DNA of 64,000 nucleotides, from contig NZ_JACCGK010000003.1 of NCBI RefSeq assembly GCF_013416325.1, positions 124,001 through 188,000 of the forward strand. Direction: 5' to 3'. Under the pieces are notes generated by a model. That model worked only from the letters and a program-made list of their open reading frames with translations, was not told where the DNA came from and did not search any database. The stretch comes from Vreelandella sedimenti. GTDB taxonomy: Bacteria; Pseudomonadota; Gammaproteobacteria; Pseudomonadales; Halomonadaceae. How positions within the stretch are numbered: position 1 is the first letter of the stretch; the number at the start of each line of letters is the position of its first letter. The position numbers were made by a program, and so were the translations under genes. Positions 1 to 64,000 of this stretch are shown here, piece by piece.

Positions 1-606
1 CAGGGTGGAGAGCAGGTATCACGGCTGGCGCAATCCATGGAGGCCATCAATGCGAGCTCTACTGAGGTCTCTTCGATAGTCGATGTGATTGAAAATATTG
101 CCTTCCAAACCAATATTTTAGCGTTAAATGCCTCTGTGGAAGCGGCGCGAGCCGGTGAACATGGGCGTGGCTTTGCGGTAGTGGCCAGCGAAGTACGTGA
201 GCTGGCGTCGCGTAGCGCTGCTTCTGCCAGAAACATTAATGGGCTGATTAAAACCACCTCAGAGCAGATTGCGACCGGTAGTGGCTATGCTCAAGCAGCT
301 GAATCCGCCATGAAAGACATCGTGGTGGCGATTGAAGAGGTTACTGCACGTATTAGTGAGATCAGCCAGGCGTCTGGCGAGCAGACCAACGGTATTGATG
401 AAATCAACCGGGCGGTCACGCAAATGGATACGGTGACGCAGCAAAATGCCGGGTTGGTTAGCGAAGCGGCGAGTGCTGCCAATGAGCTGTCGTTACAGGC
501 CCAGCGCTTGAAAGGGCTGTTAGACGAGTTTCACGGTAGTTCTCAAGAAGCGTCATCTACGGCAGCGCTATCTAATGCATCAAACGAAAGGTATCAATTA
601 ACATAG
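1..606 (+). CDS. Methyl-accepting chemotaxis protein, C-terminal part (5' truncated by window edge)
   Basis: The open frame enters at base 1 and stops at 604-606, leaving the last 201 residues of a chemoreceptor. The cytoplasmic hairpin tip that binds CheA and CheW is clear: IENIAFQTNILALNASVEAA, followed by RAGEHGRGFAVVASEVRELA. The rest is the alanine- and glutamine-rich helical return arm, with methylation-type Q/E pairs. No C-terminal NWETF-like pentapeptide for CheR/CheB docking is seen; the protein ends in a Ser/Asn-rich tail. The ligand-binding and membrane parts lie outside the window, so the signal sensed is unknown. An intrinsic terminator follows within 40 bases, separating it from parC. 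Confidence 0.95.
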   Translation, partial: QGGEQVSRLAQSMEAINASSTEVSSIVDVIENIAFQTNILALNASVEAARAGEHGRGFAVVASEVRELASRSAASARNINGLIKTTSEQIATGSGYAQAAESAMKDIVVAIEEVTARISEISQASGEQTNGIDEINRAVTQMDTVTQQNAGLVSEAASAANELSLQAQRLKGLLDEFHGSSQEASSTAALSNASNERYQLT

Positions 607-642
607 CGAGCCATGTTAAGTGGCCGCGTGTCCGCTTATCAG

Positions 643-668
643 CCGCCCCAACAGGGGCGGTTTTGTTG
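643..668 (+). terminator. Intrinsic terminator after the chemoreceptor gene
   Basis: Perfect 7-bp stem CCGCCCC/GGGGCGG (643-649 and 654-660) with an AACA loop, followed by TTTTGTTGT. It lies between the chemoreceptor stop and the parC ribosome-binding site. Confidence 0.85.
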
Positions 669-680
669 TCAAGGTAGGAT

Positions 681-2936
681 ATGATCGACATGGATATTCA
701 AGTAGCGGAAGGAGACGTCGAGCGTCTCTCCCTGCGCGACTACACTGAAAAAGCGTACCTCGACTACTCGATGTACGTCATTCTTGACCGCGCCTTGCCC
801 AATATTGGCGACGGCATGAAACCCGTGCAGCGGCGAATCATTTACGCCATGCGCGAGCTGGCGCTGCATGCCAACGCCAAGTACAAAAAGTCGGCGCGTA
901 CCGTCGGTGATGTGCTGGGTAAATTCCACCCCCATGGCGACAGCGCCTGCTACGAAGCCATGGTGCTGATGGCGCAGCCGTTTAGCTACCGCTACCCGCT
1001 GGTAGACGGCCAAGGCAACTGGGGGAGTCCTGACGATCCCAAATCCTTCGCCGCCATGCGCTACACCGAAGCCAAGCTTTCCAAGTTCGCCGAAGTGCTG
1101 CTGGGTGAACTGGGTCAAGGCACCGTCGATTGGGCGCCCAACTTTGACGGCACCATGCAGGAGCCGCTGGTACTGCCGGCCAAGTTACCCCATGTGCTGC
1201 TCAATGGCGGCACAGGGATTGCGGTTGGCATGGCCACCGATATTCCTCCCCATAATGTCTCGGAAGTGGTCGAAGCGACTTGTCATCTGTTGCGCAATCC
1301 CAAGGCGACCACCGCTGATTTAATGGAATTCGTACCCGCACCTGATTTCCCCACCGATGCGGAAATTATTACTCCGCCTGCTGATCTGCGAAAGCTTTAC
1401 GAATCCGGGCGTGGCTCGGTCAAGCTGCGTGCCCGCTACATCCGCGAAGAAGCCAATATTGTTATCACCGCCGTGCCCTATCAGGTCAGCGGTGCCAAAG
1501 TATTGGAGCAGATTGCCGCGCAAATGCAGGCCAAAAAGCTGCCCATGGTGGCTGACCTGCGCGATGAGTCGACCCACGAAGAGCCGACTCGCTTGGTCAT
1601 CGAACCGCGCTCTAACCGCATTGACGTAGAGTCGTTGATGGCGCACCTGTTCGCCACGACTGACCTGGAAAAGAATGTACGGGTGAACATGAACGTGATC
1701 GGCCTGGATGGCCGCCCACGGGTGATGCCGCTTCCCGAAATGCTGGGTGAGTGGCTGCAGTTCCGTCGTAGTACGGTGCGCCGTCGTTTAGAGCACCGCC
1801 TAGGCAAAGTCGAAGATCGCCTGCATATCTTGGAAGGCTTGCTAATTGCCTACCTTGATCTGGACGAAGTGATCCGCATTATTCGCGAGGAGGACGAGCC
1901 TAAAGCCTCGCTGATGGCGACGTTTAGTCTCTCCGAACGCCAAGCCGAAGCCATTTTAGAGTTGCGCCTGCGTCACCTTGCCAAGCTCGAAGAGATGAAA
2001 ATTCGCGGCGAGCAGGATGAACTGGAAAAAGAGCGCAAATATTTAGAGGGGCTGCTGGGCAGCGAAGCCAAGCTCACCACACTGATCGAAAAAGAGATCC
2101 GCGCAGCGGGTAAAGAGCACGGCGACGAGCGACGCTCACCGCTGGTCGAGCGCGAAGAGTCCAAGGCGCTTTCAGAAGTGGAGCTGCTGGGCGCTGACCC
2201 GATTACCGTGGTGCTCTCCGATAAAGGATGGATTCGTGCGGCCAAGGGGCACGATATCGACCCCGAGGGGCTCTCCTATAAAGCCGGGGATAGCTTCCAA
2301 CTGGCGGCGAAAGGTAAAACCAATCAGCCGCTGGTACTGCTGGATGACACCGGTCGCGCCTATACGCTGTCTGCTCACAATCTTCCCAGTGCGCGGGGTC
2401 AGGGAGAACCGGTCACCGGTCGCGCTAATGTTGCCGCTGGGGCGAAAATGGCGGGCCTGATGTTCGCACCGCCGGAACGGCGCTTCGTGCTCGCCACTGA
2501 CGGCGGTTATGGCTTTGTGGCGCGGCTCGATACGCTCACCGGTAAAAACAAAGCCGGTAAAGCGGTGCTTAGCCTGCCCAAAGGTTGCAATGTGATGGCG
2601 CCGGTTGAAGTGCCAGAGGGCGACGAGCTGTGGGTTGCCTCGGTTTCAAACGAAGGCCGGCTACTGCTGTTTCCCTTGGATCAACTACCGGAAATGTCCA
2701 AAGGCAAAGGCAATAAGATGCTCGATATCCCCGGCCCACGAGCTGCCCGTCGGGAGGAGTTTGTTACCGGCATTGTGGTGCTCGCCGCCAGTGAGGCGCT
2801 GATGATTCATGCTGGTAAGCGCAAGCTAACCCTAAAAGCTGACGATTTAGCTTATTATCGCGGCGAGCGTGGCCGCCGCGGCAGCAAGTTGCCCCGTGGC
2901 TTCCAGAAAGTCGACCGTTTAGAGGCAGGAGAGTAA
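681..2936 (+). CDS. parC: DNA topoisomerase IV subunit A
   Basis: ParC is the DNA-cleaving subunit of topoisomerase IV, which decatenates daughter chromosomes together with ParE. The 751-residue length matches E. coli ParC (752). The catalytic tyrosine is in AAMRYTE (Tyr128). The quinolone-resistance region reads [12 protein letters not shown] with the wild-type Ser and Glu at the positions of E. coli Ser80 and Glu84, so no common target-site resistance mutation is visible. The winged-helix and tower domains occupy roughly residues 30-490, followed by the beta-pinwheel DNA-wrapping domain to the C terminus. AAGG/AGGA lies just before ATG 681; ATG 690 is a possible alternative start. parE is not in the window. 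serB follows after 20 bases and may be co-transcribed. Confidence 0.97.
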
Positions 2937-2956
2937 ATAATGGCAGGAGCTAAGTG

Positions 2957-3898
2957 ATGGCAGGCGGTGACTTAATCCTAACCGTATTAGCGGCACGTTT
3001 AACCGCAGATATTCAATCCCAGGTAGACGCCCTGATCGTGCAATTTGGTCTGCAGAAAAGGAGCACCCGTCGACTTGCCGATCTGTCGTTGCAGCAGAAC
3101 TCGGTACAGCTGAGCAAGTGCCTCGACTGTATCGAGCATCGTCTGGTAGGTGAGGTGGATGTTGAAGCGGTTCGTAATGCCGCACGGGTACTGAGCGAAA
3201 CTCTTAGTGCGGATATTGTTATCCAAGCAGATACTCGTGATCACGTTCAGCCCCGTTTGGTGTGTTTCGATATGGACTCCACGCTGATCAAAGCTGAAGT
3301 GATTGACGAACTGGCCCGCCGCCATGGCGTGGGGGGTGAAGTCGCAGAAGTCACCGAGCGTGCCATGCGCGGCGAGCTGGATTTCAAAGCGAGCTTTCGT
3401 GAGCGGATGAGTAAACTGGCCGGTTTGGATGAGTCCGTGCTGGCGGAGATCGCTGAGGAATTGCCGTTAATGGAAGGTGTAGAGCGCTTAATGATTAACC
3501 TGAAGCGCTTAGGCTTTCGCACCGCCATCCTCTCCGGCGGCTTCACTTACTTTGCTCGCCACTTACAAGAGAAGCTTGGCTTTGACGAGATCCATGCCAA
3601 TGAACTGATCATCGAAAATGGCAAGGTAACTGGCGAAGTAAGTGAACCGATCGTCGATGCCGAGCGCAAAGCCGAACTATTAGAGTCCATTGCTCAGAGG
3701 GAAGGTTTTACCCTGGGTCAAACGATTGCGGTAGGGGATGGCGCCAATGATCTGAAAATGCTTGCCAAAGCGGGCATGGGGATTGCATTTCGGGCTAAGC
3801 CTTTGGTGCGTGCTCAGGCACGCCAGGCGATTTCTACCTCAGGTCTTGATGGCGTGCTCTATCTACTGGGCTATCACCAGCAGGATTTAACTCCGTAA
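2957..3898 (+). CDS. serB: Phosphoserine phosphatase
   Basis: SerB removes the phosphate from O-phosphoserine in the last step of serine synthesis. It is a HAD-superfamily enzyme: motif I is FDMDSTLI (nucleophile Asp105, acid/base Asp107), motif II is LSGGF, and motif III is VGDGANDLKML. The N-terminal ~95 residues form the ACT-like regulatory region usual in proteobacterial SerB. The ATG at 2957 was chosen because AGGAG at 2944-2948 is well spaced from it; a GTG three bases earlier would add one residue. Length (313) is normal. The gene ends convergently toward mrpG across a hairpin-rich spacer. Confidence 0.96.
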   Translation: MAGGDLILTVLAARLTADIQSQVDALIVQFGLQKRSTRRLADLSLQQNSVQLSKCLDCIEHRLVGEVDVEAVRNAARVLSETLSADIVIQADTRDHVQPRLVCFDMDSTLIKAEVIDELARRHGVGGEVAEVTERAMRGELDFKASFRERMSKLAGLDESVLAEIAEELPLMEGVERLMINLKRLGFRTAILSGGFTYFARHLQEKLGFDEIHANELIIENGKVTGEVSEPIVDAERKAELLESIAQREGFTLGQTIAVGDGANDLKMLAKAGMGIAFRAKPLVRAQARQAISTSGLDGVLYLLGYHQQDLTP

Positions 3899-3918
3899 TG
3901 TAATGCGTCTGGAAGCTA

Positions 3919-4076
3919 ATTGTGGGAGGCAGCTTCAGCGGTGGTTCGACATCTCGGCGAAGGGAGCAGAATGCTCCCCAAGGTTATCAGCCTAAAGGGT
4001 CGCGAGCTAAAGCTACCTCCCACTGTGGGACTATTATGCTGGAAGCCAGTTGGTTGTGAGCTAAAGTCCCGCTCAC
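3919..4076. repeat. REP-like palindromic element between serB and mrpG
   Basis: The spacer between the convergent genes serB and mrpG holds imperfect inverted arms. GTGGGAGGCAGCTTCAGC starts at 3922, and its near complement GCTAAAGCTACCTCCCAC occupies 4006-4023. Between them is a perfect 7-bp hairpin GGGAGCA-gaa-TGCTCCC (3962-3978), and a GTGAGC/GCTCAC hairpin follows at 4056-4076. The GTGGGAG arm resembles the repetitive extragenic palindromes of pseudomonads. It probably acts as a transcript boundary; no typical U-tract follows the main hairpins. Confidence 0.6.
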
Positions 4077-4104
4077 TTAGGCAGGCGTTTTTATTGTTAT
4101 CGTT

Positions 4105-4521
4105 TCAGCCATGGCCTTTATCCGGGTGGGGGACCGGTTTATCGCCGACTTCTTCTGGTCGCAGCTCTACCGGTTTACCCTGGGTTTTATCAGCGTGCTT
4201 TAAACGCAGGTGCAAGCCGGACTTGGCCAGCAAGTGGGCACTGACCGGAGCGGTAATAAACAGGAAGAGCGTGATTAGCAGTTCTTGAATGTCGGGTTTG
4301 CCGTCCACGCTCCAGAAATACATCATCGAAGCGATCAACATACAACCGATACCCAGAGTGGTGGCCTTGGTCGGGCCATGCAGGCGCATATAAAAGTCGC
4401 GCAAGTGGGCCATTCCTAGCGAACCAATAAACACAAAAATGCCGCCAGCAACCAGCAGCAGCGAAATAACCGCCTCTATTACTCCTGACATAACGCCCCC
4501 TGGCATGATCCTTTCTGGCAT
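4105..4521 (-). CDS. mrpG: Na+/H+ antiporter subunit G
   Basis: Smallest-subunit class of the multi-subunit Mrp (Mnh/Pha/Sha) cation/proton antiporter in the inner membrane. Three hydrophobic segments and the conserved stretch HLRDFYMRLHGPTKATTLG identify MrpG. ATG 4521 was chosen because AAGAGG lies seven bases before it, giving 138 residues. The hydrophilic C-terminal tail (about 30 residues, Lys/Glu/Pro/His-rich) makes it a little longer than usual. It is the last gene of the operon, 37 bases after mrpF. Confidence 0.92.
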   Translation of the reverse strand: MPERIMPGGVMSGVIEAVISLLLVAGGIFVFIGSLGMAHLRDFYMRLHGPTKATTLGIGCMLIASMMYFWSVDGKPDIQELLITLFLFITAPVSAHLLAKSGLHLRLKHADKTQGKPVELRPEEVGDKPVPHPDKGHG

Positions 4522-4558
4522 TGCAGTTGCCTCTTTTTGGAGGCGGCGATCACGGTAC

Positions 4559-4828
4559 TCATTCGATAATATCTCCGCGCAGAATATATTTGCACACCGC
4601 AACGGTACTGATGAAACCTAACATCGCGATCAGCAGCGCCGACTCGAAATAGGTTTTGCTGTTCAGCCATAGCCCCAGTAGCACAATCAGTGCAATCGAG
4701 TTGACGTACATAGTGTCCAGGGCGAGTACCCGGTCGGGCAGGCTGGGGCCGATGGTAAGCCGGTAGAGATTCATCAACAGTGCCATCACCACCAGGGCTA
4801 AGGTGATATAAAGCGCAATGCTCAGCAT
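4559..4828 (-). CDS. mrpF: Na+/H+ antiporter subunit F
   Basis: An 89-residue membrane protein with three predicted transmembrane helices and the MrpF signature GPSLPDRVLALDT in the first loop. MrpF is an essential small subunit of the Mrp complex. Its start overlaps the end of mrpE by 7 bases, implying translational coupling. The length is typical for the family. Confidence 0.95.
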   Translation of the reverse strand: MLSIALYITLALVVMALLMNLYRLTIGPSLPDRVLALDTMYVNSIALIVLLGLWLNSKTYFESALLIAMLGFISTVAVCKYILRGDIIE

Positions 4829-5319
4829 TCGTAAATCTCCTTGAGCGGGCGTTCATAGCGCTCACGAATCTGCTTAATCAGCGCCTCTTCATCGTCCACG
4901 TTTAATGCGTGAATCAGCAGTGACTTGCCATCCATGCGTAGATTGGCCGATACGGTGCCCGGTGTCAGGCTGATCGTGCTGGCCAGCAGCGTAATGGTGA
5001 AGCGCTCTTCGAGCATGAGTGGGTATTCAATAAAGTGAGGCTTAAGCTTGCGCCACGGGTTGGCGATCAAGTAAGCCACTTCAAAGTTGGCGATGATAAT
5101 GTCGCCCAGTAGCCGGAAAATAAATCGCAAAAGCGCGAAAGGTTTGGCTATAAGTGGGCGCGCATCCCAAAAGCGGTGGGTCAGCAGTGGGATCAAAATG
5201 GCTAATGAGCCACCGAGTACGAATTGACCAAAGGCATAACTGCGTACCAGCAGCAGCCAAACGACTAGCAGTAGTAGTGATAAAACAGGCGTGGGTAGCC
5301 AGGAGCGCGGAGCAATCAT
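4822..5319 (-). CDS. mrpE: Na+/H+ antiporter subunit E
   Basis: A 165-residue subunit with N-terminal transmembrane helices and a cytoplasmic C-terminal domain. The MrpE hallmark SLTPGT (in TISLTPGTVSANL) is present, followed by the usual HALNVDDEE segment. MrpE is needed for assembly and full activity of the Mrp complex. It overlaps mrpD by 4 bases (ATGA) and mrpF by 7. Confidence 0.95.
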   Translation of the reverse strand: MIAPRSWLPTPVLSLLLLVVWLLLVRSYAFGQFVLGGSLAILIPLLTHRFWDARPLIAKPFALLRFIFRLLGDIIIANFEVAYLIANPWRKLKPHFIEYPLMLEERFTITLLASTISLTPGTVSANLRMDGKSLLIHALNVDDEEALIKQIRERYERPLKEIYEC

Positions 5320-6827
5320 TGGGCATCTCCAGCATCAGGTAGTAGCGTGCGAATTAGCACCTGGGGGTTAGCTAATTGCTCAGCCGTGGCTTGAGTGTAG
5401 CTGCTCACTGGCCCGGCCATGGCGACTAACAGAGGGGCTGCACTCAGCAGCCAGATAACCCCAAACCACTGGCAACGGGAAAGTGGCGTACCGCTGATGG
5501 TGCCCCGGTGGCTACGCCAAAACAGCGTAGAACCTGCCCGGGAAAGAGCGATCAGCGAGGCTAAGCTGGTTAGCAGCAGCAGCGGCCATAGCCATAGTCG
5601 CTGGGTGCCTTCGGCAGCATTGAGCATCAACGCTTTGCCGAAAGCGCCGGAGAACGGCGGGATGCCTGCGACGGCGATAGCGCCGACAAAAAACAACATG
5701 GCGAGTGCTGCGCCCTGCACCATAGGGCGGCCCTTGACTATGCGAGTACCCGCTTTGCCACGCTGTAGGCCAATCATTTCCGCTAGCAGGAACAGACCAC
5801 CGGTGATCAACGTAGTGTGGATCAGATAGTAGATTAGTGCAGAGACCGCCTGTGGCGAGCGCATGCCGATACCCGCCAGCAGCGTGCCCACTGACACCAG
5901 CACCAAATAAGCAACCAGCAGTCGTAAGTCCCGTGCGGCCAATACCCCAACGCCTGCGGCAGCCAGGGTAGCGAGCGATAGCCACCACACCCAGGGCTGT
6001 TCCAGCGCTTCCAAGTCGCCAGCGCTGTCGCCAAAAATGAGCGAGTAGACGCGCAGAATGGCGTAAATACCCACTTTGGTCATGATGGCAAACAGCGCCG
6101 CCACTGGGGCGGGGGCCGAGGCGTAAGCTTTGGGCAGCCAGAAGTAGAGCGGCAAAATGGCGGCTTTTAACCCAAACACCACCAGCAGCATCAGTGCCCC
6201 AGCGCTCACTAAGCCGTCACGCTCTGCGGATAGTTCTGCTACCCGAATAGCCATATCGGCCATATTGAGCGTACCCGTAGCGCCATACAGGATCCCCACT
6301 GCAATCAGAAACAGTGAGGAGCCTGCCAGATTGAGCACCACATAGTGGACGCTGGCTTGAATTCGCGCTTTACCGCCGCCGTGAAGCAGCAGGGCGTAGG
6401 ACGCCAGGAGCAGAACTTCAAAAAAGACGAACAGGTTAAACAAATCACCGGTTAAAAAGGCGCCATTGATGCCCAGCAGTTGCCATTGAAAAAGACCATG
6501 GAAGTTACTGCCTTTTTCATCGTCACCGGCGCAAGCAAACACTACTGCGCCAACGGCTAATACGGCAGTCAGCAACAGCATTAACGCCGAGAGGCGATCC
6601 AGCACTAACACGATGCCGAACGGAGCTTGCCAGTCCCCCAGCGCGTAGTAGGTGATTTCACCACTGGCGGCTTGGCGTAATAGGCCTATCGCGACCAGCA
6701 GCAGTAGCACCGTGGCAGCAACACTCACCGTGCGCTTGTAACGCACTAATCCTTGGCGTTGATAGAGCAGCAATATGCCCGCGACTAGCGGTAGAACGAC
6801 AGGGAAAACAATTAGATGCTGCATCAT
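5316..6827 (-). CDS. mrpD: Na+/H+ antiporter subunit D
   Basis: A 503-residue polytopic subunit related to the proton-pumping NuoL/M/N subunits of complex I. The conserved membrane-embedded acid Glu137 (NLFVFFEVLLLASY) and the helix lysine at 221 (VFGLKAAILPLYFWLPKAY) correspond to the essential Glu and Lys of studied MrpD proteins. It is expected to form one of the ion or proton paths of the antiporter. It overlaps mrpC and mrpE by 4 bases each, so all the subunits should be made in step. Confidence 0.96.
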   Translation of the reverse strand: MMQHLIVFPVVLPLVAGILLLYQRQGLVRYKRTVSVAATVLLLLVAIGLLRQAASGEITYYALGDWQAPFGIVLVLDRLSALMLLLTAVLAVGAVVFACAGDDEKGSNFHGLFQWQLLGINGAFLTGDLFNLFVFFEVLLLASYALLLHGGGKARIQASVHYVVLNLAGSSLFLIAVGILYGATGTLNMADMAIRVAELSAERDGLVSAGALMLLVVFGLKAAILPLYFWLPKAYASAPAPVAALFAIMTKVGIYAILRVYSLIFGDSAGDLEALEQPWVWWLSLATLAAAGVGVLAARDLRLLVAYLVLVSVGTLLAGIGMRSPQAVSALIYYLIHTTLITGGLFLLAEMIGLQRGKAGTRIVKGRPMVQGAALAMLFFVGAIAVAGIPPFSGAFGKALMLNAAEGTQRLWLWPLLLLTSLASLIALSRAGSTLFWRSHRGTISGTPLSRCQWFGVIWLLSAAPLLVAMAGPVSSYTQATAEQLANPQVLIRTLLPDAGDAQ

Positions 6828-7156
6828 TCTCGGTCTTCCTTTTTACCGTCGACGTGGTCGTTCCCCACTTCACTCCGCGCCCGCATGGCCAGGATCACCA
6901 CAAACGCGGTCATCGCAAAGCCGATCACTATAGCCGTGAGCACTAGCGCCTGGGGCAGCGGGTCGGCGAAACCTGCACCCTCGGAGACAATGGCAGCTCC
7001 ATCAGTGGTTAGCCCCCCCATTGAAAACAGGAACAAATTCACGGCGTAAGAGAGCAGCGTAAGACCCACCACGACCGGAAAAGTACGGCCGCGTAACGTT
7101 AGATAGAGGCCAGAAGCAGTCAATACACCGGTGGTCATCGCATAAAGCAGTTCCAT
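6824..7156 (-). CDS. mrpC: Na+/H+ antiporter subunit C
   Basis: A 110-residue NuoK-like subunit with three transmembrane helices. Family features are SGLYLTLRGRTFPVVVGLTL in the first half and DPLPQALVLTAIVIGFA in the second, followed by a charged C terminus. The start codon shares one base with the mrpA stop (TAATG arrangement), and the stop overlaps mrpD by 4 bases. Confidence 0.96.
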   Translation of the reverse strand: MELLYAMTTGVLTASGLYLTLRGRTFPVVVGLTLLSYAVNLFLFSMGGLTTDGAAIVSEGAGFADPLPQALVLTAIVIGFAMTAFVVILAMRARSEVGNDHVDGKKEDRE

Positions 7157-10005
7157 TAACGAGGCTCCTTGGCAGAGGTGGCGGCGGCGTTGGCGTCAGC
7201 ATCCTGTTCGCTTGCTTCGGTCACCGGGCGGTGAGCGGTGGTGACCTTACCAAGGTTGGCAAGAATCATCAGCGTAGCGCCCACCACCGCTAAGTAGACA
7301 CCCAGATCAAAGAGCAGCGCGGTGGCCAGTTCAAAGGTGCCGACTAGCGGTAGGCTGAAATAGCCAAATGTGGATGTTAAGAACGGATGACCAAATAGCC
7401 AGCTACCCAGCCCAGTTAGGGTGGCTATCGCCACGCCAATGACGGCTACTGGTTGGAAAGGGAAGTCCAAACGCTCTTGCGCCCACGCCACGCCCCGGGC
7501 CATGTATAGCAGGATCAAGGCTACCGCCGTGATCAGCCCGGCGATAAAACCACCCCCCGGCTGATTGTGGCCACGCAGGAAGATAAACGCTGATACCAAC
7601 AGCGCCAGCGGCAGCAGCGTCATTGAAATTGATGTGAGTACCGCTGGGTAGCGGTCAGGTGACCATACTCGGCCTTCGCCGTCGCTGTGCGGCATAAACA
7701 GGCGTAAGCGGTTCAGCAGCTTAAATATCGCCAGGCCAGCGATGGCCAGTACGGTGATTTCACCTAGGGTATCAAATCCCCGGAAGTCGACCAGAATCAC
7801 GTTGACCACATTGTAGCCGCCACCGCCGGGCTTGCTGTTCTCCACAAAGAAACTGGAAATCGACAGCGTCTCGCGGGTCATGACCGCATAGTTAAGGCTG
7901 GCAATCACCAAGCCAAGGGTGCCGGCTAGCAACATGTCGCGAACGTTGCGTAGTGGGCTGGATTCCCGTGGGGTCTTTTGTGGCAAGAAAAATAGCGCCA
8001 GCATCAACAAAATCATGGTCACCACTTCCACCGAAAGCTGTGTCAGCGCTAAATCGGGTGCTGAGAAGCGGGCGAAGGTGAGTGCCACAAAGAGCCCGAC
8101 GACCGATAGCATCAGCAGAGAAATTAGCCGGTAGCGGTGAGTGGCAGCGGTGGCCACGCCGCCAAACATCAGCATCCCCGCCCCGAGTATGAGGATACCG
8201 TCCAGCTCTTGATTGCCGGCAGCACCCGTTAAGTCGGTGATCTGAACCAGGCCGATCCCACCCATGACTAATGCGCCCAGCCAGAGCCAGCCCACATAAC
8301 GCTGTAGCGAATTGCCTTCCAGCGCGGCAATAAGCTGCTCGGCGCGATAACCTATGGAGACAAGCATGCGCTCAAACACCCGCCGGGCATCGACCCCGGC
8401 AAACTGCTGGGTAAATCGACGCACCTCTCCATAGCGCCAATAGAGGGCAATGCCCACCACGAAGGCGAGCAAACTCATGATGAGCGGTAGATTCACGCCG
8501 TGCCAAATAGCCAGGTGGAAATCTAGCGGGCTACCGATCACCGCTTGGCTGGCGAGCTCTAACAATCCCGTTGCCATAAAGGCCGGGAACAGTCCCACTA
8601 TCACACACAGGGCTACCAATATTTCTACCGGCAAACGCATAAGGTGTGGCGGCTCATGGGGCGATTTCGGTGGTGCTTCCCGAGCCGGTTTGAAGAAAAC
8701 GGCGTGTACTAAACGCAGTGAATAGGCCACGGAAAGAATACCGCCAAGCGCCGCTAATGCGGGTAACAACCAGCTAAGTCCGCCTAAAACGGGCGTCGCT
8801 AGCGTTTCTGTGAAGAACATCTCTTTGGATAAGAAACCATTAAATAGCGGTACGCCCGCCATTGCGGCAGCCGCTAGCGTAGTCAAGAGTGCCGTCACTG
8901 GCATGGCTTTTTTCAGCCCGCCCAACTGTTTCAGCTCCCGGGTACCGGTCTCGTGATCGATAATGCCGGCACTCATAAACAGTGCAGCTTTAAAGGTGGC
9001 GTGATTCAGAATGTGAAACAGGGCAGCTAAAATCGCCATGGGGCTACCGATACCCAGCAGCACGGTAATCAAGCCTAAATGGCTAACGGTGGAGAACGCC
9101 AGAATACCCTTTAGGTCGGTCTTCATCAGTGCAAACCAAGCGCCATATAGCATGGTGATGATACCGACCAGGGAGACCACCACGCTCCATAGCTCGCTAC
9201 CCGCGATGGCTGGGTGCAGTCGTGCCATCAGGAAAATGCCCGCTTTAACCATGGTGGCCGAATGCAGATAGGCTGATACCGGTGTGGGCGCTGCCATGGC
9301 GTGGGGTAACCAAAAATGGAACGGGAACTGCGCCGATTTGGTAAAGGCCCCCAGCAGTACCAAACCCAGCATAAGCGGGTAGCGGGAATCCGCCAGAATC
9401 ACTTCGCCGCTAGTCAGTACATCGCCCATATTGAAGCTGCCCGCCATATCGCCCAACAGCAGCAAGCCTGCCAATAGGGCAAGGCCGCCCGCGCCGGTAA
9501 CAGTGAGCGCCATGCGTGCGCCTTTACGGGCGTCCGATTGGTGCGACCAGTAACCGATCAGCAAAAACGAAGAGAGGCTGGTTAACTCCCAGAATAGCCA
9601 TAGCAGAATCAGGTTGTCCGACATTGAAATACCCACCATTGACGCCATAAAAAGCATCAGGAAGGCGTAGAATCGGCCATAGGGTTCGTCTTTGGCTAAA
9701 TAGTAGTGAGCATAAAGAATAATCAGCAGACCGATGCCGAGTATCAATAGGTTGAACAGCAGCGATAGCCCATCCAGGCGGAACGCCAGGTTCAGTGCCA
9801 GTTCCGACATCCAGGTGGCCGAAAAACGTAGCTGCTCGCCATCTAAAAGAGCTGGCACATTGAGTAGCGTCATTACTAGGGCGGTAGTGGGCAGCACCGC
9901 CGTTGCAAGGGAACAGAAACCGCGCCCGCGCCGTGCGGTGAGTGCCGGCACCAGTACGCCTAGCAGAGGCAATAAGGCTATCCAAAGCAGTGTCATGGGG
10001 ATCAT
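7156..10005 (-). CDS. mrpA: Na+/H+ antiporter subunit A, with fused MrpB domain
   Basis: This large NuoL-like subunit of 949 residues is longer than Bacillus MrpA (about 800) because an MrpB domain is fused at the C terminus (roughly residues 780-920, including [14 protein letters not shown]). This is the group 2 arrangement, explaining why no separate mrpB exists. The essential residues Glu140 ([14 protein letters not shown]) and Lys223 ([18 protein letters not shown]) fall at the same numbers as in the alkaliphile protein. The complex expels Na+ in exchange for several protons, supporting salt and alkali tolerance. ATG 9996, preceded by GGAT, is a plausible alternative start. The gene opens the operon and diverges from a sodium channel gene. 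Confidence 0.96.
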
Positions 10006-10171
10006 CCAGCGGCTAAAGTAAAAAAAGTCAAAAGAGTACCAACAGGGCGTCTAAAGAGGCGTTCTGGTGGCGTAGGATACATCAAGTGAAACAACAGGAT
10101 ATCACTTGTGTAGCAGGCGTGTAATTTTAGTATAAAGTGTGCGGATTAACCGTTGAGAGATTTTTTGTTAC
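10006..10171. promoter_or_regulatory. Divergent control region between mrpA and the sodium channel gene
   Basis: This 166-bp A+T-rich spacer must hold the promoters for both the mrp operon (minus) and the channel gene (plus). On the plus strand TATAAA at 10131-10136 is a reasonable -10 box; the nearest -35-like hexamer, TTGTGT at 10106-10111, is 19 bases away, so the match is weak. No clear operator was seen. Confidence 0.35.
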
Positions 10172-11062
10172 ATGAGTGAGTCCTTTACTACCTGGCAGGC
10201 CCGTTTTGAAAAGCTGCGGTCAAACAAGTTTTTTGAAGCGATGGTGATCGCCATTATCGTCATTTCCGCCCTGGTGATCGGAGCAAAAACCTACGACGAA
10301 ACCACTCAGGTTGAGCAGTGGCTGCTCTATCTCGATATCGCAGTAACGATATTTTTCCTGATTGAGATTTTAATCAGAATGGCCGCGGAGCGCAGCCTGC
10401 TCGACTTCTTCAAAAAGGGCTGGAACGTTTTTGACTTCCTGATTGTGACTGCCAGTCTCATCCCCATGGATGACTCGGAAATGGTGCTACTGGCCAGGCT
10501 GCTGCGCATTTTCCGGGTACTGCGCCTGGTGTCGATGATTCCTGAACTTCAGATGCTACTTAGCGCCCTGGTGAAGTCGGTGCCACGGATGGGCTATGTG
10601 GTACTGCTGATGTTTATCATCTTCTATATATACGCTGCCATTGGGAGTTTTCTGTTTCACAATGTAGACGAGGGGCTGTGGGGCAATATTTCCCTGGCCA
10701 TGCTAACGCTATTTCAGGTGGCGACCTTTGAGAGCTGGGCCACCGCTGTGCTGTACCCGGCCATGGACGTCTACCCTTACGCTTGGATCTATTTTCTCAC
10801 CTTTATCTTTTTGAACGCCTTTATCTTTCTCAATATGATGATTGGTATTGTGCTGGACGTGATGCAGAAAGAGAGCGCGCAAATGGCGCTGGACAACGGC
10901 GAAGGCGAAGAAGCCGAGCTGCAGTCGCTGCGCAATGATGTTCGCGGGCTGAAAGCGCAGCTTGACCGTATGGAGTCAGCGCTCTCTCAAGCATACTCGA
11001 CAGACCCAACACAACAGAATGAAGCGGGCGGTAAGCACAGCGACAAGCCCCCAACTGACTGA
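10172..11062 (+). CDS. Voltage-gated sodium channel, NaChBac family
   Basis: A single-domain six-helix channel of 296 residues expected to assemble as a tetramer in the inner membrane and admit Na+. The S4 voltage sensor carries regularly spaced arginines at 109, 112, 115 and 118 ([15 protein letters not shown]). The selectivity filter is [12 protein letters not shown] (TFESWA at 185-190), one residue different from the TLESWS/TLESWA of characterised bacterial Nav channels. The cytosolic C terminus is a short linker plus a coiled coil (about 247-272), as in NaChBac. It diverges from the mrp Na+/H+ antiporter operon, suggesting a Na+ extrusion and re-entry cycle for pH homeostasis or motility. 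leuA follows after 16 bases. Confidence 0.93.
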
Positions 11063-11078
11063 TTTTAGGAGAGCCGCC

Positions 11079-12785
11079 ATGATGTTGACTGATCCTGCCA
11101 AAAAGTACCGCCCCTTTGTGGCCGTTGATCTGCCCGACCGCCAGTGGCCGAGCAAGCGTATCGAGACGGCGCCTATCTGGTGCAGCGTTGACCTGCGCGA
11201 CGGTAACCAGTCGCTGATCGACCCCATGGATCAGGAGCGCAAACAGCGCTTATTCGACATGCTGCTTAGTGTTGGTTTTAAGCAGGTAGAAGTGGGCTTT
11301 CCGTCAGCCTCCCAAACTGACTTCGATTTTGTGCGCTCGCTGATTGAGCAGGATAAAATTCCTGAGGATGTGATCATTCAAGTGCTTACCCAGGCACGGC
11401 CACACTTGATTGAACGCACTTTCGAAGCGCTGCAGGGTGCCAAAAACGCCATCGTCCACGTCTATAACGCCACCGATCCCATGTTTCGCCGGGTGGTGTT
11501 CAACGTCGATAAAACTGAGTGCGTACAAATCGCCGTGGAAGCAACCCAGCAGATCCGCGCGCAGATGGACGCCGCACCAGAAACCAACTGGACGTTCCAG
11601 TACTCGCCGGAGCTCTTCACTACCACCGAGATGGACTTTGCCGTTGAGATCGTCGAAGCGGTCATGGACGCTTACGGCACCCGCGCCGATAAGCCCATGA
11701 TCGTGAACCTGCCGGCCACGGTAGAAGTCGCCACGCCCAACAACTACGCCGACCAGATCGAGTGGTTCTGTCGCCACGTCAAAAACCGCGACCACTTGAT
11801 TGTTAGCGTTCACCCCCACAACGACCGCGGTACCGGTGTAGCAGCGGCAGAGCTGACGCTGATGGCCGGGGCTGATCGCGTTGAGGGCACGCTGTTTGGG
11901 AACGGCGAGCGCACCGGCAACGTTGATATCGTCACCCTGGCGATGAATATGTACACCCAGGGCGTTAACCCCCAGCTCGATTTTTCCAATATCACCCCGA
12001 TCATGCGCGAAGTGGAGTACTGCAACCAACTGCCGGTGCATCCCCGACACCCCTACGTGGGCGATCTGGTGTTTACCGCCTTCTCCGGCTCCCACCAGGA
12101 TGCGATCAAAAAAGGCATGGCAGATCGTCGCGCCAACCCTGATGCCGTTTGGGATGTGCCTTATTTGCCTATCGACCCGCTGGACGTGGGCCGCAGCTAC
12201 GAAGCGGTGATTCGGGTTAATAGCCAGTCGGGTAAAGGCGGTGTTTCCTACCTGCTTGAGCAGGAACACGGTATTGAGCTACCGCGTCGGCTTTCCATCG
12301 AGTTTAGTCAGGTCGTTCAGGAAGTGGCAGAACGCACCGGGCGTGAGATCACCTCGCAGATGATCTATCAGGCTTTCTCGGATGAGTATTTAGAGCAGCG
12401 AGTGCCCTTTGCATTAGTTAACCACCGTTTGTCGTCTGAACCCGACAGCCCCAAAGTCACGCTGGACGCCGTGATTGAGGAGAGCGGCACACGGCAAATG
12501 TTAAAGGGCGAGGGTAACGGCCCGTTAGCGGCCTTTGTTAAAGCATTGGCAGCCGCAGGGCACGATGTAGAGATTATCGACTACCACGAGCACTCCCGCG
12601 GGCAGGGCGCTGACGCTGAGGCGATCGCTTATGTGGAAGTGCGTATCGACGGCAAAGCGGTATTCGGTGTAGGCAACGATGAAAGCATTACCAGCGCGTC
12701 GATGAAGGGGGTGTTGAGCGCGATCAATCGCCACCACTCTACCCAGCCCGCGGCGGCCAACGTGACGGCGGAGACATTGGGGTAA
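11079..12785 (+). CDS. leuA: 2-isopropylmalate synthase, long form
   Basis: LeuA condenses 2-oxoisovalerate with acetyl-CoA in the first committed step of leucine synthesis. The HMGL-like catalytic TIM barrel shows DLRDGNQSL near the N terminus (metal-binding Asp, catalytic Arg) and [13 protein letters not shown] (metal-binding histidines). The last ~130 residues form the leucine-sensing regulatory domain. At 568 residues it belongs to the longer LeuA class rather than the 523-residue E. coli type. ATG 11079 follows AGGAGAG at 11067-11073; an ATG lies directly behind it. It is 16 bases downstream of the sodium channel gene and may share its transcript. Confidence 0.96.
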
Positions 12786-12819
12786 TCCTGAGGTTACCCG
12801 TTGAGTGAGGTGGATTGCG

Positions 12820-13938
12820 ATGCGGCCCTGGCAGATAATGGTAGTAACCGCGATAGTGATCGCCGGGCTAGCATCAGCATTGGCCTCTCATGAGCCGTTT
12901 GAGTCCAAACTGGTACGATTGGAAGCTCAGCGGGCGTTGCCCTCGCTAGAGGCGTCGCTTCAGCAGGAAACACCGGAGCTCAATGCGCTGTTTCTCAGCT
13001 ATGCTGACGATCAGGCGCTGTGGATGAGTGCCTCTTTGGCGATTTTGCGCCACGGTGATATGGCCCGCGATGTATTAGTGGAGTACGGCTTACTGCCCAA
13101 TTTTCAGCGAGTACTGGTGCGCTATGGGGCTGACGCAGTACTTCCCATTAGCTACTTTCGCAGCCACGATGTGGCCACGCTAAAGGCGCAGTACTGGGTC
13201 GGTGAGCGTTATCAGCAATTCAGCCGCTGGTGGAGTGATGAGGAGGGAGAAGCGGATTCAGCGTTCACCCCTTACCGCCGCGGGCAGATGGGTATTGCGC
13301 TGCTGGATGCCAATGGCCACGCGCTGCTTAACCAGTTTGTGGTCAGCGAACAAGGCGACGTGGAGTGGCTACAGGGCGAGCGTCTGGTTGCGGGCCTGGG
13401 CGATTTCTTCACCAGCGGTTTACGCGATTTGGAAAGCCAGTGGCGGCGGGGCGACGATGTTGGCGCCGCTGATCTAGGCTGGGCCGGTGTCGATCTACTC
13501 GTGATGGCCAGCACCGTGAAGGTGCTGCGGGCAGGCAAAACCGCTCGTGCTGCCCGGGTGGGCAGTGTGGAAGCCCAGGGCGCTCGGACGAGCCTGCGCC
13601 AAGGGATTTTCGCCACCAGCGGACGTTTTACGCGCTTGCCTCGTATGGCCAAGGTGGCCGCAGTAGCGGGCACTGCCTATGTGGTGGTGCGCCACCCAAG
13701 CTTAGTGAGCGCACTCGGCGCCAACCTCTCTACTTGGCTTGGCTGGCCGGTCTGGTTCGGTCAGTTTCTTATCTGGTTCATCGTGCTACTGCCAGTACTC
13801 TTCATCGCGCGCTTTATTTACCGCTGGTTGCTCACGCCGATACTGTGGTTGCTGGTACCACTGATGCGAGTATGTTTTAGGGCGGCAAATAATCAGTTAG
13901 CCAGGCGTACCAAGCCTCAGACTCGTGACCTTGGCTGA
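12820..13938 (+). CDS. Unrecognised membrane-anchored protein
   Basis: A 372-residue protein I cannot assign to a family. An N-terminal hydrophobic segment (about residues 5-23) looks like a signal anchor. Residues 25-200 are soluble and rich in Trp, Leu and acidic residues. A stretch around 215-280 mixes hydrophobic residues with many Arg/Lys/Ala. Two strong hydrophobic segments (about 305-360) follow, then a basic tail. ATG 12820 was chosen because GAGGTGG is spaced six bases ahead; a GTG at 12805 is possible. It lies 34 bases after leuA and ends at a bidirectional terminator. There are no catalytic motifs I recognise. Confidence 0.75.
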   Translation: MRPWQIMVVTAIVIAGLASALASHEPFESKLVRLEAQRALPSLEASLQQETPELNALFLSYADDQALWMSASLAILRHGDMARDVLVEYGLLPNFQRVLVRYGADAVLPISYFRSHDVATLKAQYWVGERYQQFSRWWSDEEGEADSAFTPYRRGQMGIALLDANGHALLNQFVVSEQGDVEWLQGERLVAGLGDFFTSGLRDLESQWRRGDDVGAADLGWAGVDLLVMASTVKVLRAGKTARAARVGSVEAQGARTSLRQGIFATSGRFTRLPRMAKVAAVAGTAYVVVRHPSLVSALGANLSTWLGWPVWFGQFLIWFIVLLPVLFIARFIYRWLLTPILWLLVPLMRVCFRAANNQLARRTKPQTRDLG

Positions 13939-13966
13939 AGCAGTGAGAGACAGTAGCTGTTAACGT

Positions 13967-14006
13967 AAACGAGACGGCCTCAGAGGCCGCCCCGTTTATC
14001 ATTTTA
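13967..14006. terminator. Bidirectional terminator
   Basis: A 15-base arm AAACGAGACGGCCTC (13967-13981) pairs with GAGGCCGCCCCGTTT (13983-13997) with two mismatches. The hairpin sits between the convergent plus-strand membrane protein gene and the minus-strand PQQ dehydrogenase gene, and the flanking A- and T-rich tracts suit both directions. Confidence 0.75.
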
Positions 14007-14019
14007 CCTACGCTGAGGG

Positions 14020-16038
14020 TTACTCTGGCAGCGCGTAGACTACGATCTGATCACCCACCTGGTCTTTCAGAATGGTATTGCCACCGGAAACAAAGGCGAC
14101 ATATTGGCGACCGTTGTACTCGTAAACCGCAGGGTTCGAGACCGAGGGGGCTTCGGTCTGATCCGACCAGAGCTCCTCGCCGGTTTCTAGGGAGTAGGCA
14201 CGCACCTTGGCATCCATGGAGGCGCCAATAAAGATAATATCGCCTGCGGTGACGGCCGGGCCACCGATGGTAGGCGAGCCCCAGCTCTCAGGCATAAAAA
14301 AACCATACTGTTGCGATGCACCCACCGGACGACGCCATTTGATATCACCGCTGGTCATATCCAGGGCGACAAGCTCGCCAAAGGGTGGCTCCCAGCAGGG
14401 CATGCCTAGCCGGTTAAGCGCTACCTCAAGACGCATCCCGTAGGGGGCGCCTTCTTGGGGGGCGAAGCCGCTTTCGTTGCCGGAGCCGCTATCGGCCTTT
14501 TCATACTCTTCACGACTGTAGAGCTTTACATACTGCACAATGTGCGAGGTATTGACGATTGCTGTCTGGCTCTCCGGATCAAAGGCCACGCCACCCCACT
14601 GTACGCCGCCTGCGCTGATCGGATAGCCGAGCGTGCCTTCGCCTTGGGTAGTGGGCGGGGTGTACATGCCTTCATAATGAAGATCGCCCCACAACGCGGA
14701 ACACTCTCCGAAGCTAACCGCGTCAGCCAGCGCCCAGACGTTGGGCTTTTCAGACTGATCTAACAGCGGTTCCGGTTTAGTCGGGAAAGGTTGGGTCGGC
14801 GCGTAAACTTCGCCCTCAACGCTGCCATCACCGCCGGGTACCGGGCGCTCCTCAATCGGCCAAACGTCTTCGCCTGTTTCGCGATTAACCACGAATAGAA
14901 AGCCCATCTTGGTTGCTTGGATGAGTGCCGGTATGTCTTCACCATTTACTGTGATGTCCATCAGCGTTGGCGCGGCATTGATATCGTAATCCCATATATC
15001 GTGATGTACCCACTGCCGCGACCAAACCACTTCGCCGGTCTCGATATCCAGGGCGGTGGTGGATGTGCCCAGGGGCACTTCTTCGGCGCGATTGCCGCCC
15101 CAGTAGTTCGGCGAGGGTGAGGAAACCGGCAGATAGACTAAACCACGCTCCTCGTCGGCGGACATATGTGTCCAGACATTGGCGGTGCCGCTTTGATCGC
15201 GCATCTCATCTGAAAGTGCCTGGAACGTCCATTCACGTTCTCCTGTGCGGGCATTAATTGAGTAAATAGTGCCTGGTGGCGCCTGTTCGTAGGCCCAGTC
15301 CATCCCCGCCCAGCCGAGTACCAAGTGGTCTCCCACCACGGTAGGGGGTTGTAGTAGCGAAAGCGGCCAGCGGTCGTTGGTGTCGTTCCACTGGTTGACG
15401 TCGAGCACACCGTTATCAGCAAAGTCAGCGCACTGTTCGCCACTATCGGCGTCGACCGCGAATAGCTGTGCATCCATGGTGCCCATATAGATAATTTTCT
15501 GGCAGGGCTCGCCTGCTACCGGATTGTCGGCTTCCCAATAGGCCACACCACGGTTTTTCAAAGCGGGTTGAGTTAGCGCTTCCAGAGAGGATTGAGTATC
15601 GAAACTCCATTTCTCTTCGCCACTACCGGGGTCTAACGCGAGTATGCGGTAGAAGGGGGTACCAATATAAAGGGTATCGTTAGCAAACACCGGGGTCGCT
15701 GACCAAACGGTGGCTGGCAACTCACCTGAGCCATCTGCGACATCGCCGGTATGCACTTCCCATACCTTCTCCAGCTCGCCGACGTTATCAGTATTGATTT
15801 GATCAAGCGGGCTATATTTTTGGGCATTAAGCTGGCCATGGAAGCTGTCCCAGGTCGGCTCGCCAGGCACCAACGGGATGGGAGCGCGACTGGGCGCTTC
15901 TTCTTGCTCGGGATTCTCCTGCTCACTGGGTTGATCCTGAGCCAGTAACGGCAAGGGCGTAAAACACATCGCCAGGGCGGTGACTGCGCCTAAGCCTGGG
16001 GTTACCGATTTAAACGGGGTGGATAATAATGTCGGCAT
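14020..16038 (-). CDS. Periplasmic PQQ-dependent dehydrogenase, glucose/quinate family (catalytic subunit)
   Basis: An eight-bladed quinoprotein (672 residues) of the membrane-bound glucose/quinate/shikimate dehydrogenase family. It has an N-terminal signal peptide ending near LPLLAQ, an acidic Gln/Glu/Pro linker, then the propeller with repeated W-motifs such as TGEREWTF, TGEVVWSR and SGDIKWRR. The active-site Asp motif HHDIWDYD (345-352) matches HHDLWDxD of glucose dehydrogenase. Usual Gcd proteins carry five transmembrane helices before this domain; here they are absent and a separate membrane gene lies 10 bases upstream. ATG 16038 follows GAGGAG at good spacing. The sugar or polyol oxidised cannot be told from sequence. 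No pqq synthesis genes are in the window. Confidence 0.9.
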   Translation of the reverse strand: MPTLLSTPFKSVTPGLGAVTALAMCFTPLPLLAQDQPSEQENPEQEEAPSRAPIPLVPGEPTWDSFHGQLNAQKYSPLDQINTDNVGELEKVWEVHTGDVADGSGELPATVWSATPVFANDTLYIGTPFYRILALDPGSGEEKWSFDTQSSLEALTQPALKNRGVAYWEADNPVAGEPCQKIIYMGTMDAQLFAVDADSGEQCADFADNGVLDVNQWNDTNDRWPLSLLQPPTVVGDHLVLGWAGMDWAYEQAPPGTIYSINARTGEREWTFQALSDEMRDQSGTANVWTHMSADEERGLVYLPVSSPSPNYWGGNRAEEVPLGTSTTALDIETGEVVWSRQWVHHDIWDYDINAAPTLMDITVNGEDIPALIQATKMGFLFVVNRETGEDVWPIEERPVPGGDGSVEGEVYAPTQPFPTKPEPLLDQSEKPNVWALADAVSFGECSALWGDLHYEGMYTPPTTQGEGTLGYPISAGGVQWGGVAFDPESQTAIVNTSHIVQYVKLYSREEYEKADSGSGNESGFAPQEGAPYGMRLEVALNRLGMPCWEPPFGELVALDMTSGDIKWRRPVGASQQYGFFMPESWGSPTIGGPAVTAGDIIFIGASMDAKVRAYSLETGEELWSDQTEAPSVSNPAVYEYNGRQYVAFVSGGNTILKDQVGDQIVVYALPE

Positions 16039-16048
16039 GGGCGGCTCC

Positions 16049-16414
16049 TCAGGTGTGGGTGAGACGGGCATGATGGGTTGCGCGAACCATATCAACAATC
16101 AAGCCGATCAGACCGACTACCATGGCTGCACTGATCCACCACTGATGCAACAGCATTCCGGCGAAAAATGTACCGGCAAGCCCCATCAGGATGAGTATCC
16201 GCAGTACGATGGAAGCACCACGCCTTTTGACTTTAAAGAGAAGTAACGCCATCACCGCAAGGGCGAGGCAAGCCACAATGGCGACCAGTGCCCCAAGCGT
16301 TCCAGTGACGCCGGTTAGTGGTGTGAAATAGGCATATAAAGCGATAGCAAGCCCGGCAAGCGAGGCTATTAAGAGGACGAAAGCGCCCGGTCTGGACGAG
16401 AGGGATGGTGACAT
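16049..16414 (-). CDS. Small four-helix membrane protein, probable detached anchor of the PQQ dehydrogenase
   Basis: A 121-residue, strongly hydrophobic protein with about four transmembrane helices. It resembles the N-terminal membrane domain of Gcd-type glucose dehydrogenases, which binds ubiquinone and anchors the propeller. It lies 10 bases upstream of the dehydrogenase gene on the same strand, so the two are almost certainly co-transcribed. The inference that it replaces the missing anchor rests on position, size and helix pattern; no quinone-binding residues were verified. Confidence 0.78.
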   Translation of the reverse strand: MSPSLSSRPGAFVLLIASLAGLAIALYAYFTPLTGVTGTLGALVAIVACLALAVMALLLFKVKRRGASIVLRILILMGLAGTFFAGMLLHQWWISAAMVVGLIGLIVDMVRATHHARLTHT

Positions 16415-16447
16415 AACGCTATGGCCTCCTGCTGAGTGAGATGTCCA

Positions 16448-16468
16448 ACGTTGAGGCTAATTCAACGT
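16448..16468. promoter_or_regulatory. Small inverted repeat upstream of the PQQ dehydrogenase operon
   Basis: ACGTTGA (16448-16454) and TCAACGT (16462-16468) form a perfect 7-bp inverted repeat with a 7-base spacer, 34 bases before the start of the anchor gene. It could be an operator for a dimeric regulator. The remainder of the 16415-16738 gap shows only the atzF terminator and A+T-rich sequence. Confidence 0.3.
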
Positions 16469-16685
16469 CAGAAATCGTTAGCACTATAACTTTAGCAGAA
16501 AACGATACTTTTACGATCTGGGTGATATGTCTTGATTAACTGTAGCAACACCTAGCGCTGTTTTTTCAATGGAGGGGAGGCATTGTAAAAGCGCCTGGTG
16601 TTTGTGGCAGGACAGTTTAAAATATCTAATGACTTTGATCGGATGGACAAAATTGAACAGCTTAAATGCCAATAATCTGTTTCGT

Positions 16686-16726
16686 TTAAAAGGCCCATCC
16701 GCAGCGTTTCACATGCCCATGGGCCT
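16686..16726 (-). terminator. Terminator of the guanidine operon (after atzF)
   Basis: On the minus strand AGGCCCAT (16726-16719) pairs with ATGGGCCT (16698-16691) around a 20-base loop, followed by TTTTAAAC. It lies 12 bases after the atzF stop. Confidence 0.6.
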
Positions 16727-16738
16727 CGTATATCAGCG

Positions 16739-18559
16739 TTATGATCGACTCGCTAACCACCCCCGCCAGCCGCCAAACTCGGTAATATCCTCTGCTTTAC
16801 CACCTTCGTTTAGCGCCCCTGCGGTGCAGATAAAACCGCACTTCCAACTGCCATCGACAAGTTCCACCTGGCCTAAACCGAGCGGTGCGGGTATGCCCGC
16901 TAAAAAGCTGCCCAGGGTCTCGATAGGCAGACGCCACACTTCCACTTCAATGGCTTGCCCATTCTCGTCGCGTAGCATCGCCGGGCGCTTTGGGCCCCCG
17001 CCTGCCAGAGCAAACAGCTTATAGCGCGGGGCGCTGTGGGTAGTGTTCACCAATACGCCGCGGCGTTCTGTCAATTGGTGATTCAGCGGCAGGCCTTTTA
17101 GGTGCGCACCGCATACCACTAGTTCTATGCTGCCGTCTTGGGCAGGAGCGGTGAGTTCTGCTAAAGGCGGGTGTTGAATTCCGGTCGCGCCTAACGGCAG
17201 CATTAAACGAGTTTCGAGAGCGCGAGCGAGGGAGAGCAGCGTTAGATCAGCAAATACGGGCCCAAAGAGCGTGACGCCAACTGGCAAGTCCCGCTCGCTA
17301 AAGCCTATAGGTACGGCCAGGGCGCTGTAATCGAGCAGATTCATAAAGTTGGTCCAGGTGCCCAGGCGAGAATTGACACTGATTGGATCCGCCGCTACCT
17401 CGGCCTTGCTCGGATGCGTGACCGTGGTGGGTGAAAGCATCACATCCACCTGACTGATGAGTGCGTCTGCCTGACGCTTATACTCAGCGAGTTTATAGCG
17501 TGCATCGAAGGCGTCTACCGCCAGCGGCGTGGCACCATCTTGGGTAATTTCAAACGTGACCGGATGCACCGCATCCGAGTGGCTCTTCATCAAATCGCGA
17601 ATCACATGGTAGCGCTCGGCCACCCAAGGGCCTTCGTAGAGCAAGCGCGCTGCCGCCAGTAACGGCGAACAGTCCAGCTCGACCTTTTCACCCCCAATGG
17701 CTTCAAGCTCGGCAATCGTCTGGTGCATGCCTTGGGTATAGGCCGCATCGGTTTGCCACTGGGATTCCAGCGGCACCCCAAAGCGGAACGCAGTGGGCGC
17801 TTTGCCGTAGCGTTTACCGTACACCGCAAAATCATGCTGTCGCGACCAAGCGCACTGATCATCATAGGCAGCGGTAATATCCAACACCTTTGCGGCATCG
17901 TCTGCGGTCAGCGCAAACAGGCTAATGGTATCCAGCGTGGCACAGGCGGGAACTACGCCGCGGGTGCTAAGCAGCCCCAGGCTGGGTTTAACCCCGTACA
18001 AGTTATGAAAGCAGGCAGGTACACGACCAGAACCGGCGGTATCGGTACCGAGTGCAAAGCTAACCATACCGGCCGCGGTGACCACCGCTGAGCCGCTGCT
18101 GGAGCCGCCGGGCACCAGCGTTGGGTCAAAAGCATTAGCAGGTGTGCCGTAAACTTCTAGCGCCCGCTCTCCCACCAGCCCGGTGGCGAACTGATCCAGG
18201 TTGGTTTTGCCCATGGGAATCGCGCCCGCATCAATCAACTGCTGCACCACAAAAGCGTTTTCCGTAGGTGCATAGGCATACGCCGGGCTGCCAGCGGTGG
18301 TAGCAACCCCCGTCAGGTCGATATTATCCTTCAGAGCAAAGGGAATGCCGTAAAGCGGTAGCGTCTTCGGCGATTCGCCTTCCAGGCGCTTCAAATAGGG
18401 CGCCAACTGCTCGCGACTTAAGCGAGTAATCCAGGCAGGCTCTTTACCGTGGGCCTCGGCTTGAGCGAGCAAATCGTCGATTAACGCTGCAGGGGTGAGT
18501 TCACCCTGTTGGTAGGCGGTGTGAAGGCTGGCGATATCGAGTGCGATAGGAAGCGTCAT
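16739..18559 (-). CDS. atzF: Allophanate hydrolase
   Basis: AtzF hydrolyses allophanate to ammonia and CO2, the last step of guanidine (or urea) carboxylase pathways. The amidase-signature domain has the Ser-cisSer-Lys triad: Lys77 (FALKDNI), Ser153 in GGSSSGS, and nucleophile Ser177 in GTDTAGSGR. A C-terminal domain of about 130 residues (from roughly 470) completes decarboxylation, as in the two-domain family. Length (606) is typical. It is the last gene of the guanidine operon, 14 bases after the unknown 239-residue protein gene. The riboswitches upstream place its substrate within guanidine breakdown. Confidence 0.95.
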   Translation of the reverse strand: MTLPIALDIASLHTAYQQGELTPAALIDDLLAQAEAHGKEPAWITRLSREQLAPYLKRLEGESPKTLPLYGIPFALKDNIDLTGVATTAGSPAYAYAPTENAFVVQQLIDAGAIPMGKTNLDQFATGLVGERALEVYGTPANAFDPTLVPGGSSSGSAVVTAAGMVSFALGTDTAGSGRVPACFHNLYGVKPSLGLLSTRGVVPACATLDTISLFALTADDAAKVLDITAAYDDQCAWSRQHDFAVYGKRYGKAPTAFRFGVPLESQWQTDAAYTQGMHQTIAELEAIGGEKVELDCSPLLAAARLLYEGPWVAERYHVIRDLMKSHSDAVHPVTFEITQDGATPLAVDAFDARYKLAEYKRQADALISQVDVMLSPTTVTHPSKAEVAADPISVNSRLGTWTNFMNLLDYSALAVPIGFSERDLPVGVTLFGPVFADLTLLSLARALETRLMLPLGATGIQHPPLAELTAPAQDGSIELVVCGAHLKGLPLNHQLTERRGVLVNTTHSAPRYKLFALAGGGPKRPAMLRDENGQAIEVEVWRLPIETLGSFLAGIPAPLGLGQVELVDGSWKCGFICTAGALNEGGKAEDITEFGGWRGWLASRS

Positions 18560-18573
18560 AATAGATTCCTCAA

Positions 18574-19293
18574 TTAAATCGGTGTCACGAAAGAAGGCTT
18601 AAGTAGATTTTTTGCGCCATCCAGAATCAGTCCCTTTCGCCAGGGCTGGGTAGATAGCATTACTTGCCAGCCGTCTTGGCTTTGCTGTAAGTAGTCAAAG
18701 CATAGGCTGGCGCGCCAGCGTAGGGTGTCTTCGGCGGCGGTACTTATGGGGGAAAACAGATCGGAAATGTTGGCGGCTGGGCGCGGGGTAATCGCTATAG
18801 CGTGGTTACCTATTTGCAGCCAGCGCAGTTGCCCCTGCTCGTCTTGAATCACTTCTTCAACGGCATTATTGGCAAGCCGCTGCCAGTGCTCAACGTACTG
18901 ACCGTGAGGGTGTCGCTCTTCCAGGGTGGTGTCGTTAATCCATTGCAGTAGTCCTACATCCTTTTCCAGACTAGGGCATAGATCCTGATAGCGGTGCCAG
19001 ATGCATAGCCTTTTGCATAGCTCGCCTTTTATTTGAGTAATACCCGCAAAAGCCGTGAGCCCCGCCAGCCACTCAAGCTGAGATCGGTTGCAGTCGTCTA
19101 AACAAGTGATGCCTGCAAAGCCAGGCGAGTCCGCAGGCAGGCGCAGGTCGGCATGCCAGTGCTTGCCCTGTAGCCAATACACCTGCGTAGTGGTGTCGGC
19201 CCTTTGGTAGGGCTCAATAGCGGGCTCGGCGTAAAGAGTACGCTGCCATACGCCGCGAAATGTTTGAGGTGTGGCTGGCAGGTTAGCGTTCAT
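18574..19293 (-). CDS. Unknown protein encoded within the guanidine operon
   Basis: A 239-residue soluble protein rich in Trp, His, Gln and beta-prone segments (FRGVWQRTLY, VYWLQGKHWHADLRLP near the N terminus). The pattern of an N-terminal VW-R start and a YWLQ...ADLR strand pair reminds me of lipocalin-like HRI1 proteins, but this is tentative. No signal peptide or catalytic motif was seen. Its start overlaps the end of the oxygenase gene by 11 bases, so the two are translationally coupled and probably act together. Its place between the carboxylase/oxygenase and atzF suggests a role in guanidine-compound use. I cannot give a function. Confidence 0.8.
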   Translation of the reverse strand: MNANLPATPQTFRGVWQRTLYAEPAIEPYQRADTTTQVYWLQGKHWHADLRLPADSPGFAGITCLDDCNRSQLEWLAGLTAFAGITQIKGELCKRLCIWHRYQDLCPSLEKDVGLLQWINDTTLEERHPHGQYVEHWQRLANNAVEEVIQDEQGQLRWLQIGNHAIAITPRPAANISDLFSPISTAAEDTLRWRASLCFDYLQQSQDGWQVMLSTQPWRKGLILDGAKNLLKPSFVTPI

Positions 19294-20353
19294 AAGGGGG
19301 TTCCTTATGTTTGCCGTGCTGGCCTAGGCTGCCCACTTCGCGGGAGCCCTCTGGGAGTGTGATTTCGCCCTTTGCCAGTCGATCGCGGAGATAGCGGAAG
19401 GTTTGGATCGTTTGGGCGTAGAGGTGATCACCCGCTTTAAGCGGTGCGTAATGGGCTTTGCCGTGGCGCTGGACTAATTCAGGCCGCGGCGCGACCTCAG
19501 TATGATAATCGCAGGCGAAAAATAGCGGGAAGGAGTAGCGCTCCTGTTTCACTTTGCGCACACGGTGAGAGGTCGCCACAAACTCGCCGTTACTCCAGAT
19601 TTCCAACATATCGCCAATATTCACCACCAAGGCATCGTCTTGATACGGCACATCAATCCATTCGCCCGCACCGTTCATGACTTCAAGCCCAGGCGCGGTG
19701 GGTAGCAGCAGGGTAAAGCACTCGTAGTCAGTATGCGCGCCAATGCCTTGGGCGTCTTCGGCGTCAGGATTGTAAGGGTAGTGAATAAGGCGCAGCTGGC
19801 TGGGTGGTTTGTTGACGTGGCGCAGTAGCTGCTGTTCTTCAAGCCCTAAGGCCAGAGCAAAGCCGCCCATCAGCGAGCGACCCACCTGATAAGCCGCCTC
19901 ATAATAAGCGGCCACCGGTGCGCGGAAACCGTCAAGGTCTGGCCAGGGATTGGGGCCGAGCAAAGGCGTTCCGGCTAATACTTCAGGGTCGCTTTCGGGA
20001 AGCTCAAAAGCGAGATCAAAAGCCTCTTTCATATCAGGCTTGTTAGGGTCTGGTGACTCTTCACCGGGAGGGACATAGCCCCGATGATGGTGGTAAAGGC
20101 CAATATAGCGCTCCATTTTGGCTGCTTCAGGTTGAGCAAAGAAGCGCTTGGCTTGGCAAATCAACCCTTCGCGCAAGGAGTGATCAATTCCGTGCCCCAC
20201 CATTTGAAAGAAACCTACTTCCCTTGCGGCGCGGCCAAGGGAATCGGCGACGGCTTGACGCGCGGGGGTATCGCCATGGAGTAGGTCGTTAATGTCGATG
20301 ACGGGAATGGACTGGAAATCAGCCAAGCGCTGATCGTTAGGAAGCTGACTCAT
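19283..20353 (-). CDS. 2-oxoglutarate/Fe(II)-dependent oxygenase, isopenicillin N synthase-like
   Basis: A 356-residue oxygenase with the DIOX_N region (about 16-120) and the jelly-roll 2OG-FeII domain. The iron triad is His207, Asp209 (GIGAHTDYECF) and His263 (ATSHRV); Arg272 and Ser274 (RYS) would bind 2-oxoglutarate. GIGAHTDY also occurs in the ethylene-forming enzyme, which releases guanidine from arginine. The start overlaps the carboxylase stop by 4 bases (ATGA), and the stop overlaps the next gene by 11. An attractive inference is that it hydroxylates the carbon next to a guanidino group so that free guanidine is released for the carboxylase. Substrate specificity is not visible in sequence. 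Confidence 0.9.
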   Translation of the reverse strand: MSQLPNDQRLADFQSIPVIDINDLLHGDTPARQAVADSLGRAAREVGFFQMVGHGIDHSLREGLICQAKRFFAQPEAAKMERYIGLYHHHRGYVPPGEESPDPNKPDMKEAFDLAFELPESDPEVLAGTPLLGPNPWPDLDGFRAPVAAYYEAAYQVGRSLMGGFALALGLEEQQLLRHVNKPPSQLRLIHYPYNPDAEDAQGIGAHTDYECFTLLLPTAPGLEVMNGAGEWIDVPYQDDALVVNIGDMLEIWSNGEFVATSHRVRKVKQERYSFPLFFACDYHTEVAPRPELVQRHGKAHYAPLKAGDHLYAQTIQTFRYLRDRLAKGEITLPEGSREVGSLGQHGKHKEPPYER

Positions 20354-23300
20354 GCGCCCGTCTCCTCTTTACTGGTGAGCACTACAAGCGGTTGCCCAGG
20401 CCCAATAGACGCCCCTTCGCTTATGGGAAGCCGGGAAACGCAACCCGCGCAGTGAGCAGTTACTTCTACCTCCATTTTCATGGATTCGACTAACGCTACT
20501 GCTTGACCGGCGCTAACCTGCTCGCCTTCTTGTACCAGCAGTTTCCATAGGCTGCCGGTTACCGGGCTTTCAATACCCACTTCGCCGTCGGCCAAGGTTT
20601 CGATTTCAGGGCTAGCCGGTACTTGATCTTCAAAGGTGAACTGACCATTAGAACGCCAGGCGGCCATCTCTGCCTGGAAGGCAGCTTCGCGCTTGGTACG
20701 GAAGGTTTCGATGGCGTCGGCGTTTTCGTCGATGTCAGCTTGGTAGTCCGCCAAACGGAAGTGTGCCGTTTCGGTGGACAGCTCAAAACGACCATGGGGG
20801 AAGTCGCGGCGAATTTGCTCAAGCTCGTCGTGGCTGACTTCATAAAAGCGCAGCTGATCAAAAAAGCGCAGCAGCCAGGGGTTTTCGAAGTGTTGGGTGG
20901 TGCGGTAGCGGTTCCACATTTGTAGCGTGCGACCGACAAACTGGTAGCCACCGGGGCCTTCCATGCCGTATACGCACAAATAGGCACCGCCGATGCCCAC
21001 AGAGTTTTCTGCCGTCCAGGTGCGGGCGGGGTTGTATTTGGTGGTCACCAAGCGCTGGCGCGGATCCAGCGGTGTGGCGACGGGGGCGCCTAGATAAACG
21101 TCGCCAAGACCCATTACCAGGTAGCGGGCATCGAAAACGATATCGCGCACTTGTTGTTCGCTCTCCAGTGCATTGATGCGGCGAATAAAGTCGAGGTTGC
21201 TGGGGCACCAGGGTGCATCTGGGCGCACGCTGCGCTGGTATTTGTCGATGGCTTCGTGGCAAGCAGGATCGTCCCAGGAGAGCGGTAGATGCACCACCCG
21301 CGACTCAACCTCTAGCGACTCTATGTCGACTAGCGCCTGCTCGGCTTTGAGCAAGTGCTCGAGCAACTCATCAAGGCTAAGTTCTAGCGGTTCATAGTGA
21401 ACTTGTAGCGAACGAATGCCGGGGGTTAGCTCCCGTAGGCCGGGCAGCGAGTGTTCCTGTAACCACAGCATCCAAGCGTGTACGCGAAAGCGCAGCGCGA
21501 TATCCAACTCCATCGCACCAAATTCTATCAGCAGGAAATCGTCCCCGGCGCGGCGGTAAACGATGCGCTCACCGGCTTGCTGAGTAGGGACGTCGCGCAG
21601 GATCGGGGTGTCGCGTTCTGGCTGAATATCGTCAACAGGCGGCGCTGTAAGGTTCTCTAACTGGGCGCGCTGGCGCGCTTCCAGGCTGCGGGCGGTGGCG
21701 AGGCTAACCGCCACAAAGCGCACCTTATCGCCAGCGGCGAGCTGTCCTAGCTTCCAGCGTTCGGCACGCACCACGGTGGCCGGGCAGACAAAACCGCCTA
21801 AAGAGGGGCCGTCGGGGCCAAGAATCACCGGCATATCGCCAGTAAAGTCGATAGTGCCAAAGGCGTAGGCGTTATCGTGGATATTGGAGGGGTGTAACCC
21901 CGCTTCGCCGCCATCGGCTCGGGCCCACTCGGGGCGCGGGCCAATCAGCCTTATGCCGGTGCGGCTGGAGTTGTAGTGGACTTCCCACTCGTGGTCGAAG
22001 AAGCACTGGATGTCGTCATCGGTAAAAAAGTCCGGCGCGCCGTGGGGGCCGTAAAGCACGGCCACTTGCCAGGTCTTGCCGCTGTTTTGATGGCCGAAGG
22101 TAGGTATTAACGCCTCATCCAAATGCGCCTGGGAGGTGGCGGCAAGCGAGGGTAAATCGAGCATATCGCCGCTGCGCAGCGCTCGGCCGCCGTGGCCGCC
22201 GAACTGCCCGAGGGTGAAGGTGCTGCGTGAGCCTAAATAGCGTGGGCATTCGATACCGCCACGCACTAGTAAGTAGGCCCGCGCGCCCGCAGCGACCTTG
22301 CCCAAGCTAAGCGTTGCTCCAGCGGGAATATCAGTTACCTGCCAAAAAGCAACTGTTTCGTCATCGAGCGTTGCAGGGAGCTCGGCACCCGTCAGCACGA
22401 TTTGTGTGGCGCGGTGAAAACGCAGCGTCGGGCCGGTCAGGGTGATTTCAAGCCCGGCGGCATCGGCGGGGTTATCGAGCAGGCGATTGCCGAGGCGAAA
22501 CGACCAGTCATCAAAGGGCCCGGAAGGCGGCACGCCCACATCCCAGTGGCCCTGGCGGCCGGGGTGGTCTTGAATCGTTGTCACTGTGCCGGGGGCGATC
22601 ACTTCAATGGTGGGCGGCGCCCACTCCAGGGTGGTTAGCCAGTGGGTGTCCAGGTCGGCGTCACGAAAACGGTCTGCGCGCAGCGCATGGGCAAGCCAGG
22701 CGCGGTTAGTGGTAATGCCGTAAACGCTGGCGTTATCCAGCGTGTCTGCTAACTGTTCGATAGCTGCGGCTCGGCTGTCTGCGTGAACAATCACTTTGGC
22801 TAGCATGGGGTCAAACAGTGCCGATATTTCTAGCCCAGCTTCAATGGCGTGGTCGATGCGCAGACCGTCAGCCTTGGGGAAATCGACTTCTGTCAGCAAG
22901 CCTGCGCTGGGGCGGAAGTCGTGGGTGGGATCTTCGGCGTAGAGGCGCGCCTGTACGGCATGGCCGCGTGGGGCGAGGTCGTTGGTGAGCGTCTCAAGGG
23001 CGGGCAGTTCGCCTGCCCCGAGGCGTACCATCCACTCAACGATATCAACGCCGTAGACTAGTTCGGTGACGCCGTGCTCGACCTGGAGTCGGGTATTGAC
23101 CTCTAAAAAGTAGAACGCTTCCCGCTCAGCATCGTAAATAAACTCGACGGTTCCTGCGCTACGGTAGTTGACCGCCTTGCCCAGTTGAACCGCCGTGGCG
23201 TGCAGCGCCTGGCGAACGGGTTCGGGCAGGTTGGGGGCCGGACACTCTTCAAGCACTTTTTGGTGGCGGCGCTGGGTAGAGCAGTCGCGTTCACCGAGGG

Positions 23301-23979
23301 CGATCACGCTGCCTTGGCCATCGCCAAATAGCTGAACTTCCAGGTGCCGGGCGCGGGCGATATAGGCTTCCAGAAACACGCCGCCGTCGCCAAAGTTGCG
23401 CTCACCTAGGCCTTTCACTGAGTCAAAGGCGCGTTCAAGCTCGGCGGGGGTTTGGCATACCTGCATACCGATACCGCCACCTCCGGCGGTGGATTTGAGC
23501 ATTACCGGGTAGCCAATTTGCTCGGCGCTGGTGAGTGCCTCGTTAACGCTTTCGAGAAGTTTTGAGCCGGGCACCAGGGGCACACCGGCGTTTTTGGCCA
23601 GGGCGCGGGCCTGGTGTTTTAGGCCAAACTGTTCAATTTGCTCGGCGGTGGGGCCTAGAAAGGTCAGCCCTGCTGCGTCGCAGGCTTCGATAAAGCGGGT
23701 GTTCTCTGACAGAAAGCCGTAGCCAGGGTGAACGGCTTGTGCACCGCTTTTTTTGGCAATGGTGATCAGCTTGTCGATATTAAGGTAGGTATCGCTGGCC
23801 GAGCCTTCGCCCAGGGCATAGTTCTCATCAGCCTGATGAACGTAGGGCGCGTCCCGGTCGGCGTCGGCGTAAACCACCACGCTGCCGATATTGAGTGTTT
23901 TGAGAGTACGTAAAATACGTGCGGCAATGGCACCGCGATTGGCAATCAGTACTTTGCTAAACGTTTTATTGATGGACAT
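20350..23979 (-). CDS. Guanidine carboxylase (urea carboxylase family, biotin-dependent)
   Basis: A 1209-residue multidomain carboxylase: biotin carboxylase (about 8-455, with the ATP-grasp loop TAGGGGIGM and EVNTRLQVEHGVTE), KipA/AHS2 carboxyltransferase half (about 460-780), KipI/AHS1 half (about 800-1010), and a C-terminal biotinyl domain with VESMKME (biotin Lys1168). It would carboxylate guanidine to carboxyguanidine. Asp711 in TIDFTGDMP stands where urea carboxylases have Asn (NFTGD), consistent with guanidine preference. A class II guanidine riboswitch lies directly upstream. ATG 23979 was preferred over a TTG at 24024, which would begin inside the riboswitch and lacks a spaced ribosome site. 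The stop overlaps the oxygenase start by 4 bases. Confidence 0.92.
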   Translation of the reverse strand: MSINKTFSKVLIANRGAIAARILRTLKTLNIGSVVVYADADRDAPYVHQADENYALGEGSASDTYLNIDKLITIAKKSGAQAVHPGYGFLSENTRFIEACDAAGLTFLGPTAEQIEQFGLKHQARALAKNAGVPLVPGSKLLESVNEALTSAEQIGYPVMLKSTAGGGGIGMQVCQTPAELERAFDSVKGLGERNFGDGGVFLEAYIARARHLEVQLFGDGQGSVIALGERDCSTQRRHQKVLEECPAPNLPEPVRQALHATAVQLGKAVNYRSAGTVEFIYDAEREAFYFLEVNTRLQVEHGVTELVYGVDIVEWMVRLGAGELPALETLTNDLAPRGHAVQARLYAEDPTHDFRPSAGLLTEVDFPKADGLRIDHAIEAGLEISALFDPMLAKVIVHADSRAAAIEQLADTLDNASVYGITTNRAWLAHALRADRFRDADLDTHWLTTLEWAPPTIEVIAPGTVTTIQDHPGRQGHWDVGVPPSGPFDDWSFRLGNRLLDNPADAAGLEITLTGPTLRFHRATQIVLTGAELPATLDDETVAFWQVTDIPAGATLSLGKVAAGARAYLLVRGGIECPRYLGSRSTFTLGQFGGHGGRALRSGDMLDLPSLAATSQAHLDEALIPTFGHQNSGKTWQVAVLYGPHGAPDFFTDDDIQCFFDHEWEVHYNSSRTGIRLIGPRPEWARADGGEAGLHPSNIHDNAYAFGTIDFTGDMPVILGPDGPSLGGFVCPATVVRAERWKLGQLAAGDKVRFVAVSLATARSLEARQRAQLENLTAPPVDDIQPERDTPILRDVPTQQAGERIVYRRAGDDFLLIEFGAMELDIALRFRVHAWMLWLQEHSLPGLRELTPGIRSLQVHYEPLELSLDELLEHLLKAEQALVDIESLEVESRVVHLPLSWDDPACHEAIDKYQRSVRPDAPWCPSNLDFIRRINALESEQQVRDIVFDARYLVMGLGDVYLGAPVATPLDPRQRLVTTKYNPARTWTAENSVGIGGAYLCVYGMEGPGGYQFVGRTLQMWNRYRTTQHFENPWLLRFFDQLRFYEVSHDELEQIRRDFPHGRFELSTETAHFRLADYQADIDENADAIETFRTKREAAFQAEMAAWRSNGQFTFEDQVPASPEIETLADGEVGIESPVTGSLWKLLVQEGEQVSAGQAVALVESMKMEVEVTAHCAGCVSRLPISEGASIGPGQPLVVLTSKEETGA

Positions 23980-23998
23980 GGCACTGCCTGCAAACAAA

Positions 23999-24047
23999 GG
24001 CGGGTCGTCCCGCAGAAGAGTCAACCTCTTGGGGTCGTCCCCAGAGA
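23999..24047 (-). ncRNA. Guanidine-II (mini-ykkC) riboswitch
   Basis: The minus strand shows two hairpins with identical ACGA tetraloops closed by G-C pairs. The first is GGGG-ACGA-CCCC (24042-24031), extended by CTCT/AGAG; the second is GCGGG-ACGA-CCCGC (24013-24000). Tandem GGG-ACGR-CCC stem-loops joined by a short linker define the guanidine-II class. The linker contains AAGAG-gttga-CTCTT, which could form an alternative hairpin competing with the base of stem 1. The second hairpin ends about 20 bases before ATG 23979, fitting control of translation initiation of the carboxylase. Confidence 0.88.
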
Positions 24048-24065
24048 TTTAGTGCTGTGGCCCAT

Positions 24066-24203
24066 TCAGGAGAGACGCGAAAACGCTGTGAACCCATCCA
24101 TGGGCGCTCGGCTTTTTCATCTGACCGCCATGGATGGCGGGAATGCCGGAATTGCATGGAGCTCTTTCCGGCCCTGAAAAAGACGTTTCGCTTACTCTCC
24201 TGA
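24066..24203. repeat. Structured dispersed repeat, copy A
   Basis: Outer arms TCAGGAGAG (24066-24074) and CTCTCCTGA (24195-24203) pair, followed by further pairing of GCGAAA with TTTCGC. An inner stem CTTTTTCA/TGAAAAAG encloses the shared core CTGACCGCCATGGATGGCGG (24121-24140) and an ATGCCGGAA...TTTCCGGC hairpin. A further hairpin CCCAT-cc-ATGGG lies in the left part. It occupies the gap between the UAAP2-type gene and the class II riboswitch, within the guanidine locus. Related copies are at 32553-32688 and 63182-63336. Confidence 0.85.
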
Positions 24204-24226
24204 CTTGATCAGCGCCTATTCTCATG

Positions 24227-24865
24227 TCAGTCCCAAACCAACAGCTCAATAGGCGTTGGGTTGTAGTCGTTGCAGGGGTTATTGAGCTGGGGGCAGTTGG
24301 AGACCAACACGATCACATCCATCTCGGCGACCATCTCAACGTATTTACCCGGTGCGGAGATGCCGTCCTCAAAGGTTAGCCCACCGTCGGCGGTGACCGG
24401 CACATTCATAAAGAAGTTGATGTTGTGGGTGATATCGCGCTTGGTAAGCCCAAACTCTGGATAGTTGGCGATGGCGTGCATCCAGTTATCCCGGCAGGAG
24501 TGCATATAGCGCTTTTCCAGGTCGTAGCGCACGGTGTTGCTTTCGCTGGCGCAGGCGCCGCCCAGGGTATCGTGACGGCCGCAGGTGTCAGCGGTAATCG
24601 TCAGCATAGTGCGGCCTTCGCTGGAGATCAGCGGGGAGCCTGCGGTGAGGTAAACCGCGCCTTGTTCGCGTACCGTATCCATGGCGCTGTAGCGCTCGCT
24701 GGTATCGTCAGCGCTGAAGAACAGCGTATCTGCGGCCTGATTGCCTTCTAAATCGAGAATACGCAGGGTTTGGCCGCGTTTAACGATGCCTATGTAGTGG
24801 TCGCCTGCGTTTACAGTGGTGCGGCTTAAGGCATTTTCGGGGCGTAAAGTGCTTTCAATAATCAT
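24227..24865 (-). CDS. Carboxyguanidine deiminase subunit (urea carboxylase-associated protein, DUF1989)
   Basis: A 212-residue DUF1989-family protein, formerly annotated as urea carboxylase-associated protein. Pairs of such proteins have been shown to form carboxyguanidine deiminase (CgdAB), converting carboxyguanidine to allophanate and ammonia. It keeps the family's metal-ligand-like Cys and His in [17 protein letters not shown], and the [11 protein letters not shown] and [11 protein letters not shown] segments, so it is probably the metal-bearing subunit. The start follows a GGGGGA ribosome site; it lies 15 bases after the partner gene. I do not assign CgdA or CgdB. Confidence 0.9.
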
Positions 24866-24880
24866 GGTGTTCGTTCCCCC

Positions 24881-25603
24881 TTATAGGCCGAGGTGGTAAA
24901 GACGGTTATTGGCGAAGCCGCGGGCATTTTCGGGCCGCGAGCGGTAGCAAGGGTCGTCTTCGGTGGTCGGCTCGGCGGTGCCGAGGGCGATGTCCACGCC
25001 TCGACGGGGGTACTCCGTGCTGAGGTCGAGTGGGTGGGGGCAGGTGTGCAGCAGCACGAGTGTGTCCATCTCAAAGCGCAGTGTGACGCTTTGGCAGGGC
25101 TGGCAGTGGCCAGAGATATAGCGCAGCCTGCCCTCGTCATCGCTTTCTACCCGGGAGAAAAGATTTAGATTGGCGGCCATGTCCCTGCGGCCCAGGCCGT
25201 ACTTGGCCAATTCCACTAAAAAGGCATCGAAGCCAGTGAGCGTCCAGTCGTTATGGGCCTGTTGATAACTGACCGGCTGCCAGCCTTTCTGCAGCAGATG
25301 GTGGGGCATTAAATTGCCGCCCACGCTATCGTGCCAGCCCAGATCATCATGGGTGATGGAGGCAAAAATACGCCCCATATCCGAGTAGAGGCAGTGGCCC
25401 TGGGTGAGTTTAAAGGTGTGTTGACACTTCAGGGTGTCGGGTAGGTTTAAGCGCTCCAGCAGGTTTTCGGGGTTGTAGCATAAAAGCCCTACGTTGCTGT
25501 CGGCTTCCTGCGCCGTCAAGGTCAAGGTGGTGCCGCGGCGCAGGCGCAGCGACCAGTGGTGCCCGCCAGGTAAATGAGTGGTGTATCGCGCTTCGTTGAT
25601 CAT
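24881..25603 (-). CDS. Carboxyguanidine deiminase partner subunit (urea carboxylase-associated protein, DUF1989)
   Basis: A 240-residue paralogue of the adjacent 212-residue protein and presumably its partner in carboxyguanidine deiminase. The segment aligned to the partner's CGRHD...GGAC reads LGWHDSVGGNL, so the cysteines are missing while the His-Asp pair remains; NLNLFSRV and HTCPHPLDL correspond to the later motifs. The start overlaps the ABC ATPase stop by 4 bases (ATGA), coupling uptake and breakdown. Confidence 0.9.
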   Translation of the reverse strand: MINEARYTTHLPGGHHWSLRLRRGTTLTLTAQEADSNVGLLCYNPENLLERLNLPDTLKCQHTFKLTQGHCLYSDMGRIFASITHDDLGWHDSVGGNLMPHHLLQKGWQPVSYQQAHNDWTLTGFDAFLVELAKYGLGRRDMAANLNLFSRVESDDEGRLRYISGHCQPCQSVTLRFEMDTLVLLHTCPHPLDLSTEYPRRGVDIALGTAEPTTEDDPCYRSRPENARGFANNRLYHLGL

Positions 25604-26394
25604 AGCAGCGTCTCCTGGGTGTGAGTTTTCAGACCGCCCTGGTAAAGCGCTTCTTGCAAGTCTGTTGAGGGGCGGTCTCTCGAAATAGGAAGGTCGTAAG
25701 TAATTGTGGCGCCATATGCCTCCGGCGCCTGTGGGTCTTGACGGGTTTTATCGAATACCCACAGCCGCGTGCCTAGCTCAAAGGCTTCTTTAAGGTCGTG
25801 GGTAATCATAAAGATCGTCAGGTGCTGCTCTTGCCACAGGCGGTTGATAAGCACATGCATATCCTGACGAATGCCTGGGTCAAGCGCGCCGAAAGGCTCA
25901 TCGAGCAGTAAAATGCGCGGCCGCATCATCAGCGCCTGGGCGATGGCCAAGCGTTGCTGCATACCACCGGAGAGCTCGTGAGGATACTTTCTGAGCGCAT
26001 GGCTAAGGCCGACTTCTTCAATGCGAGCACGAGCCTTTTCAATAGCGTGGCGCTTGTCTGAGCCAAAACTCTTGCCCAGCAGCTTGGCGCGGTGAAACTC
26101 ATCGGCAATCATTACGTTGCCCTGCACCGTGAGGTGAGGAAACACCGAGTACTTCTGGAACACCACTCCCCGGTCGGGGCCGGGCTCATTGGGGATGGGT
26201 TTTTCATCCAGCGTTAAGCTACCCCGCGAGGAGGCTTCAGTGCCCAGAAGCATTTTAAGAAAGGTGGTTTTACCGCATCCCGAGGCGCCCACTAAGGTGA
26301 CAAACTCCCCGGACTCAACGCTAAAATTAAGGTTTTCGAGCACAACGTGATTGCCGTAGTGCTTCTCTAATCGTTTGGCCGCGAGAAGGCTCAT
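25600..26394 (-). CDS. ABC transporter ATP-binding protein, probable guanidine uptake
   Basis: A 264-residue ATPase of the nitrate/sulfonate/taurine (SsuB/TauB) type. Walker A is GASGCGKTT, the signature is LSGGMQQRL, Walker B is ILLLDEPFGALD, and the switch His is in ITHDL. It energises the importer formed with the permease and binding protein just upstream. Both junctions are 4-base overlaps. Substrate is inferred from the upstream guanidine-I riboswitch and downstream enzymes; the protein family alone would suggest only a small organic or inorganic ion. Confidence 0.93.
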   Translation of the reverse strand: MSLLAAKRLEKHYGNHVVLENLNFSVESGEFVTLVGASGCGKTTFLKMLLGTEASSRGSLTLDEKPIPNEPGPDRGVVFQKYSVFPHLTVQGNVMIADEFHRAKLLGKSFGSDKRHAIEKARARIEEVGLSHALRKYPHELSGGMQQRLAIAQALMMRPRILLLDEPFGALDPGIRQDMHVLINRLWQEQHLTIFMITHDLKEAFELGTRLWVFDKTRQDPQAPEAYGATITYDLPISRDRPSTDLQEALYQGGLKTHTQETLL

Positions 26395-27218
26395 GAATTA
26401 TCTCCTTCGCCGGCGTGATACCAGGGGAATGCTAGCCGCGACACCCAGGCCAGCAGTTGGTCGAGCAGAAACGCCAGTAGGGTGATCCAGGCCACATAAG
26501 GCAAAATCACATCCATCGATAGATAACGACGTACCAGAAAAATGCGGTAGCCAAGCCCTTCCTGCGCCGCGATGGCTTCAGCGGCGATCAAAAAAAGCCA
26601 AGCAGTGCCCAACGCCAAACGGGTGGCGTTCAGTAGCCGAGGGGTAAGCTGTGGCAGCAGCACTCTTAACAGCACCTGCCAGGAGCTGGCGCCTAGGGTT
26701 TGTGCTTTGATCAACTGCTCATCGGGGAGCCGCAGGGCGTGGCCTTGAAGGTCACGAATAAGAAATGGCGTTACCCCAATCACAATCAGGGCAATTTTGG
26801 CGGCCTCACCGGTACCAAAGGCGATAAATAGAATCGGCAGTATCGCCATAGGAGGAATCAGCGAGGCGACAGTAACTAGTGGCGAAAGCTTGGCGCGCAC
26901 AACAGGCAAGCCGCCGTTTAGGATACCCACCACTAGACCAATCAATGCACTAATACCGACACCAATCACAATACGTTCCAGGCTTGCGAAAGTGTCTGTC
27001 CACAGCACAATCTCCCCCGTGCGAACGTTCTCGGCGGTGGCCAAGTGATAAAACGAGCTTGCCATGGTCGAAGGCGTGGGCAACAAACGGTCGTTAGGGT
27101 TTTCCGCCAGCCTTGCGTTGGAGAGGCTCATATAGAGCATAGCCAGTAGCAAAAAAGGCAGCAGGCCCAACAGCCAGCGGCCGCCCCGAGAGGGCGTTAA
27201 GTTAATTAATCGCTTCAT
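26391..27218 (-). CDS. ABC transporter permease, probable guanidine uptake
   Basis: A 275-residue inner-membrane permease of the SsuC/TauC/NrtB class with about six helices. The coupling-helix (EAA) region is KAQTLGASSWQVLLRVLLPQ (contact site for the ATPase). ATG 27218 was chosen; in-frame extension to a TTG at 27257 lacks a ribosome site and adds no conserved sequence, and a GTG at 27230 is also possible. It overlaps the ATPase gene by 4 bases and follows the binding-protein gene after about 75 bases. Confidence 0.92.
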   Translation of the reverse strand: MKRLINLTPSRGGRWLLGLLPFLLLAMLYMSLSNARLAENPNDRLLPTPSTMASSFYHLATAENVRTGEIVLWTDTFASLERIVIGVGISALIGLVVGILNGGLPVVRAKLSPLVTVASLIPPMAILPILFIAFGTGEAAKIALIVIGVTPFLIRDLQGHALRLPDEQLIKAQTLGASSWQVLLRVLLPQLTPRLLNATRLALGTAWLFLIAAEAIAAQEGLGYRIFLVRRYLSMDVILPYVAWITLLAFLLDQLLAWVSRLAFPWYHAGEGDNS

Positions 27219-27293
27219 GACGGTGTCCACGAAAGATGGGAGCAGAGGGAGTGGCAAGGGCCACTCCCGTCGCGCTAATGCAGGAGGGACCCG

Positions 27294-28382
27294 TTACTGA
27301 GCGTCGAGATACGCTTGGGTAAAGCTAGGTTCGAAGCGCAGTTGCACATTGCTCTCATCGCCAAACATGCCGCTAGGGGTTTCGATGCCGACGACGCCAG
27401 CATTGGGCGCCATATCGCCGAGTAGGCCATGGGTGAAACTAAACTCGGCGACCCGTTCCATGGTTTTGAGCAGCTCGGGGCTTTCCATTAACTCAATTGC
27501 CTCTGCTGGGTCGGTATACAGGTAGGTGGCGTCTAACTGAGAGCGATAGCCTTCAAGGTCGGTGCCCGCCGCATCGGCCATAATGTTGAGGGCATGCTCA
27601 TCATCCGCTTCAACCAAACCCATTACTTCATACCAAGCACCGACCAAAGCGTGGCCAAGGGCAGGGTTATCGGCTAGGGTTTGGGTGTTGACCACCATCA
27701 TATCGAGGATTTCGCCGGGGATTTCCGCTGAGGTATACACCACGTTGGCATCGGGCATATCAGCGATGGCGCTTAGCTGTGGATTCCAGGCAGCGACAGC
27801 TTCGGTGGTATCGCTAGAGAAGAGACCAACAATATCCGCATCGGAGGTATTGACCGTTTCGATATCGCGTTCAGTAAGGCCGACGCTCTCAAGGGCGCGC
27901 GCCAGGAAGTAGTGGGAGACACTGAACTGAACCAGGTTGACCTGGCGGCCTTCAATATCGGCAAGATCGTCGCTACCTTTGAGCACGATGCCGTCGTTGC
28001 CGTTGGAGTAGTCGTTGATAATCAGTGCAGTGGAGTCGACGCCACTGGCGGAGGGGATTGTCAGCGCATCCATATTGGTCATGGCGCAGCCGTCAACATT
28101 GCCCGAGGTGAATTGGTTAATCGATTCGACGTAGTCGTTCACTTGCACCACATCAATGCTAATGCCGTACTTGTCGGCCCATTTATCGACCACGCCTTCA
28201 ACGTCGGCGTAGGCCCAGGGCATCCAGCCGGCATAAATCGACCAACAGACGCTAAACTCGTCCCGCTCTTGGGCTTGGGCAGGCGCAGCCGCAACAAGAG
28301 TTGCCAGCAGGGTGGTAGAGAGTGCGGCGGAAAGCGAAGTGAGGGGTAAGCGTTTTGGGGAAGTACGATTGCAACGGGTCAT
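27294..28382 (-). CDS. ABC transporter substrate-binding protein, probable guanidine uptake
   Basis: A 362-residue periplasmic binding protein of the nitrate/taurine type with a signal peptide cleaved near APAQAQE. The mature protein begins with FSVCWSIYAGWMPWAYADVE, the opening typical of ykkC-associated binding proteins. It is the first gene after the class I guanidine riboswitch; GGAGG lies five bases before ATG 28382. It would capture guanidine in the periplasm for the permease and ATPase encoded just downstream. Confidence 0.92.
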   Translation of the reverse strand: MTRCNRTSPKRLPLTSLSAALSTTLLATLVAAAPAQAQERDEFSVCWSIYAGWMPWAYADVEGVVDKWADKYGISIDVVQVNDYVESINQFTSGNVDGCAMTNMDALTIPSASGVDSTALIINDYSNGNDGIVLKGSDDLADIEGRQVNLVQFSVSHYFLARALESVGLTERDIETVNTSDADIVGLFSSDTTEAVAAWNPQLSAIADMPDANVVYTSAEIPGEILDMMVVNTQTLADNPALGHALVGAWYEVMGLVEADDEHALNIMADAAGTDLEGYRSQLDATYLYTDPAEAIELMESPELLKTMERVAEFSFTHGLLGDMAPNAGVVGIETPSGMFGDESNVQLRFEPSFTQAYLDAQ

Positions 28383-28404
28383 GGCAGCCTCCAGCGGCTA
28401 AGGG

Positions 28405-28449
28405 AAAACTCGGGGGCATCGGCGCATCACTGCACCTTATCCTCCCGGG
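28405..28449 (-). terminator. Possible expression-platform terminator of the class I riboswitch
   Basis: CGGGAGG at the 3' edge of the aptamer could pair with CCCCCG (28416-28411), with one bulged A, and the downstream strand runs into AGTTTT. Because CGGGAGG belongs to the conserved aptamer, forming this stem would exclude the ligand-bound fold. This fits a guanidine-relieved transcription terminator, but the stem is short and the loop long. Confidence 0.4.
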
Positions 28450-28556
28450 CTTTTGTCCCGCCGTGTAACCTCACGCCTTGGCGTTAGGTCGATTGCTCTC
28501 GGACCAGCCACAGCCATCAGGGGGTATATGTTGATGGTGTCGGAACCCTAGCGATC
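28438..28556 (-). ncRNA. Guanidine-I (ykkC) riboswitch
   Basis: On the minus strand the conserved blocks appear in the right order: CTAGGGTTCCG (28551-28541), GGTCCGAGAG near 28505-28496, and ACGGCGGGACAAAAGCCCGG with GAGG (about 28463-28441). These are the signature elements of the class I guanidine aptamer. It sits about 60 bases ahead of the ABC binding-protein gene and would switch on the import and deiminase genes when guanidine is present. Confidence 0.95.
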
Positions 28557-28623
28557 TATTGGAAACTTAAATTGTTTGGCAGCGTTAGCCGTCGATACCC
28601 CGTTTGTAACACTTATTAATAGA

Positions 28624-28638
28624 GCAAAATATTGGCCC
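28624..28638 (-). promoter_or_regulatory. Candidate sigma-54 promoter of the guanidine operon
   Basis: On the minus strand GGGCCAATATTTTGC places GG and GC exactly ten bases apart, as in -24/-12 promoters (TGGCAC-N5-TTGC); the TTTGC half is good, the -24 half less so. Predicted transcription start is near 28612, about 56 bases before the class I riboswitch. Found by eye; no score available. Confidence 0.45.
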
Positions 28639-28716
28639 GATTTAAAAAATGCGTTTATTTTTAGTTGTTTGCTGAATTTAAATTCTGACGAGTAGCATGC
28701 CTGTTAAACATTAATT

Positions 28717-28762
28717 GCATCATGATAGTGCGGATGAATATCTTGATGCACTATTGTGAGGC
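28717..28762. promoter_or_regulatory. Two candidate NtrC-binding sites
   Basis: GCATCATGATAGTGC (28717-28731) and GCACTATTGTGAGGC (28748-28762) each match the NtrC consensus GCACY-N4-TGGTGC at 9 of 11 defined positions. Their centres are 31 bp apart, and about 112 and 143 bp upstream of the predicted sigma-54 start, close to the glnA enhancer layout. The rest of the 28557-28823 gap is A+T-rich without other features. Confidence 0.4.
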
Positions 28763-28823
28763 TTTTTATAACGATCAGCGTCAGCATTTAGAAGTCTTAG
28801 CGTGGCTTTTGATAGTCGCTTTT

Positions 28824-29858
28824 CTATAGCGGCGTTTTACTCTCTTTACCGGGGATTTCCCGCACTAGTCGTGGCATTAAGAACCCAGGTAGATGAGCGA
28901 GAAGTTGAGCAACTAGCTTGCGCGCTTCATTATCCGTCACATCAAAATGCGCAGCGCCTTGCACAGGATCCAGCACATGCAGGTAGTAAGGTAGAATACC
29001 CGCTTCGAATAGCCGTTCAGAAAGCGCGGCAAGTGTGGTGACGCTATCGTTCACATTGCACAGCAGGACACTCTGGTTGAGTAGTGTTGCACCCGCCTGC
29101 TTAAGGCGCGCACAGGCGTCTATCACTGCTTGGTCGATTTCATTGGCGTGGTTAATATGCAGCACCACCACTTTTTGCAGGCGTGTAGCTGAGAGCCAGT
29201 CAAGCAGGGCGTCATCGACCCGATCGGGAATCACCACCGGCAGGCGGGTATGAATGCGTAGCCGTTTTAGGTGCGGGATGCTTTCTAGCTGCTCCACCAG
29301 CCATGCCAACTGGCGATCGCTGGCGGCCAGTGGATCGCCGCCAGACAGAATCGCCTCGTGAATAGTGGTGTCAGCGCGCAGGTAATCCAGCGCTTCCTGC
29401 CACTGCGCTCTGGAGGGTGAGTTATCGCTATAGGGAAAATGTCGACGAAAGCAGTAGCGGCAGTTGATGGCACAGTTGGGGCTGGCAATAAGCAGCACTC
29501 GGCCAGCATACTTATGGATCAGCCCTTTGGCGGGCCGATGTTCGGCTTCTTCAAGCGGATCGACGACGTAGCCATGTGGCGTTAGCGCTTCCTCGCCAAG
29601 CGGCAGTACCTGGCGCAGCAACGGGTCGTTTATATCGCCATAGGGTATTCTGTTGAGATACGCTTCAGGAACACATACGTCAAACAGTGCATGTCCAGCC
29701 TGGGCGCCCGCCAACCAGTCGTGGCTTAGTCCCAGCCGTTCGCAAAGTGTTTGCGGATCGCGAATGGCATGAGAAAGCTGCTGCTGCCAAGTAGGTTGCG
29801 CCAGTGAGTCGCGATGGCTTTGCGTTTCAGACGCGGCAATAATGATGTTCTCCTGCAA
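28824..29858 (-). CDS. epmB: EF-P-(R)-beta-lysylation enzyme (lysine 2,3-aminomutase family)
   Basis: A radical-SAM, PLP-dependent enzyme that converts (S)-alpha-lysine to (R)-beta-lysine for modifying elongation factor P. The iron-sulfur motif is CAINCRYCFRRHFPY; LSGGDPL and RLRIHTRLPVVIP are further family blocks. The TTG at 29858 (344 residues) was chosen because AAGGAG is seven bases ahead; ATG 29882 (352 residues) has no ribosome site. It diverges from efp, its pathway substrate, across a 164-bp spacer. Confidence 0.94.
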   Translation of the reverse strand: MQENIIIAASETQSHRDSLAQPTWQQQLSHAIRDPQTLCERLGLSHDWLAGAQAGHALFDVCVPEAYLNRIPYGDINDPLLRQVLPLGEEALTPHGYVVDPLEEAEHRPAKGLIHKYAGRVLLIASPNCAINCRYCFRRHFPYSDNSPSRAQWQEALDYLRADTTIHEAILSGGDPLAASDRQLAWLVEQLESIPHLKRLRIHTRLPVVIPDRVDDALLDWLSATRLQKVVVLHINHANEIDQAVIDACARLKQAGATLLNQSVLLCNVNDSVTTLAALSERLFEAGILPYYLHVLDPVQGAAHFDVTDNEARKLVAQLLAHLPGFLMPRLVREIPGKESKTPL

Positions 29859-30022
29859 AAAAGCTCTCCTTCGGGTTATCATGCGCGCACTTATTTAACG
29901 ACGCCATTTGCAACGCTGCTGGCATATAGCTACTGGTATATAAACCTGCTGACGGTGGCAAAGTATGGTTTCGCGCACTACCTGTTGAAACAAATAACTG
30001 AAATGGATAATTGAGAGACATT

Positions 30023-30589
30023 ATGGCGAACTATTCTACCAACGAATTCAAGGCCGGTCTGAAAGTAATGCTCGACGGCGATCCTTGCTCGATCGTTGAG
30101 AACGAGCTGGTCAAGCCCGGTAAGGGGCAGGCGTTTAACCGAGTTAAGCTGCGGAATTTGATGACTGGCCGCGTAGGTGAGAAGACTTTCAAATCTGGTG
30201 ACTCGCTGGAAGGGGCCGATGTCATGGATTTAGAGATGGAGTATCTATACACCGATGGTGATATGTGGCACTTCATGAAGACCGATGGCTCGTTTGAGCA
30301 GTATGCAGTAGAGAAAAAAGCGCTAGGCGATACCGTCAAGTGGCTGAAAGAGCAGGTGCCCTATATCATTACGCTTTGGGATGATAAGGCTATTTCCGTG
30401 ACGCCGCCTAACTTTATCGAGTTGGAAGTCGTGGAAACAGATCCCGGTTTGAAAGGCGATACGGCACAGGGTGGTTCTAAGCCTGCGACGTTGTCTTCTG
30501 GTGCTGTGGTGCGTGTGCCGCTCTTCATTAACCAGGGCGAAGTGTTGAAAATCGATACGCGCAGTGGGGACTACGTCTCCCGCGCTTGA
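30023..30589 (+). CDS. efp: Elongation factor P
   Basis: EF-P rescues ribosomes stalled at polyproline stretches. The 188 residues match the E. coli length exactly, and the modified lysine is Lys34 in KPGKGQAF, so beta-lysylation by EpmA/EpmB encoded on either side is expected. ATG 30023 follows GAGAG; an in-frame TTG at 30011 was not preferred. An intrinsic terminator follows before epmA. Confidence 0.97.
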
Positions 30590-30616
30590 TCGCTTTCCTG
30601 GGCGCTTGTATGTCTT

Positions 30617-30651
30617 AATGGCCACGCTTTGTGCGTGGCCATTATTATTTT
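30617..30651 (+). terminator. Intrinsic terminator after efp
   Basis: Perfect 11-bp stem AATGGCCACGC/GCGTGGCCATT (30617-30627 and 30633-30643), loop TTTGT, followed by ATTATTTT. It ends just before the epmA ribosome site, so epmA needs read-through or its own promoter. Confidence 0.9.
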
Positions 30652-30675
30652 AAGGTGGTTTTCCAAGGAGTCTCC

Positions 30676-31656
30676 ATGGCCATTGATTGGCAACCCTCAG
30701 CGTCTTTTGAAACGCTGCGCGAACGGGCGCGGTTAATGGCCAAAGTGCGCGCTTTTTTTGCCCAGCGTGATGTGCTGGAAGTAGAAACGCCAGTGCTGGG
30801 GCAGGGGGGCAGCACGGATGTGCACTTGGTCTCGCTACACACCTTGGCGCGCACGGACAAAGGGCAGCGCCGTCTATGGCTGCAAACCTCCCCAGAATTC
30901 CATATGAAGCGCTTGCTCGCAGCGGGCAGTGGGCCGATCTTTCAGCTTGCGCGCAGTTTTCGCGATGGCGAAATCGGCGCCCGCCATAATATTGAGTTCA
31001 CTATGCTGGAGTGGTATCGGCCGCAATTTACGCTGGATCAACTGATTGATGAGACTGCGACGCTCATTATGTCACTGTTGCCCAGTTTCCCCGGCCCACC
31101 TGTGCATTATCGCTACCGGGAGTTGTTTCATACTTACGTAGAGGTTGATCCGTTCACGACGTCGCTGGTTAGGCTGAGGGCGATAGCTGCCGAGCGGGCA
31201 CAAATGCCTGCCCAATCCTTAGCTGATGAAGGTCGCGATACCTGTCTTGACCTGTTAATGAGCGTGGTGATCGAGCCGCAGTTAGGCCAGCAGGAGCTAA
31301 GCGTGGTGGTTGATTATCCGGCTAGCCAAGCAGCCCTGGCGCGACGCCATCAAGATGCAGATGGTGAGTGGGTGGCTTCCCGCTTTGAGGTCTATCTTAA
31401 CGGTATTGAGTTGGCTAACGGCTACGATGAGCTGACAGATGCGGCTGAGCAGCGCACGCGCTTTGCCGAAGATAACGCTGAGCGCCGCCGTTTGGGCTTA
31501 CCGGAAGTGGATGTGGATGAGCAGTTGCTGGCCGCACTTGAGCACGGAATGCCCGAAGGCGCCGGTGTGGCGCTGGGGATAGATCGTTTGATTCAGTTGG
31601 CACTCGGCAAAGCACGCCTGGAAGACGTGCTTACATTCTCAACGCCTAATTGCTAA
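30676..31656 (+). CDS. epmA: EF-P beta-lysine ligase (PoxA/GenX)
   Basis: A 326-residue class II lysyl-tRNA synthetase paralogue lacking the anticodon-binding domain. It attaches (R)-beta-lysine to EF-P Lys34. Motif 2 region FQLARSFRDGEIGARHNIEF and motif 3 GVALGIDRLIQLALG are present. ATG 30676 is preceded by AAGGAG at five bases. It is convergent with psd, whose stop is only three bases away. Confidence 0.96.
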   Translation: MAIDWQPSASFETLRERARLMAKVRAFFAQRDVLEVETPVLGQGGSTDVHLVSLHTLARTDKGQRRLWLQTSPEFHMKRLLAAGSGPIFQLARSFRDGEIGARHNIEFTMLEWYRPQFTLDQLIDETATLIMSLLPSFPGPPVHYRYRELFHTYVEVDPFTTSLVRLRAIAAERAQMPAQSLADEGRDTCLDLLMSVVIEPQLGQQELSVVVDYPASQAALARRHQDADGEWVASRFEVYLNGIELANGYDELTDAAEQRTRFAEDNAERRRLGLPEVDVDEQLLAALEHGMPEGAGVALGIDRLIQLALGKARLEDVLTFSTPNC

Positions 31657-31659
31657 CAA

Positions 31660-32493
31660 TTAATAATCCCCCAGCGCTTGCCCCATCTGCACCATGCTGC
31701 CCAGTGGGTTGACTGCAAAGTTCAGCGGTTTGGCGAAGCACATCACCACGGTAGAACCAAGCTTGAAGCGGCCCATCTCGGCGCCTTTTTCAAGTGTGAT
31801 AGGTTGGCTAAACTGTGTGCGCTGAGGGCAGCCCGCAAGCGGCGTCACCTGCCCTGACCAGACGGTTTCGATGGCAGCGACGATCATCGCACCAACCAGT
31901 ACCATCGCCATGGGGCCGTACGCGGTATCAAAGATGCATACTAAGCGCTCGTTGCGGGCGAAGAGGCCCGGCACGTAGTTGGCGGTGGCCTGGTTGACCG
32001 AGAAGAGCCGACCGGGTACGTAGATCATTTCTCGCAACGTGCCGGTTACCGGCATATGCACTCGGTGATAGTCCCGTGGGGAGAGGTAAACGGTGGCAAA
32101 GCTGCCGCCTAAGAACTCTTCTGCCAGTGCCGTATCGCCGCCGAGCAGGGTTTGCGCGGAGTAGGTGTGGCCTTTGGCCTGCACCAGTTGTCCGGCCTGT
32201 AGGCGTCCGTATTGGGAGAGCGTACCATCGGCGGGGCTGAGGATGCCGTCGCCTAGCGGGCGGGCATCCGCTTTGAGCGCCCGGGTGAAGAAGTCGTTGA
32301 ACGTAGCGTAGGCGGTGGGGTCTGGCTCCAGCGCCTGGCTCATATCAACGTTAAAGCGTTTGATAAACGCTTTAATCAAGGTGTTTTTCACCCACGGATT
32401 GTCACACTGGGCGAACTGGCCGGTTAGGCGCGAGATCGCGTGGTGAGGCAGCGGATATTGGAGTAGTGAAAAGGCTTTTTGGGAAAGGGTCAC
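31660..32493 (-). CDS. psd: Phosphatidylserine decarboxylase proenzyme
   Basis: Makes phosphatidylethanolamine from phosphatidylserine at the inner membrane. The pyruvoyl cofactor forms by self-cleavage at the LGST motif (Gly246-Ser247), giving beta and alpha chains. The catalytic HRVHMPV segment and SPADGTLSQ are present. The 277-residue length is normal. Repeat copy B lies in the 250-bp gap upstream. Confidence 0.96.
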
Positions 32494-32552
32494 AGTGGTT
32501 ACTTTTTGGCAGTGGCTTGTAGTGGGATATTGCCATTAAGAGTTACCCCGAT

Positions 32553-32688
32553 GACAGGTCTACGAGGGGGCGCTGTGAACCCTTCCTTGGGCGCTACATT
32601 TGCCATCTGACCGCCATGGATGGCGGAAATGCCGGAATGGTATGGAACATTTTCCGGCCATGGCAAATGACCCCCTCTACAACCTGTC
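32553..32688. repeat. Structured dispersed repeat, copy B
   Basis: Outer arms GACAGGTctacGAGGGGG (32553-32570) and CCCCCTCtacaACCTGTC (32671-32688) pair over 14 bases around a small internal loop. The inner stem is TTTGCCAT/ATGGCAAA, enclosing the core CTGACCGCCATGGATGGCGG (32607-32626) and an ATGCCGGAA...TTCCGGC hairpin. The arms differ in sequence from copies A and C but stay paired. It fills most of the spacer between psd and the sulfurtransferase gene, and no gene is visible there. Confidence 0.85.
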
Positions 32689-32744
32689 CCCGGCGCTCTT
32701 GATCAAGCACATACTTGTTTTAAACATTGGGGAAGAGTGCGTTA

Positions 32745-33587
32745 TTACTTCTCAATCGGTGTGTCGTCGCGGTTGCCCCATTCTCCCCAGGAACCCGCAT
32801 AGCCGCGCATATTAAAGCCCAGCGCCTTGCCCACCAGCCAGGTAAAGCTGCTGCGGTGGTGACTTTGGCAGTGGGTGGCAATTTCCATGTCGGGCGTGAG
32901 GCCCAGGGCGCCTAGCTCGGTGATCAACTCGGCGTAATCGCGTATACGTAGCGCACGGTTGCGATCCATGGCGTGGAGCCAATCCATATTGACCGCCCCT
33001 GGAATATGGCCCAGGTGCTTGTTGTTACCGCGTACGCCATCGTACTCATCTTTGGAGCGCGCATCCCATACCGCAAACTGCCTATCATCGAGCTTTTCTT
33101 TGATTTCGTCGCAGGTAATCAGGGCTTGGGGGTTGAGAAGTTCAGCGTGGTATTCGCTGGGGGTTGGGGCGTTTGGTTCTGTGCTCTCTTCCAGGCCCGC
33201 ATCGCGCCAAGCGTGAATGCCGCCGTTCAAATAGGAGTAGCGAGTGTGGCCGATCAGGTCTAGCGTCCACAGTAATCGTGCCGCCCAGCCGCCGCCTTCG
33301 TCGTCATAAGCGACCACGTGAGTATCGCGGGTTAAGCCCAGGGCACTGAACAGCCTTGATAGCGCCTCGACGCTGGGAACGTCGCTGGGCACAGGCCCTT
33401 CACCGCGCATCAAATAGCGAAAATCGAGGAAGATAGCCCCAGGCACATGGCCCTGACGATAGCTATCGCCGTTGACCGGTACATCGATAATCAGCAGCTG
33501 TGGGTCATCCAAATGTTCCTGCAGCTGTTCAGGCTCAACGATTAGCGGCAGCAGGTTGGATTCCGACGATTGGCTTTCGGTGCTCAT
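32745..33587 (-). CDS. Two-domain rhodanese (thiosulfate sulfurtransferase, RhdA-like)
   Basis: A 280-residue protein with an inactive N-terminal rhodanese domain (about 10-135) and an active C-terminal one (about 155-275). The active loop THCQSHHRSS contains Cys240 and resembles the CQTHHRS loop of Azotobacter RhdA rather than the CGSGVTA loop of mercaptopyruvate sulfurtransferases. It would move sulfane sulfur from thiosulfate-like donors. It lies 18 bases downstream of rsgA on the same strand. Confidence 0.9.
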   Translation of the reverse strand: MSTESQSSESNLLPLIVEPEQLQEHLDDPQLLIIDVPVNGDSYRQGHVPGAIFLDFRYLMRGEGPVPSDVPSVEALSRLFSALGLTRDTHVVAYDDEGGGWAARLLWTLDLIGHTRYSYLNGGIHAWRDAGLEESTEPNAPTPSEYHAELLNPQALITCDEIKEKLDDRQFAVWDARSKDEYDGVRGNNKHLGHIPGAVNMDWLHAMDRNRALRIRDYAELITELGALGLTPDMEIATHCQSHHRSSFTWLVGKALGFNMRGYAGSWGEWGNRDDTPIEK

Positions 33588-33605
33588 GAGTAACTCCTCT
33601 AAATC

Positions 33606-34625
33606 CTAGCTATCCAAGCTATCAAGTATGCGCCGGTAGCTGGTAAAGCGTGCTGGATGAATCTTGCCTGCCTCGACCGCTGCGAGTAAAGCACAGCCTG
33701 GCTCATTGCGGTGGCGGCAGTCACGGAAGCGGCAGTGACCAATATAGTCGTGAAACTCAATAAAGCCGTCGGTAACTTCCTGCTCGTTGAGGTGCACCAG
33801 GCCAAACTCGCGAATACCCGGTGAGTCAATGAGATCGCCGTCGGCCACTTCAGCACGACTCATGGTGTAGAGGCGTGCCGTGGTGGTGGTGTGAGTACCT
33901 TTACGCGAGTCTTCCGAGAGCGCGCCAATGCGCAGGGTTTCATCGGGTAGCAGCAGGTCGATTAGCGAAGACTTGCCCACGCCGCTTTGACCGACGAATA
34001 CCGAGGTGCGGCCTTCAAGCTGGCTGCGCAGATCATCCAGCCCGGTTTCGGTAGCGGTGGTGGTGCGTACGACGGGATAGCCCAAATTGCGATAGCGTTC
34101 TAATAATTTGCCTAACTCGCCGCCATCTTCTGGCAGCAGGTCGGTTTTGTTGAGCACCAGCACGGGCGCTATACCGGTGGCCTCGGCGGCGACCAGATAG
34201 CGATCGATAAGGTTGGCGTGAGGTGCGGGTTCTACCGCAAACACGATCAACAGCTGGTCAATATTGGCGGCCACCGGTTTGAGCAGGCCGCGAGCGTCTG
34301 GTCGCTTAAGCACGCTATCGCGCTCTTCACGAGCCACCACCACGCCGGAGCCTTCTTGCCCTGCACGCCATATCACTCTGTCGCCGGTGACTAGGCCATC
34401 CAAGTTGGCGCGTAAGTGACAGCGCACCGGTTCATTATCGCTATTGCGCACCTCCAGGGTGCGTCCAAAGTGAGCAACGACACGGCCCGGCTGTTCGGCT
34501 CCGTATTCACCGGCGGCGAGCTTTTCAGCGTCTTGAACATCGCGCTTTTCTGCACGCAGGGCACGTTCCGCCTGGACTTTCTCGACGCGCCACTGTTGCT
34601 GGCGACTTAATTTACGTTTGCTCAT
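33606..34625 (-). CDS. rsgA: Small-subunit ribosome-dependent GTPase RsgA
   Basis: A late 30S-assembly GTPase. The GTPase motifs are circularly permuted as expected: G4 NKTD (159-162), G1 GQSGVGKS (212-219), G3 DSPG (267-270). An OB fold precedes them (about 40-110) and a zinc knuckle follows (Cys298, Cys303, His305, Cys311). ATG 34625 gives 339 residues starting with a basic MSKRK tail typical of the family; the frame is open much further upstream but lacks homologous sequence. It diverges from orn. Confidence 0.96.
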   Translation of the reverse strand: MSKRKLSRQQQWRVEKVQAERALRAEKRDVQDAEKLAAGEYGAEQPGRVVAHFGRTLEVRNSDNEPVRCHLRANLDGLVTGDRVIWRAGQEGSGVVVAREERDSVLKRPDARGLLKPVAANIDQLLIVFAVEPAPHANLIDRYLVAAEATGIAPVLVLNKTDLLPEDGGELGKLLERYRNLGYPVVRTTTATETGLDDLRSQLEGRTSVFVGQSGVGKSSLIDLLLPDETLRIGALSEDSRKGTHTTTTARLYTMSRAEVADGDLIDSPGIREFGLVHLNEQEVTDGFIEFHDYIGHCRFRDCRHRNEPGCALLAAVEAGKIHPARFTSYRRILDSLDS

Positions 34626-34655
34626 GACCACCTGATGATCGCTACAATAGAGGTC

Positions 34656-34692
34656 ATTGTACCTATCAAAGGTGTGATTGTACTTATCAAAG
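34656..34692. promoter_or_regulatory. 21-bp-period direct repeat in the rsgA-orn promoter region
   Basis: ATTGTACCTATCAAAG (34656-34671) recurs as ATTGTACTTATCAAAG (34677-34692), 15 of 16 identical and two helical turns apart. Read on the minus strand each unit contains a TTGATA hexamer, so it may mark overlapping rsgA promoter elements or a tandem operator. Confidence 0.4.
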
Positions 34693-34794
34693 ATGCCATC
34701 AAGTAGCCAAGCTCTCCTTTGTAGCTGCTTGGCGGATCTATTTAAGGCACACTTGCATGATGTTAATAGCCATTTATGCAAAAGGATAACGGTA

Positions 34795-35400
34795 ATGAGC
34801 AGCGATACGACGGGTGCAACGGAAGGAAAAACATCGCCGCGGAATGATCTGCTGGTGTGGATTGATCTAGAGATGACCGGTCTCGATCCTAATAAAGAGC
34901 GCATCATTGAAGTAGCCACGCTCATTACAGATGCGGATTTGAATGTGGTCGCCGAGGGGCCGGTTATTGCAGTGAAGCAGCCCGATAGTCTGCTGGCGCA
35001 GATGGATGACTGGAACCAGAAAACCCACAACGAATCAGGCTTGGTTGCACGCGTGAAGGCAAGCCAAGTGGAAACCGCTGAAGCTGAGCAGCAAACCCTG
35101 GCGTTTTTGCAGCAGTACGCAGTGGCGGGTTCGTCGCCCATGTGTGGCAACAGCATCCATCAGGATCGGCGTTTTCTCGAGCGTGAGATGCCTGCGTTGC
35201 TCAACTTTTTCCACTATCGCAATCTTGATGTGTCTACCATAAAAGAAGTGGCCAAACGCTGGAACCCCGGTGCGCTGGCGGGCTTTAGCAAACAGAATGT
35301 GCACTTGGCCATGGACGATATTAAAGAGTCGATTGCCGAGCTGGCCCACTACCGCAATACGTTTTTACGCGTTGATCAGCGCAGCGACGAAGAAGAGTAA
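34795..35400 (+). CDS. orn: Oligoribonuclease
   Basis: A DEDDh 3'-5' exonuclease that degrades RNA dinucleotides, including pGpG from cyclic di-GMP turnover. Exo I is [11 protein letters not shown], and the later DEDDh blocks are [11 protein letters not shown] and [14 protein letters not shown] 34795 is preceded by AGGA; the N terminus has about 20 extra residues before the fold compared with E. coli (201 versus 181). Its last 25 bases overlap the end of queG on the other strand. Confidence 0.96.
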
Positions 35401-36494
35401 GCGTTTAAGCCCCCGTCAGTAGTAATTAGCTCGCCGCGTTTGAGGTGCTGCTCCTCAAGCGCCCAGGCGACGTGTTCACGCACCAGCGCGCTTGGGTAGG
35501 CCCTACGCGCCCATAGCGCGGCTTCAACGGCCTCGCTCCAGGGCGCGTTGCCCAGGCCAATGGCAATGTTACGCAGCCAGCGCTGGTAGCCAATGCGCCG
35601 AATGGGGCTGCCGGCGGTTTTGTTCAGAAATTCCGCTTCGCCCCAGCCAAACAGGCTAATAAGCGATGCGCGATCCAGGTCATGGCGCGGCGCAAAGTCA
35701 TCTTCCTGGGTGATATGGGTAAAGCGAGTAAAAGGGCAGACCAGTTGGCAGTCATCGCAGCCGTAAATACGGTTACCCATGGAGCGGCGAAACTCAACTG
35801 GAATCGCGCCGTGCAGTTCAATGGTGAGATACGAAATGCATTTGCGCGAGTCGACGACTTTATCGTCAACGATGGCGCCGGTGGGGCAGGCGGTGCGGCA
35901 AGCACTGCAGCTACCGCAGTGTTCGTGCTCAAACGGTGCGTCAATGGGCAATGGAAGGTCAGTATAGAGTTCGCCAAGAAAAAACAGCGAACCCGCCTTG
36001 GGGTTGAGCAGCATGGCGTTTTTGCCAAACCAGCCGAGCCCCGCTTTTTGAGCCAGGGCGCGTTCCATCACCGGCGCTGAGTCAACAAAAGCGCGGTACC
36101 CGAAGCTGCCGACTTCCTGCTCAATTTTTTTTGCTAATAGGGCTAACCGTTTGCGGATTAGCTTGTGATAATCACGCCCAAGGGCGTAGCGCGATACATA
36201 GGCGCGGGCGGGCTGGCCGAGCACCTTGGTGCTCTCCACCTCAGCAGGCAGGTAATCCATACGCACGCTGATAATGCGTTGAGTGCCGGGTTCCAATTCC
36301 CCAGGGCGAGTGCGCTTGGTGCCGTGCTTGGCCATAAAGCCCATTTCGCCGTGGTAGCTCTTTTCCAGCCACGCGTCGAGGTGGTCTTCATGAGCCGACA
36401 GTTCAGTATCGGTGATGCCCACTTGCTGAAAGCCCAGCTCTCGCCCCCAGGTTTTAATCAGGTCGGCCAGGCGAGCAAGTTTCTGGTCAGTCAT
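35376..36494 (-). CDS. queG: Epoxyqueuosine reductase
   Basis: A cobalamin- and iron-sulfur-dependent enzyme making the final step of queuosine formation in tRNA. Two [4Fe-4S] motifs are seen: [16 protein letters not shown] and, further on, [15 protein letters not shown] 36494 (372 residues) was chosen because [17 protein letters not shown] aligns in length with the E. coli N terminus; ATG 36533 is possible. The C terminus overlaps orn by 25 bases in convergent orientation. cobO at 49.8 kb is consistent with corrinoid use. Confidence 0.95.
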
Positions 36495-36609
36495 TGCACC
36501 ATCAGAACGTGCAAAGGCAGTGGAATTCGACATAGTCAATCAACAGCAAGGCATTAAGAGCGCTATGCTAACGCATTGGCAGCCATCAAAACATGTGAAA
36601 GGAGCGATC

Positions 36610-38103
36610 GTGACAGTCCCGAATACTTCCATGCTACGCCCCCTCTATAAAGCAGCCCAGGTTCAGGAACTCGATCGGCGCACGATCGCCGGGGGTATCG
36701 ATGGCTTTGCATTGATGCAGCGCGCCGCCTCAAGCGCCTGGCACAGCTTCCGCTCCCGCTGGCCACAGGCACGTAGTATCACCGTGCTATGTGGGAGTGG
36801 TAACAACGGTGGCGATGGTCACGTGCTGGCAGCGCTAGCCATGCAGTCGGGCCTCAAAGTGCAGCGGATAACCCTTAAGCCTGTTGAAGAGCTCAGCAGC
36901 GACGCGGCCCGTGCCGCGGAATTAGCAACATCCGCGGGAGTGGGCTGCGAGGAGTGGCACGCTGGGATTGAGCTCACCGGCGAAGTGATTGTTGATGCAT
37001 TGCTGGGCACCGGGTTGACCGGTGAAGTAGAGGGGCGCTTCAAGCGTGCTATTGAAACGATCAATGCTGCAGGTCAACCGATACTGGCGATTGATACTCC
37101 CTCCGGTTTGGTTGCCGACACCGGGGCGGTGCCGGGGATTGCTGTGAAGGCCTCCTGCACGGTGACCTTTATTGGCGATAAGGTTGGATTACATACAGGT
37201 GATGCCCCTGCCTATACTGGCGAGATCGACTTTCGACCCCTGGGTGTCAAAGCCCAGGCCTATTTCGATATTCCCCCCACGGCGTGGCGGCTGGATGATT
37301 CGCTGCTGGCAGAGGCTTTTGCACCGCGCCTACGCACTAACCATAAAGGTGACATGGGGCATGTGTTGGTGATGGGGGGCGCTCCAGGTTTTGGTGGTGC
37401 AGCTCTACTGGCCTGCCAAGCTGCCGCGCGTTTGGGAGCGGGTAAAGTAAGTTTGGCGACGGCTCCTGAGCATATCACCGCCAGCTTGGTACGTTGCCCG
37501 GAAGTGATGGCTCATGGTGTACGCGGAGGCGCTGAAGCCGCTGAGCTGCCCAGTAACGCTGACGTTGTGGTGGTAGGGCCAGGGCTTGGTCAGGCTGCCT
37601 GGGGGCAGGCAGTGCTACAGAGTGCACTGCAGTCAGACGCCCCGCTGGTGGTAGATGCCGACGGGCTTAACCTCCTGGCGCGCCAGTGGCCGGAGGTTCG
37701 CCGTGATAACTGGATTTTGACTCCACACCCCGGTGAGGCCGCGCGACTATTAAACTGTTCCGTTGCCGATATCCAATCCGACCGGCCCGCAGCTGCCCAG
37801 GCACTGCAACGTGCCCGAGGTGGTGTGGTGATTTTGAAAGGTGCGGGCAGTTTAATTGCTGGGCCTAGCGGTTTGGTGGTGTGCCCTTACGGGAATCCCG
37901 GTATGGCCAGCGGCGGCATGGGCGATGTGCTCAGCGGTATGCTGGGGGCGTTGGTTGCTCAGCGGGGCGAGGTGGAGTTTAGTGCCTGGCTAGGTGCCAT
38001 GGTGCATGCATTAGCGGCCGATCGCGCGGCAGAGGAAGAAGGCGAGCGTGGCCTGCTGGCCAGCGATCTGGCATCCTATGCGCGAAAATTGATTAATCCG
38101 TGA
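36610..38103 (+). CDS. nnr: Bifunctional NAD(P)H-hydrate epimerase and dehydratase
   Basis: Repairs hydrated NAD(P)H. The N-terminal YjeF epimerase domain (about 1-210) shows VLCGSGNNGGDGHV and IDTPSGL; the C-terminal ADP-dependent dehydratase domain has VVGPGLG, LTPHPGEAARLL and GNPGMASGGMGDVLSGMLG. GTG 36610 was chosen because AAAGGAG is five bases ahead, giving 497 residues. It begins the plus-strand run nnr-tsaE-amiB-mutL-miaA-hfq-hflX. Confidence 0.95.
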   Translation: MTVPNTSMLRPLYKAAQVQELDRRTIAGGIDGFALMQRAASSAWHSFRSRWPQARSITVLCGSGNNGGDGHVLAALAMQSGLKVQRITLKPVEELSSDAARAAELATSAGVGCEEWHAGIELTGEVIVDALLGTGLTGEVEGRFKRAIETINAAGQPILAIDTPSGLVADTGAVPGIAVKASCTVTFIGDKVGLHTGDAPAYTGEIDFRPLGVKAQAYFDIPPTAWRLDDSLLAEAFAPRLRTNHKGDMGHVLVMGGAPGFGGAALLACQAAARLGAGKVSLATAPEHITASLVRCPEVMAHGVRGGAEAAELPSNADVVVVGPGLGQAAWGQAVLQSALQSDAPLVVDADGLNLLARQWPEVRRDNWILTPHPGEAARLLNCSVADIQSDRPAAAQALQRARGGVVILKGAGSLIAGPSGLVVCPYGNPGMASGGMGDVLSGMLGALVAQRGEVEFSAWLGAMVHALAADRAAEEEGERGLLASDLASYARKLINP

Positions 38104-38114
38104 AGGCAGCCCAC

Positions 38115-38630
38115 ATGCAGGTGCAATTAGACAACGAAGAGGCCCAGGTCGCTTTTGGCGAAGCGCTCGGGCACGTATTGCAAAGACGCGGGCTCGTCTA
38201 TCTAGAGGGTGAGCTAGGTGCCGGTAAAACCACGTTAACGCGTGGCATCCTACGGGCTTACGGCCATCAAGGGGCGGTTAAAAGTCCTACTTACACCTTG
38301 GTAGAGCCTTATGAGTTGAACGACCAGCGGGTTTATCATCTGGATTTATACCGCTTAGCGGATCCAGAGGAGCTTGAATTTATTGGTGGTCGAGACGTGC
38401 TGGCCGACGATGCAGTCACCATTGTCGAGTGGCCCAGCCGCGGTGAAGGGTGGTTGCCTGCGCCTGACCTGCGCCTAACCTTGGAAGTAGTGGAACAAGG
38501 GCGTTTAGTCTCATTAGCTGCGGGTAGTGATAACGGTCAGCGTATGCTTGAATTATTGCGAAGTAAGGTAAGTGCAGTCAGTAAAGAAGGTTCCGACCAG
38601 TTGGAGAACGGTGTGATTCAATGGAAATGA
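38115..38630 (+). CDS. tsaE: tRNA threonylcarbamoyladenosine synthesis ATPase TsaE
   Basis: The P-loop partner of TsaB/TsaD in t6A modification of tRNAs reading ANN codons. Walker A is GELGAGKTTLTRG, with SPTYTLVEPY and HLDLYRLADPEELEF downstream. ATG 38115 is preceded by AAGG at eight bases; a GTG at 38100 overlapping the nnr stop would add five residues. The 3' end overlaps amiB by 10 bases. Confidence 0.95.
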   Translation: MQVQLDNEEAQVAFGEALGHVLQRRGLVYLEGELGAGKTTLTRGILRAYGHQGAVKSPTYTLVEPYELNDQRVYHLDLYRLADPEELEFIGGRDVLADDAVTIVEWPSRGEGWLPAPDLRLTLEVVEQGRLVSLAAGSDNGQRMLELLRSKVSAVSKEGSDQLENGVIQWK

Positions 38631-40084
38631 AGGGCATAGCGGCAGGCGTATATCGCTTATTAGCCACCGGTTTTTTTGCCCTGGCGGCGGTAGATGTGCA
38701 AGCGTCCAGCGTAGAGAGCATGCGGCTTTGGGCGGCGCCAGATCATGCCCGGCTGGTGTTTGATCTCTCCGCTGCGACTAATGCCAACGTATTTTCGCTG
38801 GAGAACCCGGCGCGGTTGGTGATTGATTTAGATGATACCCAGATGGATACCGACCCCAGTACGCTGCCTTTGCATGACAGTGCAATTACCTCGGTGCGTA
38901 CCGGCGCGCGGGAGGGTGGGGGCCTGAGGGTAGTGCTTGAGCTCAATCGAGAAATTGAGCCACGCCATTTTACCCTGACACCTAACGATCAGTACGGTCA
39001 CCGACTGGTTGTTGATCTCGAATATCCTGGTGAGAGTGCCGTCGAGAATCCGATTGACCCAATTGAGGCGATGATTCGGGATCAGGAAATTCAGGCCCAG
39101 CGGGCATCTGCTCAAGGCCAGTTGTCGGACAGCGTGGCGTCGCCTAGCGAGGCAACGCCGGCAGAAGTGCAGGAAGCCAAGCTGCACCCAAGGCGCGATA
39201 TTATTATTGCCGTCGACGCCGGTCATGGTGGTGAAGACCCGGGGGCGATTGGCCCTTCAGGCACACGGGAAAAGGACGTAGTGCTGGAAATTGCCCGTCG
39301 CCTAGCCGCTGAAGTGAACGGTACTGAAGGCTTTAAAGCTGTGCTGGTACGGGATGGCGACTACTATATAGGGCTGCGTCAGCGTACCGCACTGGCACGT
39401 GAGCAAAAAGCCGACTTTTTTGTCTCGATACACGCCGATGCTTTCACCAGCCCAAGGCCCCAAGGGAGCTCGGTCTATGCGCTGTCTCAGCGCGGCGCCA
39501 CCTCGGAAACCGCGCAGTGGCTGGCGGATAGTGAGAACCGCTCCGACCTTATCGGCGGTGTCGATGGCAATCTCTCCTTGCGTGATAAAGACCAGGTGCT
39601 GCGCGGCGTGTTGTTGGATTTGACCATGACTGCCACGCTGAATGACTCGCTCTCGATTGGTGGTCAGGTATTGGAGCAGTTAGGCCGCATTAACCGGCTG
39701 CATAAGTCGCGGGTCGAACAGGCTGGGTTTATGGTACTGAAGTCTCCCGATATCCCCTCGCTGTTGATTGAGGTTGGCTTTATCTCTAACCCTGACGAAG
39801 AGCGTCGGCTACGCGACCCAGTTCACCAGTCAGGGCTTTCTCAGGCTATCTTCAGCGGTTTGCGCGAGCATTTCGAGCGCTTCCCACCGCCGGCCAGCCT
39901 GCTTGCCTGGCAGCGTGATAATCAGCGTCGCCCTTCGGGTAACGAGTACCGTATTCAGTCGGGAGACACCCTGTCAGCGATTGCTGTGCGCCATGGCGTG
40001 CCGGTTAATCAGTTGAGGCAGGCCAATGACCTGAATGGTGACGTGATTCGCGTTGGCCAAGTGTTACAGATTCCCCGTTCATGA
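38621..40084 (+). CDS. amiB: N-acetylmuramoyl-L-alanine amidase AmiB
   Basis: A periplasmic zinc amidase that splits septal peptidoglycan during cell separation. Signal peptide (about 1-28, ending VQASS), AMIN domain (about 30-140), Glu/Ala/Pro linker, Amidase_3 domain (about 192-415) with zinc ligands His202, Glu217 and His271, then one LysM domain (about 443-486) for glycan binding. The LysM tail is normal for Pseudomonas/Halomonas AmiB. It overlaps tsaE by 10 bases. Confidence 0.96.
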   Translation: MEMKGIAAGVYRLLATGFFALAAVDVQASSVESMRLWAAPDHARLVFDLSAATNANVFSLENPARLVIDLDDTQMDTDPSTLPLHDSAITSVRTGAREGGGLRVVLELNREIEPRHFTLTPNDQYGHRLVVDLEYPGESAVENPIDPIEAMIRDQEIQAQRASAQGQLSDSVASPSEATPAEVQEAKLHPRRDIIIAVDAGHGGEDPGAIGPSGTREKDVVLEIARRLAAEVNGTEGFKAVLVRDGDYYIGLRQRTALAREQKADFFVSIHADAFTSPRPQGSSVYALSQRGATSETAQWLADSENRSDLIGGVDGNLSLRDKDQVLRGVLLDLTMTATLNDSLSIGGQVLEQLGRINRLHKSRVEQAGFMVLKSPDIPSLLIEVGFISNPDEERRLRDPVHQSGLSQAIFSGLREHFERFPPPASLLAWQRDNQRRPSGNEYRIQSGDTLSAIAVRHGVPVNQLRQANDLNGDVIRVGQVLQIPRS

Positions 40085-40093
40085 GGTGCCGTG

Positions 40094-42010
40094 TTGACTG
40101 ATATGACCGCTACCGCACCGCGTATACAGGTACTCGACCCGCGGTTGGCCAACCAGATTGCCGCCGGTGAGGTGGTTGAGCGCCCCTCATCGGTCACCAA
40201 AGAGCTGATAGAGAACGCTATCGATGCTGGCAGCCAGCGTATCGAAGTAGAGATCGAGCAAGGGGGCGCGCGGCTGATCAAGGTGCGCGATGACGGGATT
40301 GGCATTGGCGAAGAGGATTTGCCGCTGGCCCTGGCCCGCCATGCCACCAGTAAGATTGGCAGCCTGGAAGACTTAGAGGGCGTTAGCTCGTTAGGCTTTC
40401 GCGGCGAAGCGCTGGCATCGATCAGCTCCGTCTCACGGCTGGAGCTAATCTCCAATGCCGAAGACGACCCCCGCCATGGCTGGCGGGTGGTTGCGGAAGG
40501 TCGGGGCATGGAAGCACGGGTGACACCTGCGCCACACCCCCGTGGTACCAGCGTCGGCGTGCGCGATCTGTTTTTTAATACCCCCGCCCGGCGCAAGTTT
40601 CTGCGCACAGAAAAGACCGAATTTGCCCATGTAGAAGAGGCATTTCGCCGTCAGGCGCTATCCCGCTACGACATCGCTTGGGTACTGCGCCATAACCAAA
40701 AAGTCATACACCAGTTGCCCGCCGGTCACTCTGCGGCGGCCCGGGAGCGGCGTATTGCCTCGCTGCTGGGCAAGAATTTTATCGAGCACGCCCGCTATAT
40801 CGAGCGCGAAGCGGGCGGTATACGGCTAAGCGGCTGGGTGGGCCTGCCTACTCACTCACGCTCCCAGGCTGACCAGCAGTACTTTTTTGTCAATGGGCGC
40901 GTGGTGCGTGATCGTTTGGTCGCCCACGCGGTGCGTCAGGCCTATCGTGATGTGCTGTTTAACGGCCGTCATCCGGTCTTTGTGCTCTATCTGGAGCTTG
41001 ATCCAGACGTTGTGGACGTCAATGTCCACCCCACCAAGCATGAAGTGCGCTTTCGTGATGGTCGTATGGTTCACGATTTTCTCTATTCGAGCCTCCACCA
41101 CTCCCTGGCGTCAGCTAAACCCGCCGAGAGCTCAGAGGAGCGTGATGCCGAGGTGGCTGATACGTCAGGCGCATCGTCACAGGGCGAAGCGTCAGAAGTG
41201 GGCGCCGAACAGCCCCGCTGGCAGCAGCAGGGGATGGCCCTGACCCACTCGCCGGATCGCCACCCCGGTGCTGAGCGCGTGCGTCGCTTTATGCAGGGTT
41301 ATCAGGCGCTGCACCCCAATCACGAAGAAACGCTGTTAACGCCTCAGCCGAGCCCTCCCAGTGAGCGAGTTAGTGAGGTGCGTGAAGCGCCCCTGGTGAT
41401 GCCTGATGACGACCCCACTGCGCCACCACCACTAGGGTTTGCGCTAGGGCAGTTGCACGGCATTTATATTCTGGCCCAGAACGCTGAGGGATTGGTGCTG
41501 GTGGATATGCATGCCGCCCATGAGCGAATCGTCTATGAGCGCATGAAGACACAACTGGCCGGCGCCAAAGGGTTGGATGCGCAGCCGCTGCTAGTGCCCG
41601 TCTCCATTGCCGCTAGCCGGGCCGAAGTGGCCACGGCAGAGAGCGAGCAAGAGGCAATTGCCAAGCTGGGTATTGAGCTGGATATCGCCGGGCCAGAGAC
41701 GCTGCTGGTACGCCAATTACCTGCGTTACTTGCCCAGGCTGATCCTGAGGCGCTGGTGCGTCAGATGTTGGAAGAGCTGTCGCGCTATGGGCGTACCCAT
41801 CAAGTCGAGGCTAGGGTGCATGAACTACTCTCTACTATGGCCTGCCATGGCAGCGTGCGTGCCAACCGTCGGCTTACTATTGACGAGATGAATGCGCTAC
41901 TGCGCGACATGGAGCGCACCGAGCGCAGCGACCAATGTAATCACGGTCGTCCCACCTGGACGCAGATGGGGCTCAAAGCGCTTGATCGGCTCTTCTTGCG
42001 CGGCCAATAA
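40094..42010 (+). CDS. mutL: DNA mismatch repair protein MutL
   Basis: A GHKL ATPase linking mismatch recognition to strand incision. The ATPase region has [14 protein letters not shown] and [11 protein letters not shown]; the dimerisation domain lies beyond about residue 440. It contains [12 protein letters not shown] (about 471-482), matching the endonuclease motif DQHA-x2-E-x4-E apart from Met, plus ACHGSVRA and CNHGRP, so it is predicted to nick DNA itself, unlike E. coli MutL. GAGGTG at 40083-40088 best suits TTG 40094; GTG 40091 and ATG 40103 are alternatives, the last agreeing with homologue length. Confidence 0.95.
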
Positions 42011-42070
42011 ATGCTTGAACAACAGCTGCGCGATCAGTAATCACCATTTTCTTAGCTAATGGAACCGCGC

Positions 42071-43009
42071 ATGGCTGATACCCGCCCCTGGGCGATTTTT
42101 TTAATGGGCCCCACGGCCGCCGGGAAAACCGATGCTGCGATGGCGCTACACGAGCGCCTAGGGCATGAGCTGATTAGCGTTGACTCGGCCATGGTGTATC
42201 GCGGTATGGATATTGGCAGTGCCAAACCCAGCGCGGCGGAGCTTGCCCGAGCGCCTCACCATTTGATCGACATTCGCGATCCTGCGGAGCCCTACTCAGC
42301 GGCCGATTTTCGTGTAGATGCGCTTTCGCTTATGCGACAAATCAGCGCGGCGGGCAAAGTTCCACTGCTGGTCGGCGGTACCATGCTTTACTACAAGCGG
42401 CTGGTTGAAGGGGTGGCAAACTTGCCTTCTGCCGACCCGGCTATTCGCCAACGGCTTGAAGCACAGTGGCAAAACGAAGGACTATTGTCGCTACATCAAC
42501 GCCTGGCAGAGGTGGATGTGCTATCCGCCCAGCGCATTCACCCCAATGACCCGCAGCGCGTCATGCGCGCGCTGGAGGTGTACTACGCCAGTGGGCGGCC
42601 AATGAGTGAGCTGTGGGCAGAGCAGCAGCCGGAAACCTTTCCCTGGCGCGTGTTGTCGATAGCTTTAGCGCCCAGTGATCGCAGCTTGCTGCATCAACGC
42701 ATTGCCCTGCGTTTCGAAGTAATGTTGGGTGAGGGCTTGATAAATGAAGTCGCCGCCCTCAAAAAGCGTAATGACTTACATTTAGGCCTACCGGCGATGA
42801 AGAGTGTTGGTTATCGCCAAGTGTGGGAGTACCTGGAAGGTGAGTATGACTATGCCTCCCTCGTTGAGCGAGGCGTGATCGCAACTCGTCAGCTAGCCAA
42901 GCGACAATTAACCTGGTTAAGAAGCTGGCCAGAACTTAACTGGGTGGATTCACAGCGCTCAGATGCGCTGGATCAGGTGTTGAAACTCGTGCGTGCCAGC
43001 GGTGCTTAG
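42071..43009 (+). CDS. miaA: tRNA dimethylallyltransferase
   Basis: Adds the isopentenyl group to A37 of tRNAs reading UNN codons. The P-loop is [11 protein letters not shown], with [26 protein letters not shown] and [14 protein letters not shown] 42071 (312 residues) has GGA seven bases ahead; ATG 42059 is possible. It precedes hfq as in most gammaproteobacteria. Confidence 0.96.
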
Positions 43010-43201
43010 CGTAAGATAGTTCGCTAAGCTGGTAATTTAGGTAGTGTGTTTTCGATTGGCTGGGTGTTTGAGCCTTTCGAATATCACTAGGCTCTTCGGG
43101 CATCATTCGGCCTTCCGGGCAGTAATAAAATAGTGCGGCGTAGCACCAGTAGGGCACGCCATTTGATAATTAACCCCAACGACAGTTTTAGGGAGAGCAA
43201 C

Positions 43202-43450
43202 ATGTCCAAAGGGCAGTCCCTTCAAGACCCGTACTTGAACATTCTGCGCAAGGAGCGCATTCCGGTCTCTATCTTTTTGGTCAACGGCATTAAGCTGCAG
43301 GGCCAGATCGAATCGTTTGACCAGTTTGTTATCCTGCTGCGCAATACCGTCAGTCAGATGGTTTATAAACACGCTATTTCCACGGTTGTTCCATCTCGCA
43401 ACGTACGCTTGCCTGCGCAAGACCCGGCAGAGCAGGATGCGGAGATTTAA
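43202..43450 (+). CDS. hfq: RNA chaperone Hfq
   Basis: Hexameric Sm-like protein that pairs small RNAs with mRNAs. The Sm1 motif is [20 protein letters not shown] and the Sm2 motif [20 protein letters not shown] ribosome site precedes ATG 43202. The 82-residue form has a short acidic tail as in pseudomonads. hflX begins 37 bases downstream. Confidence 0.98.
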
Positions 43451-43487
43451 CACCGCTGGAGAAGCAAGAGAGTCCACGAGGTATTGA

Positions 43488-44798
43488 TTGTTTTTCGAAC
43501 GCCCAGACGCCGGTGAAACGGCAGTTCTTGTTCACGTCGATTTTCATGATGAACAAAAACGTGAAGACCCGGGTGAGTTTTTAGAGCTCGTACGCTCTGC
43601 TGGTGCAGAGCCTGCGACTCTACTCACTGCTAGCCGCCACCGACCTGACTCGCGCACCTTTATTGGGTCAGGTAAGTTGGAAGAGCTGCGGGCACTGCTC
43701 GCGGCTCATGAGGCAGAGCTGGTGATCTTCAACCATAGCTTAAGTCCCTCTCAAGAGCGCAATGTAGAGCAAGAGCTCAAGTGCCGAGTGCTTGACCGTA
43801 CTGGTTTGATCCTCGATATCTTTGCGCAACGGGCAAGAACCCATGAAGGTAAGCTGCAGGTAGAGCTTGCTCAGCTTGAATATATGTCGACTCGCCTCGT
43901 GCGCGGTTGGACACACCTAGAGCGGCAAAAAGGTGGGATTGGCCTGCGCGGCCCAGGCGAGACGCAGTTAGAAACAGACCGTCGTCTGTTGCGTGGTCGG
44001 ATCAAATCGATTCACAAACGGCTCGATAAAGTACGCAGCCAACGCGACCAGAATCGCCGTGCGCGTGCTCGTGCGGAAATTCATAGCGTATCGCTGGTGG
44101 GATACACCAACGCCGGCAAGTCAACGCTATTTAACGCCTTAACCAATTCTGAGGTGTATGCAGCCGACCAACTGTTTGCGACACTTGACCCCACTTTGCG
44201 GCGGCTTGAGATTGAAGACGTAGGCCCGGTAGTGATGGCCGATACCGTGGGCTTTATTCGCCACTTGCCGCACAAGTTGGTTGAGGCGTTTCAAGCAACG
44301 CTCCAGGAAGCCTCTGAAGCGTCGTTGCTGGTACACGTAATCGATGCCGCAGACCCTGACCGCGAGTTAAACGTGGAGCAGGTGGAGCTAGTGCTCAAAG
44401 AGATCGGTGCCGATGATGTACCGGTACTCAAAGTCATGAATAAAATTGATAAGCTCGATAGTGCACCGCGTATAGAGCGTGATGGGCATGGTGTGCCCGA
44501 AGTGGTTTGGCTTTCGGCCCAGCAGGGCCAGGGGCTTGAGCTGCTCCATGAGGCGCTGACCGAGCGCTTGGCAAATGATGTCATTGGCTTTTCGCTGACA
44601 CTGACTCCCGAGCAGGGTAAGCTGCGGGCAGGGTTGCACGAGCTTAATGCCGTTCGCGAGGAAGCCTTTGATGAGCAGGGGCATTCAGTGCTTGATGTGC
44701 GTTTGCCGCGGCGTGACTTTAATCAGTTGATGGCCCAACTGGGCGAGCGAGCCAACACCTATTTACCTGAAGCGCTGCGTGAAACCGATGAGTGGTAA
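43488..44798 (+). CDS. hflX: Ribosome-splitting GTPase HflX
   Basis: An Obg-type GTPase that dissociates stalled or heat-damaged 70S ribosomes. The N-terminal HflX domain shows TFIGSGKLEEL and the glycine-rich GGIGLRGPGETQLE; the GTPase motifs are GYTNAGKST, DTVGFI and NKID. The start is TTG 43488, preceded by GAGG at six bases; no ATG fits the conserved N terminus. It is 436 residues, as expected. Confidence 0.95.
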   Translation: MFFERPDAGETAVLVHVDFHDEQKREDPGEFLELVRSAGAEPATLLTASRHRPDSRTFIGSGKLEELRALLAAHEAELVIFNHSLSPSQERNVEQELKCRVLDRTGLILDIFAQRARTHEGKLQVELAQLEYMSTRLVRGWTHLERQKGGIGLRGPGETQLETDRRLLRGRIKSIHKRLDKVRSQRDQNRRARARAEIHSVSLVGYTNAGKSTLFNALTNSEVYAADQLFATLDPTLRRLEIEDVGPVVMADTVGFIRHLPHKLVEAFQATLQEASEASLLVHVIDAADPDRELNVEQVELVLKEIGADDVPVLKVMNKIDKLDSAPRIERDGHGVPEVVWLSAQQGQGLELLHEALTERLANDVIGFSLTLTPEQGKLRAGLHELNAVREEAFDEQGHSVLDVRLPRRDFNQLMAQLGERANTYLPEALRETDEW

Positions 44799-44824
44799 GC
44801 GACTTAATTACCCATCCTAGTACG

Positions 44825-44844
44825 CTGCATGTATGCAGTTTTGT
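44825..44844 (+). terminator. Weak terminator-like hairpin after hflX
   Basis: CTGCA-TGTA-TGCAG (44825-44838) followed by TTTTGT. The stem has only five pairs, so termination may be partial and hflKC may be partly read through from hflX. Confidence 0.35.
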
Positions 44845-44947
44845 ATAAAAATGGTACAAGGTTTATAGAGCAATAATATCAAAACGCGGTGGTGCCGCCT
44901 AAGTGTGATGCCACTAGCGTTAGCGAATACCTTAGTGGAGACGAAGT

Positions 44948-46213
44948 ATGGCCTGGAATGAGCCTGGTGGTGGCAACCAGCACGACCCTTGGAGTAGTGG
45001 CGGCCGACGCGGTGGAAACGACGGCGATGGAAACCGTGGAAGTAATAATGGCGGCAACGGCAATAAAGGGGGTAACAACCAAGGTCCACCTGACCTGGAT
45101 GAAGCGCTGAAAAAGTTTCAGGACAAGCTCAACAGCATGTTGGGTGGCGGCAAAAAAGGCGGCGGCAAGAAAACCGGTGGTGGCGGTAGTGATAAGAACC
45201 GCAACCCTTTCGCGCTGCCAGGTCTGCTGATTATTGTTGCGCTGGCTATTTGGGCTGCAATGGGCTTCTACCTCGTGGATCAATCCGAGCGTGGCGTTGT
45301 GCTGCGGTTTGGTGAGTTTCAGGGCATCGTAGATCCAGGCCTGCAGTGGAATCCGCCGCTGATTGATGATGTGCGTATGGTCAATGTGACCCGTGTACGC
45401 TCTCTGTCGCAGACCCAGTCGATGCTGACCCGCGATGAAAACATTGTCGAAGTGGAAATTTCTGCTCAGTACCAAGTGGCTAATCCACGTGATTTCGTAC
45501 TTAACGTTCGTGATCCTGCTATTTCGATCGAGAATGCGTTGGATTCGGCATTACGTCACGTTGTCGGCGGTACTGATATGATCGATATCCTTACCTCAGG
45601 TCGTGAGATTCTGGGTAGCTCGGTCGCTAGTCGTTTGCAGTCCTATCTCGACAACTATGGTGCCGGTATTCGCTTACAGACCATTAACATTGAGTCCACT
45701 TCGGCGCCCGCGCCAGTGATTGACGCCTTCGATGACGTTATTCGTGCTCGTGAAGATCGCCAGCGTACGATTAACCAAGGTATTGCCTATGCCAACGCGA
45801 TTATTCCTGAAGCGCAAGGTCAGGCACAGCGTATTGTTGAGCAAGGCCAGGGTTACCGTGAATCGGTAGTTGCTGAAGCGCAAGGTCAAGCCAACCGCTT
45901 TAACTCGCTATTGACCGAGTACAGCAATGCACCGGACATCATGCGCGAACGTATGTACCTAGACACGATGGAAGAAGTGTTCGGTAAAACGCCGAAGGTG
46001 CTATTGGATGTAAGCGAAAACGCGCCGCTGATGTATCTGCCCCTCGATCAGCTTAGCGGTGGGAGCAGTAATCGAAATAACTCTTCGAGCGGAAGCGCCA
46101 ATAGCGATGAACAGCTAGACCCGAGTGTGCTTGAGCGATTACGCAACACCCAGGGCAGTTCCAGCTCTGCATCGAATACCAATAGTAGCTCCATCCGCAG
46201 GGAGGGCCGGTAA
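44948..46213 (+). CDS. hflK: HflK, regulator of FtsH protease
   Basis: A membrane SPFH/prohibitin-family protein that with HflC forms a cage around FtsH and modulates its activity. The N-terminal ~85 residues are cytoplasmic and unusually rich in Gly, Asn and Lys (several GGN and GGGKK runs). One transmembrane helix (about 93-112) follows, then the SPFH domain (YLVDQSERGVVLRFGEF) and a coiled-coil region. The tail is Ser/Asn-rich. GGAG lies seven bases before ATG 44948. hflC begins directly after its stop. Confidence 0.96.
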   Translation: MAWNEPGGGNQHDPWSSGGRRGGNDGDGNRGSNNGGNGNKGGNNQGPPDLDEALKKFQDKLNSMLGGGKKGGGKKTGGGGSDKNRNPFALPGLLIIVALAIWAAMGFYLVDQSERGVVLRFGEFQGIVDPGLQWNPPLIDDVRMVNVTRVRSLSQTQSMLTRDENIVEVEISAQYQVANPRDFVLNVRDPAISIENALDSALRHVVGGTDMIDILTSGREILGSSVASRLQSYLDNYGAGIRLQTINIESTSAPAPVIDAFDDVIRAREDRQRTINQGIAYANAIIPEAQGQAQRIVEQGQGYRESVVAEAQGQANRFNSLLTEYSNAPDIMRERMYLDTMEEVFGKTPKVLLDVSENAPLMYLPLDQLSGGSSNRNNSSSGSANSDEQLDPSVLERLRNTQGSSSSASNTNSSSIRREGR

Positions 46214-47110
46214 ATGATTAATAATCGATCCCTGCTGATTGTTGGTGGTCTGGCTGCCGTGGCGTGGCTGGCGAGTAATACTCTCTACGTAGTAGATGAA
46301 ACCGAACGCGCCGTTAAGCTGCGGTTTGGTGAAGTTATCGAAGAGAATATTCAGCCTGGCCTGCACGCCAAAGTGCCGATCGCACAAACGATCCGTAAGT
46401 TTGATACGCGCTTGCTGACGCTGGACACTGATACCAGCCGTTACCTGACGCTAGAGCAGAAAGCGGTTATCGTCGACTCCTATGTTAAATGGCAGGTGGT
46501 TAATCCAACGCGCTATTACGAGGCGACGGCCGGTGATGAGTTGATGGCTATCCGCCTGATTCAACCGCGAGTGGATGAGAGCTTGCGTAATGAATTTGGC
46601 CGCTTGAACCTTCAGGAAATTATTGCCGAGCGGCGTGATGATCTGATGGTCGGTCCTACCGAAGAGCTTGATTCACTAATGCGTGAAGAGCTTGGGGTAG
46701 CTATTCGCGATATTCGTATCAAGCGCATCGATTTGCCCGAAGACGTATCAGCCGCTGTTTTTGAGCGGATGCGCTCGGAGCGTGAGCGTGAAGCCCGTGA
46801 ATGGCGTGCTCAGGGTCAGGAAGAGGCTGAGCGTATTCGCGCCAATGCGGATCGTCGTCGTCAAGTACTGCTTGCCCAGGCCAATGAGCGCTCCGAGACG
46901 CTGCGCGGTGAAGGCGATGCCCAAGCCGCGGCGATCTTCTCTGAAGCGTATGGTCAGGATCAGGAGTTCTTCTCTTTCTGGCGTAGCCTTAATGCCTATA
47001 GCGAAAGCTTTGCCGACGATGGCAATCTGATGGTGCTGGAGCCGAGTAGCGATTTCTTCCGCTATTTGCGCAGCGCTGAACCAGAAAGCGGAGAAGACAA
47101 CGGCGAGTAA
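46214..47110 (+). CDS. hflC: HflC, regulator of FtsH protease
   Basis: Partner of HflK: one N-terminal transmembrane helix and an SPFH domain (VVDETERAVKLRFGEV), then a charged coiled coil (about 185-245, Glu/Arg/Ala-rich). It starts immediately after the hflK stop with no spacer. A strong terminator follows 86 bases after its end. 298 residues is normal. Confidence 0.96.
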   Translation: MINNRSLLIVGGLAAVAWLASNTLYVVDETERAVKLRFGEVIEENIQPGLHAKVPIAQTIRKFDTRLLTLDTDTSRYLTLEQKAVIVDSYVKWQVVNPTRYYEATAGDELMAIRLIQPRVDESLRNEFGRLNLQEIIAERRDDLMVGPTEELDSLMREELGVAIRDIRIKRIDLPEDVSAAVFERMRSEREREAREWRAQGQEEAERIRANADRRRQVLLAQANERSETLRGEGDAQAAAIFSEAYGQDQEFFSFWRSLNAYSESFADDGNLMVLEPSSDFFRYLRSAEPESGEDNGE

Positions 47111-47196
47111 AACGCCGTCGGCCGGTGCTCCTCGTCTTGGTTTGTTGATAGCCAAGCGGGGTTCACCCGGCCAATAAACGTGATAGAATTTATTGA

Positions 47197-47218
47197 CCGG
47201 GCGTCGCCCGGTTTTTTT
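47197..47218 (+). terminator. Intrinsic terminator after hflC
   Basis: CCGGGC-gtc-GCCCGG (47197-47211) followed by seven T residues. It isolates the hflKC transcript from hisZ, which starts 35 bases later. Confidence 0.88.
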
Positions 47219-47253
47219 GTGGCTCCTATTTCTTCAAGTTCAAGGCAATCGTC

Positions 47254-49745
<2,492 letters not shown>

Positions 49746-49779
49746 GCACGGTTTAAGCGGGTCATTAGTGAGCAGATGA

Positions 49780-49810
49780 GCAAAAGGGGCAACTTAGTTG
49801 CTCCTTTTGC
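49780..49810. terminator. Bidirectional terminator between purA and cobO
   Basis: GCAAAAGGGGCAAC (49780-49793) pairs with GTTGCTCCTTTTGC (49797-49810) with one mismatch and a TTA loop. The A-run and T-run in the arms let it serve both convergent genes. Confidence 0.8.
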
Positions 49811-49833
49811 ATTGGTGGTATTGATGGTTAGAA

Positions 49834-50433
49834 TTAAAAATCGATCCCCCGACGCGCCTGCAGGCCATTGTTGAAGGCATGACGCACTTCCTGCATTTCA
49901 GTCACCGTATCGGCCATGGCGACGAGTTCGCGGTGAGCGTTGCGGCCGGTAATAATGACTGTCTGTTCTGTAGGGCGATTCTCCAGTGCTTGTTTAACGG
50001 CTTCGATCTCCAGGTAGCCAAACTTGAGCATATAGGTAATTTCGTCGAGCACCACCAGATAGGTCTCTGGATCCGCGAGCATACGCTCAGCCTCTTTCCA
50101 CACTGTTTGGCAGGCGTCGGTGTCCGCTTGGCGATTTTGCGTATCCCAGGTGAAACCGGTAGCCATTATCGCCACCTTTAGATTGGCATCCTCCTCCAAT
50201 CGATTGCGTTCGCCGCACTCCCACAGTCCCTTGATAAACTGCACCACGCCCACTTTATAGCCATAACCCAAAGCGCGGGTAACCGTACCCCAGGCAGCGG
50301 TTGTTTTGCCTTTACCGTTACCGGTGTTAACAATGATTAGGCCGCGCTGCTCGTTAGCACTGGCTACTTTCTCCTCTACGCGCGCTTTAAGCTTCTCCAT
50401 AGAGGCTTTGTGGCGGGTGTCGCGGTCACTCAT
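49834..50433 (-). CDS. cobO: Corrinoid adenosyltransferase (CobA/CobO/BtuR type)
   Basis: Transfers the adenosyl group of ATP to cob(I)alamin. The P-loop is GNGKGKTT (38-45), with VVQFIKG and LVVLDEI downstream. ATG 50433 was chosen because AGGAGA lies four bases ahead, giving 199 residues; the frame extends to 50475 without support. No cobalamin riboswitch was recognised upstream and no other cob genes are near, so salvage is likely. Confidence 0.95.
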   Translation of the reverse strand: MSDRDTRHKASMEKLKARVEEKVASANEQRGLIIVNTGNGKGKTTAAWGTVTRALGYGYKVGVVQFIKGLWECGERNRLEEDANLKVAIMATGFTWDTQNRQADTDACQTVWKEAERMLADPETYLVVLDEITYMLKFGYLEIEAVKQALENRPTEQTVIITGRNAHRELVAMADTVTEMQEVRHAFNNGLQARRGIDF

Positions 50434-50683
50434 GGTATCTCCTGGGTAAAAAAGAGTAGGCTGAACAATCGTCAATTTTATAAACCGCTAGCCTAAGCTA
50501 TCCGCAGTGGGTTGAACATCACTATGGATTTACTTAAAGACAATTTTTGTACAAATATTTCTAAGCTGTTGTGAATATTTGTCTTAATAATGCACCTTAA
50601 AATCCAACAATAAAGAAGAGAATTGGCCCCTAGGGGTCTGGCTGCTCTAGAATAGGTGGTCATGTCTTGTCAGGAATTACATC

Positions 50684-51169
50684 ATGCCCTCATTTGATAT
50701 TGTCTCAGAGTTCGATAAACACGAAGGCGCTAACGCCGTTGACCAAGCCAACCGAGAAGTGCAGTCGCGGTTCGATTTTAAGGGGGTCGATGCCAGCTTC
50801 ACCCTTGAAGGCGACAAAGTGCAGCTTGAGGCGGAAGTCGATTTCCAGCTCAAGCAGATGCTCGATGTGCTGCGCGCCCGCTTAATCGCCCGGGGTATCG
50901 ATGCCCGCTGTATGGATGTTCAAGACCCGGTGCTCTCCGGCGTGAAAGCACGCCAGGAAGTCGCTCTCAAGGAGGGGCTCGACGCGGCGGAAGCCAAAGA
51001 TGTGGTCAAGCGCATCAAGGCCAGCAAGCTTAAAGTGCAGGCGCAAATTCAGGGTGAGAAAGTGCGTGTGACGGGTAAAAAGCGCGACGATTTACAAGCT
51101 GTTATGGCGCTGTTGCGCGGTGAAGAGGGGCCGGATTTGCCGCTCCAGTTCGATAACTTCCGCGACTAG
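50684..51169 (+). CDS. yajQ: YajQ-family nucleotide-binding protein
   Basis: A 161-residue two-domain protein of the YajQ family ([14 protein letters not shown] start, [35 protein letters not shown] end). Members bind nucleotides; a Xanthomonas homologue is a cyclic-di-GMP effector. The 250-bp gap upstream, shared with divergent cobO, is A+T-rich and holds both promoters but no feature I can name with confidence. Confidence 0.94.
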
Positions 51170-51236
51170 GTAGCGGTGTTAAGCTGTCGAACATTTTGAA
51201 CTATGTAATATTCGTTTTATACAGGAGTCACGCACT

Positions 51237-53867
51237 ATGTCTGATCCGCAGCCGGTTTATTTAAGCGACTACCAGCCACCCGCCTACCGGGTAACTCATA
51301 CCGAGCTGACGTTTGATCTTGACCCCGCCGCGACCCGTGTGAAAGCGCGACTGTTGATTGAGCGACATCCAGAAGCTGACGCTAATGCACCGCTCGTCTT
51401 AAATGGCGAGCACCTAAAGCTTATCTCCCTGGCGATTGATGCAACGCCGCTGGATGCCGCTGCTTATGAACTAGATGATGAAGTCCTGCGCATTGCTCAG
51501 GTGCCCGAGCGTTTTGTCTTGGAGAGCGAGGTGGAGATCGCCCCGCGGGAGAATACGGCGTTAGAAGGGCTGTACCAATCCAACGGTATGTACTGCACCC
51601 AGTGCGAAGCCGAAGGCTTTCGGCGGATTACCTTTTACCCTGACCGTCCGGACGTCATGGCGACCTTTAAGGTCACCGTGATCGGCGATCAGCAGCAAGA
51701 GCCGATCTTGCTGGCTAACGGTAACCCGATTGAGCGTGGCGAGCTGGAGAGCGGTCGTCACTTTGTTACTTGGGAAGACCCGCACCCCAAGCCCTGTTAC
51801 CTGTTTGCTTTGGTGGCAGGCAACCTGCATAGCGTAGAAGATCACTTCACCACCATGAGCGGGAGGGATGTCACGCTGCAAATTTGGGTAGAAAAAGAGA
51901 ACCTGGATAAGACCAAGCATGCCATGGCCTCGTTAAAGCGTGCCATGGAGTGGGACGAGAAGGCGTATGGACGCGAATACGACCTGGATCTGTTTATGAT
52001 CGTGGCCGTCAATGACTTCAATATGGGAGCGATGGAGAACAAAGGCCTCAATATCTTTAATTCCGCCGCAGTCTTGACCCACCCACAGACCGCCACCGAT
52101 GCAGCGTTCCAAAACGTGGAAGGCATAGTTGCCCACGAATACTTCCACAACTGGTCGGGCAATCGCGTTACCTGCCGCGACTGGTTCCAGCTCTCGCTGA
52201 AAGAGGGCTTTACGGTCTTTCGTGACCAGTGCTTTTCGGCGGATACCAACTCTGCGCCGGTTAAGCGCATTCAGGATGTTTCCTTTTTCCGCACGGCCCA
52301 GTTTGCCGAAGATGCTGGCCCCACGGCTCATCCGATTCGTCCCGACCACTTTATCGAAATTACCAACTTCTATACCCTGACGATTTATGAGAAAGGGGCC
52401 GAAGTCGTACGCATGTTGCGTAATTTAGTGGGGGGGGAGAGCTTTCGTCGCGGTTCAGACCTTTACTTCGAGCGGTTCGACGGTCAAGCGGTGACCATTG
52501 AAGACTTTGTCGGCTGTATGGCTGAAGCCTCCGGTGAAGACTTCAGCCAGTTTATGCACTGGTATTCCCAGGCGGGAACGCCGGATATTGATGCCCACGG
52601 TGAGTATGATTATGTTCAGGGCGAGTACCACTTAACGCTGCGTCAGCGTACGCCTGCAACTCCCGGCCAGCCAGATAAGCTGCCGTTGCATATCCCGGTG
52701 CGTATGGGGCTGGTAGGTACCAAGTCGGGGCAGGATCTCACCCTGACGCTCAATGGCGAAAAGCTCGGCAAAGACGCGGTTATTCATCTACGTGACGATG
52801 AGCAGACGTTCATATTCACCGATGTTGCTGAAGCGCCGGTGCCCTCTTTACTACGCGAATTTTCTGCCCCGGTGAAGCTGCATTACCCCTATTCAAGGGA
52901 AGATCTCGCCTTCTTGCTGACCCACGACAGCGATGGTTTCAACCGCTGGGATGCGGGTCAGCGCCTGGCACTTTTGGCCTTGGATGACCTGATTGCTGCT
53001 CACCGGAATGGCGTCGAAAAGGTTATGGATAGCCGCGTGGTCGATGCCTTTAGAGCGCTGCTCGGTGGGCCAATGAGCGATAAGGCAGTATTGGCTGAGA
53101 TGCTGACACTACCCTCTGAAGCGTATATCGCCGAGCAGCAACCCATTGTGGATGTTGATGCCATTCACGCGGCGCGTGAATTTGTCCGCCAGTCGTTGGC
53201 GGTTGCCCTGCGCGATGAGTTTTTGGCTATCTATGAGGCCAATGTGGCCGAAGAGCCATACGCGCCGACACCCGAGCAAATAGCTCAGCGTAGCCTGAAA
53301 AACGTGGCGCTCTCTTATCTCATGTCGATTGAAGATGAGCAGGGCTTGGCGCTGTGTGAAGCCCAATTTGCTGCCGACCACAATATGACCGATGTGCGTC
53401 AGGCGCTCACCCTGCTGGTGCACAGCGACCGCGACGACCTGGCCTCGCCAGCACTCAAAGCCTTCGGTGAGAAGTGGGCGCATGACCCGCTGGTGATGGA
53501 TCAGTGGTTCACCGTCCAGGTATCTCGCCCTCAGCCAGATGTGCTTGAGCGGGTGAAGTACCTGATGCAGCATCCCGCCTTTTCACTCAAGAATCCCAAT
53601 CGAGTCCGTGCGTTGGTCGGCGCCTTTGCTCAAAACCGGGTCAATTTTCACCGTTTGGATGGTCAAGGCTACCAACTGCTGGCTGATGTAGTCATCGAGC
53701 TCAACCGGCTTAACCCGGAAATTGCCGCGCGGCTAATCACCCCATTAACCCGCTGGCAGCGCTTTGATGAAACCCGCCAAGCACTAATGCGGTCTGAGCT
53801 TGAACGGATTAAGCAACAGCCGCTATCTTCAAATGTATACGAGGTGGTCGAGAAAGCACTGGCATAA
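51237..53867 (+). CDS. pepN: Aminopeptidase N (M1 family)
   Basis: A cytoplasmic zinc aminopeptidase with broad specificity. The exopeptidase motif GAMEN is at 264-268 and the zinc site is HEYFH (His300, Glu301, His304) with Glu323 in LKEGFTVF. 876 residues matches the E. coli type (870). The C-terminal helical domain is complete. It follows yajQ by 67 bases with its own AGGAG site. Confidence 0.97.
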   Translation: MSDPQPVYLSDYQPPAYRVTHTELTFDLDPAATRVKARLLIERHPEADANAPLVLNGEHLKLISLAIDATPLDAAAYELDDEVLRIAQVPERFVLESEVEIAPRENTALEGLYQSNGMYCTQCEAEGFRRITFYPDRPDVMATFKVTVIGDQQQEPILLANGNPIERGELESGRHFVTWEDPHPKPCYLFALVAGNLHSVEDHFTTMSGRDVTLQIWVEKENLDKTKHAMASLKRAMEWDEKAYGREYDLDLFMIVAVNDFNMGAMENKGLNIFNSAAVLTHPQTATDAAFQNVEGIVAHEYFHNWSGNRVTCRDWFQLSLKEGFTVFRDQCFSADTNSAPVKRIQDVSFFRTAQFAEDAGPTAHPIRPDHFIEITNFYTLTIYEKGAEVVRMLRNLVGGESFRRGSDLYFERFDGQAVTIEDFVGCMAEASGEDFSQFMHWYSQAGTPDIDAHGEYDYVQGEYHLTLRQRTPATPGQPDKLPLHIPVRMGLVGTKSGQDLTLTLNGEKLGKDAVIHLRDDEQTFIFTDVAEAPVPSLLREFSAPVKLHYPYSREDLAFLLTHDSDGFNRWDAGQRLALLALDDLIAAHRNGVEKVMDSRVVDAFRALLGGPMSDKAVLAEMLTLPSEAYIAEQQPIVDVDAIHAAREFVRQSLAVALRDEFLAIYEANVAEEPYAPTPEQIAQRSLKNVALSYLMSIEDEQGLALCEAQFAADHNMTDVRQALTLLVHSDRDDLASPALKAFGEKWAHDPLVMDQWFTVQVSRPQPDVLERVKYLMQHPAFSLKNPNRVRALVGAFAQNRVNFHRLDGQGYQLLADVVIELNRLNPEIAARLITPLTRWQRFDETRQALMRSELERIKQQPLSSNVYEVVEKALA

Positions 53868-53922
53868 GCTTTTGGCGCAGTAGTGAACAACCGCAGTTAA
53901 ACCATGGAAAGGAATAACAATA

Positions 53923-54882
53923 GTGACAGACTCACAGCAACACTATTTACTGATTATCAATGGTAAATCCGCCGGTAATCCGGCATTGCGTGAAGCAGTC
54001 AATGAACAACGTCAGGCAGGGATGCTGATTACGGTTCGCGCTACCTGGGAAGGTGGCGACGCTGCGGATATTGCAGAGCAGTCTGATGCCATGGGCATAA
54101 CCCACGTGATTGCTTGTGGCGGCGATGGCACTGTCAGCGAAGTCATGAACGGGCTGATGCGCTTGCCTCATGATCGGCGTCCTGTATTAGGCATTGTGCC
54201 ATTAGGTAGTGCCAATGATTTTGCAACCTCCGTTGGTTTACCGCTGGAGCCAGGCGCCGCTTTGTCCACTGCACGGGAGTTAAACGCCTATCCCATTGAT
54301 GTTGTGCGCGTGACCGCAGGCGCAGGTGGCGAATCGTCCACCAGCTACTATATCAACATGACCACCGGTGGGTTTGGCGCTGAAGTTACCTCGTCGACAC
54401 CGAAAACGCTTAAGCGGCTGCTCGGGGGTGGGGCTTACTCAGTGATGGGCGCGCTGAAGGCTTGGCGTCACCGCAGCTATCGCGGCACACTCCATTGGGA
54501 TGAAAAAGAGGAGAGTGCGTCTTTGTTGCTACTGGCGCTAGGTAATGGCCGCCAGTCGGGTGGTGGGCAGGTGCTGGGGCCGCGTGCCAAGCTGGATGAT
54601 GGCCGACTGGACGTGCTGCTGGTCAAAGACTTTCGGTCGGTAACGGAACTGACCAAGCTCATTAGCGAGCTGCAGAGTTTCCCCTATGACGGTCGATTCG
54701 TGCGCTACTTCACCACGACCCAACTGACCGTGACCACCCAGGCAAATGGTTCGCCCTGGCCACTCACGTTAGACGGCGAGGCGCGTTACTATGACCAGTT
54801 CTGCGCGGAAGTAGTGCCCCTCGCTCTGCGTGTGTTACTGCCTGAGGAGTGCCCATTGCTCTCCTCGACCAGCCGGCCTTAG
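53923..54882 (+). CDS. YegS/DAGK-family lipid kinase
   Basis: A 319-residue diacylglycerol-kinase-like protein. The nucleotide-binding signature CGGDGTVSEVMNGLM and LGSANDFATS identify the catalytic domain; TTGGFGAEVTS and GNGRQSGGGQVLGP belong to the C-terminal domain. Related YegS proteins phosphorylate phosphatidylglycerol or other lipids. The start is GTG 53923, with AAAGGA about nine bases ahead. Confidence 0.92.
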   Translation: MTDSQQHYLLIINGKSAGNPALREAVNEQRQAGMLITVRATWEGGDAADIAEQSDAMGITHVIACGGDGTVSEVMNGLMRLPHDRRPVLGIVPLGSANDFATSVGLPLEPGAALSTARELNAYPIDVVRVTAGAGGESSTSYYINMTTGGFGAEVTSSTPKTLKRLLGGGAYSVMGALKAWRHRSYRGTLHWDEKEESASLLLLALGNGRQSGGGQVLGPRAKLDDGRLDVLLVKDFRSVTELTKLISELQSFPYDGRFVRYFTTTQLTVTTQANGSPWPLTLDGEARYYDQFCAEVVPLALRVLLPEECPLLSSTSRP

Positions 54883-54925
54883 TTTTTTGGCTCAGATTGT
54901 TAACGTTATGAAGGAGACAAATTAA

Positions 54926-55786
54926 ATGGCAAATCGCGTGTGGATACCCGCGCTCGCCGCCGTGGCACTTCTGCTGAGTGCCTGCGGTGACTCCCAGGAA
55001 GATCCCACCGTGACACCCGATGATAATGCTGCGGTGACGGATGAAGAAACGGCTCGCGATGAGGGGGCGGGCGAAGAATCGTCGGCCACGGCTGAAGACG
55101 CGACTGAGATGTCCAGTCCCGAAGAAGTAGAGGATGATATTGAGGAGCGCCAAGCCGCTGAGGAGCTTGAACGAGCGGAAGCGCTGCGCGAGGATAGCGA
55201 CACTCAGGCTAGTGACCCCCAGTCCAGCGGTACTCAGTCCAGTGGCAGTGCGACGGCTGGCGGTGAAGAGGTTGAGGCTGGAGAAGACACCCTGGCGGCG
55301 GATCCTGAAGAGGTGCTCAATGAAGAGAGCGCTATGCCGGGTGAAGCTACACGTTCCGATGTAGATGACATCATTGCCGAAACTGAACGCCGTTTTGAAG
55401 AGGCCGAGCAGCGTTTGGAGGAGCAGTTTCAAGAGGTAGAGCAGCAGGCGCCGACCTTGGAGCCGATGGAGAACGAGGATGTGCCGCCTAGCTGGGACAC
55501 CGAAAGCAGTCTGCCCGAGCGCACACCCTTGCAAGATGATAGCGATGTAACCGATGTTGACGCCTTGATTGAAGACACCGAGCGTCGCTTTGAAGAAGCG
55601 CAGCAACGGCTTGAGGAGCAATTCCAAGAGCTGGAGAATCGTGAGGCGGAGAGTGGTGCTGTGGTCGAGCCGTCAGGCGAGCTTGATAGCAATGACTTTG
55701 ACAGCAATGACTCCGATAGCGCTGAAGATAGCCAGGAAACCGGTGCTAATGGGGAGTCGCGGAGTGAGGAAGGATCGCTTGAGTGA
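54926..55786 (+). CDS. Acidic lipoprotein with a duplicated coiled-coil segment
   Basis: A 286-residue predicted lipoprotein with signal peptide and lipobox LLSAC (Cys20). Most of the mature chain is Glu/Asp/Ser/Thr-rich, giving an extreme negative charge. A 29-residue segment occurs twice (145-173 and 210-238), each with TERRFEEA and QRLEEQFQE, likely short coiled coils. GGAG lies before ATG 54926. It is followed by a strong terminator. Family and function not recognised; position +2 after Cys20 is Asp, compatible with inner-membrane retention. Confidence 0.85.
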   Translation: MANRVWIPALAAVALLLSACGDSQEDPTVTPDDNAAVTDEETARDEGAGEESSATAEDATEMSSPEEVEDDIEERQAAEELERAEALREDSDTQASDPQSSGTQSSGSATAGGEEVEAGEDTLAADPEEVLNEESAMPGEATRSDVDDIIAETERRFEEAEQRLEEQFQEVEQQAPTLEPMENEDVPPSWDTESSLPERTPLQDDSDVTDVDALIEDTERRFEEAQQRLEEQFQELENREAESGAVVEPSGELDSNDFDSNDSDSAEDSQETGANGESRSEEGSLE

Positions 55787-55800
55787 TTGTCGTTAGGCAA

Positions 55801-55830
55801 TAAAAAAGGCCCGCGTTTGCGGGCCTTTGT
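55801..55830. terminator. Bidirectional terminator between the lipoprotein gene and csp
   Basis: AAAGGCCCGC-gttt-GCGGGCCTTT (55805-55828), flanked by A-run and T-run, so it can end transcription from both convergent genes. Confidence 0.9.
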
Positions 55831-55844
55831 CCATCCGTTAGCAA

Positions 55845-56048
55845 TTAAGCTGGGCGGATGTTGGAAGCCTGAAGGCCTTTTTTACCCTGAGTCACTTCAA
55901 AGCTGACTTTTTGACCGTCTTGCAGGGTCTTGAAGCCTTCAGCTTGAATTTCGGAGAAGTGGGCGAACAGATCGTCTCCGCCGTCATCAGGAGAGATGAA
56001 GCCGAAGCCTTTAGTGTCGTTGAACCACTTAACAGTGCCAGTTGCCAT
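55845..56048 (-). CDS. Cold-shock-domain protein
   Basis: A 67-residue single-stranded nucleic acid-binding protein of the CspA family. RNP1 is KGFGFI and RNP2 LFAHF. As in most csp genes there is a leader of about 100 bases before the next gene boundary. Which paralogue (cold-induced or constitutive) cannot be told. Confidence 0.96.
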
Positions 56049-56181
56049 TTTCTATTTCCTTAACGTGCTTAGTAATCACGGGCAACTCTATTGTCCACCC
56101 GCTACAATTACTCTAGATGTAAACACGGCTGTCGTCCAGCGACATTCCTAAGATTTTTTATTTGGTTGCGAGCAAGCACAA

Positions 56182-56838
56182 ATGATGCAGTTAGGTTTTA
56201 TTGATGCGCAGTTTATTTCCTTTTTGGTAGCGATCACGTTGCTGACGATAAGCCCCGGTGTCGATACGCTGCTAGTGATACGTAACACGGCACGCGGAGG
56301 CATCCGTGATGGTATTACCACGAGTTTGGCTATCTGCTGCGGTCTGTTTGTACATGCCACGATTTCTGCATTGGGTATTTCGCTTATCCTGCTGCAATCG
56401 GCCTGGGCGTTTCATATGCTGAAACTGGTGGGGGCGGGCTATCTAATATGGCTAGGCATTACCAGCTTATTAGCGGCGCGGAAAGGCCAGCCACTGCCGG
56501 TTAATGGAATGTTAGAAGGCGTGCCTGCCGTTTCTCGCTGGCAGCCGGTCAAAGAGGGGTTTTTGTCCAATGTGTTGAATCCCAAAACCGTGGTGTTCTA
56601 CATGGCCTTTTTGCCCCAGTTCATTGCTCCTGGGGACCCTGCGCTACTGAAGTCGCTATGGCTGGCGGGGGTGCACTTTATCATCGCCAATATTTGGCAA
56701 ATCAGCGTGGTCATGATGGTGGGAAGCGCCGGCAAATGGTTGGCTAACGCACGCTTTGCACAAGTACTTAATGCCGCTACGGGCAGTGTATTGGTGGTGT
56801 TTGGTATTCGGCTGGCATTAACACAACGCCCGGCATAA
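56182..56838 (+). CDS. RhtB/LysE-family amino acid exporter
   Basis: A 218-residue inner-membrane protein with about six helices. The N-terminal SPGVDTLLVIRNTARGG matches the conserved SPGP...R..GG signature of LysE/RhtB exporters, and FLSNVLNPKTVVFYMAFLPQ the second one. Substrate is probably an amino acid such as homoserine or threonine but cannot be fixed. No strong ribosome site precedes ATG 56182; ATG 56185 is equivalent. Confidence 0.92.
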   Translation: MMQLGFIDAQFISFLVAITLLTISPGVDTLLVIRNTARGGIRDGITTSLAICCGLFVHATISALGISLILLQSAWAFHMLKLVGAGYLIWLGITSLLAARKGQPLPVNGMLEGVPAVSRWQPVKEGFLSNVLNPKTVVFYMAFLPQFIAPGDPALLKSLWLAGVHFIIANIWQISVVMMVGSAGKWLANARFAQVLNAATGSVLVVFGIRLALTQRPA

Positions 56839-56849
56839 TAAACCGGGCG
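56827..56849. terminator. Possible terminator between the exporter gene and slt
   Basis: CGCCCGG (56827-56833) and CCGGGCG (56843-56849) form a 7-bp stem overlapping the exporter stop codon. No T-run follows, so efficiency is uncertain. Confidence 0.4.
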
Positions 56850-56876
56850 CTGGTAATGTGGTAGGTAGAGAAGGGC

Positions 56877-58826
56877 TTAGCGGCGGGCGAGAAGGGCTCG
56901 GTCGTAGCGTACCTGCTGCTCGTTATCGCTAAGCAGTGAAACGCCTTCGCTGCTGCCACCGTTAGCGAGGCTTTCAAAAATCACCCGATAGCTAAGCACC
57001 GCCTGCACGTAGTCGCGGGTTTCGCGGAACGGGATGCTCTCTACAAAGAGGTCAAAGGCCTCTACGCCATCGCCCAGCCACTGATCGACTCGGCTTGGGC
57101 CCGCATTATAAGCCGCTGCGGCGGCCAGTCGATTGCCCTGGTAGCGTTGCAGCTTGTCGCGCAGGTAGGTACTGCCCAGACGAATATTAAGCTCTGGGTC
57201 GAGAACGCCGTAGGGGCCAGGATCGCTAATACCCAATTCGCGGCTGACTTGGCTGGCGGTACCGGGCATTAGCTGCATTAACCCACGCGCCCCTGCCGGT
57301 GAAAGGGCGTTAGGGTTGTAAGCGCTTTCACGCCGGGTAATGGCCATCAATAGGTATGGATCCACACCGGTGAGACGGCCCCAATGTTGAAAGCTGTCGT
57401 GGTAGGCCTGGGGGAAGCGCCAATCCAAAGCGTCCCACATTTCAGCGGCAATGGTGGTTTGCACCAGGCGTGCATGCCACTGCTGCTGAGCGGCATAGTC
57501 GGCTAGCGCCCGTGCTTGTTGCGGCGAACCGCTCTGCACCGCGTGCAGCCACTCACTGTTGGCGAGACCATCCTCACCAATGCGTAGCAAGGCCTCGGTG
57601 CGCTGAACGGCCGGTAGTTGGGCAATACGTTGACGCGACGCTTCGTCAAAATGATTGCGTTCAAGATTCAATTGATAGGGTTGGCCGAGCTTTTCTGCTG
57701 CTGCAAAGCCGTAGAAACTGCGATCCTGCGCAGCCTGTTGGTAGCGTGCTTCGGCGGCCCCCTGATTGCCAAGCTGCTCATTGGCGCGGCCTAGCCAATA
57801 CTGCCAACGGCTATTCTCCTGCTGGATAGCGGGCATTTCGGCAATCCAGTAGAGCACTCCGTTCCAGTCCCGGCTAGCCAACGCATGGCGGACACGCAGC
57901 TCTAATACGCGCTCGCTCTCCAGGCTTGGTAACACGCTGTCAACCCAGCTTAGCGTGCCCGGTACATTGCGCACCAGGGCGTAAAAAGCCAGTTCTTCTT
58001 CAATAGCTTGACGGTCACTGTGCAGTAGGTTTAAACGCGACGAGAGCGTCTGCCAAGCGGCAAAGGCTGCAGACGTATCTTCACGGGTGTAGCGCTGCAT
58101 GGCGGCCCGGTAGAAGCTTGCCGTGGCGGCACACTCGGGGCCTAGGCAGGTGGGCGCCTGGGTGATGGCGCTGCTGCGCGCAGCGACACTATCCACTGTC
58201 TCTAGAGCGGTTTGCCACTGGCCGCTTAATAGCCCACCAAGATAGCTAGATAGGCGCGTTTCTCCCGCCAGCCAGGCGAGCATTTTACGCTCCCAAATGG
58301 CTGTGGCATCAATAGTGCCATTGGCCCGCAGGCGTTCAAATAGCGGGTCGCAAGCATTGGGCTGCGAGCTGCCTACGCGCCATAAGGCCAACCCCACTTC
58401 GCTCGCCTGCTGAGGCTGTTCATCCAGCAACGCCGTGTAGTAGTAGCACTGGCGAGCCGTGCCCGCAGGCTCGCCATCGGCCACTGTGAGCAGGTCGTTA
58501 TAGCGGCCCGCGTGGCCATACTGTGCAATCGCTTGGCCACGCAGCCACCCTGCTAGAGGAGAGTCTGCGTGCTGGTCGATAAATTGATGCACCCGGTTAG
58601 GAGAAACGTTAGGCAATTGTCCTCTTAAGCGGTGGTACTCCACATAGCCACGCAGCGGGTGGTCTTCAATTGAGCGCTCATCGACCCGTGCCCACTGCTG
58701 CTCGCGGGCAGCGGCGAGGGCATCGCGTAACTCACTATCGGATGCGGCCCACGAAAGTGCAGGTAATCCCGCCAGAAGTGCTGTACACAGCACGCGGGCG
58801 GTATGGCGAAATGGCGAAACCAACAT
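56877..58826 (-). CDS. slt: Soluble lytic murein transglycosylase
   Basis: A periplasmic Slt70-type enzyme that cleaves peptidoglycan to 1,6-anhydromuropeptides. Signal peptide ends near LSWAAS; a long helical superhelix (about 30-470) precedes the lysozyme-like catalytic domain with the catalytic Glu in ITRRESAYNP, followed by GLMQLMPGTA and AYNAGPSRV. 649 residues is typical. Confidence 0.95.
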   Translation of the reverse strand: MLVSPFRHTARVLCTALLAGLPALSWAASDSELRDALAAAREQQWARVDERSIEDHPLRGYVEYHRLRGQLPNVSPNRVHQFIDQHADSPLAGWLRGQAIAQYGHAGRYNDLLTVADGEPAGTARQCYYYTALLDEQPQQASEVGLALWRVGSSQPNACDPLFERLRANGTIDATAIWERKMLAWLAGETRLSSYLGGLLSGQWQTALETVDSVAARSSAITQAPTCLGPECAATASFYRAAMQRYTREDTSAAFAAWQTLSSRLNLLHSDRQAIEEELAFYALVRNVPGTLSWVDSVLPSLESERVLELRVRHALASRDWNGVLYWIAEMPAIQQENSRWQYWLGRANEQLGNQGAAEARYQQAAQDRSFYGFAAAEKLGQPYQLNLERNHFDEASRQRIAQLPAVQRTEALLRIGEDGLANSEWLHAVQSGSPQQARALADYAAQQQWHARLVQTTIAAEMWDALDWRFPQAYHDSFQHWGRLTGVDPYLLMAITRRESAYNPNALSPAGARGLMQLMPGTASQVSRELGISDPGPYGVLDPELNIRLGSTYLRDKLQRYQGNRLAAAAAYNAGPSRVDQWLGDGVEAFDLFVESIPFRETRDYVQAVLSYRVIFESLANGGSSEGVSLLSDNEQQVRYDRALLARR

Positions 58827-58963
58827 GGTGCTCTCTCTCTATAAATCGATGTCACTTAGTCTGGGTTCAAGTCAGCCCAGGTAGATTGCGGTGTGCCCGC
58901 TATACTGAACGAATAGTAGCAAGCATGTTCTGACGGCCCAGATACTCAAAGGATTTAATTTCA

Positions 58964-59296
58964 ATGGCTCCATTATCCACTTGGTGGTTACTGCGTCGAC
59001 TCAAATCCCGCGTTTGGGTGACAAAACGTATTGTGCGCGCATTAAAGCTGTTTATCCCTATGACTCGCGATGTTATCCGCGGCAATTTTCAGCCTATTCC
59101 CTGGTCGGCATTCGGCATGATGGCATTAGCGCTGGGCTATTTGGTACTGCCGTTCGATCTTATACCCGACTTTCTGATGCTAATCGGTGTGGTGGATGAC
59201 GTGCTGATTGTCGGCTGGCTGCTCAATCGTATCGATCAGCGCCTGGAAGGCTATCGGGCCTGGAAATATACCGATCCCGATATAATGCCTTCTTAA
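58964..59296 (+). CDS. DUF1232 (YkvA-family) membrane protein
   Basis: A 110-residue protein with the family motif PFDLIPDFLMLIGVVDDVLI and two membrane-inclined helices. The N terminus is basic. Function of the family is not established. AAAGGAT precedes ATG 58964. Divergent from slt and upstream of htpG. Confidence 0.88.
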   Translation: MAPLSTWWLLRRLKSRVWVTKRIVRALKLFIPMTRDVIRGNFQPIPWSAFGMMALALGYLVLPFDLIPDFLMLIGVVDDVLIVGWLLNRIDQRLEGYRAWKYTDPDIMPS

Positions 59297-59322
59297 CCCC
59301 AGCGCCTTCTTAATCAAGGCTG

Positions 59323-59350
59323 CTTGAAAAATCGCTGCCTATCCCCATAT
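59323..59350 (+). promoter_or_regulatory. Sigma-32 heat-shock promoter of htpG
   Basis: CTTGAAA (59323-59329), 13-base spacer, CCCCATAT (59343-59350) matches the RpoH consensus CTTGAAA-N13/14-CCCCATNT at every defined position. It lies 80 bases before the htpG start. Confidence 0.9.
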
Positions 59351-59430
59351 CTACTCCACGAAACCATTTTATTCCGCTGCATGTACACGCAGAGGGATGC
59401 GACTCAACGTGATTGATAAGGGCTAAGCGC

Positions 59431-61365
59431 ATGACTACAGCTACCCACGAACAAGCGACTGATAAATCGGCTAAACACGAAGAAACGCTAGGCTTTCAGA
59501 CGGAAGTTAAGCAACTGCTGAATTTGATGATTCACTCCCTGTACTCTAACCGGGAGATTTTCTTACGCGAGCTTATCTCAAACGCCGCCGACGCCTGCGA
59601 TAAGCTACGTTACGCGGCTCTCGATAACGATGCGCTCTACGAAGGCGACAGCGAACTACGCATTGAAATCGAACACGACCACGATGCCAACACCATCACC
59701 CTACGTGATAACGGCGTTGGCATGAACCGGGAAGACGTGATCGCCAACTTGGGTACCATTGCGCGCTCCGGTACCGCTGAGTTTCTCAAGCAGCTCTCTG
59801 GTGAGCAGCAGAAAGACGCCAAGCTAATCGGTCAGTTCGGGGTTGGTTTCTACTCGGGTTTTATCGTCGCTGATGAAATTTCGGTGCGCACCCGCAAGGC
59901 GGGTACAGACGCTTCAGAAGGCGTTGAGTGGCGTTCCAAAGGGGAGGGTGAATTTACCGTTGCCGATATTGAGCGTGCTCAGCACGGTACAGAAATCACT
60001 TTGCATCTGAAAGAGGACGCCAAAGAGTTTGCTGACGACTATCGGCTGCAGGGCTTGGTTCGTAAGTACTCGGATCATATCGAAGTCCCAGTGCGTATGC
60101 CGAAAACAGAAACGGCGAAGGACGACGAGGGCAATCCTATCGAGGGTAGTGAAGTGACTACCTGGGAAACCGTTAACGAGGCGACGGCGTTGTGGTCGCG
60201 TCCCAAGAGCGAAGTTTCCGATGATGAGTACAAGGCGTTCTACAAGCACGTTGCCCACGATTTCTCTGACCCGCTGACCTGGAGCCACAACAAGGTCGAA
60301 GGCAAGCTCGAATACACCAGCCTGCTCTATGTACCAGGTCGGGCACCTTTTGACCTGTTTGAGCGCGACGGTGCCCGGGGCGTTAAACTCTACGTTCAGC
60401 GTGTCTTTATTATGGACGACGCCGAACAGTTCCTGCCGCTCTACCTGCGCTTTATCAAAGGCGTACTGGATACCCGCGAGCTGTCGCTAAACGTATCCCG
60501 TGAGCTGCTCCAGCAGGATCCCAATGTAGATAAGATCAAATCGGCGCTTACTAAGCGCGGTTTGGATATGTTGAAAAAGCTGACCAAAGATAAAGAGCAG
60601 TACCAGACCTTTTGGAATACCTTTGGTAGCGTGTTGAAGGAAGGGCCGGGCGAAGACCCCTCTAACCGGGAAAAAATCGCTGGTCTGTTGCGCTTTGCCT
60701 CAACCCATACCGATACGGCTGCCCAGGAACACGGGCTGGCGGACTATGTCGAGCGCATGAAAGAGGGGCAGCAGAAGATTTATTACGTCGTAGCTGAAAG
60801 TTTCAATGCGGCGAAAAACAGTCCTCATCTGGAGATCTTCCGCAAAAAAGGCATCGAAGTCCTGCTGCTGTCTGACCGTATCGATGACTGGCTGATGAGC
60901 CATCTCACCGAGTTTGACGGCAAAACCTTTGCCGATGTGGCCAAAGGCGAGCTTGATCTTGGCGATGTGGAAGACGAAGCAGAGAAAAAAGCTCAAGAGG
61001 AGACCGCTAAAGCCAAAGAGGAGCTGGTGAAGCGCGTAAAAGAAGCGCTGGGCGATGGTGTGCAAGAGGTAAAAGTGACTCACCGCCTCACCGATTCACC
61101 GGCCTGCGTCGTGCTACCCGAGCATGAAATGGGCTACCAGATGCGCCGCATTATGGAAGCCGCTGGTCAACCGTTGCCCGAGGTGAAGCCGATTCTTGAG
61201 CTTAATCCTAGCCACGCGCTGGTAACGCGTTTGGAAGGGGCTGAAGGTGATCAATTTGGACAGCTAGCCCACATCCTGCTCGATCAGGCAATTATTGCTG
61301 AGGGTGGCCATTTGGATGACCCGGCGGCCTATGTGAAGCGTCTGAATAGCGTCTTGACGGCTTAA
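59431..61365 (+). CDS. htpG: Molecular chaperone HtpG (Hsp90)
   Basis: Bacterial Hsp90. The GHKL ATPase domain shows [25 protein letters not shown] and GQFGVGFYS; the middle and dimerisation domains are complete ([13 protein letters not shown]-terminal LNPSHALV). ATG 59431 (644 residues) has AAGGG eight bases ahead; an in-frame extension to 59413 was not supported. A heat-shock promoter lies upstream. Confidence 0.98.
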
Positions 61366-61386
61366 TGAGCCAATAGCGTCAGACAC

Positions 61387-61420
61387 GCGGCCCGCTTGGA
61401 TTTCCAAGCGGGCCGCATCT
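61387..61420 (+). terminator. Terminator after htpG
   Basis: Perfect 13-bp stem GCGGCCCGCTTGG/CCAAGCGGGCCGC (61387-61399, 61404-61416) with an ATTT loop; the T-tract is weak (ATCTGTT). Confidence 0.75.
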
Positions 61421-61424
61421 GTTA

Positions 61425-61451
61425 GTGAAGATGCTATGGGTGAAGATGCTA
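61425..61451. repeat. Short tandem repeat upstream of gpsA
   Basis: GTGAAGATGCTA occurs at 61425-61436 and again at 61440-61451, a 15-bp period. It may be a duplication without function or part of the gpsA promoter region. Confidence 0.5.
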
Positions 61452-61494
61452 AAGTACCCAGTAAATATAAGAGACCAACGATCAGGATATCGTC

Positions 61495-62646
61495 ATGGCT
61501 GAGCAGCAAACCAATGTCCCAGTGACAACCAACGTAGCGGTACTGGGAGGCGGTAGTTTTGGTACGGCGCTAGCAAGTATTGCCGCCGATAATGGTGCCC
61601 GCGTTCGTCAGTGGATGCGTGATGAAACGCTGGTCACGCAAATCAACCAAGAGCACCGTAACGGACGCTATCTGCCGCATTACGCAATGAATCCGGCCGT
61701 GGAGGCCTCAACCGACCTTCAAGGCGTGCTGGCTGACGCGGAGCTAGTACTCATCGCTATTCCATCAAAGGCCTTTCGCAGCGTTGTGCAGGCGGCGAAA
61801 GCGTGGCTGAGACCCGAGCAGATACTGGTCAGTACCACCAAGGGAATCGAGCAAGAAGGCTTTCTGCTGATGAGTCAAGTACTCGAGCAGGAAACGGGCT
61901 TTAGTCATATTGGTGTGATTGCGGGCCCGAATCTAGCCTCTGAAATTGCCGATAAGCAGTTAACCGCTACCGTGATTGCCAGTGCTGACCCGCTTACCCG
62001 CACCCGCGTACAGCAAGTATTGGGCTGCCGTTACTTTCGTGTTTACGCTAGCGATGACCGTCATGGTGTTGAACTGGGTGGTGCACTGAAAAATATCTAT
62101 GCGATTGCCGCCGGTATGGCGGCGGCGCTGGGCATGGGCGAAAACACCCGCAGCATGCTGATGACTCGCGCCTTAGCCGAAATGAGTCGCTTTGCCGTTG
62201 CCCAGGGGGCCAACCCGATGACTTTTTTAGGGTTGGCGGGGGTGGGGGATTTGATCGTTACCTGCTCGTCTAACCTATCGCGCAATTACCGTGTTGGCTA
62301 CGCCATGGGCGAAGGGCGCACGTTAGAAGAGGCGGTTGATGCCCTTGGCCAGGTCGCAGAAGGGGTGAATACCGTTAAGCTGGTATGCGCTAAAGCGAGT
62401 GAAATGGGCGTTTATATGCCGTTGGCGGAAGGTCTCAATCATGTGCTGTTTGACGGCGTGCCTGCCCAGGAGATGGCGCGCACCCTTATGATGGGTGAGC
62501 AGAGTAGCGATGTAGAGTTTATTCTACCCCGTGAAGCCGTACAGCAGGCCCATCGAGACCAAGCTCAAGCTCCTCACAACCAAGCTCCTGACAACCACGC
62601 TTCTAAGAGCCAGGTTTCTAAGGACAATGGAGGCAGGAATGCCTGA
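61495..62646 (+). CDS. gpsA: Glycerol-3-phosphate dehydrogenase [NAD(P)+]
   Basis: Reduces dihydroxyacetone phosphate to sn-glycerol 3-phosphate for phospholipid synthesis. Rossmann motif [12 protein letters not shown], then [21 protein letters not shown], and the catalytic-lysine region [16 protein letters not shown]. At 383 residues it is about 40 longer than usual; the extra tail is a Gln/Asn/Ala/Pro/His low-complexity stretch with a [10 protein letters not shown] duplication. Its end overlaps sixA by 8 bases. Confidence 0.95.
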
Positions 62647-63121
62647 TGTGCTGATTATGCGCCACGGTGAGGCCGCGCCGGGGTATCCCGACCAAGCGCG
62701 TCAATTAACGCCTCATGGTGAGCAGGAGGCCGCAAAAATGGCCCGTTGGCTGACTGAGCGTGTGGCTGAAGGAGAGCTGTTTATGCCGAGAATTTATGCC
62801 AGCCCCTATGCGCGCGCGCAGCAAACCGGGCAAACGATATGTGATGCGCTGGGAGCTTCACTGGAGACGCTGGATTTTATCACTCCGGATGACTCGCCCC
62901 ATGCAGTAAGCGACTGGTTGCTGGAACAGCCTGAAGGTGCGCCGATTATGCTGGTCAGTCATATGCCGCTGGTAGGTGATCTGGCGGGGTTGTTAGTAGA
63001 GGGCAGCCCTGCCCAGGGTATTGGCTTTCCTACCGCCGCTATCGCCGAGCTCGAGGCCGACGTATGGGCAGCAGGCTGCGCGCAGTTGAAGCGCTTTACC
63101 CAGCCCAGTCAGTTGGCCTAG
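62639..63121 (+). CDS. sixA: Phosphohistidine phosphatase SixA
   Basis: A 160-residue histidine phosphatase that dephosphorylates histidine phosphotransfer (HPt) proteins. The catalytic RHG motif is [10 protein letters not shown]; the second His is in [12 protein letters not shown] 62639 follows GGAGG at five bases and overlaps the gpsA end by 8 bases, indicating coupling. Confidence 0.93.
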
Positions 63122-63137
63122 TTCAAATTTGTGCCAT

Positions 63138-63161
63138 TAAAAACGGCTGCCAGGGCAGCCG
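63138..63161 (-). terminator. Terminator of the gatB transcript
   Basis: On the minus strand CGGCTGCC-ct-GGCAGCCG (63161-63144) is followed by TTTTTAA. It lies beyond repeat copy C, about 185 bases after gatB; on the plus strand it could also weakly end sixA transcripts. Confidence 0.8.
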
Positions 63162-63181
63162 CTAGGATCTAGTAAGTTTTA

Positions 63182-63336
63182 GATCCGAATCGACTCGTAG
63201 CGGGGGGCTTTCGCCATGGCCGGAAAATGTTCCCAACAATTCCGGCATTTCCGCCATCCATGGCGGTCAGATGGCGAAAGTAGCGCCCAGGGAGGGGGTC
63301 ACAGTCACAGCGCCCCCGCGAAGAGTTGTTCGGATC
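63182..63336. repeat. Structured dispersed repeat, copy C (inverted)
   Basis: Outer arms pair as GATCCGA, ACTC and GCGGGGG blocks (63330-63336 with 63182-63188, and inward). The inner stem is CTTTCGCCAT/ATGGCGAAAG, enclosing the core (complement of CTGACCGCCATGGATGGCGG at 63251-63270) and the ATGCCGGAA hairpin. It lies in the opposite orientation to copies A and B, between sixA and the end of gatB. Confidence 0.85.
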
Positions 63337-63345
63337 GTCTCCCTG

Positions 63346-64000
63346 TTACAACAGCGCGTCGAGCTTCTCTTTTAACAAGCCGTTCACCTGCTGTGGGTTG
63401 GCGGTGCCGCGTGAGGCCTTCATCACCTGACCAACAAAGTAACCGATCATTTTGCCGCGTTTTTCCGGCTCCGAGTCGCAGTACTGGGCGACCTGAGCGG
63501 GGCTGTCGGCAATCACTTGATCGATCATTGCTTCAATGGCGCCGGTGTCGGTCACCTGCTTGAGGCCTTTTGCGTCAATCACCTCGTCGGCGGACTCACC
63601 CTGACCGTTCCACAACGCCTGGAAAACCTCTTTAGCGGCTTTGCCGTTAATGGTGTCGTCTAGTACACGGCTTATCAGCTCGCCTAGCTGGCGCGCTGAA
63701 ATCGGGCTATTGGCAATGCTCAGGTTTTCGCGGTTAAGCGCCCCGGAAAGTTCACCCTGTACCCAGTTAGCTGCCTGCTTGGCATCGCCGCACTCGCTAT
63801 GCACCGCTTCAAAGAATTCAGCCATATCGCGACTGGCGGAGATGACGTTGGCATCATAAGCAGACAGGCCTAGCTCGTTCTGGAAGCGCTCGCGCTTATC
63901 CGCAGGCAGTTCGGGCAGCTGGCCACGCAGGTGATCCAGGTAGGCTTGGTCAAGCACCACCGGCAGCAGGTCGGGGCAGGGGAAGTAACGGTAGTCGTTG
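63346..64000 (-). CDS. gatB: Aspartyl/glutamyl-tRNA amidotransferase subunit B, C-terminal part (5' truncated)
   Basis: GatB is the kinase/amidotransferase subunit that, with GatA and GatC, converts misacylated Asp-tRNA(Asn) or Glu-tRNA(Gln). The frame runs off the window at 64000; the first visible residues [15 protein letters not shown] are the conserved end of the cradle domain (usually YRYFPEPDL), followed by the helical and YqeY-like tail domains ([17 protein letters not shown]). 217 residues are visible. gatA and gatC would lie outside. Confidence 0.95.

Follow-up and report, generated by a model that had tools for sequence, protein, structure and literature searches.

Two guanidine riboswitch classes in an apparent guanidine/methylguanidine assimilation operon of Vreelandella sedimenti

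Analysis of a 64,000-nt stretch of the Vreelandella sedimenti genome (the window) identified two RNA sensors for the same small molecule that are unrelated to each other and apparently share one message. The locus thus lends itself to studying why both should be needed in one cell. We consider it very likely that the locus is a guanidine/methylguanidine assimilation operon of the kind described in Vreelandella boliviensis, and that its two riboswitches act successively on gca, the guanidine carboxylase gene. The operon would support the use of guanidine and probably of methylguanidine. The arrangement is real but already known, having been published in 2025 for V. boliviensis, seemingly a close relative (PMC12508155).

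The two riboswitches and the genes of the operon

Both classes proposed by the initial annotation were recovered on the minus strand above the curated cut-offs of the Rfam covariance models. The Guanidine-I (ykkC) aptamer that opens the operon (28440..28562, minus strand) matched the full RF00442 model (1-107) with 79.5 bits against a cut-off of 63, and the Guanidine-II (mini-ykkC) riboswitch (24000..24046, minus strand) matched the full RF01068 model (1-48) with 39.7 bits against a cut-off of 32. Each was the single match of its class in the whole 5.06-Mb genome at E<=0.001 (E 3.0e-14 and 3.7e-6, respectively), so that chance is no credible reason for finding both in one operon, separated by 4.4 kb. 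The annotated class II interval (23999-24047) agreed with the Rfam match (24046-24000, minus strand), while that for class I (28438-28556) was correctly located but omitted roughly 6 nt of the 5' end (Rfam, 28562-28440, minus strand).

The class II element consists of P1 (TGGGGACGACCCCA), a 16-nt linker and P2 (GCGGGACGACCCGC, five pairs in the window), both hairpins having the loop ACGA and thus the ACGR form of the class, and its 3' end lies 20 nt from the ATG of gca at 23979, directly before the carboxylase gene as had been claimed. In an alignment drawn from 29 of 30 family loci selected for at least four pairs per stem (G126 was dropped), P1 pairs 2-6 showed compensating changes, with 2 to 5 standard pair types each. 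These five pairs formed in 18, 18, 18, 14 and 14 of the 18 distinct rows, pairs 1-4 being paired by choice because of the selection, whereas P1 pairs slid by one base as a control formed in 1-14 (+1) or 0-15 (-1) rows; P2 pairs 1-4 were invariant and uninformative on covariation. The motif is short, and two paired loci score under the Rfam cut-off (G002, 29.5 bits; G026, 27.9 bits), as might be expected of a chance or relict hairpin pair without function. We hold this reading to be extremely improbable in view of the genomic E-value, the compensating variation of P1, the position of the element before gca in 30 of 30 family operons and the ligand binding of the V. boliviensis copy (PMC12508155).

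Gene families, assigned by NCBIfam and Pfam, gave the order class I - ABC importer - cgdA - cgdB - class II - gca - mgdH - mgdL - atzF, all on the minus strand. Class I precedes importer, UAAP1/2 and Asp-type carboxylase genes, a guanidine metabolism context, and the initial annotation was right to place it before transporter and deiminase genes. The first of these encodes an ABC transporter substrate-binding protein (27294..28382; TIGR03427, 493.1 bits, cut-off 333.9), presumably part of a guanidine/methylguanidine importer, followed by a permease (26391..27221; PF00528; start codon uncertain, with an ATG at 27218) and an ATPase (25600..26394; PF00005). The carboxyguanidine deiminase subunits are encoded by cgdA (UAAP1, 24881..25603; TIGR03425, 287.6 bits, cut-off 205.95) and cgdB (UAAP2, 24227..24865; TIGR03424, 334.1 bits, cut-off 284.7); the names are those of PMC12508155, and which subunit is A was assigned here. 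Between cgdB and class II, outside the riboswitch, lies a palindromic dispersed repeat (24056..24206, minus strand) with 28 matches in its own genome, itself included, at E<=0.001 and a predicted fold of -61.2 kcal/mol (z -4.05); the accessible text of PMC12508155 makes no mention of such a repeat.

The gca gene (20350..23979), filed as urea carboxylase, scored 1792.7 bits with TIGR02712. Its Asp711 aligned with N737 of 3va7, which we take, from this alignment, to be the position that distinguishes guanidine from urea carboxylases. Guanidine carboxylases carry Asp where urea carboxylases have Asn (PMC12186494), and the Asp of Gca is of the guanidine type. The start of mgdH (19283..20353; PF14226 and PF03171), named by position from PMC12508155 as a 2-OG/Fe(II) methylguanidine hydroxylase, overlaps the gca stop by 4 nt, and the same overlap was found in all seven loci with mgdH directly after gca. 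For mgdL (18574..19293), whose position is that of the N-(hydroxymethyl)guanidine lyase gene in the Figure 1 legend of PMC12508155, Pfam and NCBIfam searches gave no family match at E<=0.001; the assignment of the MgdH/MgdL pair follows from context, namely a 2-OG/Fe(II) dioxygenase and a family-less neighbor between gca and atzF. The last gene, atzF (16739..18559), encodes allophanate hydrolase (TIGR02713, 720.9 bits, cut-off 511.05).

Control of gca by two switches

From the sequence, the importer and the genes from cgdA to atzF look like one transcription unit with class I at its head, and the gene order and families equal those in the Figure 1 legend of PMC12508155. Since class I heads an apparently single operon that includes gca, the two switches would act on gca in series. 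The initial annotation had envisaged separate control of import/deimination and carboxylation/hydrolysis; one pathway does hold both classes, but in succession rather than on separate branches. A division into two such transcription units, the second with its own internal promoter ahead of class II, is quite improbable in our judgment. It could draw on the 247 nt between the cgdB stop and the gca start in the window, yet the added length between cgdB and class II is the dispersed repeat, and in 13 of 29 family loci the gap from cgdB to P1 is less than 20 nt, so that a promoter there would lie inside cgdB. Scanning positions 23900-29000 yielded no sigma-70-like site (shuffles averaged 3.6), which is weak evidence because the same insensitive scan found no promoter for the operon itself, and the sigma-54-like matches at 23928, 25699, 27241 and 27552 (two mismatches each) were of a chance-level kind. 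A sigma-54 promoter for the operon was likewise rejected, as the window held 41 pattern matches against 45.6 expected.

For class I, the window is consistent with the transcriptional mechanism that is presumed in print and had been suggested in the initial annotation: guanidine bound to the aptamer would block an overlapping terminator hairpin, and polymerase would proceed into the whole operon. The predicted terminator-like hairpin (28405..28454, minus strand) uses CGGGAGG of the aptamer 3' end and is followed by AGTTTT; its fold of -24.0 kcal/mol includes pairing of a 5' AAAG with the T-run. The hairpin was, however, not among the sites listed for the window by a generic terminator scan. Among 31 family loci, 19 have at least four consecutive T after the hairpin, and the other 12 (the G043 type, for example) lack such a run within 100 nt.

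Class II, bound by guanidine or methylguanidine, would raise translation of gca on the operon message, and its influence probably extends by translational coupling to mgdH and mgdL, since the start of mgdH lies within the 3' end of gca. The position of the element fits the translational role that had been assigned to it, but we detected no conserved helix that masks the ribosome site: of 29 loci, a single one showed pairing between P1-P2 and the start region that was stronger than in shuffled sequences (p<0.05). Masking of the Shine-Dalgarno sequence by P1 or P2 was not supported on the same count, although plausible pairings occurred in several clades (in G101 and G116, for instance, the P1 3' arm can form eight pairs); the Shine-Dalgarno-like CAGGCAG in the gca start region is weak, and free folds, scored for accessibility of the start region, did not clearly distinguish on and off states of class II. 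The failure to detect such a helix would also suit an action of class II on transcription or message stability, either through P2 followed by CTTTGTTT as a weak terminator or through Rho after loss of translation. The terminator scan did list P2 plus its tail, and a possible link between translation and mRNA level is pointed out in the V. boliviensis study (PMC12508155). We nevertheless regard this alternative as unlikely: P2 has only five pairs in the window, the T-rich tail occurs in same-genus loci alone, the region held eight terminator-like sites against 5.6 expected by chance, and translational control is the published view (PMC12508155).

For V. boliviensis, in-line probing data on the two switches and induction seen in the proteome have been published; there, Gd-I bound guanidine only (KD 44 uM) and Gd-II bound guanidine (93 uM) and methylguanidine (83 uM) about equally (PMC12508155). 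The separate ligand thresholds initially expected thus correspond there to a small gap for guanidine (44 vs 93 uM), while specificity differs more, and the published difference between the classes is mainly one of ligand choice rather than threshold. A priming circuit is conceivable, although we think it rather unlikely: methylguanidine, unable to open class I, would bind class II on leaky transcripts and increase MgdH/MgdL through the 4-nt overlap, and the guanidine released would open class I and commit the whole operon. If so, the more permissive RNA would guard the enzymes producing what the stricter one binds.

Relation to known arrangements

The V. boliviensis LC1 gca/mgdH operon (Sinn et al. 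2025, PMC12508155) resembles that of the window in gene order, in class I at the head and class II between cgdB and gca, and in having mgdH and mgdL placed after gca and ahead of atzF. The measurements of ligand binding and induction come from V. boliviensis, not from the genome analyzed here. A review (PMC12186494) describes the layout in guanidine assimilation operons of three enterobacteria, Raoultella terrigena, Erwinia rhapontici and Klebsiella michiganensis: class I goes with genes for importer and deiminase, and class II stands in front of those for carboxylase and allophanate hydrolase. The accessible part of that paper does not mention mgdH/mgdL, which the window operon has. The SAM-II/SAM-V tandem (reviewed in PMC9481103) also joins two classes for one ligand, probably acting on transcription plus translation, but within one leader, whereas 4.4 kb of one operon separates the two switches of the window. 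The same review, as far as accessible, states that none of the four guanidine classes has been observed in tandem arrangement, and the accessible text on contiguous riboswitches in PMC12452182 reports T-box/guanidine tandems and not a class I/class II pair.

Distribution in the family and beyond

Class I was present in 31 of 151 family genomes. In 29 of the 31, Rfam detected a class II element on that strand at a downstream distance of 4.2-4.7 kb, and a motif search added one further locus (G026, below the cut-off). The pair, for which the initial annotation had suggested a survey of Halomonadaceae, therefore occurs in 30 of 151 genomes; the remaining class I locus (G006) keeps no more of the operon within 14 kb than a 122-aa remnant of its first gene. 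Both switches accompanied 30 of 30 Asp-type carboxylases and neither accompanied any of the 10 Asn-type carboxylases in these genomes. The pair thus tracks guanidine rather than urea carboxylases, a rule useful for annotation within the family. It is not tied to methylguanidine use, since mgdH was found in just 11 of the 30 paired operons; the other 19 had no mgdH match near gca, which led us to reject mgdH as the sole reason for keeping class II, and methylguanidine sensing alone fails to explain the retention of both classes.

Outside the family, a scan of genome contigs gave at least 80 loci, with no Halomonadaceae named among the matches listed, from which 19 loci with a carboxylase of >50% identity were examined by Rfam and 21 loci by motif. 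The motif search missed class I in several of these loci and one class II site found by Rfam. One Asn-type locus among the matches listed was an exception to the switch rule, so the addition made by the present survey is a rule of Asp-type with both and Asn-type with neither inside the family, with at least one exception outside it. A search of plasmids with the cgdB-gca junction as query gave 206 records, the best 20 of which matched inside the cgdB part alone.

The family survey also returned 20 class II matches outside the operon, 18 of them 12-24 nt upstream of an SMR-like gene. These stand-alone elements before SMR (SugE/Gdx-like) exporter genes belong to the same Rfam family as the window class II but, unlike it, were accompanied neither by a nearby class I match nor by an intact gene of the operon. 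Ten of the 18 SMR-like proteins were scanned, with SugE the best NCBIfam family in all ten and above its cut-off in six; the other eight were assigned by likeness to the scanned ten.

Organization and published precedent of the operon

All genes of the operon lie on the minus strand of the window and run from a substrate-binding protein (28382-27294), a permease (27221-26391) and an ATPase (26394-25600) through the carboxyguanidine deiminase subunits cgdA/UAAP1 (25603-24881) and cgdB/UAAP2 (24865-24227) to the guanidine carboxylase gca (23979-20350; labeled urea carboxylase by NCBIfam), a 2-OG/Fe(II) dioxygenase (20353-19283), a protein without a family match (19293-18574) and an allophanate hydrolase (18559-16739). 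Asp711 of the window carboxylase aligns with Asn737 of the yeast urea carboxylase 3va7 and, from this alignment, we take it to be the probable specificity position discussed in a review. That review (PMC12186494) gives aspartate as the mark of guanidine carboxylases and asparagine as that of urea carboxylases.

An Rfam scan of the whole window returned two matches over cut-off, Guanidine-I (class I; 28562-28440, minus strand, 79.5 bits) and Guanidine-II (class II; 24046-24000, minus strand, 39.7 bits), and each family had a single match at E ≤ 0.001 in the whole genome (5,057,830 bases), namely the window's own. Both classes named in the initial annotation were thus recovered, at positions that had been correct to a few bases. 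The same operon is described for Vreelandella boliviensis (Sinn et al., Nat Commun, October 2025; PMC12508155), with class I at its head, reported at 44 µM for guanidine only, and class II between cgdB and gca, reported at 93 and 83 µM for guanidine and methylguanidine, respectively; that paper names the operon's two extra genes mgdH and mgdL, reports that guanidine and methylguanidine each induce the operon proteins, and states the same two switches for several other bacteria. Three enterobacteria with this layout appear in the review (PMC12186494). Because these two sources describe the layout, this type of finding is already established, and in almost the same organism, and the window locus is an ordinary confirmation of published architecture, accompanied by a useful survey.

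The riboswitch pair and carboxylase type in Halomonadaceae

The family survey that had been proposed at the outset covered 151 genomes, our own included, of which 46 contained class II (49 places) and 31 contained class I. Among the 31 class I genomes, 29 had class II on the same strand 4.2-4.7 kb farther downstream and, counting genome G026, in which the class II pair before gca was recognized by motif (27.9 bits, below cut-off), the pair recurs in 30 of 151 genomes. All 30 loci showed importer, cgdA, cgdB, class II and gca in this order; atzF, for allophanate hydrolase, was not found within the fetched stretch of G010, G002, G016 and G037. A match to mgdH (at least 69% identity) was present in just 11 of the 30 paired loci, so the switch pair is not tied to the methylguanidine genes; it stood directly after gca in seven, with a 4-nt overlap of gca stop and mgdH start in all seven, and after atzF in four.

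A carboxylase search of the family (E ≤ 1e-150, at most four candidates scored per genome) gave 40 matches in 36 genomes, of which the 30 at 60% identity or above were the 30 riboswitch loci and the other 10 showed 51-53%. The Asp711 position held Asp in 30/30 riboswitch-locus carboxylases and Asn in 10/10 others, and the 7.5-8 kb surrounding each of the 10 Asn-type carboxylases gave no guanidine riboswitch match with Rfam. Both kinds occurred in G132, G016, G037 and G002, with switches at the Asp kind only. This perfect split is true of the sampled family but not everywhere, since the rule is broken by the Hyphomicrobium locus L149, which has Asn at the specificity position despite an upstream class I (70.8 bits) and class II (42.3 bits).

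In G006, a high-scoring class I (L119:232-339) has nothing of the operon after it except a 122-aa stretch matching the substrate-binding protein, and no class II was found within the 14 kb fetched; this class I looks like a riboswitch orphaned after operon loss. Between cgdB and class II, the window contains a palindromic dispersed repeat (24206-24056, minus strand) with 28 genome matches at E ≤ 0.001, 19 of them long, itself included. By eye, the same repeat occupies the same place in G121, G132 (shorter) and G010 (inverted), and G058, G069, G080, G113 and G135 have just 10-17 nt there. At this spot G101 (L114) has an insert of another kind, about 140 nt long, that its relative G116 (L115) lacks, again by eye, so the spot seems prone to insertion.

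Mechanisms of control

Class I had been expected to act on transcription. In the window, a conserved CGGGAGG that ends the aptamer has an alternative pairing in a predicted hairpin, with AGTTTT directly behind it; the folding energy of -24.0 kcal/mol includes pairs between the A-tract and the T-run. Such a hairpin was judged by reading to be present in about 26 of 31 class I minimum-energy folds, and a run of at least four T occurs in 19 of 31 class I loci. The window hairpin was not among the sites reported by a generic terminator scan. The folding therefore supports predicted transcription control in the window, with the case less clear across all relatives.

Across the family loci, class II P1 shows compensating changes and the first four pairs of P2 are invariant. 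With start codons picked by rule, the distance from P2 to the start was 16-23 nt in 26 of 29 loci and 9, 13 and 34 nt in the other three; P1-P2 paired with the start region better than shuffled sequences did, at p < 0.05, in just 1 of 29. Translational masking by class II is plausible from its position and from the literature. A scan of the window's operon region found no internal promoter and the cgdB-P1 gap is below 20 nt in 13 of 29 loci, which together speak for control in series. Why both classes are kept is a testable question raised by the operon, and its boldest reading is a priming circuit in which methylguanidine would bind class II on leaky transcripts, raising MgdH and MgdL, and the guanidine released would then open class I.

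Class II outside the operon and the pair beyond the family

All 20 non-operon class II matches of the family survey were inspected, and 18 had an SMR exporter-like gene 12-24 nt downstream; L133 had no 80-aa reading frame within reach downstream, and at L140 (31.1 bits, below cut-off) the downstream gene is a different one. SugE was the best family for all 10 of the 18 SMR-like proteins scanned, over its cut-off in six. The P2 loop of exporter-linked class II (L121-L139) is often ACGG, in a GGGGACGGCCCC-type hairpin, and that of gca-linked class II in the family is mostly ACGA, in GCGGGACGACCCGC; class II may thus fall into two sequence types according to gene context.

Among 321 sampled genomes of the taxonomic class, 26 contained class I and 22 contained class II, and nine genomes (our own included) had both on one strand, with class II 3.3-5.1 kb downstream, as judged by riboswitch positions only; class II of one of these nine, G344, was below cut-off. 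A wider carboxylase comparison drew on 19 named loci with >50% identity among the matches listed. Class I was over cut-off upstream in 16 of these 19, the other three being contigs of <7.5 kb. In nine, class II was over cut-off and no more than 50 nt ahead of the carboxylase match: a Chromatiales MAG, Pseudomonas laurylsulfatiphila, P. taeanensis, an Enterobacteriaceae strain, Caballeronia pedi, C. glebae, Paraburkholderia ultramafica, an Oxalobacteraceae strain and an Ectothiorhodospiraceae MAG on a 4.5-kb contig that ends too early for a class I to be seen. Class II was absent before the carboxylase in eight listed loci, among them three Acinetobacter, Neorhizobium, Aliarcobacter and two short contigs, and lay 1.4-1.7 kb upstream in the Devosia and Hyphomicrobium MAGs, where the distant class II (L158:8280-8329 and L149:8531-8578, respectively) sits in a class I-headed operon. 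Head-to-head class I pairs on opposite strands, about 300-500 nt apart, were observed in three places (G459:C40, G205:C35 and G186:C5), suggesting divergent guanidine operons.
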